A DNA stretch of 64,000 nucleotides from Thermodesulfovibrio yellowstonii DSM 11347 (GTDB lineage Bacteria > Nitrospirota > Thermodesulfovibrionia > Thermodesulfovibrionales > Thermodesulfovibrionaceae): the NCBI RefSeq assembly GCF_000020985.1, contig NC_011296.1, positions 1,850,001-1,914,000 on the forward strand, read 5' to 3'. Shown here piece after piece: positions 1 through 64,000 of this stretch (position 1 is its first letter; each line of letters opens with the position of its first letter). The position numbers were made by a program, and so were the translations under genes. The notes beneath the pieces were generated by a model, which made no database searches, had not been told where the DNA came from, and saw only the letters and a program-made list of their open reading frames with translations.

Positions 1-51
1 CGCAACATATATAGGAGCAATTAATTATGCATTGAAATTTTATCTGTTTAT

Positions 52-621
52 TCACCTTTTAAGCTGCATTACATCATCCCTTAAAACCACTGCTTCTAAT
101 TCAGCAGGAAATCCGCATTCTGCAAGAAATTTTAATATATTTTCCCTTCCACCTTCTTGTCTATCAACAAGAACAATAACTTTTTTCACGAAAATTCCTG
201 CTTCTTTAAGACGGGTTATTGCCTTAATTGTTGAGCTTCCTGTAGTAATGACATCATCTACAACAACAACACTGTCACCTTGTTTTATATTCCCCTCAAT
301 CCACTGCATAGTGCCATGTTCTTTTGCTTTTTTTCTAACAACAAATGACTCAATAGGTTTACCTTTTAAATAGGAAGTATAGGCTACTGCATTTGAAATA
401 GGGTCTGCACCAAGTGTAAGTCCTCCTATACCTTTAACATCAAGGTTAGCAATCATGTCAAAAATTATATTACCTATTAAATACATGCCTTCAGGTGATA
501 GAGTTACTGTTTTACAGTTAAAGTAATACTGACTTAAACCACCTGAGACAAGTCGGAAAATAGGCTCTTCACTGTATTTAAAGGCTCTTTCATAAATAAG
601 TCTTATTAGTCTATCCCGCAT
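52..621 (-). CDS. pyrE: Orotate phosphoribosyltransferase
   Basis: This 189-residue cytosolic enzyme joins orotate to PRPP to make OMP in pyrimidine synthesis. The PRPP-binding loop VVVVDDVITTGSS is at about residues 118-130, and the catalytic-loop segment with basic residues (VVRKKAKEHGT) is near residues 94-104. Length is normal for a short bacterial PyrE. It is transcribed leftward, 15 bp after the lipoprotein gene. The OMP decarboxylase gene pyrF lies about 1.3 kb upstream on the same strand, so two consecutive pathway steps are clustered but not contiguous. The start ATG at 621 is the first plausible one and gives a full N-terminus. Confidence 0.95.
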   Translation of the reverse strand: MRDRLIRLIYERAFKYSEEPIFRLVSGGLSQYYFNCKTVTLSPEGMYLIGNIIFDMIANLDVKGIGGLTLGADPISNAVAYTSYLKGKPIESFVVRKKAKEHGTMQWIEGNIKQGDSVVVVDDVITTGSSTIKAITRLKEAGIFVKKVIVLVDRQEGGRENILKFLAECGFPAELEAVVLRDDVMQLKR

Positions 622-636
622 TGGATATTACCGCTA

Positions 637-1068
637 TCAATAGCTTCTCTCTTGCTTTTCAGATTCGCATATTTCTTTTACTGTATCCTTAACAAGCTTA
701 CCATCTTCCCACACTTTTTCTGAAACCTTTCTACACTTGGTATAAGGGTCTTTATAGTAGTAATCACTTGAAGGTTCTGCTTTGTAATAGCCTCTTCCAT
801 CTTCTGTTCTGTATTCAACAGGCTTTCCAGTTTGATATGCCTCTCTTGAACCTCTTGTAGAAATATCAGCAATTGTAGCTCCAAAAACAGCACCAAGAGC
901 TGCGCCAATAACACCTCCACGCCATGGATTTTTTTTGTCAAGAAGAGCACCTGCTACTCCACCAACAACAGCACCTGCACCTGCGCCTTCATAGTGTTGT
1001 TGCTGAAACTGGCCACATGCTACTGTAAAGAGTAATAAAATAGCCACTACCAAAGCCATTGTTTTCAT
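637..1068 (-). CDS. Glycine-zipper outer-membrane-type lipoprotein
   Basis: This 143-residue protein begins with a lipoprotein signal peptide whose lipobox is FTVACG, with the acylated Cys at about residue 18. A glycine-zipper stretch follows at about residues 28-65, rich in GxxxG spacing (GAGAGAVVGG, GGVIGAALGA), as in the SlyB/OmpA-associated glycine-zipper families. The C-terminal half is charged and tyrosine-rich (YYKAEPSSDYYYKDPYTKC), with two or three cysteines that could form disulfides. It probably sits in the outer membrane facing the periplasm. A good RBS precedes the ATG (AGGAGG at 1076-1081). The MITE-like repeat at 1097-1333 lies directly upstream. Specific function is unknown. 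Confidence 0.8.
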   Translation of the reverse strand: MKTMALVVAILLLFTVACGQFQQQHYEGAGAGAVVGGVAGALLDKKNPWRGGVIGAALGAVFGATIADISTRGSREAYQTGKPVEYRTEDGRGYYKAEPSSDYYYKDPYTKCRKVSEKVWEDGKLVKDTVKEICESEKQERSY

Positions 1069-1096
1069 TTTAAACCTCCTCCTTAGTTTCTATTAA

Positions 1097-1333
1097 GACT
1101 GTTCAAAAACTTATAGCTTCATCTGTCATTCCGAGGAGCATGAGCGACGAGGAATCCCCTCTTTCCGATTTAAGGAGGAGACCCTTTGGCTTTGCCTCAG
1201 GGTGACCCTAAGGGTCAAATTCCTCACACCCATTGAGGGTGCTCGGAATGACAAAAGAAAAAGAAACCTTTTCGGATAAAATTCCTCAGAGTCATTAAAA
1301 CCCCTTGGAATGACTGTTACTAATTGAACAGCC
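1097..1333. repeat. MITE-like intergenic repeat with terminal inverted repeats
   Basis: The element is bounded by GACTGTTCAA (1097-1106) and its near-perfect inverted copy TTGAACAGCC (1324-1333). Inside are nested palindromic modules: TGTCATTCCGAG near 1122 faces CTCGGAATGACA near 1240, and a GGAGACCCTT...CTCAGGGTGAC module spans about 1173-1204. The last module recurs inverted at about 41764-41795. No ORF of protein character lies inside. This looks like a non-autonomous mobile element or REP-type repeat between the lipoprotein gene and the GGDEF remnant. Confidence 0.75.
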
Positions 1334-1342
1334 TCTTGTTTT

Positions 1343-1875
1343 TTATTTTACTATAAAAGTCTCTAAAATTACTCTATTTCTTCCTGTCTGCTTTGCTTTA
1401 TAAAGAGCTGTATCAACTTTTTGTATTAATTCATCTATTGTTATTAATTTGTTTCCATAAAAAGTTGTCAGTCCAATGCTTATTGAAAGATTTATTGTTT
1501 CACCAGAAAAAGTATGAAATTCGGTTTCTGCAACTTTTTTCCGAAAAGCCTCGCATATTTTAAAAGACTCATTTTCCTCAATACCAGGCATTATTATACA
1601 GAACTCCTCACCACCATATCTTCCGATAGTTAATCGGTTTGGCAAAAATTCTATTGCTAATGAAACAATTTCCATCAGAATTTTATCTCCTGATAAGTGA
1701 CCATAGGTATCATTTATTTTTTTAAAGTAGTCTATATCAAACAAAGCAATACTAAGGGGTTCTTTATATAAAAAACACCACTCCAGAGAGGCTGAAAAAT
1801 TTCAACTTCATCTTTTAAAAAAGAAGATATCAAATCGGAAAGAGATTCTATATTGATATATAGAACTATTTTCAT
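1343..1875 (-). pseudogene. GGDEF diguanylate cyclase remnant, frameshifted
   Basis: Residues read from 1744 down to 1343 form most of a GGDEF domain: DIDYFKKINDTYGH, the active-site loop RYGGEEF, and the usual C-terminal end (DTALYKAKQTGRNRV). An inhibitory RxxD I-site is not seen before GGEEF. The domain lacks the usual LTGLYNRR opening. The frame stays open only a little beyond the TTG at 1744. An ATG-initiated ORF (1875 down) reads MKIVLYINIESLSDLISSF and continues to KNPL, where it leaves frame. One extra C at the CCCC run near 1757-1761 would fuse it to LSIALFDIDYFKK. This is most likely a decayed c-di-GMP synthase gene. A functional short protein from TTG 1744 is less likely. Confidence 0.6.
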
Positions 1876-1906
1876 TTTGATAAATAATTTAACATAAAAA
1901 TATCCT

Positions 1907-2605
1907 TCATCTGAACAGGTTTAAGAGAACTTCTCTGGGATTTTGAGAAGATATGACTGCTCTTCCAATTACTATATAGTCCGCACCTCTGAGGAAAGCC
2001 TCTTGCGGAGTCACTGTTCTTTTCTGATCGTCATGAGACAGTTTTCCCAGCCTAATTCCTGGAGTTACTACTGTAAAATCCCTGCCACAGTGTTCTTTAA
2101 TTGTAGATATCTCATGGGCAGAGGCTACAACTCCATCAACTCCTGTCTTTTTAGCAAGCATTGCAAGTTTTTTTACAAGAGATGGGATATCAAAGGTTAA
2201 TCCATAAATTTCTTCAAGACTTTTACTATCAAGACTTGTAAGCACAGTTACTCCTAAAAGCTTTAAAGAAACATTCTCTCTAATTTTTGCTTCCTCTACA
2301 GTCTCCCTTGCCCTTTTCATCATCTCAAAGCCACCTGTTGTATGTAAAGTCAGCATATCCACGCCATAGTTTAAACTTGTCTTGACAGCTCTCTGAACAG
2401 TGTTCGGAATATCGTGAAATTTAAGATCAAGGAAGATTTTTTTCTCTCTTTTTTTTAGAGTTTTTAAAATCTCTTTACCTTCGTTGAGAAAAAGCTCAAG
2501 CCCTACTTTGTAAAAACTTATCAGTTCATCAAGCTCATCAACAATTTTCAGAGCCTCTTTTTTACTTGGAAAATCAAGAGCAATTATTACCCTGTCTAAG
2601 GTCAT
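1907..2605 (-). CDS. pyrF: Orotidine 5'-phosphate decarboxylase
   Basis: This 232-residue TIM-barrel enzyme decarboxylates OMP to UMP. The catalytic signature [12 protein letters not shown] (with the Lys-Asp tetrad partner residues) is at about residues 58-69, and the phosphate-binding end reads TPGIRLG and then [12 protein letters not shown]. Length and order are typical of bacterial PyrF. Its ATG overlaps the dcd stop by four bases, so the two are translationally coupled. It is the last gene of the long leftward operon that begins at the hydrogenase. Confidence 0.96.
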
Positions 2606-3159
2606 ATTTTAGGAAGCACTATTCCCTGCTGAGCCTGATACTTACCTTTTCTATCTGCATAGGAGACCTCGCATTCTTCCTCTGCTTTTAAAAAGATCAA
2701 CTGAGCAATACCTTCGTTGGCATAGATTTTTGCGGGCAAAGGCGTTGTATTTGATATCTCTATAGTTAAAAAACCTTCCCACATCGGTTCAAGAGGGGTT
2801 ACATTTACAATAATTCCACATCTTGCATAGGTTGACTTTCCTATGCATATCACAAGAACATCTCTTGGAATACGGAAATATTCCACAGAGCGAGCAAGAG
2901 CAAAAGAGTTTGGCGGAATTATACATACTTCTCCCTTAAACTCAACAAAGCTTTTCGGATCAAAGTTTTTTGGGTCTACTACTGTGTTGTTTATGTTGGT
3001 GAAAATTTTGAATTCATCGGCAATTCTCATGTCATAGCCATAAGAACTTACTCCATAGGATATGACACCTTCCCTGATAAGTCCCTCTTCAAAGGGTTCA
3101 ATCATTCCATTACGAGCCATTTCTTTAATCCAGCGATCATTTCTCACCATATGCTTCAC
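2602..3159 (-). CDS. dcd: dCTP deaminase
   Basis: This 185-residue protein is a trimeric nucleotide deaminase of the dUTPase fold. It converts dCTP to dUTP (or to dUMP in bifunctional forms) to supply thymidylate synthesis. Recognisable parts are the [19 protein letters not shown] segment (about residues 106-124) carrying the nucleotide-binding Ser/Arg and catalytic Glu, and the C-terminal [10 protein letters not shown] loop that closes over the substrate. It overlaps the hybrid kinase gene upstream (3156-3159) and pyrF downstream (2602-2605), so it is part of one transcript. Mono- versus bifunctionality cannot be told from the sequence alone. Confidence 0.93.
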
Positions 3160-5060
3160 TCCTTTTCATCAAGTATATTTCTAATTTTAAGTAAAATTTC
3201 CTCAGGCGCAAAAGTTTTTTCCACAGAGATGACATCTTTAAGGTCAATAGGATGTCCGCTCATTATAACAATTTTTGCCTCTGGATTGATTGTCTTAATC
3301 TGTCTCATAACTTCAATACCAGAAATTCCTGGCATAACAAGGTCTATCAGAGAAAGTGCTATCTCATGGTTGAGTTTTTTAAATATTTCCAGAGCTTCTT
3401 TACCATTTTTAGCTTCATAGACATTATATCCATAATCTTTAAGAAATGACGAAATAAAATCTCTTGTCTGTTCATCATCATCAACAACAAGTATTGTTTC
3501 TGCGCCCTTTAAAGTTTCTGGGGATATTGAAGGCTTTATTTTCTTGTCTTTTGCAGGCATGTATATTTTAAATGTTGTTCCCTTACCCACTTCGCTATAA
3601 ACATGAATATGTCCATTATATTGTTTTACTAATCCAAAAACTGTGGAAAGCCCAAGCCCTGTTCCTTTGCCTTTTGGTTTTGTGGTAAAAAATGGTTCAA
3701 ATATTCTTTGTTTTGTCTCTTCATCCATGCCTGCTCCTGTATCAGCTATGCATAAAACAACATAATCACCCGGGGCGACAAGCGGATGAGTATAATGATA
3801 TTCAAGGTCAATGGAAATCTCTTTAAAACCAATTATAAGCTCTCCTCCTTCAGGCATTGCATCCCTTGCATTTGTAATAAGATTCATCAGAATAACCTCA
3901 AGATGAAGAGGGTCTATTCTATAAAAAACTTCTTCCTCTGGAAGATGCAGTTTTAACTCTATATCTTTTCCTATAATGGTTTTTACAAATTCAGAAAAAT
4001 TTTTAAGATATTTGTTTATATTGATTTCCTGAATTACGCCAATTTCCTCTTTTCTGCTGAATACAAGTAACTTCTTTGCTAAATCTCTTGCTTTTTCGCC
4101 AGCATCAATAATTTTTTCAACAAAATTCTTAAGTATTGGCTCTTCTATCTTCGTATGAAGAAGACCAGCAAATCCTAAAATCCCTGTAAGAATGTTGTTG
4201 AATTCATGAGCAACTCTTCCTGAAAGCATTCCAAGGGACTCCATCTTCTGTGAATGAATAAGTTGTTCCTGTATCTTCTTCCTCTCGGAGATATCAATTA
4301 TAGATGCTACTGATTTTTTTGTGTAAGGAATCATGGCAACATTCATAAGAACTTCCCTAATTCTTCCATTTCTGTCTTTCAGTTTTGATTCATACTGTCT
4401 TGGAGCTAAGGAAGGAGAAATTCTTCTAAGATTATGATACTCTATCATTTTATCAAGCATCTCTTCTGAAAAAAACTCTGTCCACTTCATCTTGCCTTCT
4501 ATTTCTTTTTTAGAATAGCCTGTTAAATCTTCAAACTCACTGTTAGCAAACTCTATTGTCATATCCGCTTCAACAACAATAATGGCAACTCCAACAGAGG
4601 AAAGAATAGCATTTTGTTGTTCATAAAAATGAAATATTTGTTCCTGTTGTTCTTTTATTTTACTTATATAGTCTAAAAATCTCTCTTTTTGTTTATTTAT
4701 TAACTGTCCGAGCATCTTTACAATTTCAATTTTGGATTCCTCTGAAGCTTCTGCTGAAAAATCGCCTTCTTGAAGTCTTCTTAAAACATCAAAGTGTTCA
4801 CATATTCCCACTGCAAGCTCATGATTAAGATTTATTAAATCGTCAACCTCTTTAGCCAGTTTATTTATACTATCTATGAGTCTCTGAACAGCATACCTTT
4901 GAACTTTTATATCTATTTTTTTTGATGTATCTCCTTTGCTTATGCTTTCAATTATGTCTGAGCAGAGATGTAAAATCTCGCTCAATCTCTGTCCATATTC
5001 GCAGAATGTATTTTTGCATGCAAGAAAACCACCATATGGACAAGGATGCTGTTCCATCAT
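3156..5060 (-). CDS. Cytosolic PAS hybrid histidine kinase with receiver domain
   Basis: The protein has 634 residues and no membrane segment. In order it holds: a Cys-bearing N-terminus (C7, C15, C20), a helical HAMP-like segment (about 35-140), a PAS domain (about 150-260), a HisKA with the phospho-acceptor in [10 protein letters not shown] (H285), an HATPase with N397 and the glycine boxes DTGAG (440-444) and GKGTGLGLS, and a receiver with acidic pocket DDD 527-529 and phospho-site D573 (SLIDLVMPG). The architecture implies phosphorelay from the sensor to its own receiver and onward to an unseen partner. It overlaps the TusA-like gene by one base inside the hydrogenase operon, so H2, redox or sulfur sensing is a reasonable inference. 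No DNA-binding response regulator is present nearby. Confidence 0.9.
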
Positions 5061-5281
5061 TAAATCCTTATTGTCACCTTAATTTTATTTCCTTGTTTCT
5101 CTATATTTAGGATGGTTTTACCGAGCTTGCTACACCAGGCTTTTATATCTTTTTCAAAGGTGGGACAATCTCCGATTACTTCAATAATTTCACCTTCTTT
5201 GAATTGAGGATATTGGGCACTTAATTTTAGGATAGGATAAGGACATTTTAAACCACTGTAATCTATGACTCTGTCTGCCAA
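5060..5281 (-). CDS. TusA/SirA-family sulfurtransferase-like protein
   Basis: This 73-residue protein carries the family signature GLKCPYPILKL (Cys at about residue 13), the CPxP motif that in TusA carries persulfide sulfur. The remaining beta-alpha-beta pattern (EIIEVIGDCPTFEKDI, then IKAWC) is normal, and a second cysteine lies at about residue 35. TusA proteins pass sulfur in tRNA thiolation, molybdenum cofactor synthesis or dissimilatory sulfur metabolism. Here it overlaps hypC (5263-5281) and the kinase gene, which ties it to hydrogenase maturation or sensing. No DsrE-like or rhodanese partner is adjacent. Confidence 0.88.
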   Translation of the reverse strand: MADRVIDYSGLKCPYPILKLSAQYPQFKEGEIIEVIGDCPTFEKDIKAWCSKLGKTILNIEKQGNKIKVTIRI

Positions 5282-5517
5282 CTTTTTTCCTGTTCCTCCA
5301 TATCTTTAAAAATTTTTTCAAAAATCTTTAATGCTTCCTGTGCTTCTTGAGGTTCCATTTTGTTTATGGCAAAACCAGCATGAACAAGTACATAATCTCC
5401 AATTTTGGGCTCTTCTGGAAGAAGCATAAGGCTGATTTGTTTTCTTAATCCCATAACATCTACTGTTGCCATAGTGTCTTCAATTTCTATTATTCTTGAA
5501 GGGACTGCAAGACACAT
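5263..5517 (-). CDS. hypC: Hydrogenase maturation chaperone HypC/HupF
   Basis: The chosen ATG at 5517 gives a protein starting MCLAVPSRI, the invariant HypC N-terminus whose Cys2 is exposed after Met removal and binds the Fe(CN)2CO precursor and the hydrogenase large subunit. An in-frame start at 5529 would bury this Cys and is rejected. Length is 84 residues, normal for the family, with the conserved DYVLVHAGFAI segment at about residues 41-51. The gene overlaps the end of the maturation protease gene by 28 bases. The other Hyp proteins (A, B, D, E, F) are not in this window. Confidence 0.95.
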   Translation of the reverse strand: MCLAVPSRIIEIEDTMATVDVMGLRKQISLMLLPEEPKIGDYVLVHAGFAINKMEPQEAQEALKIFEKIFKDMEEQEKSWQTES

Positions 5518-5978
5518 TTTATCCCCCAATTATTTAGAATTTTTAAAATTTCTTCAATTAATTCATTTAGTTTACCAACCATAGTAGGTGAAAGGTCAAG
5601 TCCAAGGTCAATAGACTCTGGTTGAATTCCTGCAAGAACTAATTCTTCTGGCATATAACCCATCAGCCTTGCCACTTCAAGTAAGTCCTGAACTCCTACG
5701 TGATGCACAGAAAGCTTTGTTTTAAGATAGGGTGGGATTTCTTCTCCCCTTAAAATTTTTATAAATCCTGGTTCTTTACCAAAATCTACAACATCAATTA
5801 TGATGATTTTTTTATACTTTTCAATGTAGGGGAGAAGGTCAAGTCCTAATGTCCCTCCATCAATAATTTCAATATTTGGCTCAAAGGTATAATTTTTTCT
5901 TAAAATCTCCGCAATCTTCGGACCAATACCTTCATCTTGCATAAGAATATTTCCTACGCCAATGATGCAAATATCCAT
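5490..5978 (-). CDS. [NiFe] hydrogenase C-terminal maturation protease
   Basis: This 162-residue endopeptidase of the HyaD/HybD/HycI family trims the C-terminal tail of the hydrogenase large subunit after nickel insertion. The N-terminus IIGVGNILMQDEGIGP carries the conserved Asp/Glu that probes Ni, followed by DGGTLGLDLLPYI and the SVHHVGVQDLLE block with the third metal ligand. The start is placed at ATG 5978 because GGAGAGA lies just upstream. The TTG at 5990 lies at the edge of that RBS. The gene follows the large subunit after a terminator hairpin, so it probably depends on readthrough. Its substrate is presumably the large subunit encoded at 6042-7712. Confidence 0.93.
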   Translation of the reverse strand: MDICIIGVGNILMQDEGIGPKIAEILRKNYTFEPNIEIIDGGTLGLDLLPYIEKYKKIIIIDVVDFGKEPGFIKILRGEEIPPYLKTKLSVHHVGVQDLLEVARLMGYMPEELVLAGIQPESIDLGLDLSPTMVGKLNELIEEILKILNNWGIKCVLQSLQE

Positions 5979-5995
5979 ACTTCTCTCCAATTAAA

Positions 5996-6021
5996 AAGCC
6001 CTCCTATGATAAGGAGGGCTT
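5996..6021 (-). terminator. Rho-independent terminator between hydrogenase large subunit and protease
   Basis: A perfect 10-bp stem pairs 5996-6005 with 6012-6021 (AAGCCCTCCT on the + strand) around a 6-base loop. On the minus strand the stem is followed by a T run (CTTTTTAATT). It would separate abundant structural-subunit mRNA from lower expression of the maturation genes by partial readthrough. Confidence 0.85.
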
Positions 6022-6041
6022 AGTTTTTTTATTCTTTTTAA

Positions 6042-7712
6042 CTATTCTTCCTTTACTTCAACAATGTGCATACCACATGCCATGCATGGGTCAAAGGAGT
6101 GAATGGTTCTGAGAAGCTCAAGAGGCTGTTTTGAATCTGCTACAGGTGTATTAACAAGAGCCTCCTCAACAGGACCTCTCACACCTTTGTTGTCTCTTGG
6201 TGAGAGATTCCATGTAGAAGGAACAACCATCTGGTAGTTTTCAATCTTCTTGTTCTTTATTACGATATAGTGTGAAAGAGCACCACGAGGAGCATCATGC
6301 CAACCCATACCTTTTGCCTCTGCGGGCCAAGTCTTTGGATCCCATTTTTCAGTGTTAGCGATTGTGTAATCACCTTTTTTGATATTTGCAGCAAGCTCAT
6401 TGATGAAATCTTTTGTTTTGTAAGCAGTAACAAGAGCTATAATTCCTCTTGCCGCTGTCCTTCCAAGAGTTGAAAACAGTGCTTCGGGTCCGACACCGAG
6501 TTTTTTCATTACCATATCTACTGCTTCCTTAACTTCCTTATGTCCTGAAGCATAGGCTACAAGCACTCTTGCAAGAGGACCTACTTCCATTGGAAGGTCT
6601 TCATATCTTGGTGCTTTACCCCAGCTGTATTTACCATCTACATTGAGATACTCATAGGGTGGTTTCGGTCCTGTATAGTTAGGTGTTGTCTCTCCGTCCC
6701 AAGGATGAAGTCCTGCATTTTCTCCTTTGGAATACTTATAGTATGAGCGAGTGATGTATTCCTGAATCTTTTTGTGGTCAACTGGATATATTTCCTTTAG
6801 ATTTTTGTTCTTTATAATTCCTGCTGGTAGCCACATTTTCCCATTTGCCTCTGGATATTCACCACAAGCAAGGAAATTCACATTTCCGCCGTATTTTGCC
6901 CAATCTTTGTAGAAAGATGCGACTGCAAGAAGGTCTGGAATGTATACTTTTTCAACAAACTCAATTGCCATGTCAGCATATTTATTTAAAGCAGCTATAG
7001 TTCCTGCATTAATTGCATTCTGGCTTTCTGGGTCTATTGGAATTGCCATTCCACCTACTAAGAAGGTCTGAGGATGAGGATTTTTTGCACCAAGCATTGC
7101 CATCATCTTGATAACTTCTTTCTGCCAGTCAAGTGCTTCAAGATAATGTGCTACTGCCATTAAGTTTGCCTCTGGTGGAAGATTGTATGCAGGATGACCC
7201 CAGTAGCCATTGCTGAATATTCCAAGTTGTCCTCTTTCTACAAAGGCTTTCAGTTTGTCCTGAACAGCCTTGAAGTATGTTGTTGAATTATTAGGCCAAG
7301 GAGAGATGGTTTTTGCCAGTTCTGAAGTTTTTGCTGGGTCTGCTTTAAGTGCTGAGACAACATCAACCCAGTCAAGAGCATGAAGATGATAAAAATGAAT
7401 TACATGGTCTTGAACACACTGATTTGCCATTATGAGATTTCTGATAAGGTCAGCATTTCTTGGAACTTTTATCTTCAATGCATCTTCTACTGCTCTTATT
7501 GATGCAATTGCATGAACAGTTGTGCAGACACCGCAAAGTCTCTGAACAAAAACCCATGCTTCTCTCGGGTCTCTACCTTTCATTATTACTTCTATTCCAC
7601 GCCACATGGTACAGGATGAATAGGCATCTTTCACCTTGCCATCGGCAACTACTGCTTCACATCTTAAGTGCCCCTCAATTCTTGTTACTGGATCAATAAC
7701 TAATCTTGCCAT
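6042..7712 (-). CDS. [NiFe] hydrogenase large subunit, periplasmic uptake type
   Basis: This 556-residue catalytic subunit holds the Ni-Fe(CN)2CO site. The N-terminal RIEGHL (11-16) and RLCGVC (C60, C63) and the C-terminal DPCMAC (C543, C546) supply the four metal-ligand cysteines. There is no selenocysteine. The tail after H549 (IVEVKEE) is the seven-residue peptide removed by the protease encoded downstream. Length and motifs fit group 1 membrane-side or periplasmic H2-uptake enzymes of sulfate reducers. The protein would be exported together with the Tat-tagged small subunit whose gene lies 15 bp upstream. No cytochrome b or multihaem cytochrome gene is adjacent, so the electron acceptor is unknown from this window. 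Confidence 0.97.
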   Translation of the reverse strand: MARLVIDPVTRIEGHLRCEAVVADGKVKDAYSSCTMWRGIEVIMKGRDPREAWVFVQRLCGVCTTVHAIASIRAVEDALKIKVPRNADLIRNLIMANQCVQDHVIHFYHLHALDWVDVVSALKADPAKTSELAKTISPWPNNSTTYFKAVQDKLKAFVERGQLGIFSNGYWGHPAYNLPPEANLMAVAHYLEALDWQKEVIKMMAMLGAKNPHPQTFLVGGMAIPIDPESQNAINAGTIAALNKYADMAIEFVEKVYIPDLLAVASFYKDWAKYGGNVNFLACGEYPEANGKMWLPAGIIKNKNLKEIYPVDHKKIQEYITRSYYKYSKGENAGLHPWDGETTPNYTGPKPPYEYLNVDGKYSWGKAPRYEDLPMEVGPLARVLVAYASGHKEVKEAVDMVMKKLGVGPEALFSTLGRTAARGIIALVTAYKTKDFINELAANIKKGDYTIANTEKWDPKTWPAEAKGMGWHDAPRGALSHYIVIKNKKIENYQMVVPSTWNLSPRDNKGVRGPVEEALVNTPVADSKQPLELLRTIHSFDPCMACGMHIVEVKEE

Positions 7713-7727
7713 ACATGCCCCCTTTAT

Positions 7728-8756
7728 TTATTCCTTGTTTTCTTTCTTTGTTAAACCGGCTACTGCCATAGCACCAAGTCCAATCTTGGATGCCTTTGCA
7801 AAGAAGCTATCTTTATTTTGAAGTCCTGCATAAAATGGAGCATTAGCATCCCAGAATTTTGGCTCTGAACAGGCAACACAAGGATGTCCTGCCATAACTG
7901 GCCAGCTTGTCCCATCATTCCATCTAATTGTTGGACAGTTGTGATAGGCAAAAGGTCCTTTGCAGCCAAGTTCATATAAGCACCAGCCAAGTCTGTGTCC
8001 CTTATCTCCCCATGACTTTGCAAATTCGCCTGTGTCAAAATGACCTCTTCTTTCGCAATTATCATGAATGAGAATTCCGTGTGCGAATAGAGGTCTTCCG
8101 AGATTGTCAGTTTTTGGAAGTTTTCCAAAGGTAAGGAAATAAACCACTGTAGCAGTGAAGTTTTCAACATTCAGTGGACAGCCTGGCAGATTAATTACAG
8201 GCTTGTCTTTAATAATATCTCTTACACCGACAGCTCCTGTTGGATTTGGTTTTGCTGCTGGAATTCCACCGTATGTTGCACAGGTTCCGATGGCAATTAT
8301 AGCAGCGGCATCTTTTGCAACTTCTTTGAGAATATCAACTGCTGCTCTACCACCTATACAACAATAAAGTCCACCATCTTTTGTAGGAATTGCACCTTCA
8401 ACCACTACAAGATATTTACCCTTGTACTTCTTAATGGCATCGTGAAGGGACTTTTCAGCCTGATGTCCTGCTGCTGCCATGATTGTCTCGTGGTATTCAA
8501 GAGATACCACATCAAGAACAATCTGGCCAATTGTTGGTTTTGTTGCCCTTAATACACTTTCACTGCATCCTGTGCAGTCCTGAAAGTGTAACCAGACAAC
8601 AACTGGCTTTTCCTTTTTTTCCATTGCTTCAGCAATCTTTGGAACATAAGAGGAGGAAAGTCCTAAAACAGCTGCTGTTGTTGCACAGAATTTAAGGAAG
8701 TCTCTTCTTGAAACCCCACGACGAACCAATCCTTCATAGATTGTTCCTTTTTCCAT
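7728..8756 (-). CDS. [NiFe] hydrogenase small subunit with Tat signal
   Basis: This 342-residue Fe-S subunit begins with a twin-arginine signal: SRRDFLKFCATTAAVLGLS with RRDFLK at 17-22 and a cleavage region near AEAMEK. The mature part starts with the proximal-cluster motif DCTGCSE (C61, C64). Later come the cysteines and histidine of the distal and medial clusters (HDNCERRGHF, LGWCLYELGCKGP, HPCVACSEP). The C-terminal end (IGLGAMAVAGL) is short, so a long hydrophobic anchor is not obvious. It is the first gene of the leftward hydrogenase operon and has its own promoter (8792-8820). Confidence 0.97.
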   Translation of the reverse strand: MEKGTIYEGLVRRGVSRRDFLKFCATTAAVLGLSSSYVPKIAEAMEKKEKPVVVWLHFQDCTGCSESVLRATKPTIGQIVLDVVSLEYHETIMAAAGHQAEKSLHDAIKKYKGKYLVVVEGAIPTKDGGLYCCIGGRAAVDILKEVAKDAAAIIAIGTCATYGGIPAAKPNPTGAVGVRDIIKDKPVINLPGCPLNVENFTATVVYFLTFGKLPKTDNLGRPLFAHGILIHDNCERRGHFDTGEFAKSWGDKGHRLGWCLYELGCKGPFAYHNCPTIRWNDGTSWPVMAGHPCVACSEPKFWDANAPFYAGLQNKDSFFAKASKIGLGAMAVAGLTKKENKE

Positions 8757-8791
8757 ACATGCCCCCTGAAAAGATTTTTTTTCGTGTAGTA

Positions 8792-8820
8792 AGTTTATAT
8801 TTTTTTATATAATTTGTCAA
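8792..8820 (-). promoter_or_regulatory. Sigma-70-type promoter of the hydrogenase operon
   Basis: On the minus strand TTGACA (8815-8820) is a perfect -35 box, followed by a 17-base spacer and TAAACT (8792-8797) as -10 box, about 35 bases before the small-subunit ATG. The RBS-like GGGGGC lies just before the ATG. Confidence 0.75.
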
Positions 8821-8937
8821 GAGATTTCTCTTTCAGGTTAAAACATAGTATATAGGGTAAGAACAATCCTTGAAATAAGAGGTATTTAGCTGCCCTCAGA
8901 GAGACAGTTAAATTAGCTGGGTTTCAGTATAATAGTA

Positions 8938-9354
8938 TTATTTGCATTCACCAATCCACTTACCGCTCATTTTTTGAGTAATCTCTACTCCGCTATGTTT
9001 CATTTTGCCAACTCCGTTAAAGGAGGTTCCTTTGTATGTCACTGTCCCTTCACTGAAAAAAGGTCCATCAGGAGTTTGGCATTCCATTGACCATGCTACT
9101 GTATCTCCTTTTAACTCCTCTTTAATAACTTTACAGTCCTTATTTGTTTCAATATTTTGAGGAATTACATTTTTTTTGGTTATGCATTGAGTAAAAGTCT
9201 GAGGAGGCATCTGAAAGGGCAGTTTACCAGTTGCTTCCATTTGAAATGTTATTTCCCATTTTCCTTCCTTCATGTTGGGTCCTTCTTCCTTCTTGGAACA
9301 GGCTATCATTAATAAAGAAATAGAAAATAAAATAATGAATAATGCTCTAATCAT
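8938..9354 (-). CDS. DUF3617-type lipoprotein
   Basis: This 138-residue protein has a lipoprotein signal peptide with lipobox LLMIAC (Cys at about 19). The body follows the DUF3617 pattern: a GKWEITFQME start, a TQCITKKNV segment, a second Cys pair (DCKVIKEE, MECQTPDG), and a closing GEC. Paired cysteines suggest a disulfide-stabilised periplasmic beta-barrel-like domain. The biochemical role of the family is not established. It is transcribed leftward toward the hydrogenase operon but is separated from it by 181 bases that contain the hydrogenase promoter, so it is probably an independent transcript. Confidence 0.8.
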   Translation of the reverse strand: MIRALFIILFSISLLMIACSKKEEGPNMKEGKWEITFQMEATGKLPFQMPPQTFTQCITKKNVIPQNIETNKDCKVIKEELKGDTVAWSMECQTPDGPFFSEGTVTYKGTSFNGVGKMKHSGVEITQKMSGKWIGECK

Positions 9355-9439
9355 TTTAAAACCCCCTATTTTTTATTTGATTGAATTGTATCAGGTAATA
9401 CGAAGTTTGTCAAATCATTCCTTCTTTCAGGGTTAGGAG

Positions 9440-9476
9440 ATAGTATCCAGGGGTAGAAATAAAACATGGATACTAT
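9440..9476. promoter_or_regulatory. Inverted repeat in the divergent 9355-9549 intergenic region
   Basis: ATAGTATCC (9440-9448) is matched by GGATACTAT (9468-9476) with a 19-base spacer, between the divergently transcribed lipoprotein and aldolase-like genes. A TATAAT lies about 40 bases downstream toward the aldolase-like gene. It could be an operator or a transcript hairpin; no T-run follows, so a terminator is unlikely. Confidence 0.4.
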
Positions 9477-9549
9477 GTCATAACTAATGACTATAGATTT
9501 TCTCTTAACTAAATTGAGTATAATATAAAAAATTTTCTGGAGGTGTAAT

Positions 9550-10893
9550 ATGGGTTTTGAGAAAATTACAGAGATTGTAGAAATTAGAGATGGTAAAGTT
9601 GTAGTAAAAGATAAAGAAAAAGTCAAAAAAGCTATGGATGGACTTATATTTGATGCAATTTTTGAAGAAGTGGAAGAAGCAAGAATTAAAAAATTACTAA
9701 TTATTAAAGAAATCGCAAAGGGAATGGATGCTATTCCTTCATCAATTCATGGATTATATGAGGAAATGGGGAAACATTTTTTGGGCTTTACAGTTCCTGC
9801 AATTAATATTAGAGGTTTAACCTATGATGTGGCAAGAGCAATTTTTAGAAAAGCAAAGGAGAAAAATGTTGGTGCCCTTATCTTTGAAATTGCTCGCTCT
9901 GAGATTGGTTATACAAAGCAAAGACCGCTGGAGTATTCAGCCTGCGTTTTAGCAGCTGCTGTCAAGGAAGGTTTTACAGGACCTGTTTTCCTTCAGGGAG
10001 ATCATTTCCAGATTGTAAGAAGATATTTTGAAAAAGAACCTGATAAAGAAATAAATTATGTGAAAGGCTTAATAAAAGAAGCAATTGAAGCAGAGTTTTA
10101 TAACATTGATATAGATACATCTACTCTTGTTGATTTAAGCAAAGAAACAATCTATGAACAACAAAGACCAAATTTTGAAAATACAGCTCTTTTAGCCGAA
10201 CATGTAAGAAACCTTGAACCTGAAGGTGTTACCATATCTATAGGTGGTGAAATTGGTGAGATTGGAGGGAAAAACTCCACCCCTGAAGAAGCAAGGGCAT
10301 ATCTTGACGGCTTCAGAGATGTATACAAGGGAGATAAAGGTTTAAGCAAACTAAGTGTGCAGACTGGCACAAAACATGGTGGAGTAGTGCTACCAGATGG
10401 AAGCATTGCACAGGTTAAGATTGATTTTGAAACTCTACAGATTCTTTCAGAGCTTGTGCGTAAAGAATATGGATTAAGCGGATGTGTTCAGCATGGAGCA
10501 AGCACTTTACCAGAGGAAGCTTTTGATAAATTCCCCGAGACAGGCACTTCTGAGATACATCTTGCCACAGGCTTTCAAAATATAATTTATGACAGCAAAT
10601 ACTTGCCAGATGAGTTCCGTAAAATGATTTATGAATTTCTTAAAAAACAGTTTGCCTCTGAATGGAAGGAGGGACAAACAGAGGAGCAGTTCATTTATAG
10701 CACCCGCAAAAAGGGTTTTGGACCATTTAAAAAAGAGTGGTGGAGTCTTCCAAAAGAAGTAAAAGAGCCAATCATGGCAGAACTCGAACAGAAGTTTGAG
10801 CTTTTATTTGGGAAATTAAGAGTGTTTGATACTGTTGAAATAGTAAATAAAACTGTGAAACCTGCTAAGGTTTCAGTGGAGATTGATTTTTAA
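9550..10893 (+). CDS. Class II fructose/tagatose-bisphosphate aldolase-like enzyme
   Basis: This 447-residue protein has a class II aldolase core: QGDHFQIV (D151, H152), GGEIGEIGG (E234 region), TKHGG (H276) and QHGAS (H315). These supply the zinc ligands and catalytic Asp of the family. It is longer than a standard FbaA (about 350), with about 75 extra N-terminal residues and a long C-terminal region containing FGPFKKEWW. The phosphofructokinase gene lies 650 bp downstream, supporting a role in glycolysis or gluconeogenesis. Substrate (fructose-1,6- or tagatose-bisphosphate, or another ketose phosphate) is not settled by sequence. A good RBS (GGAGG) precedes the ATG. Confidence 0.82.
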   Translation: MGFEKITEIVEIRDGKVVVKDKEKVKKAMDGLIFDAIFEEVEEARIKKLLIIKEIAKGMDAIPSSIHGLYEEMGKHFLGFTVPAINIRGLTYDVARAIFRKAKEKNVGALIFEIARSEIGYTKQRPLEYSACVLAAAVKEGFTGPVFLQGDHFQIVRRYFEKEPDKEINYVKGLIKEAIEAEFYNIDIDTSTLVDLSKETIYEQQRPNFENTALLAEHVRNLEPEGVTISIGGEIGEIGGKNSTPEEARAYLDGFRDVYKGDKGLSKLSVQTGTKHGGVVLPDGSIAQVKIDFETLQILSELVRKEYGLSGCVQHGASTLPEEAFDKFPETGTSEIHLATGFQNIIYDSKYLPDEFRKMIYEFLKKQFASEWKEGQTEEQFIYSTRKKGFGPFKKEWWSLPKEVKEPIMAELEQKFELLFGKLRVFDTVEIVNKTVKPAKVSVEIDF

Positions 10894-10897
10894 TTTT

Positions 10898-11194
10898 ATG
10901 GAAAAAATAGAGAAAATAAAAGATATATTACATAAACAAAAGGAAGAATTAAAGAACAGATTTGGTGTCTTAGAAATAGGAATTTTTGGTTCCTATGCAA
11001 GGGGTGAGGAAACAAAGGAAAGTGATATTGATATATTAGTTGTTCTTGATGAAAGATTTAAAACTTTTGATAATTATGTAGATTTAAAAAATTTTTTGAC
11101 AACTCTTTTATGTATTAATGTCGATTTAATAATCAAGGATGCGATAAAACCTCGCTTAAAGCCTTGTATTTTAGAGGAAACAATTTATGTCTAA
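10898..11194 (+). CDS. mntA: MntA-type nucleotidyltransferase antitoxin
   Basis: From the ATG at 10898 the protein has 98 residues. It is a minimal nucleotidyltransferase: [18 protein letters not shown] gives the GSxxRG loop (31-36) and the SDxD metal site (D43, D45). In MNT/HEPN pairs this enzyme AMPylates and neutralises the HepT RNase. An in-frame start at 10883 would overlap the aldolase-like gene by 11 bases and adds MIFNF; the later ATG fits the family better. Neither start has a strong RBS. The toxin gene follows with an 8-base overlap. Confidence 0.87.
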
Positions 11195-11534
11195 ACGAAG
11201 AATTACAAAGATTATTTTAGAAGACATCGTTGATGAAGTAGAAAGGATAAAAAAATTCAATAAAAACATTCATTCAGTAGAAGAGTTCAGAGATAATGAA
11301 CTTATACAGTATGCTACAATGAAAGCACTTGAGAATATAGGCGAAGCAGTTAAAAAAATACCTGAAGAAATAAAGCAGAAAGAAGCTATTGAATGGAGAA
11401 AAATAGCTGGTTTAAGAGATATTCTGATTCATGAATATTTTGGCGGAGATGTGAGTATTACCTGGAATGTCATTAAAGAAAAAATTCCTGAATTAGAAAA
11501 GGCTATTCGTAAGTTGCTTCAAGAAATCTCATAA
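11187..11534 (+). CDS. hepT: HepT-type HEPN RNase toxin
   Basis: This 115-residue all-helical protein carries the HEPN active-site motif R77-x4-H82 followed by Y84 ([13 protein letters not shown]). The Tyr is the residue AMPylated by MntA in characterised systems. HepT dimers cleave RNA (tRNA in the Shewanella case). It lies between the aldolase-like and phosphofructokinase genes and overlaps mntA, so the antitoxin is made first. The position inside a central-metabolism cluster suggests insertion between formerly adjacent genes. Motif conservation suggests it is active. Confidence 0.9.
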
Positions 11535-11544
11535 GGAGGCATTT

Positions 11545-12780
11545 ATGGAAACAGTTGGAATAATTGTTGGTGGAGGACCTGCTCCGGGAATAAATGGAAC
11601 AATAAGTGCAGCAACAATTGAGGCAATAAATCAGGGCAAAAAAGTAATTGGAATAAAAGGTGGTTTTAAACCTCTCTTTGACGGCAATCTTTCCTGTGCA
11701 ATGCCTCTTAGTGTAGATGACGTTTCAAGAATACATACAAAAGGTGGCTCAATTTTAAGAACATCCCGCGAGCATGCAGAAAGAGTTAAAGAGAAATTCC
11801 CTGTTTTAATGGAAACACTTAAAAAATTAGGCATAAAGTATCTCATAACAATAGGCGGAGATGGAACTCTTTTTATGGCAAACTGGATAGAAAGAGAAGC
11901 AAGAGGTGAGATAAATGTTGTTCATGTCCCAAAAACAATAGATAATGACCTACCCCTTCCTGGGGGTGCATCTACTTTTGGATATGAAACAGCAAGACAC
12001 TGGGGCGTGGAAATTGTAAAAAATATTATGGAAGATGCAAGAGTTTCTGCAAGATGGTATTTCTTAACCATAATGGGAAGATATACAGGACATCTTGCAC
12101 TGGGAGTTGGAAAAGCTGCTGGCGCAACATTAACAATAATCCCAGAGGAATTTCCTGAAGAAAAAATTTCATTTAAAAAAGTAGCAGATATTCTCACAGG
12201 TGCTATTATCAAAAGACTCAGCATGGGAAGAGACCACGGAGTTGTAATTATGGCAGAAGGACTTTCAGAAAAGTTTGATCCTGAAGAACTGAGTCATTAT
12301 GAACAACTTGAAAAAGATGAGACAGGAAGAGTAAGGCTGAGTGAGATTCAACTTGGCAGAATAATGAAAAACTTTGTTAAAAAATCTCTTGAAGATATGG
12401 GAATTAAATTAACGATAGTTGATAAAAACATCGGCTATGAACTGAGGTCTGCGGACCCGATTCCCTATGATATTGAATATACAAGAAACCTTGGCTATGG
12501 AGCAGTCCGTTACCTATTAAGAGGCGGTACGGGTGCAATGATAACCTTTGAAGAAGGACATCTCAGACCTATTCCTTTTGTTGAACTTATTGATTACAGA
12601 ACAGGTAAAGTAAAAATAAGAAAGGTTGATATAACATCGGAAAACTATGAAGTAGGAAGAAAATATATGATAAGACTTGAAGCTGAAGACTTTGAAGGTG
12701 AGCGTCTTAAGGGACTTGCTTCAGTTGTAAAAATGAGCGAGAAAGAATTTAGGGAAAAATTTTTCTATGTCACCACATGA
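11545..12780 (+). CDS. 6-phosphofructokinase, PPi-clade with mixed donor signature
   Basis: This 411-residue phosphofructokinase shows the donor loop GGDGT (104-108), substrate loop PKTIDND (129-135) and MGR (177-179). Known PPi enzymes usually have Asp at the fourth position of the first loop, and ATP enzymes a Gly there. Conversely, the Lys of PKTIDND is the PPi-type residue and PGTIDN the ATP type. This protein pairs the ATP-type Gly (G107) with the PPi-type Lys (K130), as do ATP-using trypanosomatid enzymes. It acts in the cytosol on fructose-6-phosphate. RBS AAGGAGG lies 7 bases before the ATG. Its end overlaps the Toprim gene by 14 bases. Confidence 0.9.
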   Translation: METVGIIVGGGPAPGINGTISAATIEAINQGKKVIGIKGGFKPLFDGNLSCAMPLSVDDVSRIHTKGGSILRTSREHAERVKEKFPVLMETLKKLGIKYLITIGGDGTLFMANWIEREARGEINVVHVPKTIDNDLPLPGGASTFGYETARHWGVEIVKNIMEDARVSARWYFLTIMGRYTGHLALGVGKAAGATLTIIPEEFPEEKISFKKVADILTGAIIKRLSMGRDHGVVIMAEGLSEKFDPEELSHYEQLEKDETGRVRLSEIQLGRIMKNFVKKSLEDMGIKLTIVDKNIGYELRSADPIPYDIEYTRNLGYGAVRYLLRGGTGAMITFEEGHLRPIPFVELIDYRTGKVKIRKVDITSENYEVGRKYMIRLEAEDFEGERLKGLASVVKMSEKEFREKFFYVTT

Positions 12781-13225
12781 CAGGCAAAGAAGAAATAAGA
12801 AAGAGTTTGTTCCAATAGACTGGGAGAGAGCAGAAAAAATTCGGGAAGTTTTACACTATCTTTATGAAATAAATAAATTTGTTCCTATCATAGTAGAAGG
12901 CAGAAGAGACAAAAAAGCTTTACGTGAAATAGGCTTTGATGGAGAAATTATTATACTTCATAGCGGAAAATCAATATATGAGTTTTCAGAAACAATAGCC
13001 AACCGTTTTGAAAAAGTTGTTCTGCTCATTGACTGGGATGAAAAAGGAGAGGAACTATATTCAAAAATAGGAGAAAATCTGCAAGGAATGTGGGAAGATT
13101 TTGCATCAATAAGGGAATTGCTAAAAATTCTTTGCCAAAAGGAGATATTAGAAATAGAAGAAATTCCTTCACTTTTTCAAAGAATAGCTGGGCAAAGTCT
13201 TGATGTAAAACAATGGCAAGAATAG
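12767..13225 (+). CDS. Small stand-alone Toprim-domain protein
   Basis: The 152-residue protein has a Toprim fold: IIVEGRRDKKALREIGF supplies the catalytic Glu (about residue 43) and VVLLIDWDEKGEEL the DxD metal site (about residues 86-88). Such small Toprim proteins resemble the core of RNase M5 and of small primase-like proteins. An N-terminal basic helix precedes the domain and a helical tail follows. It overlaps pfk upstream and yraN downstream (13213-13225), so it is translationally coupled to both. A nucleic-acid role is likely from the fold; the exact reaction is not known. Confidence 0.8.
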   Translation: MSPHDRQRRNKKEFVPIDWERAEKIREVLHYLYEINKFVPIIVEGRRDKKALREIGFDGEIIILHSGKSIYEFSETIANRFEKVVLLIDWDEKGEELYSKIGENLQGMWEDFASIRELLKILCQKEILEIEEIPSLFQRIAGQSLDVKQWQE

Positions 13226-13551
13226 AGTTAGGCAAAGAAGGTGAAAAATTAGCAATAGATTATCTTTTAACAAAAGGCTATAAAATCCTTGAGAAAAATT
13301 TTCGCACACCTTTTGGAGAGATTGATATAATAGCAAAAGATGGAAATTTTATCGTAATTATAGAAGTAAAAAGAAGATTATCAGACAAATTCGGCAAACC
13401 AGAACTTTCAGTAAATTACACAAAGCAGCAAAAACTTAAAAAATTAGCCCTTTATTATATCTCAATGCTTAAAAAAGAATATCCTGTGAGATTTGATGTT
13501 ATAGCAATCAATGATAAAAAAATTGAACACATTGAAAATGCTTTCTTCTAA
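13213..13551 (+). CDS. yraN: YraN-family (UPF0102) nuclease-fold protein
   Basis: This 112-residue protein has the Holliday-junction-resolvase-like nuclease core. GEKLAIDYLLTKGYKILEKN leads to the PD-(D/E)xK residues in FGEIDIIAKDG and VIIEVKRR (E, D, ExK). The family is widespread and often linked to DNA repair or uptake, but its biological role is not settled. It ends one base before the convergent lptG stop, so no terminator space exists between the two transcripts. Confidence 0.88.
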   Translation: MARIELGKEGEKLAIDYLLTKGYKILEKNFRTPFGEIDIIAKDGNFIVIIEVKRRLSDKFGKPELSVNYTKQQKLKKLALYYISMLKKEYPVRFDVIAINDKKIEHIENAFF

Positions 13552-13552
13552 A

Positions 13553-14662
13553 TTATTCCTTTATTGAATAATAAAGCTTGATTGAAACAAAACCAAAAAT
13601 CAATGGCGTAATCCATGGTGAAATAAATGGTGGAAGAATCTTTGAGTATCCCATAAACATAAAAAGCGAGTATACAAGCCAATAAATTATTGTTATTACA
13701 AGCCCTATACCAACAGTTATTATACCACCTGCTGCGCTTCCGCCTTTTCCTTTTGAAAACAGGAAGTTGAATTTTTCATATGCCCCAAGAGGCAAAGACA
13801 TTCCAAGTATCATCATAAAAAATGTCACAAAATTATATGAAAGCCTGCTACTTATATCAGTATCAATCTTAGGATTGCTTAGTCCTACTTTTTTTAATTC
13901 CTTTCTTTTCTGAATAAGTTCAGCAATACCAAATTCCTCAATTTTTTTAATATCTTTAAATGCTGCAATAGAAATTTTTAGATTAAGTGGATAGTCCATC
14001 AAATCATATTTTTCAACTTTTCCAGCTACAAAGTCATAAACTATGGAGTTTTTAAGCTTCCACTGATCTTGTTCTATTTCTGCTTCCTGAGAATCTATTC
14101 TTTTAATCAATGCATCATTTTTTATGATAAATATTTTTACCTCATCTGCCTTTTTCTGCTGCTGGGAAAACTTCCCAATTTTGATAACTGTTCCGTCTTT
14201 GGCTCTAACAAAAAGCTCTTTCTGTATAGAACTCTTTCCTTTCTGGGTTAGTTCTTCAATCATAAAATTTAACTTTTTTGTAAATTCTGGTTGAAGGAAT
14301 TCTCCGAATATAAAGCCTACAATAGAAATAACAATGCCTAAAATTAAAAAAGGCTTTAAAAGTCCTCTTAATCTTCCACCAGAAACAGAAAGAATCAAAA
14401 ATTCCCTGCTTCTTACGCCAATTGAAAATATAAATAGTGAGGTTACAAGTGTGACAAAGGGTATTAAGTAAAAAATGTAGCGAGGAATACTATATAAACC
14501 ATATTCAATGAAAAAAGTGGTTGAAGGTTTATATGGCATAAAATCATCTATTTTTTCAATAAGTCCAACAATTGAAAGAAGACAAGACATAGAGAAAAGC
14601 AAGACTAAAAATGTTCTCACAAAATCTTTTATATAGCTTTTACATACAATGTTTATATTCAT
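13553..14662 (-). CDS. lptG: LPS export permease, LptG-like
   Basis: This 369-residue YjgP/YjgQ-family permease has six predicted membrane segments, three at each end (for example FLVLLFSMSCLLSIVGLIE and ITVGIGLVITIIYWLVY), flanking a periplasmic beta-jellyroll of about 170 residues. With LptF and the LptB ATPase it pulls lipopolysaccharide out of the inner membrane. It is the third gene of the kdsD-lptF-lptG set. Assignment as G rather than F rests on gene order. LptB is not in this window. Confidence 0.87.
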   Translation of the reverse strand: MNINIVCKSYIKDFVRTFLVLLFSMSCLLSIVGLIEKIDDFMPYKPSTTFFIEYGLYSIPRYIFYLIPFVTLVTSLFIFSIGVRSREFLILSVSGGRLRGLLKPFLILGIVISIVGFIFGEFLQPEFTKKLNFMIEELTQKGKSSIQKELFVRAKDGTVIKIGKFSQQQKKADEVKIFIIKNDALIKRIDSQEAEIEQDQWKLKNSIVYDFVAGKVEKYDLMDYPLNLKISIAAFKDIKKIEEFGIAELIQKRKELKKVGLSNPKIDTDISSRLSYNFVTFFMMILGMSLPLGAYEKFNFLFSKGKGGSAAGGIITVGIGLVITIIYWLVYSLFMFMGYSKILPPFISPWITPLIFGFVSIKLYYSIKE

Positions 14663-14666
14663 TTCG

Positions 14667-15722
14667 CTACTTTCTAATTCGTGTATACATAGTAAAGGCT
14701 AAAATTGCCATAACTATAACGGGTAAAAGAGAACCTATCTCTGCCGAAACTTTCCCAGCTTTTGCAAGATTAGCTCCATATATCATTAAAATATAATAAA
14801 AGGCAAAAATGGCAAGTCCTACTGTAATACCACCGATTCTACCAGTTTTTCCAACAATAAGGCATAATGAGGGAGCTAAAAAAACACTTACTATGCATAA
14901 AAGTGGTAAAGCGAATCTTTTATAAAGTTCCAGTTTATAATCAATAGCTTTTACCTCTTCTGTCTGAATTTTTGAAACAAGCTCAAATAAAGAAAGTTCA
15001 CTAACTTTCTTTGCTATAGGATCTATATTTGGAGAAAGCCTGAAGATATACTCCTTAAAACTTACTTCATTTAAAGTCAAGCCCTTATTAAAATAGGCTT
15101 TTCCATTTAATAAACTCAAATTTATATTATCTCTTTCTTTTTTTATTAGACCTCCTTTAGCAATTACTATTTTTGTATCGTTTTTTCTTTCATCAAAAAT
15201 TACCACTTCTTTTAAATGTAAACTATCAGGTTTTTCCTTAACAAAAATTGTTACATCTTTAAATCCCTGATTAAAAACTCCTTCCTCTAATCCAAGAGGT
15301 GCTCGCTCTGCAAGAATAGTCAAAATTTTTTCTCTTACAAGACTTACTCCTGTTGGTGCAAGATAAAAACTCATCAAAACAGTGAAAAAAAATGCTATTA
15401 ATCCGATATATATAGCAGGTTTAAATGTTTTTTTATAAGGCATTCCGCTTACCATAAAGATTGTCATCTCGTTATCTGCCTGAGTTCTTCCGTATGTAAG
15501 TAAAATACTGAGAAGTAAAGCCATTGGAATTGTAAAAATAAGCAATTGAGGTTGTAAAAGAAGTATAAGTAATACAAGATTGGGTAAATCTATTCCAACA
15601 GAAGCAAATATCTTACTCAGTTTGAATAGCTTTTCAATTATTAAAACCGCATTTAAAAAAGCAATTGAAAGTCCGATGTTTTGAAGTAGTTCACGGGTTA
15701 AAGCCTTGTAAATAACTTTCAT
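14667..15722 (-). CDS. lptF: LPS export permease, LptF-like
   Basis: This 351-residue paralogue of the downstream permease has the same layout: N-terminal membrane segments (LVLLILLLQPQLLIFTIPMA), a periplasmic domain in the middle, and C-terminal segments (FALPLLCIVSVFLAPSLCL, LAIFAFYYILMIYGANLAKA). The family motif region TYGRTQADNEMTIFMVSG lies at about residues 71-88. Its start abuts the kdsD stop (overlap of one base), so the LPS core-sugar enzyme and the exporter are one transcript. Confidence 0.88.
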   Translation of the reverse strand: MKVIYKALTRELLQNIGLSIAFLNAVLIIEKLFKLSKIFASVGIDLPNLVLLILLLQPQLLIFTIPMALLLSILLTYGRTQADNEMTIFMVSGMPYKKTFKPAIYIGLIAFFFTVLMSFYLAPTGVSLVREKILTILAERAPLGLEEGVFNQGFKDVTIFVKEKPDSLHLKEVVIFDERKNDTKIVIAKGGLIKKERDNINLSLLNGKAYFNKGLTLNEVSFKEYIFRLSPNIDPIAKKVSELSLFELVSKIQTEEVKAIDYKLELYKRFALPLLCIVSVFLAPSLCLIVGKTGRIGGITVGLAIFAFYYILMIYGANLAKAGKVSAEIGSLLPVIVMAILAFTMYTRIRK

Positions 15723-16690
15723 TAAAGAATGCCCTTTTTGAGGATATCATGAATGTGAATTAAGCCTTCAAGTGTTCCATCACTATTAGGAACAACAAGG
15801 CTTGTTATTGAATATTTTTGCATTACTGAAAGCGCAACTGCTGCAAGTTCGTCTTCATTTATGGTTTTAGGATTTATAGTCATAATTTGACAAGCTTTTA
15901 AATCAAAAAGGTCTTTTCCATATCTCTGCACACCCCTTCTTACATCACCATCAGTGATAATCCCTAAAATTCTTTTATTTTCGTCAACAACAACAACAAC
16001 TCCAAGCCTTTTGGATGAAATTTCTAAAACTGCATCAAGCATGACAGTCTGCGGAAAACACACAGGAAGTTCATCTCCTGTATGCATTAAATCTTTAACC
16101 TTTGTAAGCATTCTTCTCCCAAGTGAGCCACCTGGATGAAAAAAAGCAAAATCTTCTTTTTTAAAGCCATTTCGCATAATTAAAGCAACAGCTAATGCAT
16201 CTCCCATTGCCAATGTGGCTGTGGTAGAGGCTGTTGGAATAAAACCGAAAGGGCAGGCTTCTTCTTTTACAGAAACATCAAGAACCGCATCAGCCTGCTT
16301 AGCCAATGTGGATTGAGTATTTCCAGTAATGGCAACTATTTTAACATTGAAATACTTTAAAAATGGAATAAGTCTTATTAGTTCATCTGTCTCACCGCTG
16401 TTAGAGATTGCTATAACAACATCTTCTTCTGTAACCATACCAAGATCACCGTGACTTGCCTCTGCTGGATGCATAAAAAATGATGGTGTACCTGTTGAAG
16501 CTAAAGTAGCAGCAATTTTTCTCCCAATGAGCCCTGATTTCCCAATGCCTGTTACAACAACCCTACCTTTTGAATTATGGATTATTTCAACAGCTTTAAG
16601 GAAATCTTCATTGATTCTTTCTTTGAGTGTTTGTAAAGATTCTGCTTCAATAGTAAGAACCTTCTGAGCTATCTCTATAAGGTTTTCCAT
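15722..16690 (-). CDS. kdsD: Arabinose-5-phosphate isomerase (KDO synthesis)
   Basis: This 322-residue enzyme interconverts ribulose-5-phosphate and arabinose-5-phosphate, the first step of KDO synthesis for LPS. An N-terminal SIS domain (about 30-165) carries VVVTGIGKSGLIGRK, HPAEASHGDLGM and AISNSGETDELI. Two CBS domains follow (about 205-322; GIITDGDVRRGV, GLIHIHDIL). Length and order match KdsD/KpsF. It is first in the operon with lptF and lptG. Confidence 0.95.
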   Translation of the reverse strand: MENLIEIAQKVLTIEAESLQTLKERINEDFLKAVEIIHNSKGRVVVTGIGKSGLIGRKIAATLASTGTPSFFMHPAEASHGDLGMVTEEDVVIAISNSGETDELIRLIPFLKYFNVKIVAITGNTQSTLAKQADAVLDVSVKEEACPFGFIPTASTTATLAMGDALAVALIMRNGFKKEDFAFFHPGGSLGRRMLTKVKDLMHTGDELPVCFPQTVMLDAVLEISSKRLGVVVVVDENKRILGIITDGDVRRGVQRYGKDLFDLKACQIMTINPKTINEDELAAVALSVMQKYSITSLVVPNSDGTLEGLIHIHDILKKGIL

Positions 16691-16734
16691 AAGTTTTATT
16701 TTAAGTGAGTTGTTTGATTAAATTCAAATAAGCT

Positions 16735-17331
16735 CTATTTATTCAAAATTAAAAACAAATCGCCTTCTATAAGATTATCTACAATTTGATATCTATTTGT
16801 TAATTTCTTTGAAATTTTTTCAAGTTCTTCTATAGCAAAATAGGTCACGCCGATATCTTTAAGTTTTGTTTTCTTATTAAGGCAAGTAAGAATAAGTTTT
16901 TCATTAGTATGTTGAAAAAGAATTTCCAGACATCTTTGCATAAGCTCTTTTATATCCTGAACTGCGAGATTAAATACTCCAATTGCCAGTGTATAATTGA
17001 AATCTCTGTCCAAAGGCTCTCTTTCAATATCCTTAACATAAAAAACTGTTTCAGGATAGTTTTTTATTGCAACCTCAATCAGTGAAGGATTTATATCTAT
17101 ACCAGTATAGTCACATTTTATTCCCCTTTGTTTCAAAAAACCATAAAAATCACCTTTACCGCAACCAAAATCAAGAATGCTTTTTCCTTCAGGGTTTATG
17201 AGTTCAACAACTGCCTCATATCGGAGCAACTGACCTTTCGCAGTCCATCCTACGGATTCAGGAGAGTCTTTAAAATGAATTAGTCTTTTGGTAAAAAAAT
17301 CAATTACATATTCCTTTGCAAGCTCATCCAT
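16735..17331 (-). CDS. Class I SAM-dependent methyltransferase, substrate unknown
   Basis: This 198-residue Rossmann-fold methyltransferase shows motif I ILDFGCGKGDFYGFL (about residues 51-65), the acidic motif II end DYTGIDINPSLIE, and a motif-III/IV-like region NYTLAIGVFNL. Nothing specifies the methyl acceptor. It is transcribed divergently from hisA with only 21 bases between the two start codons, so the promoters must overlap each other or the coding regions. A GTTATA (its -10 complement) at 17339-17344 would place its transcript start at or very near the ATG. Confidence 0.8.
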   Translation of the reverse strand: MDELAKEYVIDFFTKRLIHFKDSPESVGWTAKGQLLRYEAVVELINPEGKSILDFGCGKGDFYGFLKQRGIKCDYTGIDINPSLIEVAIKNYPETVFYVKDIEREPLDRDFNYTLAIGVFNLAVQDIKELMQRCLEILFQHTNEKLILTCLNKKTKLKDIGVTYFAIEELEKISKKLTNRYQIVDNLIEGDLFLILNK

Positions 17332-17352
17332 GCTGTTATGTTATACTAAAAA

Positions 17353-18087
17353 ATGCAGATAATTCCAGCAATTGACCTTAAAGATGGCAAATGTGTAAGA
17401 CTTCGTCAGGGGAAGTTTAGCGAAGTTACAGTTTATTATGACAATCCCGAAGATGCAGCATTAAGATGGCAGAATGAAGGCGCTGAGGTTCTTCATGTAG
17501 TTGACCTTGATGGCGCAAAAGAGGGAAAAATCGGCAATCTTCCGTCAATAAAAAAAATCCGGGAAGCTTTCAGGGGTAACATAGAAGTTGGAGGAGGAAT
17601 AAGAAGGATTGAGGATATTGAATTGCTCCTTTCCGTAGGAATTGACCGAGTTATTGTTGGCACAATTGCTGTCCAGTCACCTGATTTTGTAAAAGAGGTT
17701 TGTAAAAGATTCCCTAAAAAAATAATTGTAGGCATTGATGCTAAAGATGGGCTTGTAGCTGTAAAAGGCTGGGTTGAAGTTACAGAAATAAGAGCCATAG
17801 AGCTTGCCTTAAAGATGCAGGATTATGGTATCTGGGGTATTATATACACAGATATATCAAGAGATGGAATGCTTACGGGACCAAATATTGAAGCAACAAA
17901 AGCCCTCGTTGAATCAGTCAAAGTTCCTGTGATAGCGTCCGGCGGAGTTTCATCAATTGAAGATATAAGGAAGCTTGCAGAAATTCCACAACTTTGGGGG
18001 GTAATAACAGGCAAGGCAATCTATTCAGGAGCAATTGATTTAAAAGAAGCCTTGAGAATTATAAAAGGGGACGGAGTAAAAAAATGA
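17353..18087 (+). CDS. hisA: Phosphoribosylformimino-5-aminoimidazole carboxamide ribotide isomerase
   Basis: This 244-residue TIM barrel catalyses the ProFAR-to-PRFAR step of histidine synthesis. Signatures are IPAIDLKDGKCVRLRQG (catalytic Asp near residue 8), VVDLDGAKEG, VGGGIRRIEDIE, and IIYTDISRDGMLTGPN (second catalytic Asp), ending with the phosphate site ASGGVSS. No RBS is seen. A TATACT at 17342-17347 ends five bases before the ATG, which suggests a leaderless mRNA. hisF, the next enzyme, lies 1.1 kb downstream beyond the cargo genes. Confidence 0.96.
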   Translation: MQIIPAIDLKDGKCVRLRQGKFSEVTVYYDNPEDAALRWQNEGAEVLHVVDLDGAKEGKIGNLPSIKKIREAFRGNIEVGGGIRRIEDIELLLSVGIDRVIVGTIAVQSPDFVKEVCKRFPKKIIVGIDAKDGLVAVKGWVEVTEIRAIELALKMQDYGIWGIIYTDISRDGMLTGPNIEATKALVESVKVPVIASGGVSSIEDIRKLAEIPQLWGVITGKAIYSGAIDLKEALRIIKGDGVKK

Positions 18088-18290
18088 GCGTTGAAATAGC
18101 AAAAAATAAATTAAAAGAGAGGAATAAAATGTTCTGCGTATTTTGCGGGGAAAAGATAGAGGGACTTAAATAGGAGAGAGAGCACAATTTTAGAGTTGCT
18201 GTATCCGAATATGAATGTGATTGTGGTAAATTCATTAGATTTATAGATACAAAGGGTACCGAGTTATATGCAACAGTAACTATAGATTAG
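18084..18290 (+). pseudogene. Zinc-ribbon-like small ORF interrupted by in-frame TAG
   Basis: The ATG at 18084 overlaps the hisA stop (ATGA). The frame reads 29 codons, hits TAG at 18171-18173, and then continues open in the same frame for 38 more codons to TAG at 18288-18290. The first part has FCVFCGEKI (C18, C21) and the second YECDCGKFI (C45, C47), so both halves of a four-Cys zinc-ribbon-like unit are kept on either side of the stop. It is either a recent nonsense mutation, or two short proteins, or a readthrough gene. No TAG-decoding machinery is visible here. Confidence 0.6.
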
Positions 18291-18322
18291 GATTAAAATA
18301 AATCACTTATTAAAAGATTATA

Positions 18323-19060
18323 ATGAAACAATATGAAGCAGTCATAAAAGTGATGAGAGAAAACGGAGGGTTTGCAACTCTCGGTTTCTTATATCAAGAA
18401 GTTTTGAAAATAAAAGATTGTGTATGGAAAACTAAGACCCCCTTTGCAAGTATCCGACGAATTGTTCAGGACGATAGATTTTTCTTTAAAATAAAACCAG
18501 GACTCTGGGCATTAAAAGAGTATAAAGATAAATTACCTATAAATCTTATTCCTCAGAAATCAATTGTAAAACAGCAGGAATTTAATCATAGTTATTATCA
18601 GGGACTACTTGTAGAAATCGGAAATCATAAAAATTTTCAAACTTTTGTTCCGAATCAGGATAAAAATAAAAAATATTTAAATAGAAAACTTGGTGACATA
18701 ACTACAATAGACAAATTCTACAAATTTAGTTACGACCATATAGTTCAGAAAGCCCAAACTATTGATGTCAGCTGGTTTAATGTAAGAAAAATGCCAGAGG
18801 CTTTTTTTGAAATAGAATATTCAACCGATATTCAAAGTTCTCTATTAAAATTTGTTGAATTACAGGATTTTAATGCGAACTTTGTTATCGTGGCAGACAA
18901 AGTAAGAGAAAAAGAATTTATTACAAAATTGTCTTTAAATGCATTCTCTGCAATCAATAAGAGGGTTAAATTTATGAGCTATGATAAGGTTTCAGATTGG
19001 CATACTAAAACCTATGAACTGATGATTATAGAAAGGAATATAGGTGTTTATTCCCCATGA
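18323..19060 (+). CDS. HARE-HTH protein with endonuclease-like C-terminal domain
   Basis: The 245-residue protein starts with a winged-helix HARE/HB1-like domain (about 1-70: AVIKVMRENGGFATLGFLYQ, ending FFKIKPGLWALKEY). A restriction-endonuclease-like domain follows with a D148 in TIDVSWF and E163/E165 in FFEIEYSTDI, consistent with the PD-(D/E)xK-type core seen in HARE-associated nucleases. No methyltransferase partner is adjacent. It sits between hisA and hisF, on the same strand. A TATAAT overlaps the chosen ATG, so the real start might differ slightly. Likely a defence or DNA-processing nuclease; the target is unknown. Confidence 0.75.
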   Translation: MKQYEAVIKVMRENGGFATLGFLYQEVLKIKDCVWKTKTPFASIRRIVQDDRFFFKIKPGLWALKEYKDKLPINLIPQKSIVKQQEFNHSYYQGLLVEIGNHKNFQTFVPNQDKNKKYLNRKLGDITTIDKFYKFSYDHIVQKAQTIDVSWFNVRKMPEAFFEIEYSTDIQSSLLKFVELQDFNANFVIVADKVREKEFITKLSLNAFSAINKRVKFMSYDKVSDWHTKTYELMIIERNIGVYSP

Positions 19061-19170
19061 GATGGATAGCTACTGGTGATACACAAATTGATAGAATTAT
19101 ATTTGCTGCTGCTGGAAGAAAATATCCTGCACCAGAAAGATATTCAAAACCTATAAATTATTTGGAGTAA
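19057..19170 (+). CDS. Small ORF of 37 codons, unknown
   Basis: The ATG overlaps the stop of the HARE-HTH gene (ATGA) and the ORF ends 3 bases before the hisF ATG, so it fills the gap exactly. The product begins MRWIATGDTQIDRIIF and is rich in Arg, Ala and Tyr. It matches no family I recognise. Its own 3' end supplies the hisF RBS (GGAG). It could be a true small protein, the remnant of a longer gene, or only a translational relay to hisF. Confidence 0.4.
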   Translation: MRWIATGDTQIDRIIFAAAGRKYPAPERYSKPINYLE

Positions 19171-19173
19171 ACG

Positions 19174-20010
19174 ATGCTTGCAAAACGTATAATTCCCTGT
19201 CTTGATGTTAAGGATGGAAGAGTTGTAAAGGGTGTTAATTTTCTTAATCTAAGGGATGCAGGAGACCCTGTTGAAAATGCCCTTTACTATAATGAGGAAG
19301 AGGCTGATGAGCTTGTTTTTCTTGATGTTACAGCGTCCCATGAGAAAAGAAAAATAATCATTGATGTTGTTGAAAGAACTGCCTCAGTAGTATTTATGCC
19401 TCTTACTGTTGGTGGTGGTATAAAAAGCCTTGATGACATAAGGGATTTGCTTAATGCAGGAGCAGATAAAGTATCCATAAACACAACTGCCGTAAAAGAC
19501 CCTTATTTTATTCAAAAAGCTTCAACACGCTTTGGCTCTCAATGCATAGTAATTGCAATAGATGCAAAGAGAGTGGATAAAAACTTTAATCCAAAAGCCT
19601 ATCCACCTGAGTCATGGTTTGATGATAAAGAACTTAGTGATGTGCTCTATAAAGAAGACTCCCGCTTTGTACTTTCCACACATGGTGGAAGACTCATGAG
19701 ACCCATTGATGCAATCGCATGGGCAAAGAAGATGGAAGAATTCGGTGCGGGAGAGATTCTGCTTACAAGTATGGATAGAGATGGAACAAAAGAGGGCTAT
19801 GATATAGAACTAACAAGGGCGATTTCAGAGGCAGTGAGTATTCCTGTTATTGCATCAGGCGGTGCTGGCACACTTGAGCATCTTTATGAAGCTTTTGCTT
19901 ATGCAAAGGCAGATGCAGCACTTGCAGCGTCCATATTTCATTTCAGAGAGTATTCAATAAGAGAGGCAAAAGAGTTTCTAAGGCAAAAGGGAATTCCAGT
20001 AAGAATATAA
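19174..20010 (+). CDS. hisF: Imidazole glycerol phosphate synthase, cyclase subunit
   Basis: This TIM-barrel subunit uses ammonia from HisH to convert PRFAR to IGP and AICAR. Signatures are [19 protein letters not shown] (catalytic Asp near residue 11), [42 protein letters not shown] (second catalytic Asp) and ASGGAGT. At 278 residues it is about 20 longer than most HisF proteins because of an insert near residues 135-165 ([20 protein letters not shown]). GGAG in the end of the preceding small ORF is its RBS. hisH is not in the window. Confidence 0.95.
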
Positions 20011-20059
20011 GTTGCGTTAATTCTTTTTCAAGTTTCTCATTTTCTATTAGCGCTCTAAT

Positions 20060-20114
20060 TTTGCTGACAGCAAATTAAACTGTTTTTTGCTCTTGCAAAC
20101 TTTTTGTCAGCAAA
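20060..20114. promoter_or_regulatory. Long-spaced inverted repeat between hisF and cstA
   Basis: TTTGCTGACA (20060-20069) and TGTCAGCAAA (20105-20114) are perfect inverted copies with a 35-base spacer. CAGCAAATT also occurs twice as a direct repeat. It could be a weak terminator for the his transcript or an operator for cstA. No T-run follows, which favours a protein-binding site. Confidence 0.35.
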
Positions 20115-20163
20115 TTTAAGAAAGATTTCATAATTTTTCATGCTTTGATATAAAATATTGCCT

Positions 20164-21918
20164 ATGAATACGCTTTTAGTAGTTGTTATTTCTATATTCA
20201 TTTTTTGGTTTGCTTTCAGGTTTTATGCTCGATATATTGCAAAAGTTTTCAACGAAGATGATAGTCACCCTACTCCAGCAAAAACAATAAATGATGGGAT
20301 TGATTATGTTCCTTCAAAGACTTTGGTTGTCTTTTCCCACCATTTCTCCTCTATCGCAGGTGCAGGACCTATAGTGGGTCCTACTGTTGCACTGCTTTAT
20401 GGATTTTATCCTACATGGCTTTGGATTCTTCTTGGTGCCATATTCATTGGTGCTGTTCATGATACTGCCTCAATTTTTACAAGTCTAAGAGAAAAGGGAA
20501 GCTCCATTGTTGAAATAGCAAAAAAAACCATGGGGAAATGGGGTTTCACACTCTTCATAATTTTTGTTTTTTTCATGCTTTTGCTTGTCTGTGCTGCCTT
20601 TCTTGACCTTACCTGTGTGGCTTTGACCTCTGTGGTAAAGCTTAAACTCCTTGGTCTTCCCGAGTCTCAAACACTTTTTCGCACAGTTAGTGACCCAAAG
20701 ACAGGAGAGAGCATGGCAGTAGTTGGCGGAATTGCCTCAACCTCTGTGATTATAATTACAGCCTTTGCCCCATTGATGGGTTATCTTCTTTATAGAAGAA
20801 ACATGAAGGTTTTTTATGCTGTGATGCTGTCCTTAATTGTAATTGTGTTATCAGTCTTCATTGGTTTTGCCTTACCTGTAAGATTTTCTCGTGAGACATG
20901 GATGGTGCTTGTCTCCATATACTGTTTTATTGCCTCAGCAATTCCCGTTTGGGTGGTGCTTCAGCCAAGAGATTTTATAAACTCCTTTTTCCTTTACGGA
21001 GGCATTATAGCACTTATTTTTGCGGCAATCGTAGGAGGATTAAAAGGAATAGAAGTTACCACACCTGCTATAAATATTTCAGAAGGTGCAGCAAAGCTCG
21101 GTCCTGTATGGCCCATTCTGTTTATCACTGTTGCCTGTGGTGCAATAAGTGGATTTCACACTCTTGTAGCAACAGGCACAACTGTAAAGCAACTTTCCCG
21201 TGAGTCTGATGCAAGAAAAATTGGCTATGGAGCAATGCTTGTAGAGAGTATGCTATCTGTTGGAGTTATTGTTGCTCTTGGAGCAGGACTTGCCTATGTT
21301 GCTTACAAAGATATAGTTTTCCCTCAGACAGGAAAATCCAATCCTGTGCTTGCCTTTGCTCTTGGTTCAGGATTGTTTATGGAAAAGGCTTTGGGTATTC
21401 CCTCCTATGTAGGAATTATTTTTGGAATTCTTATGATTGAAGGCTTTGTTATAACAACCCTTGATACAGCAGTAAGGCTGGGAAGATTGATTTTACAGGA
21501 GTTCTGGAGAACTATTTTTAAGAAACCACCACGCATAATCTTTTCCCGTTTTTTTAACTCCACAATAATAATTGTATCAATGTTTCTCCTTGCCTATAAA
21601 AACGGTTTTGCAGTTGTCTGGCCTGTTTTTGGCTCAGCAAATCAACTCATGGCAGCACTTGCTTTGATAGCAATATCACTTTGGCTTACAATGATGCAGA
21701 AGAAGAGACTTTTTACAATTCTTCCAGCCCTTTTCATGCTTATCACAACGATTTGCTCATTGGGATTTCTTTTGATAAAGAAATTTATGCCCTCAGGAAA
21801 CTATCCCCTAATTATAATCACTATTATTCTCTTTCTTCTTGCATGTTTTGTTTTTGTTATAGCATTGAGAAAATTCATTGAATACGCAAAAAATAAAGAA
21901 GTAATGGTTAAGGTATGA
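20164..21918 (+). CDS. cstA: CstA-family carbon-starvation permease
   Basis: This 584-residue polytopic membrane protein belongs to the CstA family, whose characterised members take up peptides or pyruvate. Family blocks are FSHHFSSIAGAGPIVGPTVA (about residues 58-77), GAVHDTASIFTSLREKGSS, GFHTLVATGTT and GSANQLMAALALI. There are about 15 predicted helices. ATG 20164 is preferred over an in-frame TTG two codons earlier. TATAAA (20149-20154) ends nine bases before it, giving little or no leader. Its stop overlaps the next ATG (ATGA), so the three genes to 24649 form one operon. Confidence 0.9.
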   Translation: MNTLLVVVISIFIFWFAFRFYARYIAKVFNEDDSHPTPAKTINDGIDYVPSKTLVVFSHHFSSIAGAGPIVGPTVALLYGFYPTWLWILLGAIFIGAVHDTASIFTSLREKGSSIVEIAKKTMGKWGFTLFIIFVFFMLLLVCAAFLDLTCVALTSVVKLKLLGLPESQTLFRTVSDPKTGESMAVVGGIASTSVIIITAFAPLMGYLLYRRNMKVFYAVMLSLIVIVLSVFIGFALPVRFSRETWMVLVSIYCFIASAIPVWVVLQPRDFINSFFLYGGIIALIFAAIVGGLKGIEVTTPAINISEGAAKLGPVWPILFITVACGAISGFHTLVATGTTVKQLSRESDARKIGYGAMLVESMLSVGVIVALGAGLAYVAYKDIVFPQTGKSNPVLAFALGSGLFMEKALGIPSYVGIIFGILMIEGFVITTLDTAVRLGRLILQEFWRTIFKKPPRIIFSRFFNSTIIIVSMFLLAYKNGFAVVWPVFGSANQLMAALALIAISLWLTMMQKKRLFTILPALFMLITTICSLGFLLIKKFMPSGNYPLIIITIILFLLACFVFVIALRKFIEYAKNKEVMVKV

Positions 21919-23099
21919 TAATAATCTGTGGAGCTGGAATTACAGGACTTTCCCTTGCAAGAGAGCTTGTAAAACAAGGGATTAAGGATATAACAATCAT
22001 AGAAAAGGAAGCCTCTCTTGGTAAACATGCCTCTGGTAGAAACAGCGGAGTGCTACATGCAGGGATTTATTACACTCCTGACTCCCTTAAGGCAAAGTTT
22101 TGTTTAAGGGGTAACTTACTCATGAAACAATACTGTAAGGAAAAAGGGCTTACTTTAATTGAGTCGGGTAAGGTCATAGTAACAAAGAAAGAAAGCGAAG
22201 TCCCTGTGCTTCACGAGCTTTACAGAAGAGCAAAGGCAAATGGAGCAAAGGTTGAGCTCATAGATGAAAAGACTTTGAGAGAGATTGAGCCCTATGCAAA
22301 AACCTGTGAGCAGGCTTTGTATTCGCCCCTCACAGCAGTAATAAATCCAAAAGAGATACTTGACAGTTTAGAGAAAGAGTTAGAGAGTGCAGGAGTTAAG
22401 ATAGAAAAAGGAGTTGCCCTAAGAGGACTTAAGAAAGGTAAACTTCTGACAAACAAAGACACATTTTCCTTTGAACTTTTTATTAATTCTGCGGGCTCCC
22501 ATGCAGACAGAATTGCCCATCTTTTTGGTCTGGCAAAGCAATACAGAATTGTCCCATTTAAAGGACTGTATAAGAAATTGAAGAAGGAAAAGTCATACTT
22601 AGTTAAAGGCAATATCTATCCTGTGCCTGACATAAAAAATCCCTTTCTTGGTGTTCATTTTACAAAGGTGCATGATGGTACTGTCTATGTGGGACCAACT
22701 GCCACACCTGCCTTTGGAAGGGAAAATTATAAACTACTTGATGATTTAGGAATTGAGACAGTTAAGATTTTATGGAGGGATTTATCGCTCTTACTCACTA
22801 ATGAAAAATTTAGAAATACAGCGATTACGGAGATAAAAAAATACTTAAAAGCAAACTTCTACAGAGATGTAAAGGACATGATTGAAGGAGTTAATCCAAC
22901 TGACCTTTTACCTTCCAAAAAAGTCGGCATCAGACCCCAGCTAATTGATATTAAAAAGAAGGAGCTTGTGATGGATTTTTTAGTTATAAAAGATGCTAAC
23001 ACCCTTCACATCCTTAATGCCATATCACCTGCCTTTACTTCTGCCTTTGCCTTTACTGAGTATGTAGTTAAAGAATATATCTTGGAGAACAAAGAATGA
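21915..23099 (+). CDS. lhgO: L-2-hydroxyglutarate oxidase-like FAD enzyme
   Basis: This 394-residue flavoprotein has an N-terminal dinucleotide-binding fold (IICGAGITGLSLARELVKQG) and the LhgO/YgaF signature KHASGRNSGVLHAGIYY at about residues 37-53. It also has PFKGLYKKLKKEKSYLVKGN and the C-terminal GIRPQLIDI. The family oxidises L-2-hydroxyglutarate to 2-oxoglutarate and can pass electrons to quinone. The gene overlaps both neighbours by four bases, so it is coupled to the permease and the kinase fusion. Confidence 0.88.
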   Translation: MIIICGAGITGLSLARELVKQGIKDITIIEKEASLGKHASGRNSGVLHAGIYYTPDSLKAKFCLRGNLLMKQYCKEKGLTLIESGKVIVTKKESEVPVLHELYRRAKANGAKVELIDEKTLREIEPYAKTCEQALYSPLTAVINPKEILDSLEKELESAGVKIEKGVALRGLKKGKLLTNKDTFSFELFINSAGSHADRIAHLFGLAKQYRIVPFKGLYKKLKKEKSYLVKGNIYPVPDIKNPFLGVHFTKVHDGTVYVGPTATPAFGRENYKLLDDLGIETVKILWRDLSLLLTNEKFRNTAITEIKKYLKANFYRDVKDMIEGVNPTDLLPSKKVGIRPQLIDIKKKELVMDFLVIKDANTLHILNAISPAFTSAFAFTEYVVKEYILENKE

Positions 23100-24649
23100 T
23101 AAACTGGGCTAAGGAACTAAAGAAAGAGTCTTTTCCTCATAAACCACAGAATCTGGAGATTATTCAGACTCATATTTCCTATGTATTTATCGCTGATGAA
23201 CTGGTTTACAAAATTAAAAAGCCTGTAAACTTTGGTTTTCTTGATTTTACAACCCTTGAGCTAAGAAAACACTTTTGCGAAAAGGAAGTGGAACTTAACA
23301 GGAGACTCTGTCCTGAGGTCTATCTTGGCGTTGTTCCAATCTCAGAGAAAGAAGGGAGTTACGAGTTGGAGAGTGGGGAGAATATTGTTGAATACGCTGT
23401 TAAGATGCAAAAACTTCCCATTGAAGGAATGATGGAGAAACTGATAAAGGAGGGCTCTGTTACTAAAGAGCACATAGACCTTATTGTGGACATTCTTGTT
23501 CCCTTCTTCAAAAACGCTCGCACAGGTAAAGGCATTGATGAATACGGTTCAATTGAAACAGTCTCTTTTAACACAGAGGAAAACTTTACTCAGACAAAGG
23601 GATATGTAGGACGAGCAATAAACAGATGGAGATATGAAGAAATTGTAAAATGGACAAGGTCATTTATAAAGCAAAATCAGACACTCTTTGAATCCCGCAT
23701 CAGCGGAGGCTTTATCCGTGAGGGACACGGAGACCTCTATTCTGCCAATGCATGCTTTGATGACCTGCGGAAGGTCTATATCTTTGACTGTATTGAGTTC
23801 AATGAAAGATTCCGTTGTGGCGATGTGGCAAGTGACATAGCCTTTTTAAGCATGGATTTAGATTTTCACGGGTTTAGAGAGCTTTCAGAGTATTTTGTCA
23901 ATTCCTATGTTGAAAACTCTGGTGATAGGGATTTATTGAAAGTTTTAAATTTCTACAAATGCTACCGTGCCTATGTACGAGGAAAAATTGGCTGTTTTAC
24001 CTCCGATGACCAAGCTTTGCCAGAGGAAAAAAGAAAAGAGGCACTTGAGACAGCCCGAAAATACTTTGACCTTGCCTATCTTTATGCAGAGGGAAAGCCC
24101 AAAGTTTTTGTTGTTTTCGGACTTTCAGGCACAGGCAAATCAACCCTTGCAAGAGCACTTATTAAAGAAACCCTTGCAGAATGGATTCCTTCAGACATTG
24201 TAAGAAAAAGCCTCGTAGGAATTGCGCCAACAGAGCATCATTATGAACCCTTTGAAAAGGGTATTTATAGCAGGGAATACACTGAGAAAACCTATACAAA
24301 AATGATTGAGATTGCAAAAGAGGCAGTTCTTAAAGGCAGGGATGTAATACTTGATGCCACATTCAAAGACAGAGTCTATAGGGAAAAAGTAGCCCAAGAG
24401 CTAAGCTTTGCTGATATTTACTGGCTTTGGTGTTTTGCTGATGACAGTGTTGTAAGGGAGAGATTCATGAAACGTAAGGAATCCGAAGACATATCTGATG
24501 CCCGCTGGGAAATATACCTTGCTCAGAAAGAAAAATTTGAAGCTCCCGATGAAGTGGACCCTCAAAAACTTATAAAGCTTGATACTTCAGAGGGAACGGA
24601 TTTGATTGGGAGAGTGATAGAGAGAGTTTATGGAGTGGAGAGTTGTTAG
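23096..24649 (+). CDS. Aminoglycoside-phosphotransferase-like/P-loop kinase fusion
   Basis: This 517-residue protein fuses an APH-like kinase domain (about 1-320; Brenner-type EGHGDLYSANACF and metal-binding IFDCIEFNERF) to a P-loop kinase domain. The second part has Walker A VFGLSGTGKSTLARAL at about 334-349 and a gluconate-kinase-like RDVILDATFKDR segment. The same two-domain family is common in bacteria but has no established substrate; small-molecule phosphorylation is the likely role. It is last in the cstA-lhgO operon, so the metabolite may be linked to that pathway. Confidence 0.82.
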   Translation: MINWAKELKKESFPHKPQNLEIIQTHISYVFIADELVYKIKKPVNFGFLDFTTLELRKHFCEKEVELNRRLCPEVYLGVVPISEKEGSYELESGENIVEYAVKMQKLPIEGMMEKLIKEGSVTKEHIDLIVDILVPFFKNARTGKGIDEYGSIETVSFNTEENFTQTKGYVGRAINRWRYEEIVKWTRSFIKQNQTLFESRISGGFIREGHGDLYSANACFDDLRKVYIFDCIEFNERFRCGDVASDIAFLSMDLDFHGFRELSEYFVNSYVENSGDRDLLKVLNFYKCYRAYVRGKIGCFTSDDQALPEEKRKEALETARKYFDLAYLYAEGKPKVFVVFGLSGTGKSTLARALIKETLAEWIPSDIVRKSLVGIAPTEHHYEPFEKGIYSREYTEKTYTKMIEIAKEAVLKGRDVILDATFKDRVYREKVAQELSFADIYWLWCFADDSVVRERFMKRKESEDISDARWEIYLAQKEKFEAPDEVDPQKLIKLDTSEGTDLIGRVIERVYGVESC

Positions 24650-24703
24650 AGTTAGAGAGTTTATGTTTAATCATGAATATATATCAAATAGTTGGAGGGC
24701 TTT

Positions 24704-24916
24704 ATGCTTGAAATAATTTTTATTGTAGAGGAAGACCCAGAAGGTGGATATAATGCCTCAGCTCTTGGGTATTCTATATTTACTCAGGCTGATACTTTAG
24801 AGGAATTGAAAATGAATATTAAAGATGCGATTAAGTGTCATTTTGAAAAAGAAGAGGATTATCCAAAGATTATAAGACTTCACATGGTTAAGGAAGAAAT
24901 TTTTTCCTATGCCTAA
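24704..24916 (+). CDS. HicB-like antitoxin, no HicA partner
   Basis: From the ATG at 24704 (RBS GGAGGG just upstream) this 70-residue protein has a HicB N-terminal partial RNase-H fold: IIFIVEEDPEGGYNASALGY followed by ADTLEELKMNIKDAI. The in-frame TTG at 24692 is part of the RBS region and is rejected. HicB normally neutralises the HicA mRNA interferase. No HicA ORF is found upstream or downstream. It begins the toxin-antitoxin/defence stretch that ends at 27514. Confidence 0.75.
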   Translation: MLEIIFIVEEDPEGGYNASALGYSIFTQADTLEELKMNIKDAIKCHFEKEEDYPKIIRLHMVKEEIFSYA

Positions 24917-25117
24917 GATATTGATTAATTATAGTATGATTCCTTACCAGTCTCCCCAAAAATAGGAATTACAAAATACCAAAAAAGGTTGCACATTATA
25001 AGAACATAATATAGAATCAAGTAACCCGAGGACATTTCCGATGTTCGCTTGAATATCTCATACTTAGAAAAAAGTTTGAATCATAAGATGCTTTTTGAAG
25101 AAAAAAATAAAAATTTT

Positions 25118-26032
25118 TTAGAATAATTCAAAATAATCTTCGTCTATTTTAAGTAGTTCATAGCTTCTTAGAGTTTGCACTCCGATTTTAAATTTCATCA
25201 TATAATCAACTATTTTATCTCCATCAATGAGAATAACTTTAATATCAGATAGTGATTTTGCATATTTTGTTGCATTTTTTGTAAATTGTGAAGTAGTAAT
25301 GAAGACCCCCTTTTTCCCTTTACCTTGTAATGCTCCTACAAATGTTTGTAGTTCTGTTGCACCAACATTACCTGTCCATTGTTTAGCTTGGATGTAAACA
25401 TTATCTAAGCCGAGAATATCTTGTTTTATAATTCCATCTATACCACCATCGTGGCTTTTACCTATATGCTGACTCGCTTCTTCAAAAGAACCTCCATATC
25501 CCATTTTTAATAAGATATCAATCACAAATCTCTCGAATTGTTCTGGAGTTAAAGATTTGATTTTACTTTTTAAATCATATTTTACTAAGTTATTAATTTC
25601 TTCAATTTTTGAGGAGATTACTTCTTCTGGGGTTCCTTCCTCTGTTGATTTATTTTCTATGTTTAGTTTTTCTTCTTTCTTTTGTTTATAAGATAAGTTC
25701 CTCCAAATTTTGAATTCTTCAAATCTCATAAGAAATTCAAAATTTATTTTATCTGGCTTTTCTTTTAAAACCTCTAAACCTCTTTGAGTGATTTTTAAAA
25801 ATCCTCTTCGTGGTATTTCTAAAAGTCCAGCTTTTTGTAAGTAGGTTTTTGCCCAGCGTACTCGATTATTAAATATTGGTTCATTGCCTCTTGGTAATAA
25901 TTTTTCCTTTTCTTCTCTTGTTAATTTAAACTTTTCGGCAAGTTCATTTACAATATCTTTTATGTGTATTTCCTTTTCATCAGAGAGTAACATCAGTAAA
26001 GGTAACATTATTGTCTTATCATCCGGAATCAT
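25118..26032 (-). CDS. mrr: Mrr-type restriction endonuclease
   Basis: This 304-residue protein has an N-terminal Mrr winged-helix domain (about 1-95: RVRWAKTYLQKAGLLEIPRRG) and a C-terminal Mrr catalytic domain. The nuclease residues are E168 (LTPEQFERFV), D195 (HDGGIDG) and Q215-x-K217 (YIQAKQW). A low-complexity linker lies at about 115-160. Mrr enzymes are type IV restriction enzymes that cut methylated DNA, and no methyltransferase is adjacent, consistent with that. RBS GGAGG lies eight bases before the ATG. Confidence 0.9.
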   Translation of the reverse strand: MIPDDKTIMLPLLMLLSDEKEIHIKDIVNELAEKFKLTREEKEKLLPRGNEPIFNNRVRWAKTYLQKAGLLEIPRRGFLKITQRGLEVLKEKPDKINFEFLMRFEEFKIWRNLSYKQKKEEKLNIENKSTEEGTPEEVISSKIEEINNLVKYDLKSKIKSLTPEQFERFVIDILLKMGYGGSFEEASQHIGKSHDGGIDGIIKQDILGLDNVYIQAKQWTGNVGATELQTFVGALQGKGKKGVFITTSQFTKNATKYAKSLSDIKVILIDGDKIVDYMMKFKIGVQTLRSYELLKIDEDYFELF

Positions 26033-26246
26033 GGTATCTTACCTCCGGGTAATATAATTTTTGATTAATTCAGAGACATTATATCCAAAACTCAAAAAAA
26101 TATTATAGACTTAAAATTTATAAGAGTATGTGAAAAGCTTTGACTATCAGATGGAATGTTTGCAATTCTCTAAGTCTTTACTATGTTGTTTATAGGGCAA
26201 AATGCGTACATAGTTTAGCTTTTAAAGTGAAAATATTTTGGAAATA

Positions 26247-26716
26247 TTATAAACCTCCACCTAAAATCTCCTTTAATTTCATTACAAGAATCTTAAAGTT
26301 TTCCTTAATGTAATAATTTCGCCATTCTGCATCAACTATTGAGCCAAGTTTTACTGAGTAGTCATTTTTTGAAAAATCCTTTATACCTTCAAGTAATTGC
26401 TGAAGTTCCTCTTTTTTTGCGTTAAGAGGAACACCTTTTTTAAGCAAAAACTCTATATCAAAGACATCTCTGATTTCTTTTCTGTTTAAGAAAGCCTCTA
26501 TCTTTGTTTTCATTACTTCCTCAAGGAACAGAGTTCTTACCAGAACCTGAATGTTTGAGAATTTGCTTTGATTTATATTTATAGGTATTTCATTAAAGAT
26601 ATCTTGTTTACATTTTTGTTAATTATGTCAACTTTATAAATTTTCCTGCAAATTTCTCTCAGCTTCTGACATCTGGAATATTGGTCTGGAATTAAACTCA
26701 GATTCTTAAATCGTAA
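26247..26716 (-). pseudogene. AbiEii-like nucleotidyltransferase remnant, frameshifted
   Basis: Reading leftward, one frame from about 26716 gives CRKIYKVDIINKNVNKISL. A second frame takes over near 26600 and reads IFNEIPININQSKFSNIQ and on to VLVRTLFLEEVMKTKIEAFL, then NRKEIRDVFDIEFLLKKGV and the end at 26247. This resembles the C-terminal half of AbiEii/DUF1814 toxins. The two pieces join if one base is gained or lost near ATATCTTTAATG. The N-terminal nucleotidyltransferase motif (GGT) is missing. No AbiEi antitoxin gene remains. An 88-codon ORF from ATG 26513 is only the tail of this remnant. Confidence 0.6.
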
Positions 26717-26808
26717 TCACAGAAAACAGTGCCATGCAATCATTTAGGAGAGACTATTCTTTAGTAAAGGTTTATTCTTGATTTAAGGGATAAAAATTTG
26801 CTATATTG

Positions 26809-26836
26809 AAGTAATACCATAAAGGAGGTATTACTT
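26809..26836 (+). promoter_or_regulatory. Palindromic operator covering the vapB RBS
   Basis: AAGTAATACC (26809-26818) and GGTATTACTT (26827-26836) are perfect 10-base inverted repeats with an 8-base spacer. The second arm overlaps the Shine-Dalgarno AAGGAGG (26822-26828) and ends one base before the ATG. TATATT just upstream (26803-26808) is a likely -10. The site fits autoregulation by VapB or VapBC at the DNA level, and in RNA the hairpin would hide the RBS. Confidence 0.65.
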
Positions 26837-26837
26837 A

Positions 26838-27104
26838 ATGAAAAATATTACAGAAAAATCAGCTCTTACAAAGAAATATCAGATTACAATTCCCAAAAAA
26901 ATCAGAGAGTTTTTGAAGATAAATAAAGGTGATACGGTTAATTTTATAATTGAGAATAATGAAGTTAAGCTCAAACCTGTGAGGTCAAAAATAGAGGAAA
27001 ATTTCGGGAAGGTCAAACCTAAAAATAAACCAGAAGATTTTAACAAAATTAGAAATTTTATTGAGGCTCAAATTGCCCAGGAAGTTTCAAAGGAAATTAA
27101 ATGA
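26838..27104 (+). CDS. vapB: AbrB-fold antitoxin (VapB-like)
   Basis: This 88-residue protein has an AbrB/SpoVT swapped-hairpin DNA-binding domain (KYQITIPKKIREFLKINKGD, about residues 13-32). A charged C-terminal tail follows that would wrap around the toxin. It overlaps vapC by four bases (ATGA). The palindrome over its RBS is the likely operator. Confidence 0.9.
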   Translation: MKNITEKSALTKKYQITIPKKIREFLKINKGDTVNFIIENNEVKLKPVRSKIEENFGKVKPKNKPEDFNKIRNFIEAQIAQEVSKEIK

Positions 27105-27514
27105 GATTTATTGATACGAACTTTTTTCTTAGATATTTAACAAGAGACGAAGAAGAGAAAGCCTACGCAGTTTTAGAGCTATTAAAAAGAATTGAGAGAA
27201 ACGAGGAAAAAGTCATAACGAGTCCTTTGGTAATGTTTGAGTTAGTATTTACCCTTCAGAGTTTTTACAATTGTACAAGAGAGGAAATAAGAGACTTAGT
27301 TTTACCATTAATTTCTCTAAGAGGATTGAAGTTGCCTTTTAAAAAAATTTTTGAAAGGGCTTTGATTGATTTTCCTGAAAAACAGATTTCTTTTGCAGAC
27401 ATTTTTAATTATCACTTCATGATTGAGCACGGCATAAGAGAGATTTATAGCTTTGATAGGGATTTTGATAAATTCAAGGATATTTCAAGAATAACTCTCT
27501 CAGAAAAAAGTTAA
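27101..27514 (+). CDS. vapC: PIN-domain RNase toxin (VapC-like)
   Basis: The 137-residue PIN-domain protein keeps the acidic residues of an active nuclease: D5 (MRFIDTN), E47 (MFELV), D100 (SFADIF) and D119/D121 (SFDRDFD). VapC toxins cleave tRNA or rRNA. It is translated together with vapB and ends right at the convergent pabB stop. Confidence 0.92.
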   Translation: MRFIDTNFFLRYLTRDEEEKAYAVLELLKRIERNEEKVITSPLVMFELVFTLQSFYNCTREEIRDLVLPLISLRGLKLPFKKIFERALIDFPEKQISFADIFNYHFMIEHGIREIYSFDRDFDKFKDISRITLSEKS

Positions 27515-28537
27515 TTATCTTTTATAAAAAGCTTTCACTTTCAAGTAGAGCTCCTCTAACTCCCTCTCAGGCACTGAGTTCCAGACAATGCCACAGCCTG
27601 CGTAGTAGGAAAGCCTGTTACCTTTACCTACGGCGGTTCTTATAAGCACTGACAATGTAAAGTCAGTTTCATTTCTTACAAGTCCTCCGCATCCGCAATA
27701 ATAACTACGGGCATGAGGTTCAAGGATATCTATCATTTCAACAGCCTTTCTCTTTGGTGCACCTGTTACAGAGGCAGGAGGAAAAGTTTCCTTTATTATG
27801 TCAATAATGGATTTGTTTGTAATTCCTTCAACAGTAGAGTGCATTTGATAAAGAGTTCTGTATTTTGTTATTTTAAAAAGTTCTGTAACTTTTACGCTTC
27901 CAATCTGAGCAATTCTTCCTATGTCATTACGCATCATGTCTGTAATCATGAGGTTTTCTGCTTTGTCTTTGTGGCTGTTTTGAAGAAATCTCAATGATTT
28001 AGAAGTTCCCTTTATTGGCTTGCTGACGATTCTTTCACCTAACTTTTCCAGAAAGAGTTCCATAGAGCCAGAAACTACGAAAAAATCACCAAAATTGAGA
28101 AAAAATCCATATGGTACAGGCTGATTTTTGTAAAATCTGAAAAACAAATTCACAGGATTGCCCTTAAACTCAAAATCAAAACGATTTGTAAGATTTATCT
28201 GATAGACAGTGCCTTCTTCAATAAGATTGCGAATTTTTTGAATGCCTGCAATAAATTCACTGTCTTTTAAGCTCATGCTGTATGGCAGAAGATTATAGTG
28301 ACCCTTTTTTTTATTGATTTTTTTGAATTTTCTTATCTTGATAACTATCACTGAGGGCAAGTCCGTGCTCTGTAGCTTAAAATCAAGGATTTCACCTGAA
28401 AGGTCATAGGAAAATATGACAAAACTAATTGGTTCAACTTCTCTTATCTGAGAAAGACTTTGATAAAATCTAACATCTTCAATCTCTGCCTCATAAAATC
28501 CCTTTTTATTAAGCCAGCTACCACAAAGTATAAGCAT
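27515..28537 (-). CDS. pabB: Aminodeoxychorismate synthase component I
   Basis: This 340-residue chorismate-binding enzyme adds ammonia to chorismate on the path to 4-aminobenzoate and folate. The family signature FPPASVTGAPKRKAVEMI is at about residues 250-267, with IVSKPIKGT (the loop with Lys) at about 168-176 and a C-terminal YAGCGIVWNSVPERE. It is shorter than full-length TrpE/PabB (about 450) because the N-terminal lobe is reduced. It follows pabC immediately with no gap. pabA, the glutamine amidotransferase, is absent here. Confidence 0.9.
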   Translation of the reverse strand: MLILCGSWLNKKGFYEAEIEDVRFYQSLSQIREVEPISFVIFSYDLSGEILDFKLQSTDLPSVIVIKIRKFKKINKKKGHYNLLPYSMSLKDSEFIAGIQKIRNLIEEGTVYQINLTNRFDFEFKGNPVNLFFRFYKNQPVPYGFFLNFGDFFVVSGSMELFLEKLGERIVSKPIKGTSKSLRFLQNSHKDKAENLMITDMMRNDIGRIAQIGSVKVTELFKITKYRTLYQMHSTVEGITNKSIIDIIKETFPPASVTGAPKRKAVEMIDILEPHARSYYCGCGGLVRNETDFTLSVLIRTAVGKGNRLSYYAGCGIVWNSVPERELEELYLKVKAFYKR

Positions 28538-29278
28538 TTACAGGGAGTTTTCCTCTTCAATTATTGAGTTTATAGAGTTAAGGAGTTCGGGAGTTATAGA
28601 GTAATTTTTATTTTCAAACTGAACTACCGGTAATGCTCCGATAAGGCTGTTTGTTATAAATACTGATGAAGCATTGTAAAGGTCATCTATAGTAAGCCTT
28701 TCCTCTTTTACATTCATTTTTTCAATCAAAATCTCCATTGTTGTGCCCATCAATAGTCCACATTCACGGGTAGGAGTGAGAAGTTTGTTATCCTTAACTA
28801 TCAAAATATTTGAGGCTGAGCACTCTGTTATTTCATCTCTCTCGTTCAACATAATTGCATCATCAAAGCCCTTTGATAGAGCTTCTCTTTTTGCAAGAAT
28901 ATTTGGAAGATAGTTCATAGTTTTGTGATAGATAACAGGGTTCGCACTGTGCCTCTTTATGTTTGAAAGGCAGAGTTTTTTTGGTGTTCTATCAGGGACA
29001 AGCTCCTTCGCAATCACTAAAATTTCTGACTCCTTAGGCAGGGAGTAATAAAGAGCCTCTCCTTTTGAAAGCAAACAGAATTTTACATAGAGATTTTTTC
29101 TACCTTTAGTCTTTTTCTCTATTTCTTGACAGAATGTTTCATAATCAGGACAAGGAATCTGAAAAAAATCTGCTGAATTTTTAAGCCTCTGGTAATGTCT
29201 GAGGAGTTTAGGTGTTCTACCTCGCCAAAGCATTGTCTCAAAAAGCCCTTCACCGAATAAAAGTGCCCGCAATTCCAT
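28538..29278 (-). CDS. pabC: Aminodeoxychorismate lyase (PLP fold IV)
   Basis: This 246-residue PLP enzyme of the branched-chain-aminotransferase fold releases pyruvate from aminodeoxychorismate to give 4-aminobenzoate. The PLP Lys lies in YHKTMNYLPNILAKREA (about residues 117-133) and the conserved ECSASNILIVKDNKL and GLLMGTTMEIL blocks follow. It abuts pabB, confirming the pathway. D-amino-acid aminotransferase activity cannot be excluded from sequence alone. Confidence 0.9.
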   Translation of the reverse strand: MELRALLFGEGLFETMLWRGRTPKLLRHYQRLKNSADFFQIPCPDYETFCQEIEKKTKGRKNLYVKFCLLSKGEALYYSLPKESEILVIAKELVPDRTPKKLCLSNIKRHSANPVIYHKTMNYLPNILAKREALSKGFDDAIMLNERDEITECSASNILIVKDNKLLTPTRECGLLMGTTMEILIEKMNVKEERLTIDDLYNASSVFITNSLIGALPVVQFENKNYSITPELLNSINSIIEEENSL

Positions 29279-29406
29279 CAGTTTATTCTAATTTAAAAAT
29301 TTAGCACTTGTCTAAATTTTATCAAGCTTAATACTTTAATAAACTGAGAGAAAATATGCATGGGCAGAGTTTATAAAGAACATTTTAAATGCCACTCAAA
29401 ATAGTG

Positions 29407-30432
29407 TTATTTCTCATTTTTAAGCCATACAACTCTTTGAGGAAATGGAATTTCAATGCCTTCCTGTTGGAAACGTTTAAAAATTCTCTTTCTTAGTTCA
29501 TGTTGGACTGGATACTGGTCAACAAATTCTTTTACATGACACACAAGAGTAAAATCAAGAGAACTTTCACCAAAACCCGGGATAAATCTTACGACAGGAG
29601 AAGGTTCGCTGAGTAGCCCAGGAACTTCCTTTATTGCTTTTTTTACCTCTTCAATCAATATTTTTTCTACTAATTCAGGGTCTGAGTCATAACTAACACT
29701 TATGGGAATTTGGAATGACATTGTTTTTTCGGGAAGAAAATAATTTACAACAATACTTTGAGCAAGCTTACTGTTAGGAATTACTATCATATTATTGGGA
29801 AGCATTCTGATTCTTGTTGTCCTCCATGATATATCTTCAACGTATCCTTCCTGACCTGTCTCAAGCCTTATAAAGTCTCCAACTCTTACTGTTTTTTCTG
29901 CCATAATGTGAATACCTGCAAAGAGATTTTCAAGAGTATCTTTAAGAGCAAGAGCAACAGCTAAGCCGCCTATTCCTAAGGCTGTTATCAAAGGCGCTAT
30001 AGAAATTCCGAGAATGTTAAGGATAATTATAAAACCGATTAAATAGACAGCAGTTTTGATTATTGTGTTTAAAAGTCCTGTTGATTGAACAGAAACTGAT
30101 GAGCGATCAATATATCTGATAAAAACTCTGGTAACAAGATTTGCAGCAACTACGGTAATTGATAAGATTATCAAGATATGAATAGCCTTAATTATATAGA
30201 AAGTGTACTTTAAGGGAATTTCTGAACTTTCAAGTCCAATATAAAGAGCTATTCCTATACACCAAAAAATTGAAGGACTTTTAATTGTATTTATTATTAG
30301 ATTGTCAAAACCTGTTTTTGTTTTTTCAGCCCATTTATGAAGAATTCTGAATAAAAAACTTCTTACAATTAATAAAACTGCCAATACAAGTATTATTACA
30401 GCAATAGAAACCGCTACTTTTTCAATATGCAT
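29407..30432 (-). CDS. MscS-family mechanosensitive channel
   Basis: The 341-residue protein has four or five N-terminal membrane segments, the pore-lining helix with GIGGLAVALALKDTLENLFAG (about residues 154-174) and the cytosolic beta domain (GDFIRLETGQEGYVEDISWRTTRIR), ending in an alpha/beta vestibule domain. This matches the YnaI/YbdG-like MscS group. It protects against osmotic downshock. It lies nine bases after the KorA-like gene on the same strand. Confidence 0.9.
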   Translation of the reverse strand: MHIEKVAVSIAVIILVLAVLLIVRSFLFRILHKWAEKTKTGFDNLIINTIKSPSIFWCIGIALYIGLESSEIPLKYTFYIIKAIHILIILSITVVAANLVTRVFIRYIDRSSVSVQSTGLLNTIIKTAVYLIGFIIILNILGISIAPLITALGIGGLAVALALKDTLENLFAGIHIMAEKTVRVGDFIRLETGQEGYVEDISWRTTRIRMLPNNMIVIPNSKLAQSIVVNYFLPEKTMSFQIPISVSYDSDPELVEKILIEEVKKAIKEVPGLLSEPSPVVRFIPGFGESSLDFTLVCHVKEFVDQYPVQHELRKRIFKRFQQEGIEIPFPQRVVWLKNEK

Positions 30433-30441
30433 AACAATATA

Positions 30442-31518
30442 TTATTTTACAGAAACCATGGTTCTTTCAGAAGATGCATATCTTGCAAGAGCCTCATATA
30501 CATCTTCTGCTGTTACTATATTCCCTCCGGGTCTACCATACAAATAAACTTCAGCCATACCATTTACTGCAAGTTTTACATCTTCAACCATCTGTCCTGC
30601 ATTAAACTCTACAACAATGAATCTTTCAATTTCCTGTGCAAGCCGCCTTATTGGCTCTTCAGGAAAGGGGAACAATGTGATAGGTCTTAAAAGTCCGATT
30701 TTTAAGCCTTCTTGTCTTAATTTTCTTACTGCTGAAAGAGAAATCCTCGCAGCAGAGCCAAAGGCTACAACCACCACATCTGCATCATCTACAAAATAAG
30801 TTTCATATCTAACTTCTTTTTCTTTCCATTGTTTATATTTTCCCTGTAGCTTCCAATTGTGTTTCTCAAGTTCTCCTTCAGTCATCAACAGAGTTCTTAT
30901 AAATCGTGACGGTCTTCCCTTTGCTCCTGTGAGTGCCCATGAAGACTTATCATAGACTTTTAATTCCGGAACTCTCTGAATAAGAGGTTCCATCATCTGC
31001 GCAATTACTCCATCTCCAAGAATCATCACAGGATTTCTCCATTCATCAGCTTTTTCAAAGGCTAAAATTGTATAATCCCAGAGTTCCTGCACACTGAATG
31101 GCGCATATACAAGAAGCCTGTAATCTCCATGCCCACCACCCTTTACTGCTTGAAAATAGTCTGCCTGACTGCCTGAGATGTTTCCAAGCCCAGGTCCACC
31201 ACGCATCATATTTACAATAACTGCAGGAAGCTCAGCTCCTGCAAGATAGGAGATAGCTTCCTGTTTGAGGCTGATTCCTGGTGAACTTGAAGATGTCATG
31301 ACTCTTACGCCACATGCTGAAGCACCATAAATCATATTTATCGCAGCAATTTCACTTTCTGCCTGAATAAATACCCCGCCTGCTTCTGGTAATCTTTTTG
31401 ATAAATACTCAGGAATTTCATTCTGTGGCGTTATAGGGTATCCTGCATAAAATTTTAGCCCTGCCTGAATAGCAGCCTCTGCAACAGCTTCGTTGCCCTT
31501 CATTAGAACTTTATTCAT
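30442..31518 (-). CDS. 2-oxoacid:ferredoxin oxidoreductase alpha subunit (KorA/VorB type)
   Basis: From ATG 31518 (RBS GGAAGGAGC) the protein has 358 residues. A TTG at 31545 would add nine residues across the RBS and is rejected. It has the pyrimidine-binding domain (FYAGYPITPQNEIPEYLSKRL, GVRVMTSSSSPGISLKQEAISY) and the transketolase C-terminal domain (VVVVAFGSAARISLSAVRKL). These enzymes oxidise 2-oxoglutarate or branched-chain oxoacids to acyl-CoA with ferredoxin. The beta (TPP) and gamma subunit genes are not adjacent on either side, so the partners must be encoded elsewhere. Confidence 0.88.
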   Translation of the reverse strand: MNKVLMKGNEAVAEAAIQAGLKFYAGYPITPQNEIPEYLSKRLPEAGGVFIQAESEIAAINMIYGASACGVRVMTSSSSPGISLKQEAISYLAGAELPAVIVNMMRGGPGLGNISGSQADYFQAVKGGGHGDYRLLVYAPFSVQELWDYTILAFEKADEWRNPVMILGDGVIAQMMEPLIQRVPELKVYDKSSWALTGAKGRPSRFIRTLLMTEGELEKHNWKLQGKYKQWKEKEVRYETYFVDDADVVVVAFGSAARISLSAVRKLRQEGLKIGLLRPITLFPFPEEPIRRLAQEIERFIVVEFNAGQMVEDVKLAVNGMAEVYLYGRPGGNIVTAEDVYEALARYASSERTMVSVK

Positions 31519-31593
31519 ATTAGCTCCTTCCAAATTTTTTAACAATATATTATTTATAATTGTTTAAAGAATGTGCTGTCAAGAAAAGTTTTA

Positions 31594-31602
31594 TGCTATA
31601 AT
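31594..31602 (+). promoter_or_regulatory. Extended -10 promoter of the SapC-like gene
   Basis: TATAAT (31597-31602) is preceded by TG at 31594-31595, an extended -10 element, 31 bases before the ATG. The -35 region has no good consensus match. The RBS AGGAGG is at 31621-31626. Confidence 0.55.
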
Positions 31603-31633
31603 TTAAAAACTTTTTTATCAGGAGGAGGCTAAA

Positions 31634-32329
31634 ATGAAGGCAATAATGAAAGCATTTAAAAAAGCTGTTGCCTTAGATAGCACAGTTCATAGATATTTAA
31701 AAGTAAAAATGCCTGAAGATTATTTATATATGGAAAATGTTGAAGTTGTTCCTCTTACTTATTCTGAAATTTTATCTGCTACCATGTATTATCCTGTTAT
31801 GTTTGGTATTCAGGATGAAATTGTTTTTCCATTCGCTGTTATAGGAATTAATAATAAGAATATATTTCTAAAAAAGAATGGACAATGGAAGCTTGACACC
31901 GTGCCAAATATCTGCAAACATTATCCTTTTGGAGTATTTAAGGAGGAAGATGATTATACAATTATTTTTGATGAAACCTTTGCCTCATCAGATGGAGAAA
32001 GAATTTTTGACGATGATGGCAATGAAACAGAATTTTTTTCAAAAATAAAGGCAGGGCTCACAGAGCTTGCAAGAGATTTTCATGATGCAGAGGAATGTTC
32101 AAAGGAGTTATTTGAAGGAGGATACTTAAGAACATTAAATCTTGATATTGAAACAAAACTTGGTAAAATGCAGTTTCGCAATATGTTAATAGCCAATATT
32201 GAACATATGTCAAGACTTCAGCCTGAAAAACTTTACAACCTCAACTCAAAAGGTTATCTTTTAATTCTTCATGCTCATTATTTAAGCCTAAGAAATTTCA
32301 AGCTTTTTGATATATTTGCAGAGATTTGA
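31634..32329 (+). CDS. SapC-family protein
   Basis: The 231-residue protein fits the SapC family: an early LDSTVHRYLKVKMPEDYLYMEN, then VPLTYSEILSATMYYPVMFG, and an acidic FDETFASSDGERIFDDDGNETEF block. The family is named from S-layer-linked genes in Campylobacter, but its biochemical function is unknown. No signal peptide is seen. The 3' end runs 32 bases into the convergent heptosyltransferase gene. Confidence 0.75.
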   Translation: MKAIMKAFKKAVALDSTVHRYLKVKMPEDYLYMENVEVVPLTYSEILSATMYYPVMFGIQDEIVFPFAVIGINNKNIFLKKNGQWKLDTVPNICKHYPFGVFKEEDDYTIIFDETFASSDGERIFDDDGNETEFFSKIKAGLTELARDFHDAEECSKELFEGGYLRTLNLDIETKLGKMQFRNMLIANIEHMSRLQPEKLYNLNSKGYLLILHAHYLSLRNFKLFDIFAEI

Positions 32330-33116
32330 TTTTATTGAGTAAAAATTCAGGTTCCAGACATTTTCTTTCTTTGCACACATCAGGAAAACAGGCTGAACAG
32401 CTTTCATAACGAATAATCATAAAATTTTCACCAATAGGATGCCATACTTGAGGCTCTGTTGGACCAAAAATAATGATTGAAGGGATTCCAAGATAACTGC
32501 TTAAGTGACTTATTCCGCTATCAAGTCCAATATAAAGATTCGCTTTGCTTAGCAGTTTAGCGATTTCTACAGGATTTTCTATATAAACTGAGTTTTTAAA
32601 TACTTCTGCAAACTCTGTTTCAGCTGGACCAAGTAAATAGAGAATATCAAAGCCTAATTCTTTTAAAAATTTTTCTAACTCAAAGAAAAAAATTAAATCA
32701 GGATTTTTCTTTTTTGAACCACTTCCTGGATGAACAATGCAAAGATTATTATGTTTACTTTCTGAAAAAGATACTGGAAGAATCTTTGAATACCTTTCAT
32801 TATTAAAGCCAACTTTTTCTAAGTAATAATCAACAATCCAAGTTTGCTGTGTCGGAATTGGATTAATATAAATGGAGTTATTCTGGGAGTTTTTTAAAAT
32901 CTCTCTATTTTTTGAAAAAATTATTTTTAAATCATATTGTTCCTTTGGCTCATAAAAAACTGTTTTTATGCAAAATCCTGATATTTCAGCAAGCCTGAAG
33001 TATTCTGGATTTCCCCATACAGTAACATCATAGCCTTTTTTATTAAGTATTTCAAGAATCGGATAAATGAGAAGACTGTCACCTAATCCTCCCATCCGAT
33101 AAACAAGAGCTTTCAT
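32298..33116 (-). CDS. Glycosyltransferase family 9 (heptosyltransferase-like)
   Basis: The 272-residue GT-B fold enzyme starts YRMGGLGDSLLIYPIL, the GT9 N-terminal motif that contacts the acceptor. It later shows CIVHPGSGSKKKNPD and the donor-binding GLDSGISHLSSYLGIPSIIIFGPT. It probably adds heptose or a related sugar to the LPS core, in line with LPS genes at 13.5-16.7 kb. It is shorter than typical WaaC/WaaF (about 330). Four Cys near its C-terminus (SCSACFPDVCKERKC) are a family feature of some members. Confidence 0.85.
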   Translation of the reverse strand: MKALVYRMGGLGDSLLIYPILEILNKKGYDVTVWGNPEYFRLAEISGFCIKTVFYEPKEQYDLKIIFSKNREILKNSQNNSIYINPIPTQQTWIVDYYLEKVGFNNERYSKILPVSFSESKHNNLCIVHPGSGSKKKNPDLIFFFELEKFLKELGFDILYLLGPAETEFAEVFKNSVYIENPVEIAKLLSKANLYIGLDSGISHLSSYLGIPSIIIFGPTEPQVWHPIGENFMIIRYESCSACFPDVCKERKCLEPEFLLNKIKSLQIYQKA

Positions 33117-33132
33117 GATATAATTTTAAATC

Positions 33133-34944
33133 ATGTATAAAATTAGGACAAATCGTGGTGAAATTTTTGAAACTCATGGAGAGACTCTTCTCCAAGTTTT
33201 ACAGAGTCATGCTATCTATCTTCCAGCATCTTGTGGAGGCAAAGGAATTTGTGGAAGATGCAAATTAAGAATTGTTGAAGGCAAATCAAAAACATCTTCT
33301 TTTTTTGGAATATCAGAAGATGAAAAAAAACTTGGCTATGTTCTTGCATGTCAAACTTATCCAGAAAGTGATATTATAATTGAAGTTCCGGAAAAACTAA
33401 TTACTGTTACAGAAAGAATCTCCGCAGCAAAATTGTGGTTGGTTGAGAAACCTTTTAAAGACAATCCGTCTTTATTTGAACCCTTAGTTAAAAAAGTTTC
33501 ATTAAAGATTGAGCCTCCTACAATTGAAAATTCAAAAGCAGACTTTGAAAATATAAGACAGACTTTAAATAAAAAAATTTCAATATCCAGAAAACTTGTT
33601 TCACTGCTGCCTGAATTTTTAAGAAAAAATAAATGGCAGATTACTGTTGTTCTTACAGAAAAGGAAATTATTGATTTTATAGAACCAGATACAAAACTTT
33701 ATGGAGTTGCTGTTGATATAGGCACAACAACTGTTGCTATCGCTCTAATTGATCTTGAAGAAGGAAGAGTCATTGATATAGCCTCATGCTATAACTCTCA
33801 GATTTCCTATGGAGACGATGTTATTACACGAATTATTTACGCAGTTGAAAATAAAAATGGACTTGATATCTTAAGAAAATGCATTGTTGATGATATAAAT
33901 GCCCTCATTAATACAGTCTTCATGAAACACAGGGATGGGAAAATTTTATATGTAACAATCTCTGCAAATACAACAATGGCTCATATTTTCTGGGGAATTA
34001 ATCCAAAATATATAAGAGAAGAACCCTATACACCAGTTTTAAATCATTATCCTGTATGGAATGCGGCTCAGGCAAAACTTCTTATAGAACCAAATGCACC
34101 TGTTTACACAGTTTCATCTATTGCAGGTTATGTTGGAGGAGATATTGTTGCAGGTATATTGGCATCACAAATGTATCTTCAAGAAGAAATCTCTTTATTC
34201 ATAGACATTGGAACTAATGGAGAAGTTGTTATAGGTAATAAACAATGGCTTGTAACAGCATCTACCTCCGCAGGTCCTTGTTTTGAAGGAAGTGGAATAA
34301 GTTGTGGGATGAGAGCTACTTCAGGAGCTATAGAATCTTTCTCCTATAATAAAAATTCAGATAGTTTTAAAATAAAGGTAATTGGAGATATGCCACCATC
34401 AGGCATATGCGGCTCAGGAATGATAGATATTGTTTCTGAGCTTTTTTCAGAAGGAATTATTGATCAAAAGGGAAAACTCATTAAAGGATTTTCTCAATGG
34501 ATAAAAGAAGTTAATGATGAACAAAGATTCATTATTTCCGAAAACTGTTATATTACTCAGGCAGACATTGACAATATAATCAGGGCAAAAGCTGCAATTT
34601 ATGCAGGAATATCAACACTGCTTGAAGAAGTTGGAATTAGTGAAAAGGATATATCAAAGGTTTACATTGCAGGAGGATTTGGCGAGTTTATAAATATTAA
34701 AAAAGCATTAAAAATTGGCATGTTACCCAATTTACCCGAAAATAGATTTCAGTTTCTTGGGAATACTTCTTTAGCCGGTGCGATTTTATGCACTCTTAGT
34801 TATCAACTGAGAGAAACAGCTGAAGAAATCGCTGATAAAATGACGTATATTGACCTTTCACGTTCAAAAAAATTTATGGATGAATATATATCTGCACTAT
34901 TTTTACCTCATACAGATTGGGAAAGATTTAAAGAATTAAGTTAA
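33133..34944 (+). CDS. RACo-like corrinoid-protein reductive activator
   Basis: The 603-residue protein has an N-terminal [2Fe-2S] ferredoxin domain (C34, C40 and C43 in ASCGGKGICGRC, plus C75 region LACQTYP), a linker, then a DUF4445/ASKHA ATPase (VDIGTTTVAIALIDL, IDIGTNGEVVI, AGGFGEF). Characterised members use ATP to reduce the Co centre of corrinoid methyltransferase partners. The start lies 16 bases from the divergent GT9 start, and TATAAT (33119-33124) ends 8 bases before the ATG. No corrinoid protein or methyltransferase is adjacent; Wood-Ljungdahl genes would be expected elsewhere. Confidence 0.88.
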   Translation: MYKIRTNRGEIFETHGETLLQVLQSHAIYLPASCGGKGICGRCKLRIVEGKSKTSSFFGISEDEKKLGYVLACQTYPESDIIIEVPEKLITVTERISAAKLWLVEKPFKDNPSLFEPLVKKVSLKIEPPTIENSKADFENIRQTLNKKISISRKLVSLLPEFLRKNKWQITVVLTEKEIIDFIEPDTKLYGVAVDIGTTTVAIALIDLEEGRVIDIASCYNSQISYGDDVITRIIYAVENKNGLDILRKCIVDDINALINTVFMKHRDGKILYVTISANTTMAHIFWGINPKYIREEPYTPVLNHYPVWNAAQAKLLIEPNAPVYTVSSIAGYVGGDIVAGILASQMYLQEEISLFIDIGTNGEVVIGNKQWLVTASTSAGPCFEGSGISCGMRATSGAIESFSYNKNSDSFKIKVIGDMPPSGICGSGMIDIVSELFSEGIIDQKGKLIKGFSQWIKEVNDEQRFIISENCYITQADIDNIIRAKAAIYAGISTLLEEVGISEKDISKVYIAGGFGEFINIKKALKIGMLPNLPENRFQFLGNTSLAGAILCTLSYQLRETAEEIADKMTYIDLSRSKKFMDEYISALFLPHTDWERFKELS

Positions 34945-34975
34945 AATAGGCATAAATTCAGAGGCGGAGGAGAAA

Positions 34976-36439
34976 ATGAGGGTTTTCAACACACTTACAG
35001 ACAAGCTGGAAGAGTTTAAGCCAATAAATGACAAAAAAGTAGGCATCTATGCATGTGGAGTTACTGTCTATGACCTATGTCATATCGGACATGCAAGAAG
35101 CGCTGTTGTTTTTGATGTAATTGTAAAATATCTTCGCTATAAAGGCTATGAAGTAAAATTTGTCAAAAACTTCACGGATATTGATGACAAAATTATAAAC
35201 AGGGCAAATAAAGAAGGAGTTTCATGGAAAGAAATTGCTGAAAAATATACTGGAGAATACTATAAAGATATGGACCGTCTTGGAATAACAAGAGCAGATA
35301 TTGAGCCAAAAGCAACAGAGCATATAAATGAAATGATTGAAATAATTCAGACACTGATTAATAAAGGATATGCCTATGAAATTGAGGAAGGACAGGCAAA
35401 AAGCGTTTATTTTTCAGTTGAAAAATTTCCACAGTATGGAAAACTTTCCAAGAAAAAAATTGATGAACTTATAAGTGGAGCTCGTGTTGAAGTTGATGAA
35501 AGGAAAAAAAGCCCTCTTGATTTCGCACTATGGAAAGCATCAAAACCCGGAGAGCCATGGTGGGATTCTCCATGGGGCAAAGGACGTCCTGGATGGCATA
35601 TTGAGTGTTCTGCTATGTCAATAAAATATCTTGGTGAAACCTTTGATATTCATGGCGGAGGCGCGGATTTAATATTCCCTCATCATGAAAATGAGATTGC
35701 CCAGTCTGAAGCATTTACTGGGAAACCCTTTGCAAAATATTGGATTCATAATGGATTTGTAACAATAAATAAAGAAAAAATGTCAAAATCCTTAGGTAAT
35801 GTTCTTAACATAAGGGATTTACTTGATATTTATGATGCTGAAGCATTGAGACTATTTCTTCTTTCAAGCCATTACAGAAGCCCAATTGAGTTTGCTCATG
35901 AATATATTAAAGAAGCTGAAGCAACAGTTGACAGAGTATACAGCACCATAATGAGAATTGAAGATTTTGAAAAAATTGAAATAAATGATAAAAGCTCCAT
36001 AGAGTTTGACAAAGTTAAAGCCATGCTTGAAAATCTGAAACCAGAATTTGAAAAAGCAATGGATGATGATTTCAATACAGCAAAAGCCTTAGGAATACTA
36101 TTTGAGTTTATTAAAGAAATAAACCGATTTATGGATAAAAAACCATCACAGAATAAAGAAATTGATTTTCTTGTAACTGCAAAAAGAGCAATCAAAGAAA
36201 TTGGTAGTGTATTAAATCTATTTCAGAGACAACCTGTTGATTGGTATAGAGATTTACTTAAAGTTAAAAAAATTGCCATTAAAGAAGAAGAAATAAATAG
36301 ACTCATTAAAGAAAGAACTGAGGCAAGAAAAAATAAAGATTGGAAAAAAGCTGACAGTATTCGTGAACAACTTTTATCAAAGGGAATTATTCTTGAAGAT
36401 AAACCAGACAGAACTATATGGAAAGTAAAGATAAATTAA
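34976..36439 (+). CDS. cysS: Cysteinyl-tRNA synthetase
   Basis: This 487-residue class I synthetase charges tRNA-Cys. The HIGH motif appears as DLCHIGHARSA (about residues 33-43) and the KMSKS loop as KEKMSKSLGN. Zinc-site Cys and His are visible in IYACGVTVYD, HIECSAMS and FPHHENE. Length is typical. RBS GGCGGAGGAG lies just before the ATG. The stop overlaps the rlmB start (TAATG). Confidence 0.97.
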   Translation: MRVFNTLTDKLEEFKPINDKKVGIYACGVTVYDLCHIGHARSAVVFDVIVKYLRYKGYEVKFVKNFTDIDDKIINRANKEGVSWKEIAEKYTGEYYKDMDRLGITRADIEPKATEHINEMIEIIQTLINKGYAYEIEEGQAKSVYFSVEKFPQYGKLSKKKIDELISGARVEVDERKKSPLDFALWKASKPGEPWWDSPWGKGRPGWHIECSAMSIKYLGETFDIHGGGADLIFPHHENEIAQSEAFTGKPFAKYWIHNGFVTINKEKMSKSLGNVLNIRDLLDIYDAEALRLFLLSSHYRSPIEFAHEYIKEAEATVDRVYSTIMRIEDFEKIEINDKSSIEFDKVKAMLENLKPEFEKAMDDDFNTAKALGILFEFIKEINRFMDKKPSQNKEIDFLVTAKRAIKEIGSVLNLFQRQPVDWYRDLLKVKKIAIKEEEINRLIKERTEARKNKDWKKADSIREQLLSKGIILEDKPDRTIWKVKIN

Positions 36440-37164
36440 TGTATATATATGGTGTAAATCCTGTTCTTGAATCTTTCAAAATATCTGATGCATTAAAGGA
36501 AATTTATATATCAAAAAATAGAATTTCAAAGCTTAAAGAAATTCTGAGGCTGGCAGAGGAAAAATCAATTTCAGTAAAAATAGTTGAAGAAACATTCATT
36601 GAAAAAATCACACAAGGAGTTCATCAAGGAGTAGTTGCCAAAATAAAACCCAAGAAAACAATAACTCTTGATGAAGCTTTAAAAATTTCATTTAAAAAAA
36701 ATGAGCCTGCTTTTTTCCTAATTCTTGATTTAGTTGAAGACCCTCAAAATTTTGGAAGCATCTGTAGAATTGCTGATGCAGCAGGAGTCCATGCAATAAT
36801 TTATCAGAAAAAACGCTCAGTAGGAATTGTCCCATCTGTATGGAAAGCATCAGCAGGAGCAGTATGGCATGTTAATCTTGTAGAAATCAATAATATTAAG
36901 TATGCGATAAAAACTCTCAAAGAACATAATATCACAATATATGGAGCAGAAGCACAGGCTAAGGATGTATTCTGGGAAAGCGATTTTACTCAGCCTTTAG
37001 GTTTAATTGTTGGTTCTGAAGGAAAGGGAATCAGACAAACAGTAATTGCCTTATGTGATAAAGTTATAAAAATTCCTATGAGAGGCACAATAAACTCTTT
37101 AAATGTTTCAGTTGCATCCGCTTTAATTACTTTTGAAGTATTAAGGCAGAGAAAAATCCAATAA
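36439..37164 (+). CDS. rlmB: SpoU/TrmH-family 23S rRNA 2'-O-methyltransferase
   Basis: From ATG 36439 the protein has 241 residues: MYIYGVNPVLESF is the usual RlmB start, followed by the L30e-like substrate domain and the SPOUT knot with DLVEDPQNFGSICRIADAAG, LIVGSEGKGI and IPMRGTINSLNVSVA. An in-frame ATG at 36418 lies inside cysS and adds seven residues that do not fit the family. It methylates a ribose in 23S rRNA (G2251 in E. coli). Coupled to cysS through the TAATG overlap. Confidence 0.92.
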   Translation: MYIYGVNPVLESFKISDALKEIYISKNRISKLKEILRLAEEKSISVKIVEETFIEKITQGVHQGVVAKIKPKKTITLDEALKISFKKNEPAFFLILDLVEDPQNFGSICRIADAAGVHAIIYQKKRSVGIVPSVWKASAGAVWHVNLVEINNIKYAIKTLKEHNITIYGAEAQAKDVFWESDFTQPLGLIVGSEGKGIRQTVIALCDKVIKIPMRGTINSLNVSVASALITFEVLRQRKIQ

Positions 37165-37179
37165 TTATAAAATAAAGCA

Positions 37180-39552
37180 ATGACAAAAATAGTTGAAATA
37201 CCTATCAAAGGAATGACATGTGCTGCCTGTGCTCAAGCAGTTCAAAGAGCATTAAACAGATTAGAAGAAGTTATCAGTGCGGAAGTAAATCTTCTTACTG
37301 AAAAAGCAAAGATTGAAGTAACTGATAAAGTTGACATTCACAGATTAATCAGCATAGTAAGAGCAACCGGATACGACATAGGTAAAACAAATCTTTATCT
37401 ACAGATAAGTGAACTTGCCCCTGACAGTGCAAGACCTATTGAAGAAAAAATTGCTCAGCTTGAAGGAGTGGTTGAGGTAAAAATAGATATTGTGAATAAA
37501 AATATTGTTTTATCTTATATACCAACAATTATTGATGAAGATAAAATTTTATCTGCCATTAAAACTCTTGGTATAAAAGCAAAAAAATATGCGGATACAA
37601 TATCAGCCTTTGAAGAAAAAAAGAAAGAGTTTAAAAAACTAAAAAAAGACCTCATCATAAGTTTTATTTTTACATTGCCTGTGTTTTTAGGTAGCATGTT
37701 TCACATTCCTTTTTTACATGAGGGAATTATACAGCTTGTGCTTACAACACCTGTCCAGTTTATTACAGGATGGAGATTTCACAGGCTTGCATTTCTTGCT
37801 CTGAAACACGGCACAGCAAACATGAATAGCCTTGTAAGTCTGGGAACAAATGCTGCCTATTTTTACAGCGTTGCTATGCTAATTTTGGGTCATGGAGGAT
37901 TTCATCTTTATTTTGAAACTTCAGCAGTAATAATTACCCTCATACTTTTTGGTAGAACCCTTGAAGAAAAGGCAAAGGCAAAAACATCAGAGGCAATACA
38001 AAGGCTTATTCAACTTCAGCCCAAACGAGCAGTTGTAATAAGAGATGGAAAAGAGCAGGAAATAAACATTGATGAAGTTTTGCCCGAAGATATTGTGCTG
38101 ATAAGACAGTCTGAAAAAATACCTGTAGATGGAATTATTGTAGAAGGTGAAGCAACCGTTGATGAATCTATGATAACAGGAGAACCAATTCCTGTTGACA
38201 AATCTGCTGGAGAGAAAGTAATCGGAGGAACAATCTTACTAAGTGGAGTTATTAAAGTTGAAGCAAAGGCTGTTGGTAAAAATGCCCTTTTAAACCAGAT
38301 AATCAAACTAATACAGGAAGCACAGACAGGAAAACCACCTGTTCAGAGGCTTGCAGATAAAATCTCAGCCATATTTGTTCCTACGGTTTTGGCAGTAGCA
38401 GTGTTAACCTTTGCCCTATGGATGTTCTTACAGGGAGAAGTTTCGCAGGCTTTAAGTAATAGTATCGCAGTCCTTATAATTGCCTGCCCCTGTGCATTAG
38501 GACTTGCTACTCCAACAGCAATTATGGTTGCCACAGGAAGGTCTGCAAAAGAAGGGATACTCATAAGAAATGTGGAAAAACTTGAGGAAGTTGGCAAAAT
38601 TGAAATTCTTTTTTCAGATAAAACAGGCACACTCACACAAGGAAAACCTGAAGTAAAAGATGTGCAATACCTTGATGTGGATAAGAGCGAAATTTTAAGT
38701 CTTTGTGCTACTGCTGAAAAATACTCTGAGCATCCTCTTGCAAAGGCGATAATAAGGCATTGCATGAGAGAGGGAATAAATCCCGATGAGCCAGAGTCCT
38801 TTGAAGTAGTTGCTGGTGGAGGAGTTTTGGCAAAAGTTTTTGATGCAAAGGGAGACAAAAGGGAAGTTTTAATAGGAAGCAGTAAACTAATGCAGAAAAA
38901 AAATATAAATTTACCAGAACTCTCTTATTCAGAGTCTACGACAACAGTTTATGCTGCTATTGATGGAAACATAAAAGCAATATTTTTCATTGCAGACCCA
39001 ATAAGAGAAGAATCCGTAGAAACCATAAAAGAATTACAGAAAATGGGAATTGAAGTAGCTATAATAACAGGAGATAATGAACTTACTGCAAAGGCAGTAG
39101 CAGAAAAACTGGAAATTAAGATATATTTTGCAGGAGTGCTTCCCAATGAAAAGGCAAAGATTGTAAGAAAATTCAGAGTTGTTGAGAGAAAAAATGTTGC
39201 CATGATAGGTGATGGAATAAATGACGCACCTGCATTGGCAGAGGCAAATATAGGTATTGCAATGGGAAGCGGAACAGACATTGCAATCCATACAGCTGAT
39301 GTAACACTTATGAAAGGAGGGCTTAAAGGAGTTCCGGTGCTTATCAGGTTAAGTAAGCTCACTCTCAGAACGATAAAAGAAAACCTTTTCTGGGCATTCA
39401 TCTATAATGTAATCGGCATTCCAGTTGCTGCTGGAGTTCTTTACATTTTTGGTGGTCCACTTCTTAATCCAATGCTTGCTTCCTTAGCAATGTCTCTAAG
39501 TTCTGTCTCAGTGGTAAGCAATTCCCTGAGATTGAAAAAAAGAAAGATTTAA
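37180..39552 (+). CDS. copA: Copper-exporting P1B-type ATPase
   Basis: This 790-residue pump has a heavy-metal-binding domain with GMTCAAC (C14, C17), a second HMA-like fold that lacks the Cys pair (about 70-145), eight membrane helices, the CPC metal site in IIACPCALGLATPTA, the TGE loop (MITGEP), phosphorylation site DKTGTLTQG, the P1B SEHPLA motif, and GDGINDAPALAEA. These define a Cu(I)-type exporter. No CopZ or CsoR gene is nearby. It follows rlmB by 15 bases. Confidence 0.93.
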   Translation: MTKIVEIPIKGMTCAACAQAVQRALNRLEEVISAEVNLLTEKAKIEVTDKVDIHRLISIVRATGYDIGKTNLYLQISELAPDSARPIEEKIAQLEGVVEVKIDIVNKNIVLSYIPTIIDEDKILSAIKTLGIKAKKYADTISAFEEKKKEFKKLKKDLIISFIFTLPVFLGSMFHIPFLHEGIIQLVLTTPVQFITGWRFHRLAFLALKHGTANMNSLVSLGTNAAYFYSVAMLILGHGGFHLYFETSAVIITLILFGRTLEEKAKAKTSEAIQRLIQLQPKRAVVIRDGKEQEINIDEVLPEDIVLIRQSEKIPVDGIIVEGEATVDESMITGEPIPVDKSAGEKVIGGTILLSGVIKVEAKAVGKNALLNQIIKLIQEAQTGKPPVQRLADKISAIFVPTVLAVAVLTFALWMFLQGEVSQALSNSIAVLIIACPCALGLATPTAIMVATGRSAKEGILIRNVEKLEEVGKIEILFSDKTGTLTQGKPEVKDVQYLDVDKSEILSLCATAEKYSEHPLAKAIIRHCMREGINPDEPESFEVVAGGGVLAKVFDAKGDKREVLIGSSKLMQKKNINLPELSYSESTTTVYAAIDGNIKAIFFIADPIREESVETIKELQKMGIEVAIITGDNELTAKAVAEKLEIKIYFAGVLPNEKAKIVRKFRVVERKNVAMIGDGINDAPALAEANIGIAMGSGTDIAIHTADVTLMKGGLKGVPVLIRLSKLTLRTIKENLFWAFIYNVIGIPVAAGVLYIFGGPLLNPMLASLAMSLSSVSVVSNSLRLKKRKI

Positions 39553-39588
39553 AAGACAGATAATCTTATCTGAATGATATAATAATTT

Positions 39589-41592
39589 ATGGATTTATTC
39601 ACAAAAAAAGTTTCTTATCTGCACATTCTTTACAATGACAAGCCATTTAAAGAAGATCCTCTTTCACTTTTTTATCATAACTTTACCGACTTAAGGGTTG
39701 TTACCTATGTTTCTTCTCCTGATTTTTTCTTTGATAAGGTGAAAACATTTAAAAAGGTCATAACCATATTGGGAGAGGAAGAATCAGCAAGAGAATTCTA
39801 TGTGCTTGACCCAACTTCTGAAGAGAGATTTATCCATTCTGCTGAGGCAGACCCTGAAGTTCTTGAAGCTCTTACAACCGGGAAAATTGAGCTAAGATAT
39901 ATGAAAGCAGGTGAGCGAATACACTCAAAGATTTATATACTTTCTGATGATGAGGGGAGTTTAAGAGTAATGGTAGGTTCTGCAAATTTCACTAACTCTG
40001 CTTTTAGTAATAGCAGACAGTATGAAGAGCTCATTGTCTATGACAGTTCCTATAATCCTTTGTTCTGCAAAACATATCTCAATAGATTTGAAGAGATATA
40101 TCAAAACTCTGTGGATTTCTTAAGCGAAAAAACAAGAAAAAAGCTTCAAAGTCTGATATTAAAAACAGAGAATATTCTAATATTTACACCAGATGATAGA
40201 ACTGAAAGCATTGTTGAAAGGGTGCAAAGACAGATACAGAGTGGAGGAGATGCAGAAAGTTTGGTAGTTGAGGTTATGGATGAAAGGGAAAGGATAGATA
40301 AAAAAATAATGGAGATTGAAAGAATTGAAAAAATCATTGAGCATGTGACTAAGAAAACAAAAAATGGCTATTCTTTTGAACCAAAGCAAAAATTAGTAAC
40401 ACTTAAGGACAAGCTCAGGGAAATTGTATCCTTCTCTCACAAAAGAACTCAGGAGTTCATTGATAAAAGAAACTTTCTTTATCTAAATCCCGCTAACTGG
40501 GAGTTTTATGTAAAAGAAAATGAGCAGGCTGTTTCCTATACAGTAAGCCTTACAAAAGAAGAACTACAAAGCAATCTTGCAAAACTTGTTAACTTTGTCA
40601 ATTCTTATTGGGAATTTGCAATTTACAAAGACAGAGAAGTGCTTAAAAGAGTATTTGAGGCAATACTTTTTGCCTTTACCTCACCGTTTATATATCTCAT
40701 AAGAAAGCATGTAAAGAAACATAAAGGAGATGAAAAACTTGCAGAAATACCGATTGTTTTAATACTTGGAGGGCTTGCAAACACTGGAAAGACAAAACTT
40801 CTTTTATTTATAAACAAACTACTTGGCAACAACTTTGAAGTATTCAATTACAAAGACATCTATACAAAAACACAGAGAATTCTCTATGACATATTTTCTT
40901 CAAACAATGTCTTTCCCATTTTAGTTGATGAAATATACGATAACTTCTTTAGAGGAGAAGGAGAAAGACTGATAAAGACTCTCACAAACACAATTACTGA
41001 CCCTCATCCCTGTCTTATTGGCACATCAAATGTGGGATTTAGCGCAGAAAGTCAGGTAATAAGAAGAATTTATTACTTACATTTTGGCTCACCTTTCTCA
41101 GAGGATAAAAAAGCAAAAGAAAAGGCAGAAAAATATTTTGAGGAAAAAGTTGATGGTATTGACGACAGCTTATTTAGATATTTCCTTAAAGAGTTTGCAA
41201 AAAAAATGACTGATGAAGAGTTTTTCAAGATTGAAGACCCTCTATTTCTTTCAAGACAAATATTTATTGAGATGTTTAAACAAACAGAACTGGAAGTTCC
41301 AGATTTTATAAGTGAAAGCCCTTGTGGAGATTACTACAAGATAGGAAGTCAGGAATGGCAAGCTTTTTATCTTACAAGAAAGAAAGATTTCAAAGAGATG
41401 AAAGACGGAGGTGAGAAATTTTTTGTAGTAGACCTCAAAAGCATTTATGAGCCAAAGGATGCAGAGGCACTTAAAAACAAACTTCCTCCAAGTGTTGTAA
41501 AGTCTTCTGGAACTCCTTTGATTCTTCATAAAAATAGATTCCTTCATTTTATTGGGCAAAAAGAAGGATTTTTGAAGAAAATCCTCGGATGA
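39589..41592 (+). CDS. PLD-nuclease/P-loop ATPase fusion, candidate defence effector
   Basis: The 667-residue protein begins with a phospholipase-D-like half-site (H112-S-K114 and GSANFTNSAF at 130-139, then E146-E147), as in PLD nucleases that dimerise. A coiled-coil/charged region (about 205-300) follows. An ATPase domain has Walker A GGLANTGKT (394-402), Walker B VFPILVDEI (441-449), sensor-like IGTSN (477-481) and an Arg pair R492-R493, like AAA+/SF3 motors. A C-terminal tail is of unknown fold. No family name is certain. TATAAT ends five bases before the ATG, so the mRNA is probably leaderless. No partner genes flank it. Confidence 0.75.
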   Translation: MDLFTKKVSYLHILYNDKPFKEDPLSLFYHNFTDLRVVTYVSSPDFFFDKVKTFKKVITILGEEESAREFYVLDPTSEERFIHSAEADPEVLEALTTGKIELRYMKAGERIHSKIYILSDDEGSLRVMVGSANFTNSAFSNSRQYEELIVYDSSYNPLFCKTYLNRFEEIYQNSVDFLSEKTRKKLQSLILKTENILIFTPDDRTESIVERVQRQIQSGGDAESLVVEVMDERERIDKKIMEIERIEKIIEHVTKKTKNGYSFEPKQKLVTLKDKLREIVSFSHKRTQEFIDKRNFLYLNPANWEFYVKENEQAVSYTVSLTKEELQSNLAKLVNFVNSYWEFAIYKDREVLKRVFEAILFAFTSPFIYLIRKHVKKHKGDEKLAEIPIVLILGGLANTGKTKLLLFINKLLGNNFEVFNYKDIYTKTQRILYDIFSSNNVFPILVDEIYDNFFRGEGERLIKTLTNTITDPHPCLIGTSNVGFSAESQVIRRIYYLHFGSPFSEDKKAKEKAEKYFEEKVDGIDDSLFRYFLKEFAKKMTDEEFFKIEDPLFLSRQIFIEMFKQTELEVPDFISESPCGDYYKIGSQEWQAFYLTRKKDFKEMKDGGEKFFVVDLKSIYEPKDAEALKNKLPPSVVKSSGTPLILHKNRFLHFIGQKEGFLKKILG

Positions 41593-41596
41593 GACA

Positions 41597-41727
41597 ATGG
41601 GATTGAGGCTTGATGAAGAAAATTTAACAAAATTTGTTTGTGCTATAAAAAATTAGGATTGAAACCTGAAAGACCTGTTAAAATAGATGAGTTAATAAAT
41701 TTCGGAACTGTGCAATTACTAACTTTC
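41597..41727 (+). pseudogene. Possible short gene remnant next to repeat
   Basis: An ATG at 41597 reads MGLRLDEENLTKFVCAIKN and stops at 41656. A neighbouring frame then reads KLGLKPERPVKIDELINF before running into the repeat element at about 41728. Both stretches look protein-like and could be one gene with a shift near the TTTGTTTG run, cut by the repeat. The source family is not recognisable. The rest of the 319-base gene-free stretch (41593-41911) holds only the repeat and the uppP leader. Confidence 0.3.
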
Positions 41728-41815
41728 ATTCCTCTGGCATTGCCCGAGGAATGTGACCCTTTTACTGTCACCCTGAGCGTAAGCGAAGGGTCTCCTAAAA
41801 GTCGGAATGACAGTT
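41728..41815. repeat. Second copy of the intergenic repeat family
   Basis: ATTCCT (41728-41733) faces AGGAAT (41747-41752), and ACTGTCA (41764-41770) faces TGACAGT (41808-41814). The module GTCACCCTGAGCGTAAGCG onward to AGGGTCTCC is the inverse of the GGAGACCCTT...CTCAGGGTGAC module in the element at 1097-1333. The outer GACTGTTCAA ends seen there are missing, so this is a partial or divergent copy. Confidence 0.7.
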
Positions 41816-41911
41816 GGAGGTAATTGAAAAATAGCAGGAGTTGTGGTTTATTGATTTTCAATAAATTACAAGTCTTGAACAGGTTTAAGAAATTAAAAGA
41901 GGGAAAAATTA

Positions 41912-42685
41912 ATGGATGAACTTTTTAAAGCTATTATTCTTGGAATTATTCAGGGAATTACTGAGTTTTTACCAATAAGCAGTACTGCCCATCTTGTGAT
42001 AACGCCATGGATTTTTGGTTGGAGTGGAATTGTTAATTCACTGAGTTTTGATATTGCTGTTCATGTGGGAACTCTTATATCCCTTCTTTATTGCTTCTGG
42101 AAAGACTGGATAAATATATTTTTCAGAGAAAGAAAAATGCTACTATTTATCATAATCGGAACAATTCCTGCAGGTATTGCAGGTATAGCTTTTCATGATT
42201 TGATAGAAAGTGCACTGAGACATCCTTTAATTATTGTGGTTACACTTATATTAGTTGGATTTCTAATGCTTTATGCAGAAAAAGTAGGTAAAAAATTAAT
42301 AAGATCTATAACTCTTTCAGATGCTGTAGTAATTGGTACAGCTCAAGCAATAGCTCTTATTCCAGGGGTTTCACGTTCTGGTATAACAATTACAGCAGGA
42401 TTATTTAAAGGACTTGATAGAGCCTATGCAGCAAAGTTTTCGTTTCTGCTTTCAACACCTGCAATTGCAGGTGCTGCAATGCTGGATTTTTATAAATCTA
42501 TAAAAATTGGACACTCCCATGATTACTCTCTTTTCATTATTGGAGTAATTTCAGCTGCAATTACTGGAATAATAGCAATTAAATTTTTACTTAGCTTTCT
42601 CCAAAAGTATCCTCTCAATCTTTTCATATACTACAGATGGTTTTTAGCGGTTGTTATTTTTCTGTTATATTTTTTTAGAAACTGA
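41912..42685 (+). CDS. uppP: Undecaprenyl-diphosphatase
   Basis: The 257-residue membrane enzyme (BacA family) recycles undecaprenyl pyrophosphate for peptidoglycan and LPS precursors. The conserved blocks GIIQGITEFLPISSTAHLVI (about 11-30) and ALIPGVSRSGITITAGLFKG carry the catalytic Glu, Ser/His and Arg. About eight helices are predicted. RBS GAGGGA lies before the ATG. The stop overlaps the ftsK start by one base (TGATG). Confidence 0.95.
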   Translation: MDELFKAIILGIIQGITEFLPISSTAHLVITPWIFGWSGIVNSLSFDIAVHVGTLISLLYCFWKDWINIFFRERKMLLFIIIGTIPAGIAGIAFHDLIESALRHPLIIVVTLILVGFLMLYAEKVGKKLIRSITLSDAVVIGTAQAIALIPGVSRSGITITAGLFKGLDRAYAAKFSFLLSTPAIAGAAMLDFYKSIKIGHSHDYSLFIIGVISAAITGIIAIKFLLSFLQKYPLNLFIYYRWFLAVVIFLLYFFRN

Positions 42686-44805
42686 TGCGACAAAGGGTAA
42701 TATATAAAAAGCCGATAAAAAAAAGTTCTTTGAACAAAAAAACTGAAGAAATCAAAGATTTTTCAGCTTTAAATATTTTTAAAGCTATTTTATTAATCGC
42801 CTTTTCAGTTTATCTTGCTATAACCCTTATAAGTTACAATTTTTTAGACCCCTCACCTTTAACTTTTACAAAATCAAAACCATTAAACTATGGAGGGATA
42901 GTTGGTTCATATCTTTCAGACCTTTTACTAAGTACCTTTGGAATTGCTACATTTTTAATTCCGCTACTTTTAGTTTTCTACGGAATCAGAAAGTTTACTG
43001 GTAAAAAGCTAAATATAGGAAAACTTATATGGTTTCTAACCCTGCTGTTTTCTTTATCCATCATGCTTGAACCATTAAGGAAAAATATTGAGACCTATAA
43101 AAAACTTCCAGAAGGTATTTCATGGATAGCCTTTCATCTGACTGAAAAGTTTCTTTCAATTGCAGGAACTTATATTTTGTGGGCTTCTGTCTTCATTGCT
43201 TCAGTTATTCTTATTAAGCCAGAATTGATAAAAAGAAAAGAAATTAGTTCTATTAAAGAAACCTCTCCTGAAGCTGGTGAGGGAATAAAGGTTGTGAAAG
43301 TTTCAAAACCTGAAGAACCTGTAAAAAAGGCTGATAATTTAAATCTCAAAAGCGAAACCAGATTAAAGCCTAAGGACATTGATGAAAAACAAAAAATTGA
43401 AGCAGAGCAAAAGGGTTTTATAATTCCACCTCTTTCTCTTTTAAAAATTGAAAAGCATGATGACAATATATCAAAGGAAGAAATTATAGCCTCTGCCAGT
43501 AGCATTGAAGCAAGATTTGCTGAATTTGGTATTCATGGGACAATAAAAGAGGTCCATCCAGGTCCTGTGGTTACAATGTATGAATTTGAACCTGCAAGCG
43601 GGATAAAACTCAGTAAAATCATAACTCTCAGTGATGAACTTGCCCTTTCACTTAAAGCTCAGAGCATAAGAATATATCCAATTCCAGGAAGGTCTGCAAT
43701 TGGCATAGAAGTCCCAAATAAAAAAAGACAGATTGTAAGACTCGGTGAGATTATTGCATCAGAAAAGTTTCAAAGCAGTGCCTCTTACTTAGCTCTTGCA
43801 CTTGGTAAAGATATATACGGAAATCCTGTAATAACTGACCTTTCAAAAATGCCCCACTTACTTGTGGCAGGTGCAACCGGCTCTGGTAAAAGTGTATGTT
43901 TAAATACAATGATTTTAAGTCTCCTTTATAAAGCAACTCCGCATGATGTAAGACTTCTTCTTATTGACCCAAAGCTTCTTGAGCTTTCAACATATGAAAA
44001 TATTCCTCATCTAATGTCCCCTGTTATAACAGACCCTAAGGAAGCATCCGAAGCTTTGAAAAAAGTAATTGTTGAAATGGAACGAAGATACAAACTTTTT
44101 GCATCAAAAGGATTTAGAAACATTGATAGTTACAATCAGACAGTTTCTTTTGAAGAAAAAGTTCCATATATTGTTGTTTTTATTGATGAGTTTGCAGACT
44201 TGATGTTCACAGCACCAACAGAAGTTGAACAGGCTGTTACCAGAATTGCTCAGATGGCAAGAGCATCAGGAATTCATCTTGTTGTTGCAACACAGCGTCC
44301 AAGTGTTGATGTAATAACAGGAATAATTAAGGCAAACTTTCCTGCAAGAATTGCCTTTCAGGTTACATCCCGTGTGGATTCAAGAACAATACTTGATACA
44401 CAGGGCGCTGAAAAGCTTCTTGGAATGGGTGATATGCTTTTTATGGTTTCAGGTGTAAAAATAATAAGAGTTCATGGTGCCTATGTAGGCGAAGAGGAAG
44501 TTAAAGCAGTAACTGAATATTTACGCAGTCAAGGTAGTCCTGATTATAGTCTTTTTGAATCAATACAAATACCTACTGAAAACAAAGAAAATGGAAAGGT
44601 AAATGGTGGCGAAAAAGATGAACTTTATGAAGCAGTGATTGAATATGCCACCCAGGCTGGTGAAATATCAATCTCTCTTATACAGAGAAGATTTAAAATA
44701 GGTTATAATCGTGCAGCAAGGATCATGGATTTACTTGAAGAAGATGGGCTTGTAGGTCCACCACAGGGTGCGGGCAAACCAAGAAAATTTATAGGTAAAT
44801 TTTAG
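42685..44805 (+). CDS. ftsK: FtsK/SpoIIIE DNA translocase
   Basis: This 706-residue translocase has four N-terminal membrane segments (about 28-170), a short charged linker (about 180-260), the RecA-like motor with Walker A VAGATGSGKSVCLN and Walker B VVFIDEFADL, the MARASGIHLVVATQRPS block, and a C-terminal gamma winged helix (IQRRFKIGYNRAARIMDLLE) that reads KOPS-type polarity sequences. It moves DNA at the division septum for chromosome dimer resolution. It is coupled to uppP. Confidence 0.96.
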   Translation: MRQRVIYKKPIKKSSLNKKTEEIKDFSALNIFKAILLIAFSVYLAITLISYNFLDPSPLTFTKSKPLNYGGIVGSYLSDLLLSTFGIATFLIPLLLVFYGIRKFTGKKLNIGKLIWFLTLLFSLSIMLEPLRKNIETYKKLPEGISWIAFHLTEKFLSIAGTYILWASVFIASVILIKPELIKRKEISSIKETSPEAGEGIKVVKVSKPEEPVKKADNLNLKSETRLKPKDIDEKQKIEAEQKGFIIPPLSLLKIEKHDDNISKEEIIASASSIEARFAEFGIHGTIKEVHPGPVVTMYEFEPASGIKLSKIITLSDELALSLKAQSIRIYPIPGRSAIGIEVPNKKRQIVRLGEIIASEKFQSSASYLALALGKDIYGNPVITDLSKMPHLLVAGATGSGKSVCLNTMILSLLYKATPHDVRLLLIDPKLLELSTYENIPHLMSPVITDPKEASEALKKVIVEMERRYKLFASKGFRNIDSYNQTVSFEEKVPYIVVFIDEFADLMFTAPTEVEQAVTRIAQMARASGIHLVVATQRPSVDVITGIIKANFPARIAFQVTSRVDSRTILDTQGAEKLLGMGDMLFMVSGVKIIRVHGAYVGEEEVKAVTEYLRSQGSPDYSLFESIQIPTENKENGKVNGGEKDELYEAVIEYATQAGEISISLIQRRFKIGYNRAARIMDLLEEDGLVGPPQGAGKPRKFIGKF

Positions 44806-44806
44806 C

Positions 44807-44836
44807 TTGCATTTTTTCTAAAACTTATGTTATGCT
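44807..44836 (+). promoter_or_regulatory. Promoter of the 5S rRNA gene
   Basis: TTGCAT (44807-44812), an 18-base spacer and TATGCT (44831-44836) sit directly after the ftsK stop. The predicted start is about base 44843, matching the 5' end of the 5S sequence. The solitary 5S gene therefore appears to have its own promoter. Confidence 0.7.
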
Positions 44837-44843
44837 AAAAATT

Positions 44844-44961
<118 letters not shown>

Positions 44962-45035
44962 TTTTTTATTTTATACAAAATAAAATCTCCAATCAGTCTT
45001 TTTAAATACTATTCCAGAAACCTTAAAAAAATTCC

Positions 45036-45065
45036 TTTACTTTTTTAATATCCCCATGTTATAAA
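45036..45065 (+). promoter_or_regulatory. Promoter and structured leader of the cold-shock gene
   Basis: TTTACT (45036-45041) and TATAAA (45060-45065) are spaced by 18 bases. The resulting leader of about 65 bases contains a small hairpin (CTTTGC with GCGAAG around ATTTT, about 45074-45090) and a strong AAGGAGG RBS. A folded leader is common in cold-inducible csp genes, but function here is inferred. Confidence 0.5.
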
Positions 45066-45138
45066 AGATTAGCTTTGCATTTTGCGAAGTTTTAGTACCT
45101 GCCATAGGTGGGGAGATTAAAAGGAGGTTTTAAGAAGT

Positions 45139-45342
45139 ATGGCTTTTGAAGGACGTGTTAAGTGGTTTAATGAGTCTAAGGGATTCGGATTCATTCAGCA
45201 GGATGGCGGACAGGATGTCTTTGTCCATTACACTTCAATTAAAGGTGATGGATTCAAGACCCTGAAACAGGGTGACAGAGTTAAATTTGACGTTGTTGAA
45301 GGAGACCGTGGACCTAAAGCAGTTAATGTAGAAAAAGTCTGA
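45139..45342 (+). CDS. csp: Cold-shock-domain RNA chaperone
   Basis: The 67-residue OB-fold protein carries both RNA-binding motifs: [10 protein letters not shown] (RNP1) and DVFVHYTSI (RNP2). It binds single-stranded RNA and DNA and melts secondary structure. Length and sequence match CspA-type proteins. It forms a single-gene transcript with its own promoter and terminator. Confidence 0.96.
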
Positions 45343-45349
45343 CAACCTG

Positions 45350-45371
45350 AGGGGGCTTTCTGCCCCCTTTA
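45350..45371 (+). terminator. Terminator after the cold-shock gene
   Basis: AGGGGGC (45350-45356) pairs with GCCCCCT (45362-45368) around a five-base loop, followed by a short T/A-rich tail. The T-run is short, so some readthrough into lipA is possible. Confidence 0.75.
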
Positions 45372-45385
45372 ATAAATCTCTCAAA

Positions 45386-46246
45386 ATGCCTCTTCCAGAA
45401 TGGGTTAAAACCCAACTTAAAGAAATTAAAAAAACACAAAATTTTTTTAAAAAACACAAACTTAATACTGTGTGTGAGACATTGAGATGTCCAAATAGAA
45501 CTATATGTTATAAGCAACCAACCGCAACATTTATGATTATGGGTGAAGTATGCACAAGGGGATGTAAATTTTGTAATGCAGAAAAAGGTTATCCAGAACC
45601 ATTAGATAATTCAGAGCCAGAAAAAATTGCTATTGCAGTAAAAGAGATGTCATTAAAATATGTTGTTATAACATCTCCTACAAGAGATGACCTGATTGAT
45701 GGAGGAGCGAAACATTTTGCAAAAACAGTTGAAACAATAAAAAAGTTAAATCCAGATATACTGGTAGAAGTTTTAGTGCCAGATTTTCAGGGAAACAAAA
45801 CTTCTATTGAAACTATTTTGAATTCAGGTGTTGCTGTTTTTGCACATAACATAGAGACAGTTAAAAAATTTTATGGTTCTGTTAGAAAGGCTGTTTATAT
45901 CCGTTCTCTAAATATTCTTAAAACTGCTAAAGAGATTAACTCAGAAATAATAACAAAATCAGGATTTATGTTAGGACTTGGTGAAAATATAGAAGAAGTA
46001 TACAACATTTTGAAAGATTTAAAAAATGTAGAATGTGACATAGTTACAATAGGGCAGTATCTTCAGCCTTCAAAAAAAGCTCTGCCTGTAGTAGAATATA
46101 TAAAACCAGCAGTTTTTGAAAAAATTGCGGAGAAAGCTGTGCAAATAGGATTTAAGGCTGTGGTAAGCGGGCCTCTTATCAGGAGTTCAACAAAAGCTTA
46201 TGAATCATATTTAGCAGTAAAGGAGGAAAGATATGGAAAACTTTGA
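45386..46246 (+). CDS. lipA: Lipoyl synthase
   Basis: The 286-residue radical-SAM enzyme inserts two sulfurs into octanoyl groups of lipoyl domains (for example GcvH). The auxiliary cluster Cys are C30, C35 and C41 (TVCETLRCPNRTICY) and the radical-SAM Cys are C56, C60 and C63 (EVCTRGCKFCN). The C-terminal SGPLIRSSTKAY keeps the Arg-Ser-Ser that binds the auxiliary cluster. No lipB or lplA is adjacent. The gene overlaps the next ORF by 14 bases. Confidence 0.95.
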   Translation: MPLPEWVKTQLKEIKKTQNFFKKHKLNTVCETLRCPNRTICYKQPTATFMIMGEVCTRGCKFCNAEKGYPEPLDNSEPEKIAIAVKEMSLKYVVITSPTRDDLIDGGAKHFAKTVETIKKLNPDILVEVLVPDFQGNKTSIETILNSGVAVFAHNIETVKKFYGSVRKAVYIRSLNILKTAKEINSEIITKSGFMLGLGENIEEVYNILKDLKNVECDIVTIGQYLQPSKKALPVVEYIKPAVFEKIAEKAVQIGFKAVVSGPLIRSSTKAYESYLAVKEERYGKL

Positions 46247-47384
46247 ATTTTATAATCCTACAAGAATTATATTTGGCAAGGAAGCTGAGAAAAAAATTGG
46301 CAAAATTTTAGAAAAAGATGATGTGGAAAGAGTTCTTTTTGTTTATGGTAAATCATCCATAAAGGAAACTGGACTCTATGATAGAATTGTAAAGGCACTA
46401 AAAAAAGAAGGAATTGAGTTTATAGAACATGGAGGAGTAAAACCAAATCCTGTACTTTCTCATACAAGGGAAGGAATTGAAAAGGCAAAGAAACATAAGG
46501 TTGACGCAATTTTAGCAGTAGGTGGTGGCTCTGTTATTGATGAGGGGAAAACCATTGCAGTAGGTACAAAAACTGATAAAGATGTATGGGATTTCTTTAA
46601 AAGGAACAAAGAAATAAAAAAGGCTTTACCGATTTATGTAATACTTACCCTTGCAGCAACTGGAAGTGAGATGAACGGTTTTGCTGTGATTACAAATGAG
46701 GAAACACAGGAAAAACTTTCCATTTCCTCAGAGCATATCTTCCCAAGAGTGTCTATTTTGAATCCTGAGCTTACTTTTACAGTATCAGCTAAGTATCAGG
46801 CATACGCAGCAGTTGATGCTATTGCCCATGTGATTGAGCATTATTTTAGTGGAAGTTATTGCCCCAATCTTCAGAACAGGTTTGTTGAGGGTTTAATTAA
46901 AACAGTAATGGAGACAACAGAAATAATTCTTAAAGAACAAAAAAACTACAACGCAAGAGCAGAGTTTATGTGGGCTGCTACACTTGCTTTAAACGGACTT
47001 GCAAAGTTAGGGATAAAAGGAGGGAGTTTCCCAAATCACATGATTGCTCATTCTCTTGGAGCAATTTACGACTTACCTCACGGTGCCTGTCTTAGTATTG
47101 TAATACCAGCATGGATGAAATGGTATCAAGAAAAAAATCTTATACAGTTTGAAAGATTTGCAAAAGAAATATTTGGTGTCAATACAGCAACCGAAGGAGT
47201 TTTTCAACTGAAGGAATGGTTTAGGAAAATAGGTGCACCAGTGAGCTTAAAAGAAGCAGGAATATCCATTGGAGAAATTGATAGAATTGTTGATAATGCT
47301 TACAATATAGCAAAAGTTTGGCAGATGGAAAAGGATTACACAAAAGAGGTATTGACAGAAATAATAAAAAATGCAAATGATTAA
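46233..47384 (+). CDS. Iron-containing alcohol dehydrogenase
   Basis: The 383-residue group III dehydrogenase has an NAD(P)-binding [17 protein letters not shown] (about residues 94-110) and a metal site with Asp and His residues in [14 protein letters not shown] and [17 protein letters not shown]. It is closest in layout to butanol/BdhA-type enzymes that reduce aldehydes. Substrate is unknown. RBS GGAGG lies within the end of lipA, with which it overlaps. Confidence 0.88.
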
Positions 47385-47404
47385 ATAAAAAACGGAGGAT
47401 AAAA

Positions 47405-48613
47405 ATGTTTGATTTTCCGAGAATTAAAAGATTGCCTCCTTATGTATTCGCAGTGGTTAATCAGCTCAAAACAGAACTTAGAAGAAAAGGTGAGGATATT
47501 ATAGACCTTGGCATGGGTAATCCTGATTTACCAACACCTAAACACATTGTTGACAAACTTTGTGAAGCTGCAAAACTTTCAAAAAACCACCGATATTCAG
47601 CAAGTAGAGGCATTACTCAGCTTAGATGTGCTATTTCAGAGTGGTATAAAAGAAGATTTGATGTGGACATAGACCCTGAAACAGAGGCAGTAGTTACTAT
47701 TGGTTCAAAAGAGGGACTAAGTCATCTTCTTTTAGCATCTGTCCAACCAGGGGATGTAGTTCTTACCCCCTCACCTGCCTATCCTATTCATCCCTATGGA
47801 GCAATTATTGCAGGAGGAGATGTAAGGACATTTAATGTTTGCCCGTGTATGGACTTTTTTGAAGAGCTTGAAAGAGCTTTTAAAAACTCCTGGCCCAGAC
47901 CAAAAATTTTGATAATTAACTTTCCACATAATCCTACAACAGCAGTCGTGGAAAATCTTGATTTCTTTAGAAAAGTTGTTGATTTCGCGAAAGAAAACAA
48001 TATCATGGTTATCCATGATTTTGCTTATGCAGACCTTGTTTTTGATGATTATAAAGCACCAAGTTTTCTTCAAGTCCCAGGAGCAAAAGATGTAGGTGTA
48101 GAGTTTTTTTCAATGACTAAAAGCTATTCAATGGCTGGGTGGAGAGTAGGATTTTGTGTTGGTAATAAAGAGATTGTTGGCGCACTTACAAAAATAAAAA
48201 GTTACCTTGACTACGGAATGTTTCAACCTATTCAAATTGCCTCAATAGTGGCACTGCGGGGTCCTCAGGATTGTGTTGAAGAGATAAGAAAGACTTACGA
48301 AAGAAGAAGAGATGTTCTCATAAAAGGATTGAATCAGGCAGGATGGAAAGTTCCTCCACCAAAAGCAACAATGTTTGTATGGGCGGAGATTCCAGAACAA
48401 TTCAAAAAAATGGGATCTCTTGAATTCTGCAAATTTTTAATAAATGAAGCAAAAGTAGCAGTTTCTCCAGGTATTGGATTTGGTGAAGGTGGAGAAGGAT
48501 TTGTCAGATTTGCTCTTGTTGAGAATGAACACAGAATAAGACAGGCAACAAAAGGAATTAAAAAGGCTCTAAATCTTGTTCCAGCAGTAAAGAAAATAAG
48601 AAAAGTTGGTTAA
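47405..48613 (+). CDS. Class I aminotransferase, AlaC-like
   Basis: This 402-residue PLP enzyme of fold I has [12 protein letters not shown] near the N-terminus, [11 protein letters not shown], and the PLP Lys in [20 protein letters not shown] (Lys at about residue 239). AlaC-type enzymes transfer amino groups between alanine and glutamate; some relatives act on aspartate or methionine-pathway oxoacids. It is followed after 9 bases by hom, in line with amino-acid metabolism. Substrate is inferred. Confidence 0.85.
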
Positions 48614-48622
48614 GGAGGCTGA

Positions 48623-49903
48623 ATGAAACAGGTTAAAGTTGGCATCATAGGTTTTGGAACAGTAGGCACAGGAACAGCAAAAATTATTCTTAGCCAAAGA
48701 GAACTTATAAAAAAAAGAACGGGAATAGAGCTTATTCTTAAAAAAGTTGCTGATAAGGATATAAAAAGACCAAGGGAGATAAGCCTTTCCGAAGGTGTTC
48801 TCATCCCTGATGCCTGGAAGATTATAAATGATCCTGAAATAGATGTTGTAGTAGAACTGGTTGGTGGAATTCATCCGGCAAAGGAGTTCATCATTGAAGC
48901 ATTAAAAAAGGGTAAACATGTTGTTACAGCAAATAAGGCTCTTTTAGCAGAAGAAGGAAATGAAATTTTTAGCATAGCTAAAGAAAAAGGACTTCAGGTA
49001 GGATTTGAGGCAAGCGTAGGAGGCGGAATTCCGATAATTAAAGTAATGAGAGAAGGACTTGTTGCAAATAAAATGCTTGCAATTTATGGAATCATTAATG
49101 GAACAACAAATTTTATTCTTACAAAAATGACAAATGAAGGGATTGATTTTCAGGATGCTCTCAGGCAGGCTCAGGAACTTGGTTATGCAGAAGCAGATCC
49201 AACGCTTGACATAGAAGGAATAGACTCATCACATAAGATAACGATTCTTGCATCTTTGGCTTACGGGATTCCATTAAGCTTTAAAAAGACATATTGTGAA
49301 GGAATTACAAAAATAACTGCTCAGGATATAGCCTTTGCAAGAGAGTTTGGTTATAAAATTAAGCTTCTTGCAATAACAAAAATTCTTAATGGAGAAATTG
49401 AACTAAGAGTTCATCCTACAATGATTCCAGAGGATTATTTGATAGCTAAAGTTGACGGAGTTTTTAATGCCATATATGTGGAAGGAGACAGTGTAGGCGC
49501 AACTCTTTATTATGGTAGAGGAGCTGGAAGCATGCCTACAGGTAGTGCTGTGGTAGCTGATATTGTAGATATTGCAAAGGGCACAAATTCTCTACCACTT
49601 GATTTTTCAGAAAAATACAGTATCAAGCCAATTGAAGAGATAGAAAGCATGTACTATTTCAGATTTACTGCCTTAGATCGTCCTGGAGTTCTTTCAAAGA
49701 TTTCAGGAGTATTTGGACAACACAATATAAGCATCGCATCAGTAATTCAAAAAGGCAGGTCAAAGGCTGGTGCAGTTCCTCTTGTAATATTAACGCATAA
49801 GGCAAAGGAAAAAGATGTGCTTGAGGCTCTTGAGAAGATTGATAAACTACCTGTTGTCGCAGCAAAGAGTGTATTTATAAGGGTTGAAGGACAGGAAACA
49901 TAG
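48623..49903 (+). CDS. hom: Homoserine dehydrogenase with ACT domain
   Basis: The 426-residue enzyme reduces aspartate semialdehyde to homoserine. The NAD(P) loop is IIGFGTVGTGTAKI (about 8-21); the catalytic region holds GIINGTTNFILTKM and EADPTLDIEGIDSSHK. A C-terminal ACT domain (about 345-420; RFTALDRPGVLSKI) would bind a feedback amino acid, usually threonine. The following ThiF-like gene overlaps its 3' end. Confidence 0.96.
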   Translation: MKQVKVGIIGFGTVGTGTAKIILSQRELIKKRTGIELILKKVADKDIKRPREISLSEGVLIPDAWKIINDPEIDVVVELVGGIHPAKEFIIEALKKGKHVVTANKALLAEEGNEIFSIAKEKGLQVGFEASVGGGIPIIKVMREGLVANKMLAIYGIINGTTNFILTKMTNEGIDFQDALRQAQELGYAEADPTLDIEGIDSSHKITILASLAYGIPLSFKKTYCEGITKITAQDIAFAREFGYKIKLLAITKILNGEIELRVHPTMIPEDYLIAKVDGVFNAIYVEGDSVGATLYYGRGAGSMPTGSAVVADIVDIAKGTNSLPLDFSEKYSIKPIEEIESMYYFRFTALDRPGVLSKISGVFGQHNISIASVIQKGRSKAGAVPLVILTHKAKEKDVLEALEKIDKLPVVAAKSVFIRVEGQET

Positions 49904-50621
49904 TCTTTTGAGATATCATAGACAAATTATACTTTCTTATATAGGCAAAGAAGGGCAAGAAAAACTTAATAAATCAAAAGTATTAATTGTAGGCGCAGGT
50001 GGGCTTGGTAGCGTTGTTGCATATTATCTTGCTTCATCTGGCATTGGATATATAGGAATAGTTGACCCCGATATAGTGGAACTAAGTAATCTTCAAAGAC
50101 AGATTCTCCACAATGAAGAACATATTGGCATGCCAAAAGCTATTTCAGCAATGATAAATCTCAAAAAACTCAACAGTGAAATAAATATACTTCCTTATCC
50201 TGAAGAAATCAACAAAAGAAATGTTTTTGAGTTAATTAATTCCTATGATATTGTTGTTGCATGTCCAGATAATTTTAAAACAAGATTTATCCTTAATGAT
50301 GCCTGTTTTAAATTACAAAAACCTCTTGTAGTAGGTGCTGTCTCAGAGTTTGAAGGGCATGTTTTAAATGTGATTCCTCCAGAAGGACCATGCTATAACT
50401 GCCTTTTTGAAGATGCAAAGGATGAGAATTTTGTTCAGGGTATTTTAGCTCCGGTTGCAGGTATAATTGGTTCTATTCAGGCTGTTGAAACACTAAAGAT
50501 TTTACTTTCTATTGGCGAGTCCTTACATGGCAGAATGCTCATTTATGATGCTTTGAAGGATATTTTCAGAGAAGTAAAATTTTTAAAAAATCCATCATGT
50601 CAAATTTGCAAACGATGTTAA
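49884..50621 (+). CDS. ThiF/MoeB/HesA-type adenylyltransferase
   Basis: The 245-residue E1-like enzyme adenylates the C-terminal Gly-Gly of a sulfur-carrier protein. It has GAGGLGSVVAYYLAS (about residues 37-51), DPDIVELSNLQRQ, and zinc Cys pairs in CYNC and CQICKRC. The start is TTG in either case: 49884 (used here) or 49908, which gives LRYHRQI as N-terminus. It lies between hom and a JAMM protease gene, the same set found in protein-thiocarboxylate-dependent homocysteine synthesis (HcyF/HcyD). No ThiS-like carrier ORF is seen in between. Confidence 0.87.
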   Translation: MKDRKHSLLRYHRQIILSYIGKEGQEKLNKSKVLIVGAGGLGSVVAYYLASSGIGYIGIVDPDIVELSNLQRQILHNEEHIGMPKAISAMINLKKLNSEINILPYPEEINKRNVFELINSYDIVVACPDNFKTRFILNDACFKLQKPLVVGAVSEFEGHVLNVIPPEGPCYNCLFEDAKDENFVQGILAPVAGIIGSIQAVETLKILLSIGESLHGRMLIYDALKDIFREVKFLKNPSCQICKRC

Positions 50622-51004
50622 AAATTAAAAGAGAAATATTCAATGAAATGATACAGCACTGTAGAGAGTGTTTACCTTATGAAGCATGCGGTATTCTTGC
50701 AGGAAAGGATAATTTTATCTCTAAAATTTACAAAATAAAAAACATTGAACAGTCTTCAGTAAGTTACTTTATGAATCCGAAAGAACAACTTCTTGCTATG
50801 AAAGACATGAAAACTTATGGTATGGATATGCTTGCCATATTTCATAGTCATCCCCTTGGTAGTGCTGAGCCTTCTCAGAAAGATATAGAACTTGCTTTTT
50901 ATGATGTGTATCATATAATAGTCGCTATTGAACCAAAGTTTGAGGTGAAATGTTTTAAGATAGAAAATAGAAAGTTTGATGAACAAGAATTATTTATTGA
51001 GTAA
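50597..51004 (+). CDS. JAMM/MPN zinc metalloprotease
   Basis: The 135-residue protein has the full JAMM signature: E29 (LPYEACGIL) and H83-S-H85-x7-S93-x2-D96 (HSHPLGSAEPSQKD). In bacteria such proteins trim extra residues from sulfur-carrier proteins to expose the C-terminal GG, or act on CysO-cysteine adducts. It overlaps the ThiF-like gene by 25 bases; a second possible ATG is at 50615. Context fits an HcyD or Mec role. Confidence 0.9.
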   Translation: MSNLQTMLKIKREIFNEMIQHCRECLPYEACGILAGKDNFISKIYKIKNIEQSSVSYFMNPKEQLLAMKDMKTYGMDMLAIFHSHPLGSAEPSQKDIELAFYDVYHIIVAIEPKFEVKCFKIENRKFDEQELFIE

Positions 51005-51006
51005 AA

Positions 51007-52788
51007 ATGAAAACTAAAATAGTTTATATCTTTTTCTTTGTTTTACTTTTTTTCATAGGTGTAATCGGAGGTTATATTTACTGGATTTTTTCAGACCTGC
51101 CAGATGTAAAGGCATTAGAGGGTTATAGACCTTTTGAGGCATCAGTTGTATATTCATCAGATGGTCAGGTTCTGACAGAGTTCTTTTACGAAAGGAGAAA
51201 GTTTGTCCCTCATTATGAAATACCTGAAATAATCAAAAAAGCTTTTGTAGCAGCAGAAGATGTAAGATTTTATAAACACCCCGGGGTTGATGTTATTGGC
51301 ATTCTGCGAGCCCTTTACAGAGATATTAAAGCAGGAGGAATTGTTGAAGGTGGAAGCACAATTACTCAACAGCTTGCTAAAATGTTATTTTTAAAACCAG
51401 AAAAAAGTATAACAAGAAAAATAAAGGAAGCTATTTTATCAATTCAGATTGAAAGAAAGTATACAAAAGATGAAATATTAGGATTATATCTCAATCAGGC
51501 ATATTTTGGGAATAGAGCATATGGAATAGCTGCTGCATCGGAAGCTTATTTTGGCAAATCTTTTAAAGAGCTAACTCATGCTCAGATTGCATTGCTTGCA
51601 TCACTTCCAAAAGCGCCTTCAGCTTATAATCCTTTTAAAAAACCTGATATTGCCATTAAAAGAAGAAATATAGTTTTACAAAAAATGCTGGAAGAAGGAT
51701 TTATAACAAGAGAACAATACAATGAAGCATTAAAGGAGGCTCTTCCAGAGCACCCCTACTGGAGAAAGTTTGAAGCACCCTATTTTGTTGAGACATTAAG
51801 ACAAGAGCTTGAGTCAAAATACGGAGAAAGACTTTATAAAGATGGATTAAGGATTTATTCAACAATTGATTATAATCTTCAGAAAAAGGCAGAGGAAGCA
51901 GTAAGAAACGGTCTTATAGAAATTCATAAAAGAGTTAAACCTCAGGTTCAGGCTTCATTAATTGCCATAGACCTTAAAACAGGTTATGTTAAAGCTTTAG
52001 TAGGAGGAAATGATTTCTGGGAAACACAATACAACAGGGTTTTTTCTTTACGCCAACCAGGAAGTGCTTTTAAGCCCTTTGTTTATGCAGTAGCTCTTAT
52101 GGATGGCTGGAGCCCTGACGATACTATTCTTGATTCACCTGTAAGCTTCCCAGGTTCAGTTCAAGGAAAAAGCTGGAGTCCAAAAAACTATAATAACGAA
52201 TATCATGGAGAAGTTCCTCTTCGTAAGGCAATAGCTCTCTCTTTAAATGCAGCAACCGTAAGACTTGCTTCCCAAGTGGGTATTAAAAATGTTGTTGAGT
52301 TTGCTGAGCAATGTGGACTTACTACAAAGATTCATCCCTATCTATCAACTGCTCTTGGAGCATCTGATGTTAAGCCAATTGAACTTACTGCAGCCTATTC
52401 AGTTTTTGCTACAGGCAAGAAAATAAAACCAGTCTTTTATGAAAAAATTACTGACCATAACGGTATTACAATTGAAGAAAATAAATCTGAAATTCAACAG
52501 ATATTACCTGAGGAGATTGTTGAACAAATGCGAGAACTTCTTCAGGAAGTAGTGCTCTCTGGGACAGCTCAAAAAGCAAAAGAACTTGGCAGGGAAGTAT
52601 ATGGCAAAACAGGAACAACCAATGATTTTTCTGATGCGTGGTTTGTTGGATTTGATGATAACCTTCTTGTGGGCGTATGGGTTGGAAGGGATAATCATAA
52701 ACCAATTGGGGCAAAAGAAGCAGGAGCAAGGGCAGCCCTTCCAATATGGATTGATTTTATGAAACAAACAGGTCAAATGTTAAAATAG
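51007..52788 (+). CDS. Class A penicillin-binding protein (PBP1a type)
   Basis: The 593-residue bifunctional peptidoglycan enzyme has an N-terminal anchor (YIFFFVLLFFIGVIGGYIYW), a GT51 transglycosylase domain with AAEDVRFYKHPGVD and GGSTITQQLAKMLFL, and a transpeptidase domain with the Ser in RQPGSAFKPFVYA, the SxN-type region LSLNAAT and KTGTTNDFSDAW. It is short for PBP1a because it lacks the OB insert. It precedes parA by three bases. Confidence 0.93.
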   Translation: MKTKIVYIFFFVLLFFIGVIGGYIYWIFSDLPDVKALEGYRPFEASVVYSSDGQVLTEFFYERRKFVPHYEIPEIIKKAFVAAEDVRFYKHPGVDVIGILRALYRDIKAGGIVEGGSTITQQLAKMLFLKPEKSITRKIKEAILSIQIERKYTKDEILGLYLNQAYFGNRAYGIAAASEAYFGKSFKELTHAQIALLASLPKAPSAYNPFKKPDIAIKRRNIVLQKMLEEGFITREQYNEALKEALPEHPYWRKFEAPYFVETLRQELESKYGERLYKDGLRIYSTIDYNLQKKAEEAVRNGLIEIHKRVKPQVQASLIAIDLKTGYVKALVGGNDFWETQYNRVFSLRQPGSAFKPFVYAVALMDGWSPDDTILDSPVSFPGSVQGKSWSPKNYNNEYHGEVPLRKAIALSLNAATVRLASQVGIKNVVEFAEQCGLTTKIHPYLSTALGASDVKPIELTAAYSVFATGKKIKPVFYEKITDHNGITIEENKSEIQQILPEEIVEQMRELLQEVVLSGTAQKAKELGREVYGKTGTTNDFSDAWFVGFDDNLLVGVWVGRDNHKPIGAKEAGARAALPIWIDFMKQTGQMLK

Positions 52789-52791
52789 AAA

Positions 52792-53562
52792 ATGGGTAAA
52801 ATAATCACAATAGCAAATCAGAAAGGTGGAGTTGGAAAAACTACCACAGCTTTAAATTTAGGTGCCTGTCTCAGTATAGAAGGGAAAAAGGTTCTTTTAG
52901 TAGATTCAGATCCGCAGGGAAATCTTACAACAGGAGTTGGTATATTAAGAGATGAACTTAGTCTAAGTCTTTATGACCTTTACATGAATTCTTCCTCACT
53001 CGAAACAGCAAAAGTTCAAACAGCGTATGAAAATTTATGGATTATTCCATCTACAATAGACCTTGTCGGAGTTGAAGTAGAGCTCGTCCACAGAGAAAAC
53101 AGGGAATTTGTTTTAAAAAAAATGCTCTCTCAATTTGGTTCAGATTTTGATTTTATAATAATTGATGCACCTCCTTCACTTGGTCTTCTTACTCTTAACT
53201 GTCTTGTTTGTGCAGACTCTCTTATAATTCCTGTTCAATGCGAGTATTATGCGCTTGAAGGATTAGGATTGCTTATGAAAACAGTTGAACTTGTAAGAGC
53301 CAAATTAAATCCTGCTCTTAAAATTGAGGGAATTCTTCTTACTATGTTTGATGGAAGAAACACACTCTCAAAACAAGTTGCTGAAGAGGTTAGAAAATTT
53401 TTTGGCAAAAAAGTTTATAATACAGTAATACCAAGAAATGTCACTCTGGCAGAGGCTCCAAGTCATGGAAAGCCAGCTGTTTTTTATGACATGAGATCAA
53501 AGGGATCGCAGAGTTATCTAAGTTTTGCAATGGAGTTTTTAAGTGAAGAAAGCACTCGGTAA
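52792..53562 (+). CDS. parA: Chromosome partitioning ATPase ParA/Soj
   Basis: The 256-residue deviant-Walker ATPase has NQKGGVGKTTTALNLG (about residues 8-23), VDSDPQGNLTTG and IIIDAPPSLGLLTLN. It forms nucleoid-bound dimers that pull ParB-parS complexes. It overlaps parB by 20 bases. I found no clear parS palindrome by eye near here. Confidence 0.95.
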   Translation: MGKIITIANQKGGVGKTTTALNLGACLSIEGKKVLLVDSDPQGNLTTGVGILRDELSLSLYDLYMNSSSLETAKVQTAYENLWIIPSTIDLVGVEVELVHRENREFVLKKMLSQFGSDFDFIIIDAPPSLGLLTLNCLVCADSLIIPVQCEYYALEGLGLLMKTVELVRAKLNPALKIEGILLTMFDGRNTLSKQVAEEVRKFFGKKVYNTVIPRNVTLAEAPSHGKPAVFYDMRSKGSQSYLSFAMEFLSEESTR

Positions 53563-54397
53563 AGGATTAGATGCTTTAATACCAAAAGTTGAAAAGGCAG
53601 AAAAAGAAGCTTCATTAATTGAAGTGCCAATAGAAAGAATACTTCCTGGTATAGCTCAACCAAGAACAGGCTTTGATGAGAAAGCTCTTAAAGAACTTGC
53701 CCAATCCATTAAAGAAAAAGGAATTATTCAGCCAGTTGTGCTATCAAGAGCAGGAGATGGTACCTTCAGAATAATTGCTGGTGAAAGGCGATGGAGAGCT
53801 GCGAAGCTTGCAGGACTTGAGAAGATTCCAGCTATTATTAAGGACGTTTCTCCTGCTGAAGCTGTTGAGATAGCACTCATTGAAAACATTCAGAGAGAAG
53901 ACCTTGACCCTGTTGAAACAGCTTCTGCATTTGAAAGACTTCTTAAAGAGTTTAATATTACACAGGAAGAACTATCTCAGAGAGTTGGGAAAGACAGAGC
54001 AACAATAGCAAACTATTTAAGAATCCTTAAACTTCCTGAGGAGATTAAAACTTATCTTAAAGATGGCTCACTAACAATAGGACATGCAAAGGCAATAGTT
54101 TCAATTGATGATTCTCAAAAACAAAAAGAAGTTGCTCAAATTGTTATAAAAAAATCCCTTTCTGTAAGGCAAACCGAAGAACTCGTAAAAAGATTAGCGA
54201 AACCTCTTTTAAAAAAACAGAAGGAAAAATTTCCTGAAATAGCACAACTTGAAGACAGACTCACAAGTGAGCTTGGTGCAAAGGTTAAAATCTCACATAA
54301 GGGCAAAGGTGGCAGACTTGAAATCTTTTATAACTCCCTTGATGAGCTTGATGGAATTCTTCAGAGGATATTTAAAAAATCTTTCCCGGATTCATAA
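53543..54397 (+). CDS. parB: Chromosome partitioning protein ParB/Spo0J
   Basis: The 284-residue CTPase and DNA-binding protein opens with GKGLDALIPK, then QPRTGFDEKALKELAQSI, the CTP motif GERRWRAAKLAG, ENIQREDLDPVE, and an HTH for parS (ITQEELSQRVGKDRATIANYLRIL). The start is GTG, inside parA. Its 3' end overlaps the convergent glcD-like gene by 26 bases. Confidence 0.95.
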   Translation: MKKALGKGLDALIPKVEKAEKEASLIEVPIERILPGIAQPRTGFDEKALKELAQSIKEKGIIQPVVLSRAGDGTFRIIAGERRWRAAKLAGLEKIPAIIKDVSPAEAVEIALIENIQREDLDPVETASAFERLLKEFNITQEELSQRVGKDRATIANYLRILKLPEEIKTYLKDGSLTIGHAKAIVSIDDSQKQKEVAQIVIKKSLSVRQTEELVKRLAKPLLKKQKEKFPEIAQLEDRLTSELGAKVKISHKGKGGRLEIFYNSLDELDGILQRIFKKSFPDS

Positions 54398-55730
54398 TTT
54401 CTTTAGGGTCAAAAACTCTTTTTACAGCTCTCATTAAATCTATATTCTTTTTTGAAAGCTGAAGATCAATATAAGACTTTTTTGTAACTCCAATTCCATG
54501 TTCTCCTGATATAGCTCCTCCAAGAGAAACTATAATCTCAAAAATTTTTTTTACTAAATCAAATCCTTTTTGTCTGTGCTGTTCATCGCCCTTTTTAACA
54601 AGGATATTTACATGTATGTTACCATCTCCAGCATGTCCAAAGGATACTATTGGAATATCTGAGTTTAATGAGAGTTCTTTCAATTTAGTTAATGCTGTTG
54701 AAAGATTATCTATAGGAACAGCTATATCAATGTTTATTTTTTCTTTATCCTTCATTTTTAAAATACATGGTGATATACTTCTTCTTGCCTGCCATAGATT
54801 TTCTCTTGAGTAGTAATCTGTAGCGATCTGAGTTTCACCTTTAAATTTTCTTGCAATATCAACAATCTTTTCTGCCTGTCTTTTTATTGAGGTGAGTTCT
54901 CCATCAAGCTCAACAAGAAGTAAGGCATCACTGTCTAAGGATAATCCCAGGTCTTTATTTTCCTCTATTATTTGAAGACAGGTGTTATCAAGAAACTCAA
55001 GGGTTCTTGGAATTATTCCAGAACCTATAATTTTTGGGATACAATCTCCTGCATTCTCAAGCTCTTTAAAGCTTATAAGAAGAGTGATGACTTCCTCAGG
55101 CTCTGGTAAAACTCTTAAGGTTATTTTTGAGATTATTCCAAGAGTTCCCTCCGAACCAATAAAAAGTTCCTTTAACTCATATCCTACAACTCTTTTAACA
55201 GTCTTACCACCTAAATTCACAATAGAGCCATTTGGAAGAACAACTTCAAGTTCCATGACATAATTTCGTGTAACACCGTATTTTATAGCTCTTGGACCTC
55301 CTGCATTTGTTGCTACATTGCCACCAATTGTGCAGTAATCTAAAGACGCAGGGTCTGGAGGATAGAAAAGGCTCTGAATTAAAAGTTCTTTTTGAAAATC
55401 TCCATTTATCACACCTGGTTGAACAGTAGCTGTGAAATTTTTGGGATTTATCTCAATCACTTCTATCATTCTTTCAAGGCTTATTACTATACTTCTTGAA
55501 TTAATAGGAATAGCTCCACCTGCCATGCCTGTTCCAGCTCCTCTTGGAACTATTTTCAAACCTTTATTTGTAGCCCATTTTACAATTCTTGAAATCTCAT
55601 CGCTATTTTTAGGCCACGCAACCAACTCTGGAATCGCTCCCTGAGCATAGGATGCATCATAGCTGTAACATATAAGGTCTTCTTTTACATCAGATATATC
55701 TACACCATGAATTAAATTTAAATCCTTCAT
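54372..55730 (-). CDS. FAD-linked 2-hydroxyacid dehydrogenase, GlcD/D-LDH type
   Basis: The 452-residue flavoprotein has a PCMH FAD domain (PRGAGTGMAGGAIP, DPASLDYCTIGGNVATNAGG, FIGSEGTLGIIS) and a C-terminal FAD-oxidase domain with GHAGDGNIHVN and GEHGIGVTKK. Relatives oxidise D-lactate or glycolate and pass electrons to Fe-S partners; lactate use is usual in sulfate reducers. No GlcE or GlcF-like Fe-S gene is adjacent. Its ATG overlaps the smc stop by four bases. Confidence 0.88.
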   Translation of the reverse strand: MKDLNLIHGVDISDVKEDLICYSYDASYAQGAIPELVAWPKNSDEISRIVKWATNKGLKIVPRGAGTGMAGGAIPINSRSIVISLERMIEVIEINPKNFTATVQPGVINGDFQKELLIQSLFYPPDPASLDYCTIGGNVATNAGGPRAIKYGVTRNYVMELEVVLPNGSIVNLGGKTVKRVVGYELKELFIGSEGTLGIISKITLRVLPEPEEVITLLISFKELENAGDCIPKIIGSGIIPRTLEFLDNTCLQIIEENKDLGLSLDSDALLLVELDGELTSIKRQAEKIVDIARKFKGETQIATDYYSRENLWQARRSISPCILKMKDKEKINIDIAVPIDNLSTALTKLKELSLNSDIPIVSFGHAGDGNIHVNILVKKGDEQHRQKGFDLVKKIFEIIVSLGGAISGEHGIGVTKKSYIDLQLSKKNIDLMRAVKRVFDPKEIMNPGKIF

Positions 55731-58700
55731 GCATAAACCTCAGCTTCTTTTAGTCCTAATGAGATAACTGTTGAAACACCCTCTTCCTGCATTGTAATAC
55801 CGTATATGTAATCTGCACACTCCATCATGAGCTTGTTATGGGTGATTATAAGAAATTGCGTTTTAGAGCTTAAATCTTTTATTAATTTTCTGAATCTTAA
55901 TATATTGGGGTCATCAAGTGGAGCATCTATTTCATCAAAAATACATATAGGAGATGGACGAATTGAAAGACAAGCAAATACAAAGGCTATTGCTGCAAGC
56001 GTTTTTTCCCCTCCAGAAAGAAGATTGATACTGTTGGATTTTTTACCAGGTGGCTGAACAAAAATGTCTATTTCTGAATCAAGAATATTTATTTCATCAG
56101 TTAAAATTATTTCTGCCTTGCCACCTCCAAAAAGCTCTTGAAACGTGTTATTAAATTTATCTTTAAGTAAATCAAAAGTTTCCTTTAATTTTCTTCTTGT
56201 AAGAGAGTTAATCTTTCTTATCGCTTCTTCAAGCTCTTTTATGGAAGTTTTAATATCTTCCTGTTGATTAAGTAAAAACTCATATCTTTCCCTTACTTCT
56301 TCATATTCTCTCAAAATATCCACATCAACAGGTCCGATATCTCTAAGTTGATTTTTAAGTTGAGTAATTCTTATTTTTAGTTGTTCTATCTCTTGTACAG
56401 TCTCAAATTCTTCCTTGATTATATCTACTCCATAAAGATTATAGATTTCATTCCATATATTTTCAAGCTTAATTTTACCTTCTCCTTCTATTGTTTTTTT
56501 CTCTCCGAGCAATGCTGTGATGCTTTGCAGTTCTTCATTTAGTCTTTGATAGCTTTTTTCAAGTTCAGTAAGGACTGATTTTTCATTTTGAAGTTTTTCT
56601 AAAAGAGATTCCCTTTGTTCTTTTAAGGAATTTATTTCTAAGTTAAGATTTTCCAGATTTTTTATTCTTTCAGCTTTTTCATATTCAATTTGATTTATCC
56701 TTTTTTTATTTTGTTCAATTTCTTCCTCATTTTTCAGTTTTTTAATGGAAATGGTTTTAAGGTGTTCATTCAATCTTTTTATCTCTATTTTTTTACTGTT
56801 TAATTTCTCTTTAAGAGTAGACAATTCAATTTTTTTGTTTGATACAGCTTCTTTGTGAATATCATTTTTATTCAAAATCTCTTTCTGTTCATTTTTAAGC
56901 TCTTCAATTTTTGCCTCTAACTCTTCAATACAAAGTGATAAATTTTGAATTTCTACATAGACTTCTTCTTTTAGTTTAGTGTTTTGATTTATTTCATCCC
57001 GTATTGTTTTTTCTTCATTTTCCATGTATTTTAATCTTTGTTTTGTTTGTTCAATATCCTTAAGAAAAGTTTTATATCTTTCTTCTGTCTGAAAAATTTC
57101 TTTGTTAAGCTGAGTAATATATGCTCTTTTTTCTTCAATCTCTTTTTTTAGTTCTTCCCTTTTAGCTCTTATTCTATTAATTTCCTCCTCAATAGATTTG
57201 ATATCATCTGTTAATTTATTTTTTTCAGCTTTTAAGTCTTCCAACATTCTTTTTTTCTTGAGTAAATCTGTAGGTCTACCCACTTTTATGAATCCATCTG
57301 AAAATATTACTTCTCCTTTAGTTGTTATGAATGAACATTGTGGATAGGCTCTTCTTTTTTCCAATGCTTCTTTTAAGCTATTTACGATGAATAAATTTTC
57401 AAAAATTTCACCACTAATTTCAGAATCTTTTATTTGTAAAAAATCTTTTATTTTTTTTATGCCTGGAAGATTTGGAGATTCTGCTGTAGTTTGGTCATTA
57501 TTCTTCAGAAAGAAAAATTTTTTATGTTGAACTCTTTCAATTTCTTCAATTTTGTCTATAATTGATGCTTTAAGTTTATCATCTAAAAAGATTTCTACCA
57601 ACTCTTCAACTTCAGGACTTACATCTATACATTCAAAAAATAATTTGTGATTACTATTTTCCTCCCAGATTTCAGACGATAGAGCTTCAATTTTTCCGTT
57701 AATAATAGCCTCTATTTTTTTCTTTTCTAACAATATCTGACTTTGGCTTTCAAATAAACCTTCTGCTTCTGAAAGTTGCTGTTTTAGAATATTAATTTTA
57801 TAAATCTCTTCTTGGTAGTCCTCTTTGAGGCTTTTTATTTTTATCTCTCTATTTTTAACTTCTGTTTCCATCTGCCTTATTTTCTGGTATATTTCCTTTT
57901 TCCTGACTTCAATATTACTTATCCTATTTTGAACTTGTTCAAGAGATTTTTTTATTGATTGATAATTATTTCTCTTATTAGCAAGTTCTGTTGTAAGACT
58001 AAAAAGAGTTTTCCTTTCTTTTTCAATAAGTTTTTCAATCTCAACAATCTCTTTTTGAAGAGTCAAAAGGTTTTCTTCTTCACTAATTATTTCTTTTTGA
58101 ATAAGATCAATAAATTCTTCAATTTCTTGAGATTGAATATGACAGTTTTTAAGTTCCTGTTGAGCCTTTTCAATTTCGTCATGTATTGAAGTGTTTTCTT
58201 CATCAAGTTTTTTTATCTGTTCTTTTTTATTTAATTCCTCCTGTGCAAGGAGCGCTAATTCCTTTTCTATTTTTGCCTTTTCAAGTTCTCCTTGTTTTAT
58301 CTGATTATCTCGTTCCTGAATAGTGACTTCAATTTCAGCTATGTATTTTTTTTGATGGTTAATCTTTTCTATAATTTTTCCATTTTCTTCTTTAAGCTTT
58401 GATTGTTTATTTTCAAGATTTTCTATTTCATTTTTTAATTTTTGCAGTTCACCAAGAAGATTTAGAATTTCGGTTTTTGAAACTTTTAGTTCGGCATCTT
58501 TTAGTTCTTCCATTACTTTTCTATATTTATCAGCTTTTTTTGCCTGTCTTTCAAGTAATGAATACTGCTTTTTTAGCTCATTTAATATATCTTCTATTCT
58601 CTGGAGATTTTCTTTTGCTGACTGAAGCTTTGTCTCAGATTCTGTTTTTTTCAGCTTATATAAAGAAATTCCAGCACATTCTTCAAGAAGACTCTTTCTT

Positions 58701-59173
58701 TGAGAAGGTTTGAATAAAATTTCATTTATTTTTATCTGATCAATTATTGAATAAGTTCTAATATCAACTCCTTCAGATATGAAAATTTCTTTAATATCTT
58801 TTAGCCGTGACTGTTTCCCATTGATGCTAAAATAGGATTCTCCTGTTCTATAAAGCCTTCTTTTAACTTCTATCTCTTGTGTTTCTGGATCATTTCCGTT
58901 TGTTGACTCTTTTTTAATATTTAAAAGAAGTGTTACTTCTGCAAGCCCTTTTTCTTTTTTTGAGAAAGTTCCCTGAAATATAACTTCCTCCATTTTTTCT
59001 CCCCTTAAAATACGGGGATTATGCTCACCAAGTACCCATCTGAATGCATCTATAATATTGCTCTTTCCTGCTCCATTGGGACCAACAAAGCAGGTTATTC
59101 CTTCATTAAGTTCTATTTTTGTCCTTTCAGGAAAGGATTTAAATCCGTTTAATTCTATCCACTTAATCCGCAT
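55727..59173 (-). CDS. smc: Chromosome condensation ATPase SMC
   Basis: The 1148-residue protein has Walker A VGPNGAGKSNIIDAF (about 30-44), two long coiled-coil arms rich in Glu and Lys, a hinge at about 490-640, and a C-terminal head with signature LLSGGEKTLAAIAF and Walker B ICIFDEIDAPLDDPN. It works with ScpA and ScpB, not in the window. It is first in a leftward pair with the glcD-like gene and lies opposite dsrA. Confidence 0.96.
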   Translation of the reverse strand: MRIKWIELNGFKSFPERTKIELNEGITCFVGPNGAGKSNIIDAFRWVLGEHNPRILRGEKMEEVIFQGTFSKKEKGLAEVTLLLNIKKESTNGNDPETQEIEVKRRLYRTGESYFSINGKQSRLKDIKEIFISEGVDIRTYSIIDQIKINEILFKPSQRKSLLEECAGISLYKLKKTESETKLQSAKENLQRIEDILNELKKQYSLLERQAKKADKYRKVMEELKDAELKVSKTEILNLLGELQKLKNEIENLENKQSKLKEENGKIIEKINHQKKYIAEIEVTIQERDNQIKQGELEKAKIEKELALLAQEELNKKEQIKKLDEENTSIHDEIEKAQQELKNCHIQSQEIEEFIDLIQKEIISEEENLLTLQKEIVEIEKLIEKERKTLFSLTTELANKRNNYQSIKKSLEQVQNRISNIEVRKKEIYQKIRQMETEVKNREIKIKSLKEDYQEEIYKINILKQQLSEAEGLFESQSQILLEKKKIEAIINGKIEALSSEIWEENSNHKLFFECIDVSPEVEELVEIFLDDKLKASIIDKIEEIERVQHKKFFFLKNNDQTTAESPNLPGIKKIKDFLQIKDSEISGEIFENLFIVNSLKEALEKRRAYPQCSFITTKGEVIFSDGFIKVGRPTDLLKKKRMLEDLKAEKNKLTDDIKSIEEEINRIRAKREELKKEIEEKRAYITQLNKEIFQTEERYKTFLKDIEQTKQRLKYMENEEKTIRDEINQNTKLKEEVYVEIQNLSLCIEELEAKIEELKNEQKEILNKNDIHKEAVSNKKIELSTLKEKLNSKKIEIKRLNEHLKTISIKKLKNEEEIEQNKKRINQIEYEKAERIKNLENLNLEINSLKEQRESLLEKLQNEKSVLTELEKSYQRLNEELQSITALLGEKKTIEGEGKIKLENIWNEIYNLYGVDIIKEEFETVQEIEQLKIRITQLKNQLRDIGPVDVDILREYEEVRERYEFLLNQQEDIKTSIKELEEAIRKINSLTRRKLKETFDLLKDKFNNTFQELFGGGKAEIILTDEINILDSEIDIFVQPPGKKSNSINLLSGGEKTLAAIAFVFACLSIRPSPICIFDEIDAPLDDPNILRFRKLIKDLSSKTQFLIITHNKLMMECADYIYGITMQEEGVSTVISLGLKEAEVYA

Positions 59174-59262
59174 TAAAATATTTTAGCTTATTTTTAATTT
59201 AAAAGCTTTAATGTGAACATAAATTTTTTTTATTTGACCAAATGGGCATAACTATTTTACTG

Positions 59263-59291
59263 TTGATAGACACAAAATTTTATGGTATAAT
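59263..59291 (+). promoter_or_regulatory. Strong promoter of the dsr operon
   Basis: TTGATA (59263-59268) and TATAAT (59286-59291) are spaced by exactly 17 bases, about 30 bases before the dsrA ATG. RBS AGGAGG is at 59311-59316. The near-consensus boxes suit the very high expression expected of DsrAB. Confidence 0.8.
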
Positions 59292-59321
59292 TTCAAAAAA
59301 TTTTAACAGCAGGAGGAAATT

Positions 59322-60530
59322 ATGACGAAGAAGTATGACACACCTTTATTGGATGAGCTTGAAAAGGGTCCATTCCCGAGTTTTGTTACTGAGATTAAAA
59401 AAGCAGCTGCGAAGAATGCAATGGCTGCAGATGAGCTTGGACAGTTAGAAAAAAGTTTTAGAGACAAGGTGACTTACTGGAAACACGGCGGAATCGTTGG
59501 TGTCAGAGGATACGGAGGTGGTGTTATTGGAAGATACTCCCAGTTAGCTGACCAGTTCCCAGGTGTTGCCCACTTCCACACAGTCCGTGTTAACCAGCCT
59601 TCAGGACTTTTTTACAATTCTGAAACCATCAGATTTATCTGCGACCTTTGGGACAAATATGGAAGTGGATTAACAAACTTCCATGGTTCTACAGGTGACA
59701 TGGTTTTATTAGGAACTGTCACAGATAATCTTGAGCCTCTTGCTACCATTCTTAGCCTTAATGGATTTGACCTTGGTGGTTCTGGTTCTGCAATGAGAAC
59801 ACCAAGCTGTTGTCTTGGACCAGCCAGATGTGAGTGGGCAATGATTGATACCCTTGATATTACCTATGATTTAACTCAGGAGTTTCAGGATGAACTCCAC
59901 AGACCACAGTTCCCATATAAGTTTAAAATCAAAACAGTCGGCTGTCCAGTTGACTGTAATGCATCAATAGCCCGTGCAGACCTTTCTATAATTGGAACAT
60001 GGAAAGGACCCATAGCAATTGATCAGGATAAAGTAAAAGACTATGCAAAGAAAGGCATGAACATTCAGGAAGAAATAGTTAATTTCTGTCCTGGTAAATG
60101 TATTACATGGGATGGTAATAACCTCACAATAAATAATAGCGATTGTTTACACTGTATGCATTGTATTACAAAGCTTGCAGGTGCATTAAAGCCAACACCA
60201 CCATTTGGTGCAACACTTCTTATCGGTGCTAAAGCACCATTTGTTATCGGTGCAACCCTTTCTTGGGTAATTGTTCCATTTATGGAAATGAAGCCACCAT
60301 ATCAGGAAATTAAAGACCTTATCAGAAATATGTGGGATTGGTGGAATGAATATGGAAAGAACAGAGAGAGAATTGGTGAGCTTATAATTCGTCGTGGTAT
60401 GAGAGAATTCCTTGAAGTATGTGGACTTGAACCAACACCTGAGATGGTTAGAGAACCAAGAAATGACCCATTCTGGTTCTGGACAGAAGAAGACCTTGAA
60501 AAGAAACCTTGGGAAGAATATTTAAAATAA
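59322..60530 (+). CDS. dsrA: Dissimilatory sulfite reductase alpha subunit
   Basis: The 402-residue subunit of DsrAB reduces sulfite in the cytosol. Sirohaem/[4Fe-4S] ligands are C164-x5-C170 (CCLGPARC) and C208-x3-C212 (VGCPVDC). An inserted ferredoxin domain has CPGKC (C256, C260) and DCLHCMHC (C275, C278, C281). The [13 protein letters not shown] and [13 protein letters not shown] blocks are typical DsrA. It is a reductive-type dsr by context with dsrD. Length is close to known DsrA. Confidence 0.98.
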
Positions 60531-60564
60531 ATACTAACTAACAAAATAAAAGGAGGTAAGAATT

Positions 60565-61665
60565 ATGCCTTATGTAATTCCTGATGTAGTAGATGTAAAA
60601 CAAAGGAAAACTGATATAGGACCACCCCATTACAAAAACTTTTTACCACCAGTAATCCAGAAAAACTATGGAGACTGGAAAACACATGAAATATTAAGCC
60701 CAGGATTAATGGTTCATATAGCTAATTCTGGTGATAAAATCTGGACAGTAAGAGTAGCATCTCCAAGACTTTTATCAACAGATACTTTAAGAGATATTGC
60801 AGACATTGCTGAAAAATATTGCGGTGGATATTTCAGATTTACAACAAGAAACAACGTGGAGTTTCTTGTATCTGATGAAAGCAAGGTAAATCCTCTCTTG
60901 GATGAACTTAAGGCAAAGAAATATATGATTGGTGGTATTGGCTCAAGAGTAAGTAATATAGTTCATACACAGGGATGGATTCACTGCCATTCAGCAGCTG
61001 TTGATGCATCAGCTCTTGTCAAGGCTTTAATGGATGAGTTTGCTGATTACTTTACAACAAAAGAGACCCCAAATAAAGTGAGATTTGCTGTTGCCTGCTG
61101 CACAAATATGTGCGGTGCAGTTCATTGCTCTGATATTGCTTTCGTTGGAATTCACAGAAAGCTTCCAAGAATTGACCATGACAACTTCAAAAACCTCTGT
61201 GAGCTTCCAACAACAATGGCTGCATGCCCAACAGCAGCAATTACTCCTGATCCAGCGAAGAAATCCATAAAGATTAATGCAGAAAAATGTATGTACTGCG
61301 GTAACTGTTTCTCAGTTTGTCCTGCACTTCCTATTGCAGACCCTGAAAATGACGGTGTTGCAATAGTTGTTGGTGGAAAAGTTGGCAACTTGAGAAAACC
61401 GCCAATGTTTTCAAAACTTGCTGTTGCTTATTTACCAAATACTCCACCAAGATGGCCAGAAGTTATAAAGGCTACAAGAAAAATTTTTGATGCCTATGTT
61501 GCTGGTGCAAAGAAACATGAGAGAGTAGGTGAATGGATTGAAAGAATTGGCTGGGAAAAATTCTTTGCAGTCACTGGCTTACCATTCACATTCCAGCACA
61601 TTGATGACTGGACATATGCATTCAAGACCTTTAGAACTACAACACAATTTAAGTGGACTAAATAA
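60565..61665 (+). CDS. dsrB: Dissimilatory sulfite reductase beta subunit
   Basis: The 366-residue partner of DsrA shows CCTNMCGAVHCSD (cysteines 179, 183 and 188), a later ACPTAAI segment, and an inserted ferredoxin domain KCMYCGNCFSVCPALP. The QGWIHCHSAAVDASA block is the standard DsrB site. RBS AAAGGAGG precedes the ATG. A hairpin follows the stop before dsrD. DsrC, the substrate partner, is not in the window. Confidence 0.98.
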   Translation: MPYVIPDVVDVKQRKTDIGPPHYKNFLPPVIQKNYGDWKTHEILSPGLMVHIANSGDKIWTVRVASPRLLSTDTLRDIADIAEKYCGGYFRFTTRNNVEFLVSDESKVNPLLDELKAKKYMIGGIGSRVSNIVHTQGWIHCHSAAVDASALVKALMDEFADYFTTKETPNKVRFAVACCTNMCGAVHCSDIAFVGIHRKLPRIDHDNFKNLCELPTTMAACPTAAITPDPAKKSIKINAEKCMYCGNCFSVCPALPIADPENDGVAIVVGGKVGNLRKPPMFSKLAVAYLPNTPPRWPEVIKATRKIFDAYVAGAKKHERVGEWIERIGWEKFFAVTGLPFTFQHIDDWTYAFKTFRTTTQFKWTK

Positions 61666-61668
61666 GTA

Positions 61669-61693
61669 AGAAGGAGGGGGTAACCCTCCTTCT
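61669..61693 (+). terminator. Hairpin between dsrB and dsrD
   Basis: A 10-bp stem (AGAAGGAGGG, 61669-61678, with its complement 61684-61693) with a five-base loop is followed by CAATTTTTATG. It can act as a partial terminator or mRNA-stabilising element that sets dsrD below dsrAB. Confidence 0.75.
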
Positions 61694-61722
61694 CAATTTT
61701 TATGAAAGGAGTGTGATTTTTA

Positions 61723-61947
61723 ATGGAGAAAGAGGAACTCAAAAAGGCAATTTATCAGCTTATTGAGCAGTCAGCCGGCAAGAAGAAATTTAAACAAGCA
61801 GATTTGATAAAGCATTTTAGACAGCAAGGCATTTCAGATGCTGACACCAAGGCAGCAATAAGAGAACTTATTGATGCAGGCGATTTGATTTATACATATT
61901 TTGGTGGAAGTTACATAGAATTAGGAGAAAAACGGAAGGGCGCTTAG
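61723..61947 (+). CDS. dsrD: DsrD, winged-helix activator of DsrAB
   Basis: This 74-residue winged-helix protein (AIYQLIEQSAGKKKFKQADL, then GGSYIELGEKRKG) matches DsrD, which accompanies reductive-type dsrAB and has been shown to stimulate sulfite reduction. Its presence supports a sulfate or sulfite reducer and not a sulfur oxidiser. RBS GAAAGGAG lies upstream. Confidence 0.93.
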   Translation: MEKEELKKAIYQLIEQSAGKKKFKQADLIKHFRQQGISDADTKAAIRELIDAGDLIYTYFGGSYIELGEKRKGA

Positions 61948-61972
61948 TCAACCATTGAATAATTTTTTTTAG

Positions 61973-61998
61973 AGGAGGGATTAATCCCTCCTTTTTTA
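61973..61998 (+). terminator. Terminator of the dsr operon
   Basis: AGGAGGGA (61973-61980) and TCCCTCCT (61985-61992) form a perfect 8-bp stem with loop TTAA, followed by TTTTT. A T-run also precedes it. Confidence 0.88.
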
Positions 61999-62023
61999 TT
62001 TTAAAGCTTTGCTATAATTAACA

Positions 62024-62494
62024 ATGCATTTTTTAAATTCTATCGCATTCAGCATTATTAAAAAACTCATCCAGACTGGTAAAACTCTTTCAACCGCAGA
62101 GTCTTGCACAGGTGGGCTAATAGCCTCTTCAATCACTGATATTCCTGGTGCAAGTAAAGTTTTCCTTGGAGGAATGGTAGTCTATGCAACGGAAATGAAG
62201 CTTAGACTTCTTGGAGTTGCAAAGGAAGTCTTAGATTATGGCGTAATCTCTTCGCAGATGGCTGAGGCAATGGCATTAAAAATAAAGCTTCTTACTGGCT
62301 CCGATTACTCAATTGCTACAACGGGAAATCTTGGTCCTGATGTGATGGAGGGAAAAGCAAAAGGCTTAATTTATATTGCCGTTGCAACGCCTGAAAAAGT
62401 CCATATCAAAGAATTGAATTTACAGGGAGATAGACTATCAAATAAAACAGAGGCAACTGAGGAAGCATTGAAACTTTTTCTTGAACTGTTATAA
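62024..62494 (+). CDS. pncC: Nicotinamide-nucleotide amidohydrolase (CinA C-terminal type)
   Basis: The 156-residue enzyme deamidates NMN to NaMN in NAD salvage. STAESCTGGLIASSITDIPGA at about residues 22-42 and the ATTGNLGPD region are typical. It is the stand-alone C-terminal domain of CinA. TATAAT (62013-62018), preceded by TGC-type extended -10, ends five bases before the ATG, so the transcript should be leaderless. No RBS is present. Confidence 0.9.
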   Translation: MHFLNSIAFSIIKKLIQTGKTLSTAESCTGGLIASSITDIPGASKVFLGGMVVYATEMKLRLLGVAKEVLDYGVISSQMAEAMALKIKLLTGSDYSIATTGNLGPDVMEGKAKGLIYIAVATPEKVHIKELNLQGDRLSNKTEATEEALKLFLELL

Positions 62495-62509
62495 TAAAAA
62501 AGGGGAAAG

Positions 62510-62779
62510 ATGAAACTCACTGAACTGATTACAGAAAAGGAACTTAAAGAAATGGCATTAAATGAATACAGAAGAAGAATAGTTCTTTATAGATTAATAG
62601 ACGAAAAAATGAAAAAAAAATACGGCATGAGCTTTGAAGAGTTTGAGAAGAAAAATATCGTAAAGGAGAAAGGATTTTCTTGGGATGTGGAGAAAGATGC
62701 AATGGAGTGGGAGCATGCCTTAGAATCTTTAAGGACTCTTACCGAAAAGCTCAGAAAAATTGAAAAAATAGATGATTAA
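62510..62779 (+). CDS. Antitoxin-like small protein
   Basis: The 89-residue, highly charged helical protein has KKKYGMSFEEFEKKNIV and then SWDVEKDAMEWEHALESL. This pattern is seen in small proteins encoded before TumE/DUF6516-like partners. It overlaps the next gene by one base (TAATG). The assignment as antitoxin is inferred from size, charge and pairing. Confidence 0.6.
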   Translation: MKLTELITEKELKEMALNEYRRRIVLYRLIDEKMKKKYGMSFEEFEKKNIVKEKGFSWDVEKDAMEWEHALESLRTLTEKLRKIEKIDD

Positions 62780-63108
62780 TGGAAGAATATATAAGTTTAA
62801 TAGACAATCTTGCAGAAAAATACAATTTAAAAATTTTTCATTTAGATTTTTCTAATTTTTCCTTAATTGCAAGAGTAGGGCTTTCATTAGAAATTTTCAT
62901 CCAAATATATATAAACACCCGAAAACAAAAAACAAATCTTGCATTAGTTATCTCTGACAGCAGAGTTTATGGTATAGACAAAGAAGGAGGATTTTATCAC
63001 GAACATCCTTTTGAAAATCCGGAGTTGCATTTGCCCGCAGAACCCATGGAAATAGAAGATTTTATTGTAAAGAGTTTAGAATACTTAGAAAAAATGGGAT
63101 TAATTTAA
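62779..63108 (+). CDS. TumE/DUF6516-like putative toxin
   Basis: The 109-residue alpha/beta protein ends with GFYHEHPFENPELHLPAEPM and EDFIVKSLEYL, a His-rich segment like that of DUF6516/TumE-type proteins predicted as toxins. The beta-rich first part (FSLIARVGLSLEIFIQIYIN) suggests a small sheet. Coupled to the preceding small gene. Activity is not known. Confidence 0.55.
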   Translation: MEEYISLIDNLAEKYNLKIFHLDFSNFSLIARVGLSLEIFIQIYINTRKQKTNLALVISDSRVYGIDKEGGFYHEHPFENPELHLPAEPMEIEDFIVKSLEYLEKMGLI

Positions 63109-63128
63109 GATTTTTCTGGAGGTTTTGA

Positions 63129-64000
63129 ATGAAGCAGATACCTGAAGATATAAAAAAAGAGATTGAAAAACTTGTCAAAGAACTCAACTATCACAACTAC
63201 CGTTATTACGTGCTTGATAGCCCAGTGATATCTGATGAAGAGTATGACATGATGCTAAGGAGACTTAAAGAGCTTGAAGAAAAATGGGGATACATACTGC
63301 CAGACTCACCAACTCAAAGAGTAGGTGCTGCACCATCTGAAAAATTTGAAAAGGCTGAACACCGTGAACCAATGCTTTCCCTTGATAATGCCTTTTCCAT
63401 AGAAGAGTTAAGAGATTTTGATGCCAGAGTTAAAAGGCTTCTTGGAAGTTCAGAGGAAGTAGAATACACTGTTGAGCCAAAGTATGACGGCTTGGCTGTG
63501 GAATTATCTTACAAGGATGGACTTCTTTACAAAGCATCAACCAGAGGTGATGGCTATGTTGGTGAGGATATTACTCAGAACATAAAGACAATAAAAGCTA
63601 TCCCTTTGAGAATTGAGGGAGTTGACAAAATTCCAGAAGAGATAGATATCCGTGGGGAAGTTTACTTAAACATTGATGAGTTTGAAAGAATAAACAAAGA
63701 GAGAATCGAAAAAGGCGAGCCTGTATTTGCCAATCCAAGAAATGCAGCTTCTGGCTCTGTAAGACAGCTTGACCCTTCAATAACAGCAAGTAGAAGGCTT
63801 TATATGTCCTGCTATGGAATAGGATATGTAAAAGGCATAGAGTTTAAAAGTCAGATAGAGTTTATTGAGTGGCTTAAAAAAGGGAGATTTCCTGTGCCTG
63901 CCTATGTGAAACTTGCAAAAGGCATTGAGGAGGTTATTGAGGCAATTAAAGAGATTGAAAAACTAAGGCAAGGCTATCCCTTTGAAACAGACGGGGCTGT
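63129..64000 (+). CDS. ligA: NAD-dependent DNA ligase, 5' part
   Basis: The ORF runs from ATG 63129 off the window end (290 codons seen, about 670 expected). It has the Ia domain LVKELNYHNYRYYVLDSPVI and SDEEYD, and the adenylation motif VEPKYDGLAVELSY with Lys at residue 118. The NTase continues with RGDGYVGEDITQN, RGEVYL and ANPRNAASGSVRQLD. RBS GGAGG is upstream at 63118-63122. It seals nicks in replication and repair. Confidence 0.96.
   Translation, partial: MKQIPEDIKKEIEKLVKELNYHNYRYYVLDSPVISDEEYDMMLRRLKELEEKWGYILPDSPTQRVGAAPSEKFEKAEHREPMLSLDNAFSIEELRDFDARVKRLLGSSEEVEYTVEPKYDGLAVELSYKDGLLYKASTRGDGYVGEDITQNIKTIKAIPLRIEGVDKIPEEIDIRGEVYLNIDEFERINKERIEKGEPVFANPRNAASGSVRQLDPSITASRRLYMSCYGIGYVKGIEFKSQIEFIEWLKKGRFPVPAYVKLAKGIEEVIEAIKEIEKLRQGYPFETDGA

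Follow-up and report, generated by a model that had tools for sequence, protein, structure and literature searches.

An in-frame TAG in a small zinc-ribbon-like gene of Thermodesulfovibrio: a probable nonsense interruption within a variable hisA–hisF slot

Directly behind hisA in Thermodesulfovibrio yellowstonii lies a short reading frame with one pair of cysteines before an in-frame TAG and a second pair after it, which raises the question of how both halves of a putative metal-binding motif came to be kept around a stop codon. The first-pass annotation, made from the DNA alone, had considered a very recent nonsense mutation, a recoding event or a split protein. Our analysis indicates that the locus is very probably a small gene of an ordinary kind, narrowly distributed and interrupted by a nonsense mutation, the remnant of one member of a two-gene cargo. 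The annotated layout was borne out: the frame runs from an ATG through a single internal TAG to a terminal TAG, with the CxxC pair upstream of the internal stop and the CxC pair downstream of it (Table 1). Across all six frames of the window, by which we mean the whole 64-kb stretch of DNA analysed, a CxxC pair, one in-frame stop and a CxC pair occur together within 8–30 residues only here. The ATG at 18084 is overlapped by the stop codon of hisA, and the frame thus begins inside the end of that gene.

Table 1 Features of the interrupted frame and its surroundings (window coordinates).
Feature	Position	Strand	Basis or remark
hisA	17353–18087	+	TIGR00007, 287 bits (cut-off 229)
Interrupted zinc-ribbon-like frame	18084–18290	+	Extent from the first-pass annotation; intact homologue in L012
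Probable true coding part (about 53 codons including the TAG)	18129–18290	+	Codon-position pattern; start inferred
First cysteine pair, C-V-F-C (C-x2-C)	18135–18146	+	Before the TAG
In-frame TAG	18171–18173	+	Tryptophan codon in the congener
Second cysteine pair, C-D-C (C-x-C)	18216–18224	+	After the TAG
Intact 245-aa restriction-endonuclease-like protein, HARE-HTH-like N terminus	18323–19060	+	PADLOC REase_II; PF05066 below cut-off
hisF, downstream border of the slot	19174–20010	+	TIGR00735, 387 bits

The two cysteine pairs have a suitable spacing and are present in both species that carry the gene; the intact ribbon would presumably bind zinc. Among curated zinc-ribbon models, PF08792 reaches 13.7 bits for the window frame (cut-off 22.9) and none matches the homologous locus L012. 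A structure model of the ribbon has low confidence (mean pLDDT 50.7), and a sequence search of the PDB with the ribbon returned chance-level matches only. A literature search, covering its sources in part, found nothing on the gene.

An uninterrupted copy of the same gene occupies the same hisA–hisF slot in a congener, the metagenome-assembled genome (MAG) Thermodesulfovibrio sp. Tomsk_34_156 (apparently our genome G003), where it sits between hisA and the same downstream open reading frame (ORF) as in the window. The two frames align without gaps over 66 codons at 76% identity, and the congener copy (L012/L048) has a tryptophan codon at the position of the TAG and both cysteine pairs intact. 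When the protein, with X for the stop, was searched for in 61 relatives, the G003 match, free of internal stops, had an E value of 1.8e-32; although 15 of the 61 matched at E values up to 1, the next best stood at 0.016, leaving G003 as the only good match besides the window's own genome. Five of the 16 genomes of the genus match at E 0.1, two of them strongly (again the window's own and G003), and these same two are the only ones among 395 phylum genomes at E 0.001. Searching genome contigs with the ribbon gave one match, the same Tomsk_34_156 MAG, and we found no homologues in viral contigs, phages or plasmids. The comparison with close relatives proposed in the first-pass annotation thus yields a sense codon in the only other genome with the gene, which supports the nonsense mutation. 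That annotation had also held that relatives with a sense codon, together with a silent downstream half in this strain, would reduce the case to simple decay; the congener supplies the sense-codon part.

Comparison of the two copies shows that the frame once evolved under constraint as coding sequence, chiefly in the part after the TAG. The ratio dN/dS is 0.24 overall, with 0.22 before the TAG and 0.24 after it. When the same nucleotide changes are placed at random, 22.0 amino-acid changes are expected over the whole frame, compared with 16 observed (P = 0.0054); after the TAG the figures are 10.9 and 7 (P = 0.013), and before it (18090–18170) 10.4 and 8 (P = 0.10). The signal is unevenly spread. 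Differences at codon positions 1/2/3 number 4/4/4 in 18090–18128 (P = 0.57), 1/0/3 in 18129–18170, where the stretch is too short for significance and constraint is only suggestive (P = 0.07), 4/2/3 in 18174–18206 and 0/0/6 in the distal 27 codons (18207–18287). Because codons 18090–18128 have no coding signature, the protein probably starts at ATG 18129, which is preceded by GAGAGG, rather than at 18084, and would have about 53 residues. The same non-coding stretch, the lack of any family match above cut-off and the restriction of homologues to two genomes in the phylum could be taken to mean that the frame was never a gene and that the likeness reflects conserved intergenic DNA of mobile cargo. 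We consider this very unlikely, given the deficit of amino-acid changes over the whole frame, the confinement of all six distal differences to third positions, and the intact congener frame with its two cysteine pairs.

The main rival to a nonsense mutation is a faulty genome record, with a TAG that the strain itself lacks and a gene that is whole. Only one codon stands between the frame and an uninterrupted reading, its start, second cysteine pair and end are all retained, and the distal half bears no sign of decay, all as an error would predict. The record, however, consists of one complete 2,003,803-base contig with 99.99% completeness, and no other clear gene is broken among the 38 sister ORFs with a window match of at least 60% identity, covering 18,703 window bases; we therefore regard a record error as unlikely. 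Those 38 come from 247 ORFs of at least 60 aa in 120 kb of the sister contig. Wholesale reassignment of TAG was examined in the same set and rejected: seven of the 38 hold nine stops between them, one being the ribbon and the other six ORFs of 62–98 aa. Five of the six overlie longer ORFs in another frame and are probably not genes. The sixth, a sister ORF of 98 aa, matches the window near 63779 at 76% across an in-frame TGA, and it does not lie over a longer window ORF.

Readthrough of the TAG, whether by a suppressor tRNA, through pyrrolysine or as a programmed event, would yield the full zinc ribbon at a low level. Retention of both cysteine pairs, the frame and the downstream half is what such readthrough would leave, and a conserved downstream half would indeed be expected under readthrough as well as under the nonsense reading. 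The decoding machinery, however, argues against it. Rfam gives 47 tRNA matches in the genome, and ARAGORN, run on loci covering all of them (30 loci and 15 further stretches), predicts no tRNA with a CUA anticodon there; the check for a tRNA(CUA) that the first-pass annotation proposed was thus negative. Nor does any PylS rise above cut-off in the genome (TIGR02367, best 23.7 bits against a cut-off of 178), and release factor RF1 has an intact frame scoring 558.9 bits (cut-off 423). TAG is in normal use as a stop: of 47 non-overlapping window ORFs with 150 or more codons, 8 end in TAG, 24 in TAA and 15 in TGA. RNA structure after the interrupting TAG is no better than in shuffled sequences (z = 0.07). 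The TAG is not conserved, the sole relative having its tryptophan codon there. The locus shares with UAG recoding by pyrrolysine or amber suppression the in-frame TAG and the conserved sequence on both sides, and differs from it in the CUA anticodon, PylS, conserved TAG and RF1 just described. Recoding thus finds no support, and we judge readthrough to be very improbable. An elaboration in which readthrough is low and regulated, giving a short peptide plus a little full-length ribbon that controls the adjacent nuclease-like protein, is extremely improbable.

A split protein, in which separate peptides from each side of the TAG act together, would be favoured by the GGAGAG that directly follows the stop. 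However, no in-frame ATG, GTG, TTG or CTG occurs in the rest of the frame after the TAG, which makes an independently started C-terminal half unlikely; the only in-frame alternatives that remain, ATT at 18234 and ATA at 18243 and at 18282, all lie past the CxC pair. We give this reading, the third in the first-pass annotation, almost no credence.

A nonsense mutation thus remains the best explanation, and the events can be outlined as follows. A small zinc-ribbon-like gene and a restriction-endonuclease-like gene would have formed a two-gene cargo in the hisA–hisF slot of two Thermodesulfovibrio species, and a point mutation in the species of the window would then have placed a TAG at the tryptophan position. 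With one homologue and no outgroup for polarity, the direction from tryptophan to TAG is the one we infer, because a constrained gene is much more likely to gain a stop than to arise by losing one. RF1 would terminate translation at the TAG and release a peptide with 14 residues if the start is at 18129, or 29 if it is at 18084. Such a peptide would keep the first cysteine pair only and could not by itself form a four-cysteine zinc site. The CxC pair, lost behind the stop with no in-frame restart ahead of it, was presumably needed for function, and the ribbon may have served the neighbouring nuclease-like protein. As that neighbour is intact in the window, the ribbon, if a partner, would be dispensable for its retention.

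The mutation is possibly recent, an age compatible with the data though not proven by them, and loss of the ribbon would then likewise be recent. That the distal 27 codons differ at third positions only fits a loss late on the window's branch. On the assumption that the downstream part evolved neutrally once the stop was in place, with half of the pairwise synonymous divergence on that branch, the eight non-synonymous differences of the whole downstream part limit the age of the stop to at most 63% of the branch; the single non-synonymous difference in the distal 27 codons, a segment chosen post hoc, lowers this to at most 29%. Single-stop nonsense pseudogenes of bacteria resemble the ribbon gene in having one in-frame stop at a relative's sense codon, a frame otherwise kept, and a normal RF1 and tRNA set. 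The ribbon is unusually short by comparison and is found in two genomes only, and nothing essential differs. As a broken gene the ribbon is of little weight. It is a neat small example of an apparently striking frame kept across a stop that is explained once a single related genome, the release factor and the tRNA set are consulted.

The more lasting observation is that the hisA–hisF junction of Thermodesulfovibrio carries different small cargo from one species to another. This junction (window 18088–19173; also L036, L037, L038, L039 and L041) is a variable cargo slot in the genus. Among 16 genomes surveyed, hisA was found in 14, and both genes lay in one locus in 11. The ribbon and nuclease-like cargo fills two of these 11 slots (G000, G003). 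Three (G004, G014, G015) contain a nucleotidyltransferase-like and HEPN-like pair; MNT–HEPN nucleotidyltransferase pairs thus occupy the same slot in three congeners, with proteins unrelated to the window cargo. One slot has a lone nucleotidyltransferase-like ORF (G012), another a short gap in which a HEPN-like fragment was recognised by eye (G009), and the remaining four are empty or shorter than 100 bases (G005, G007, G008, G011). The nucleotidyltransferase and HEPN names rest on Pfam matches below cut-off. Also within the slot, a 37-codon ORF with an ATG start (window 19058–19171) overlaps the end of the nuclease-like gene and is absent from the listing of the congener's junction.

The intact neighbour matches PADLOC REase_II in its C-terminal part (1.9e-10 for the window protein; all 14 members of alignment A1 match). 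Its N-terminal part is weakly similar to the HARE-HTH family PF05066, at 15.1 bits against a cut-off of 25.9. The structure model has a mean pLDDT of 62.0; a fold search with it found no PDB match at E ≤ 0.001, and neither did a sequence search of the PDB find a match. The protein shares with endonucleases combining HARE-HTH and REase domains the weak PF05066 N terminus and the REase_II C terminus, and differs in that PF05066 stays below cut-off and no methyltransferase gene lies beside it in the window. HARE-HTH domains have been suggested, without proof, to be readers of modified DNA (PMC11037411). In the genome to which the window belongs, PF01555 DNA methylases give ten matches, nine of them over cut-off. 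The nuclease-like gene occurs in 20 of the 395 phylum genomes and, at 49% identity, on an archaeal plasmid.

Third-position divergence from the congener is lower in the nuclease-like gene (38/245) than in hisA (83/243; P = 2e-6), which may reflect later transfer or a different constraint. At four loci (L053, L055, L057, L058), relatives of the nuclease-like gene directly follow ORFs that resemble DNA methyltransferases. These ORFs are of more than one kind, and several seem to be truncated; the ones at L055 and L057 match Pfam PF01555. It is possible that the nuclease-like gene inserted beside methyltransferase genes or within them. Of 18 loci with the nuclease-like gene, 6 have a small two-cysteine-pair ORF near it, as do 5 of the 81 ORFs that served as controls (Fisher P = 0.004), a hint of association obtained with a cysteine pattern chosen after some of the loci were known. 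The 18 loci leave out the distant L059 and L060; among the six, L056 looks spurious, and L006 and L007 belong to the same genus. Small two-cysteine-pair ORFs of this sort, as candidate counterparts of the ribbon only, lie beside the nuclease-like gene in L005 (1193–1459), L006 (1283–1498), L007 (1286–1489) and L055 (2247–2426).
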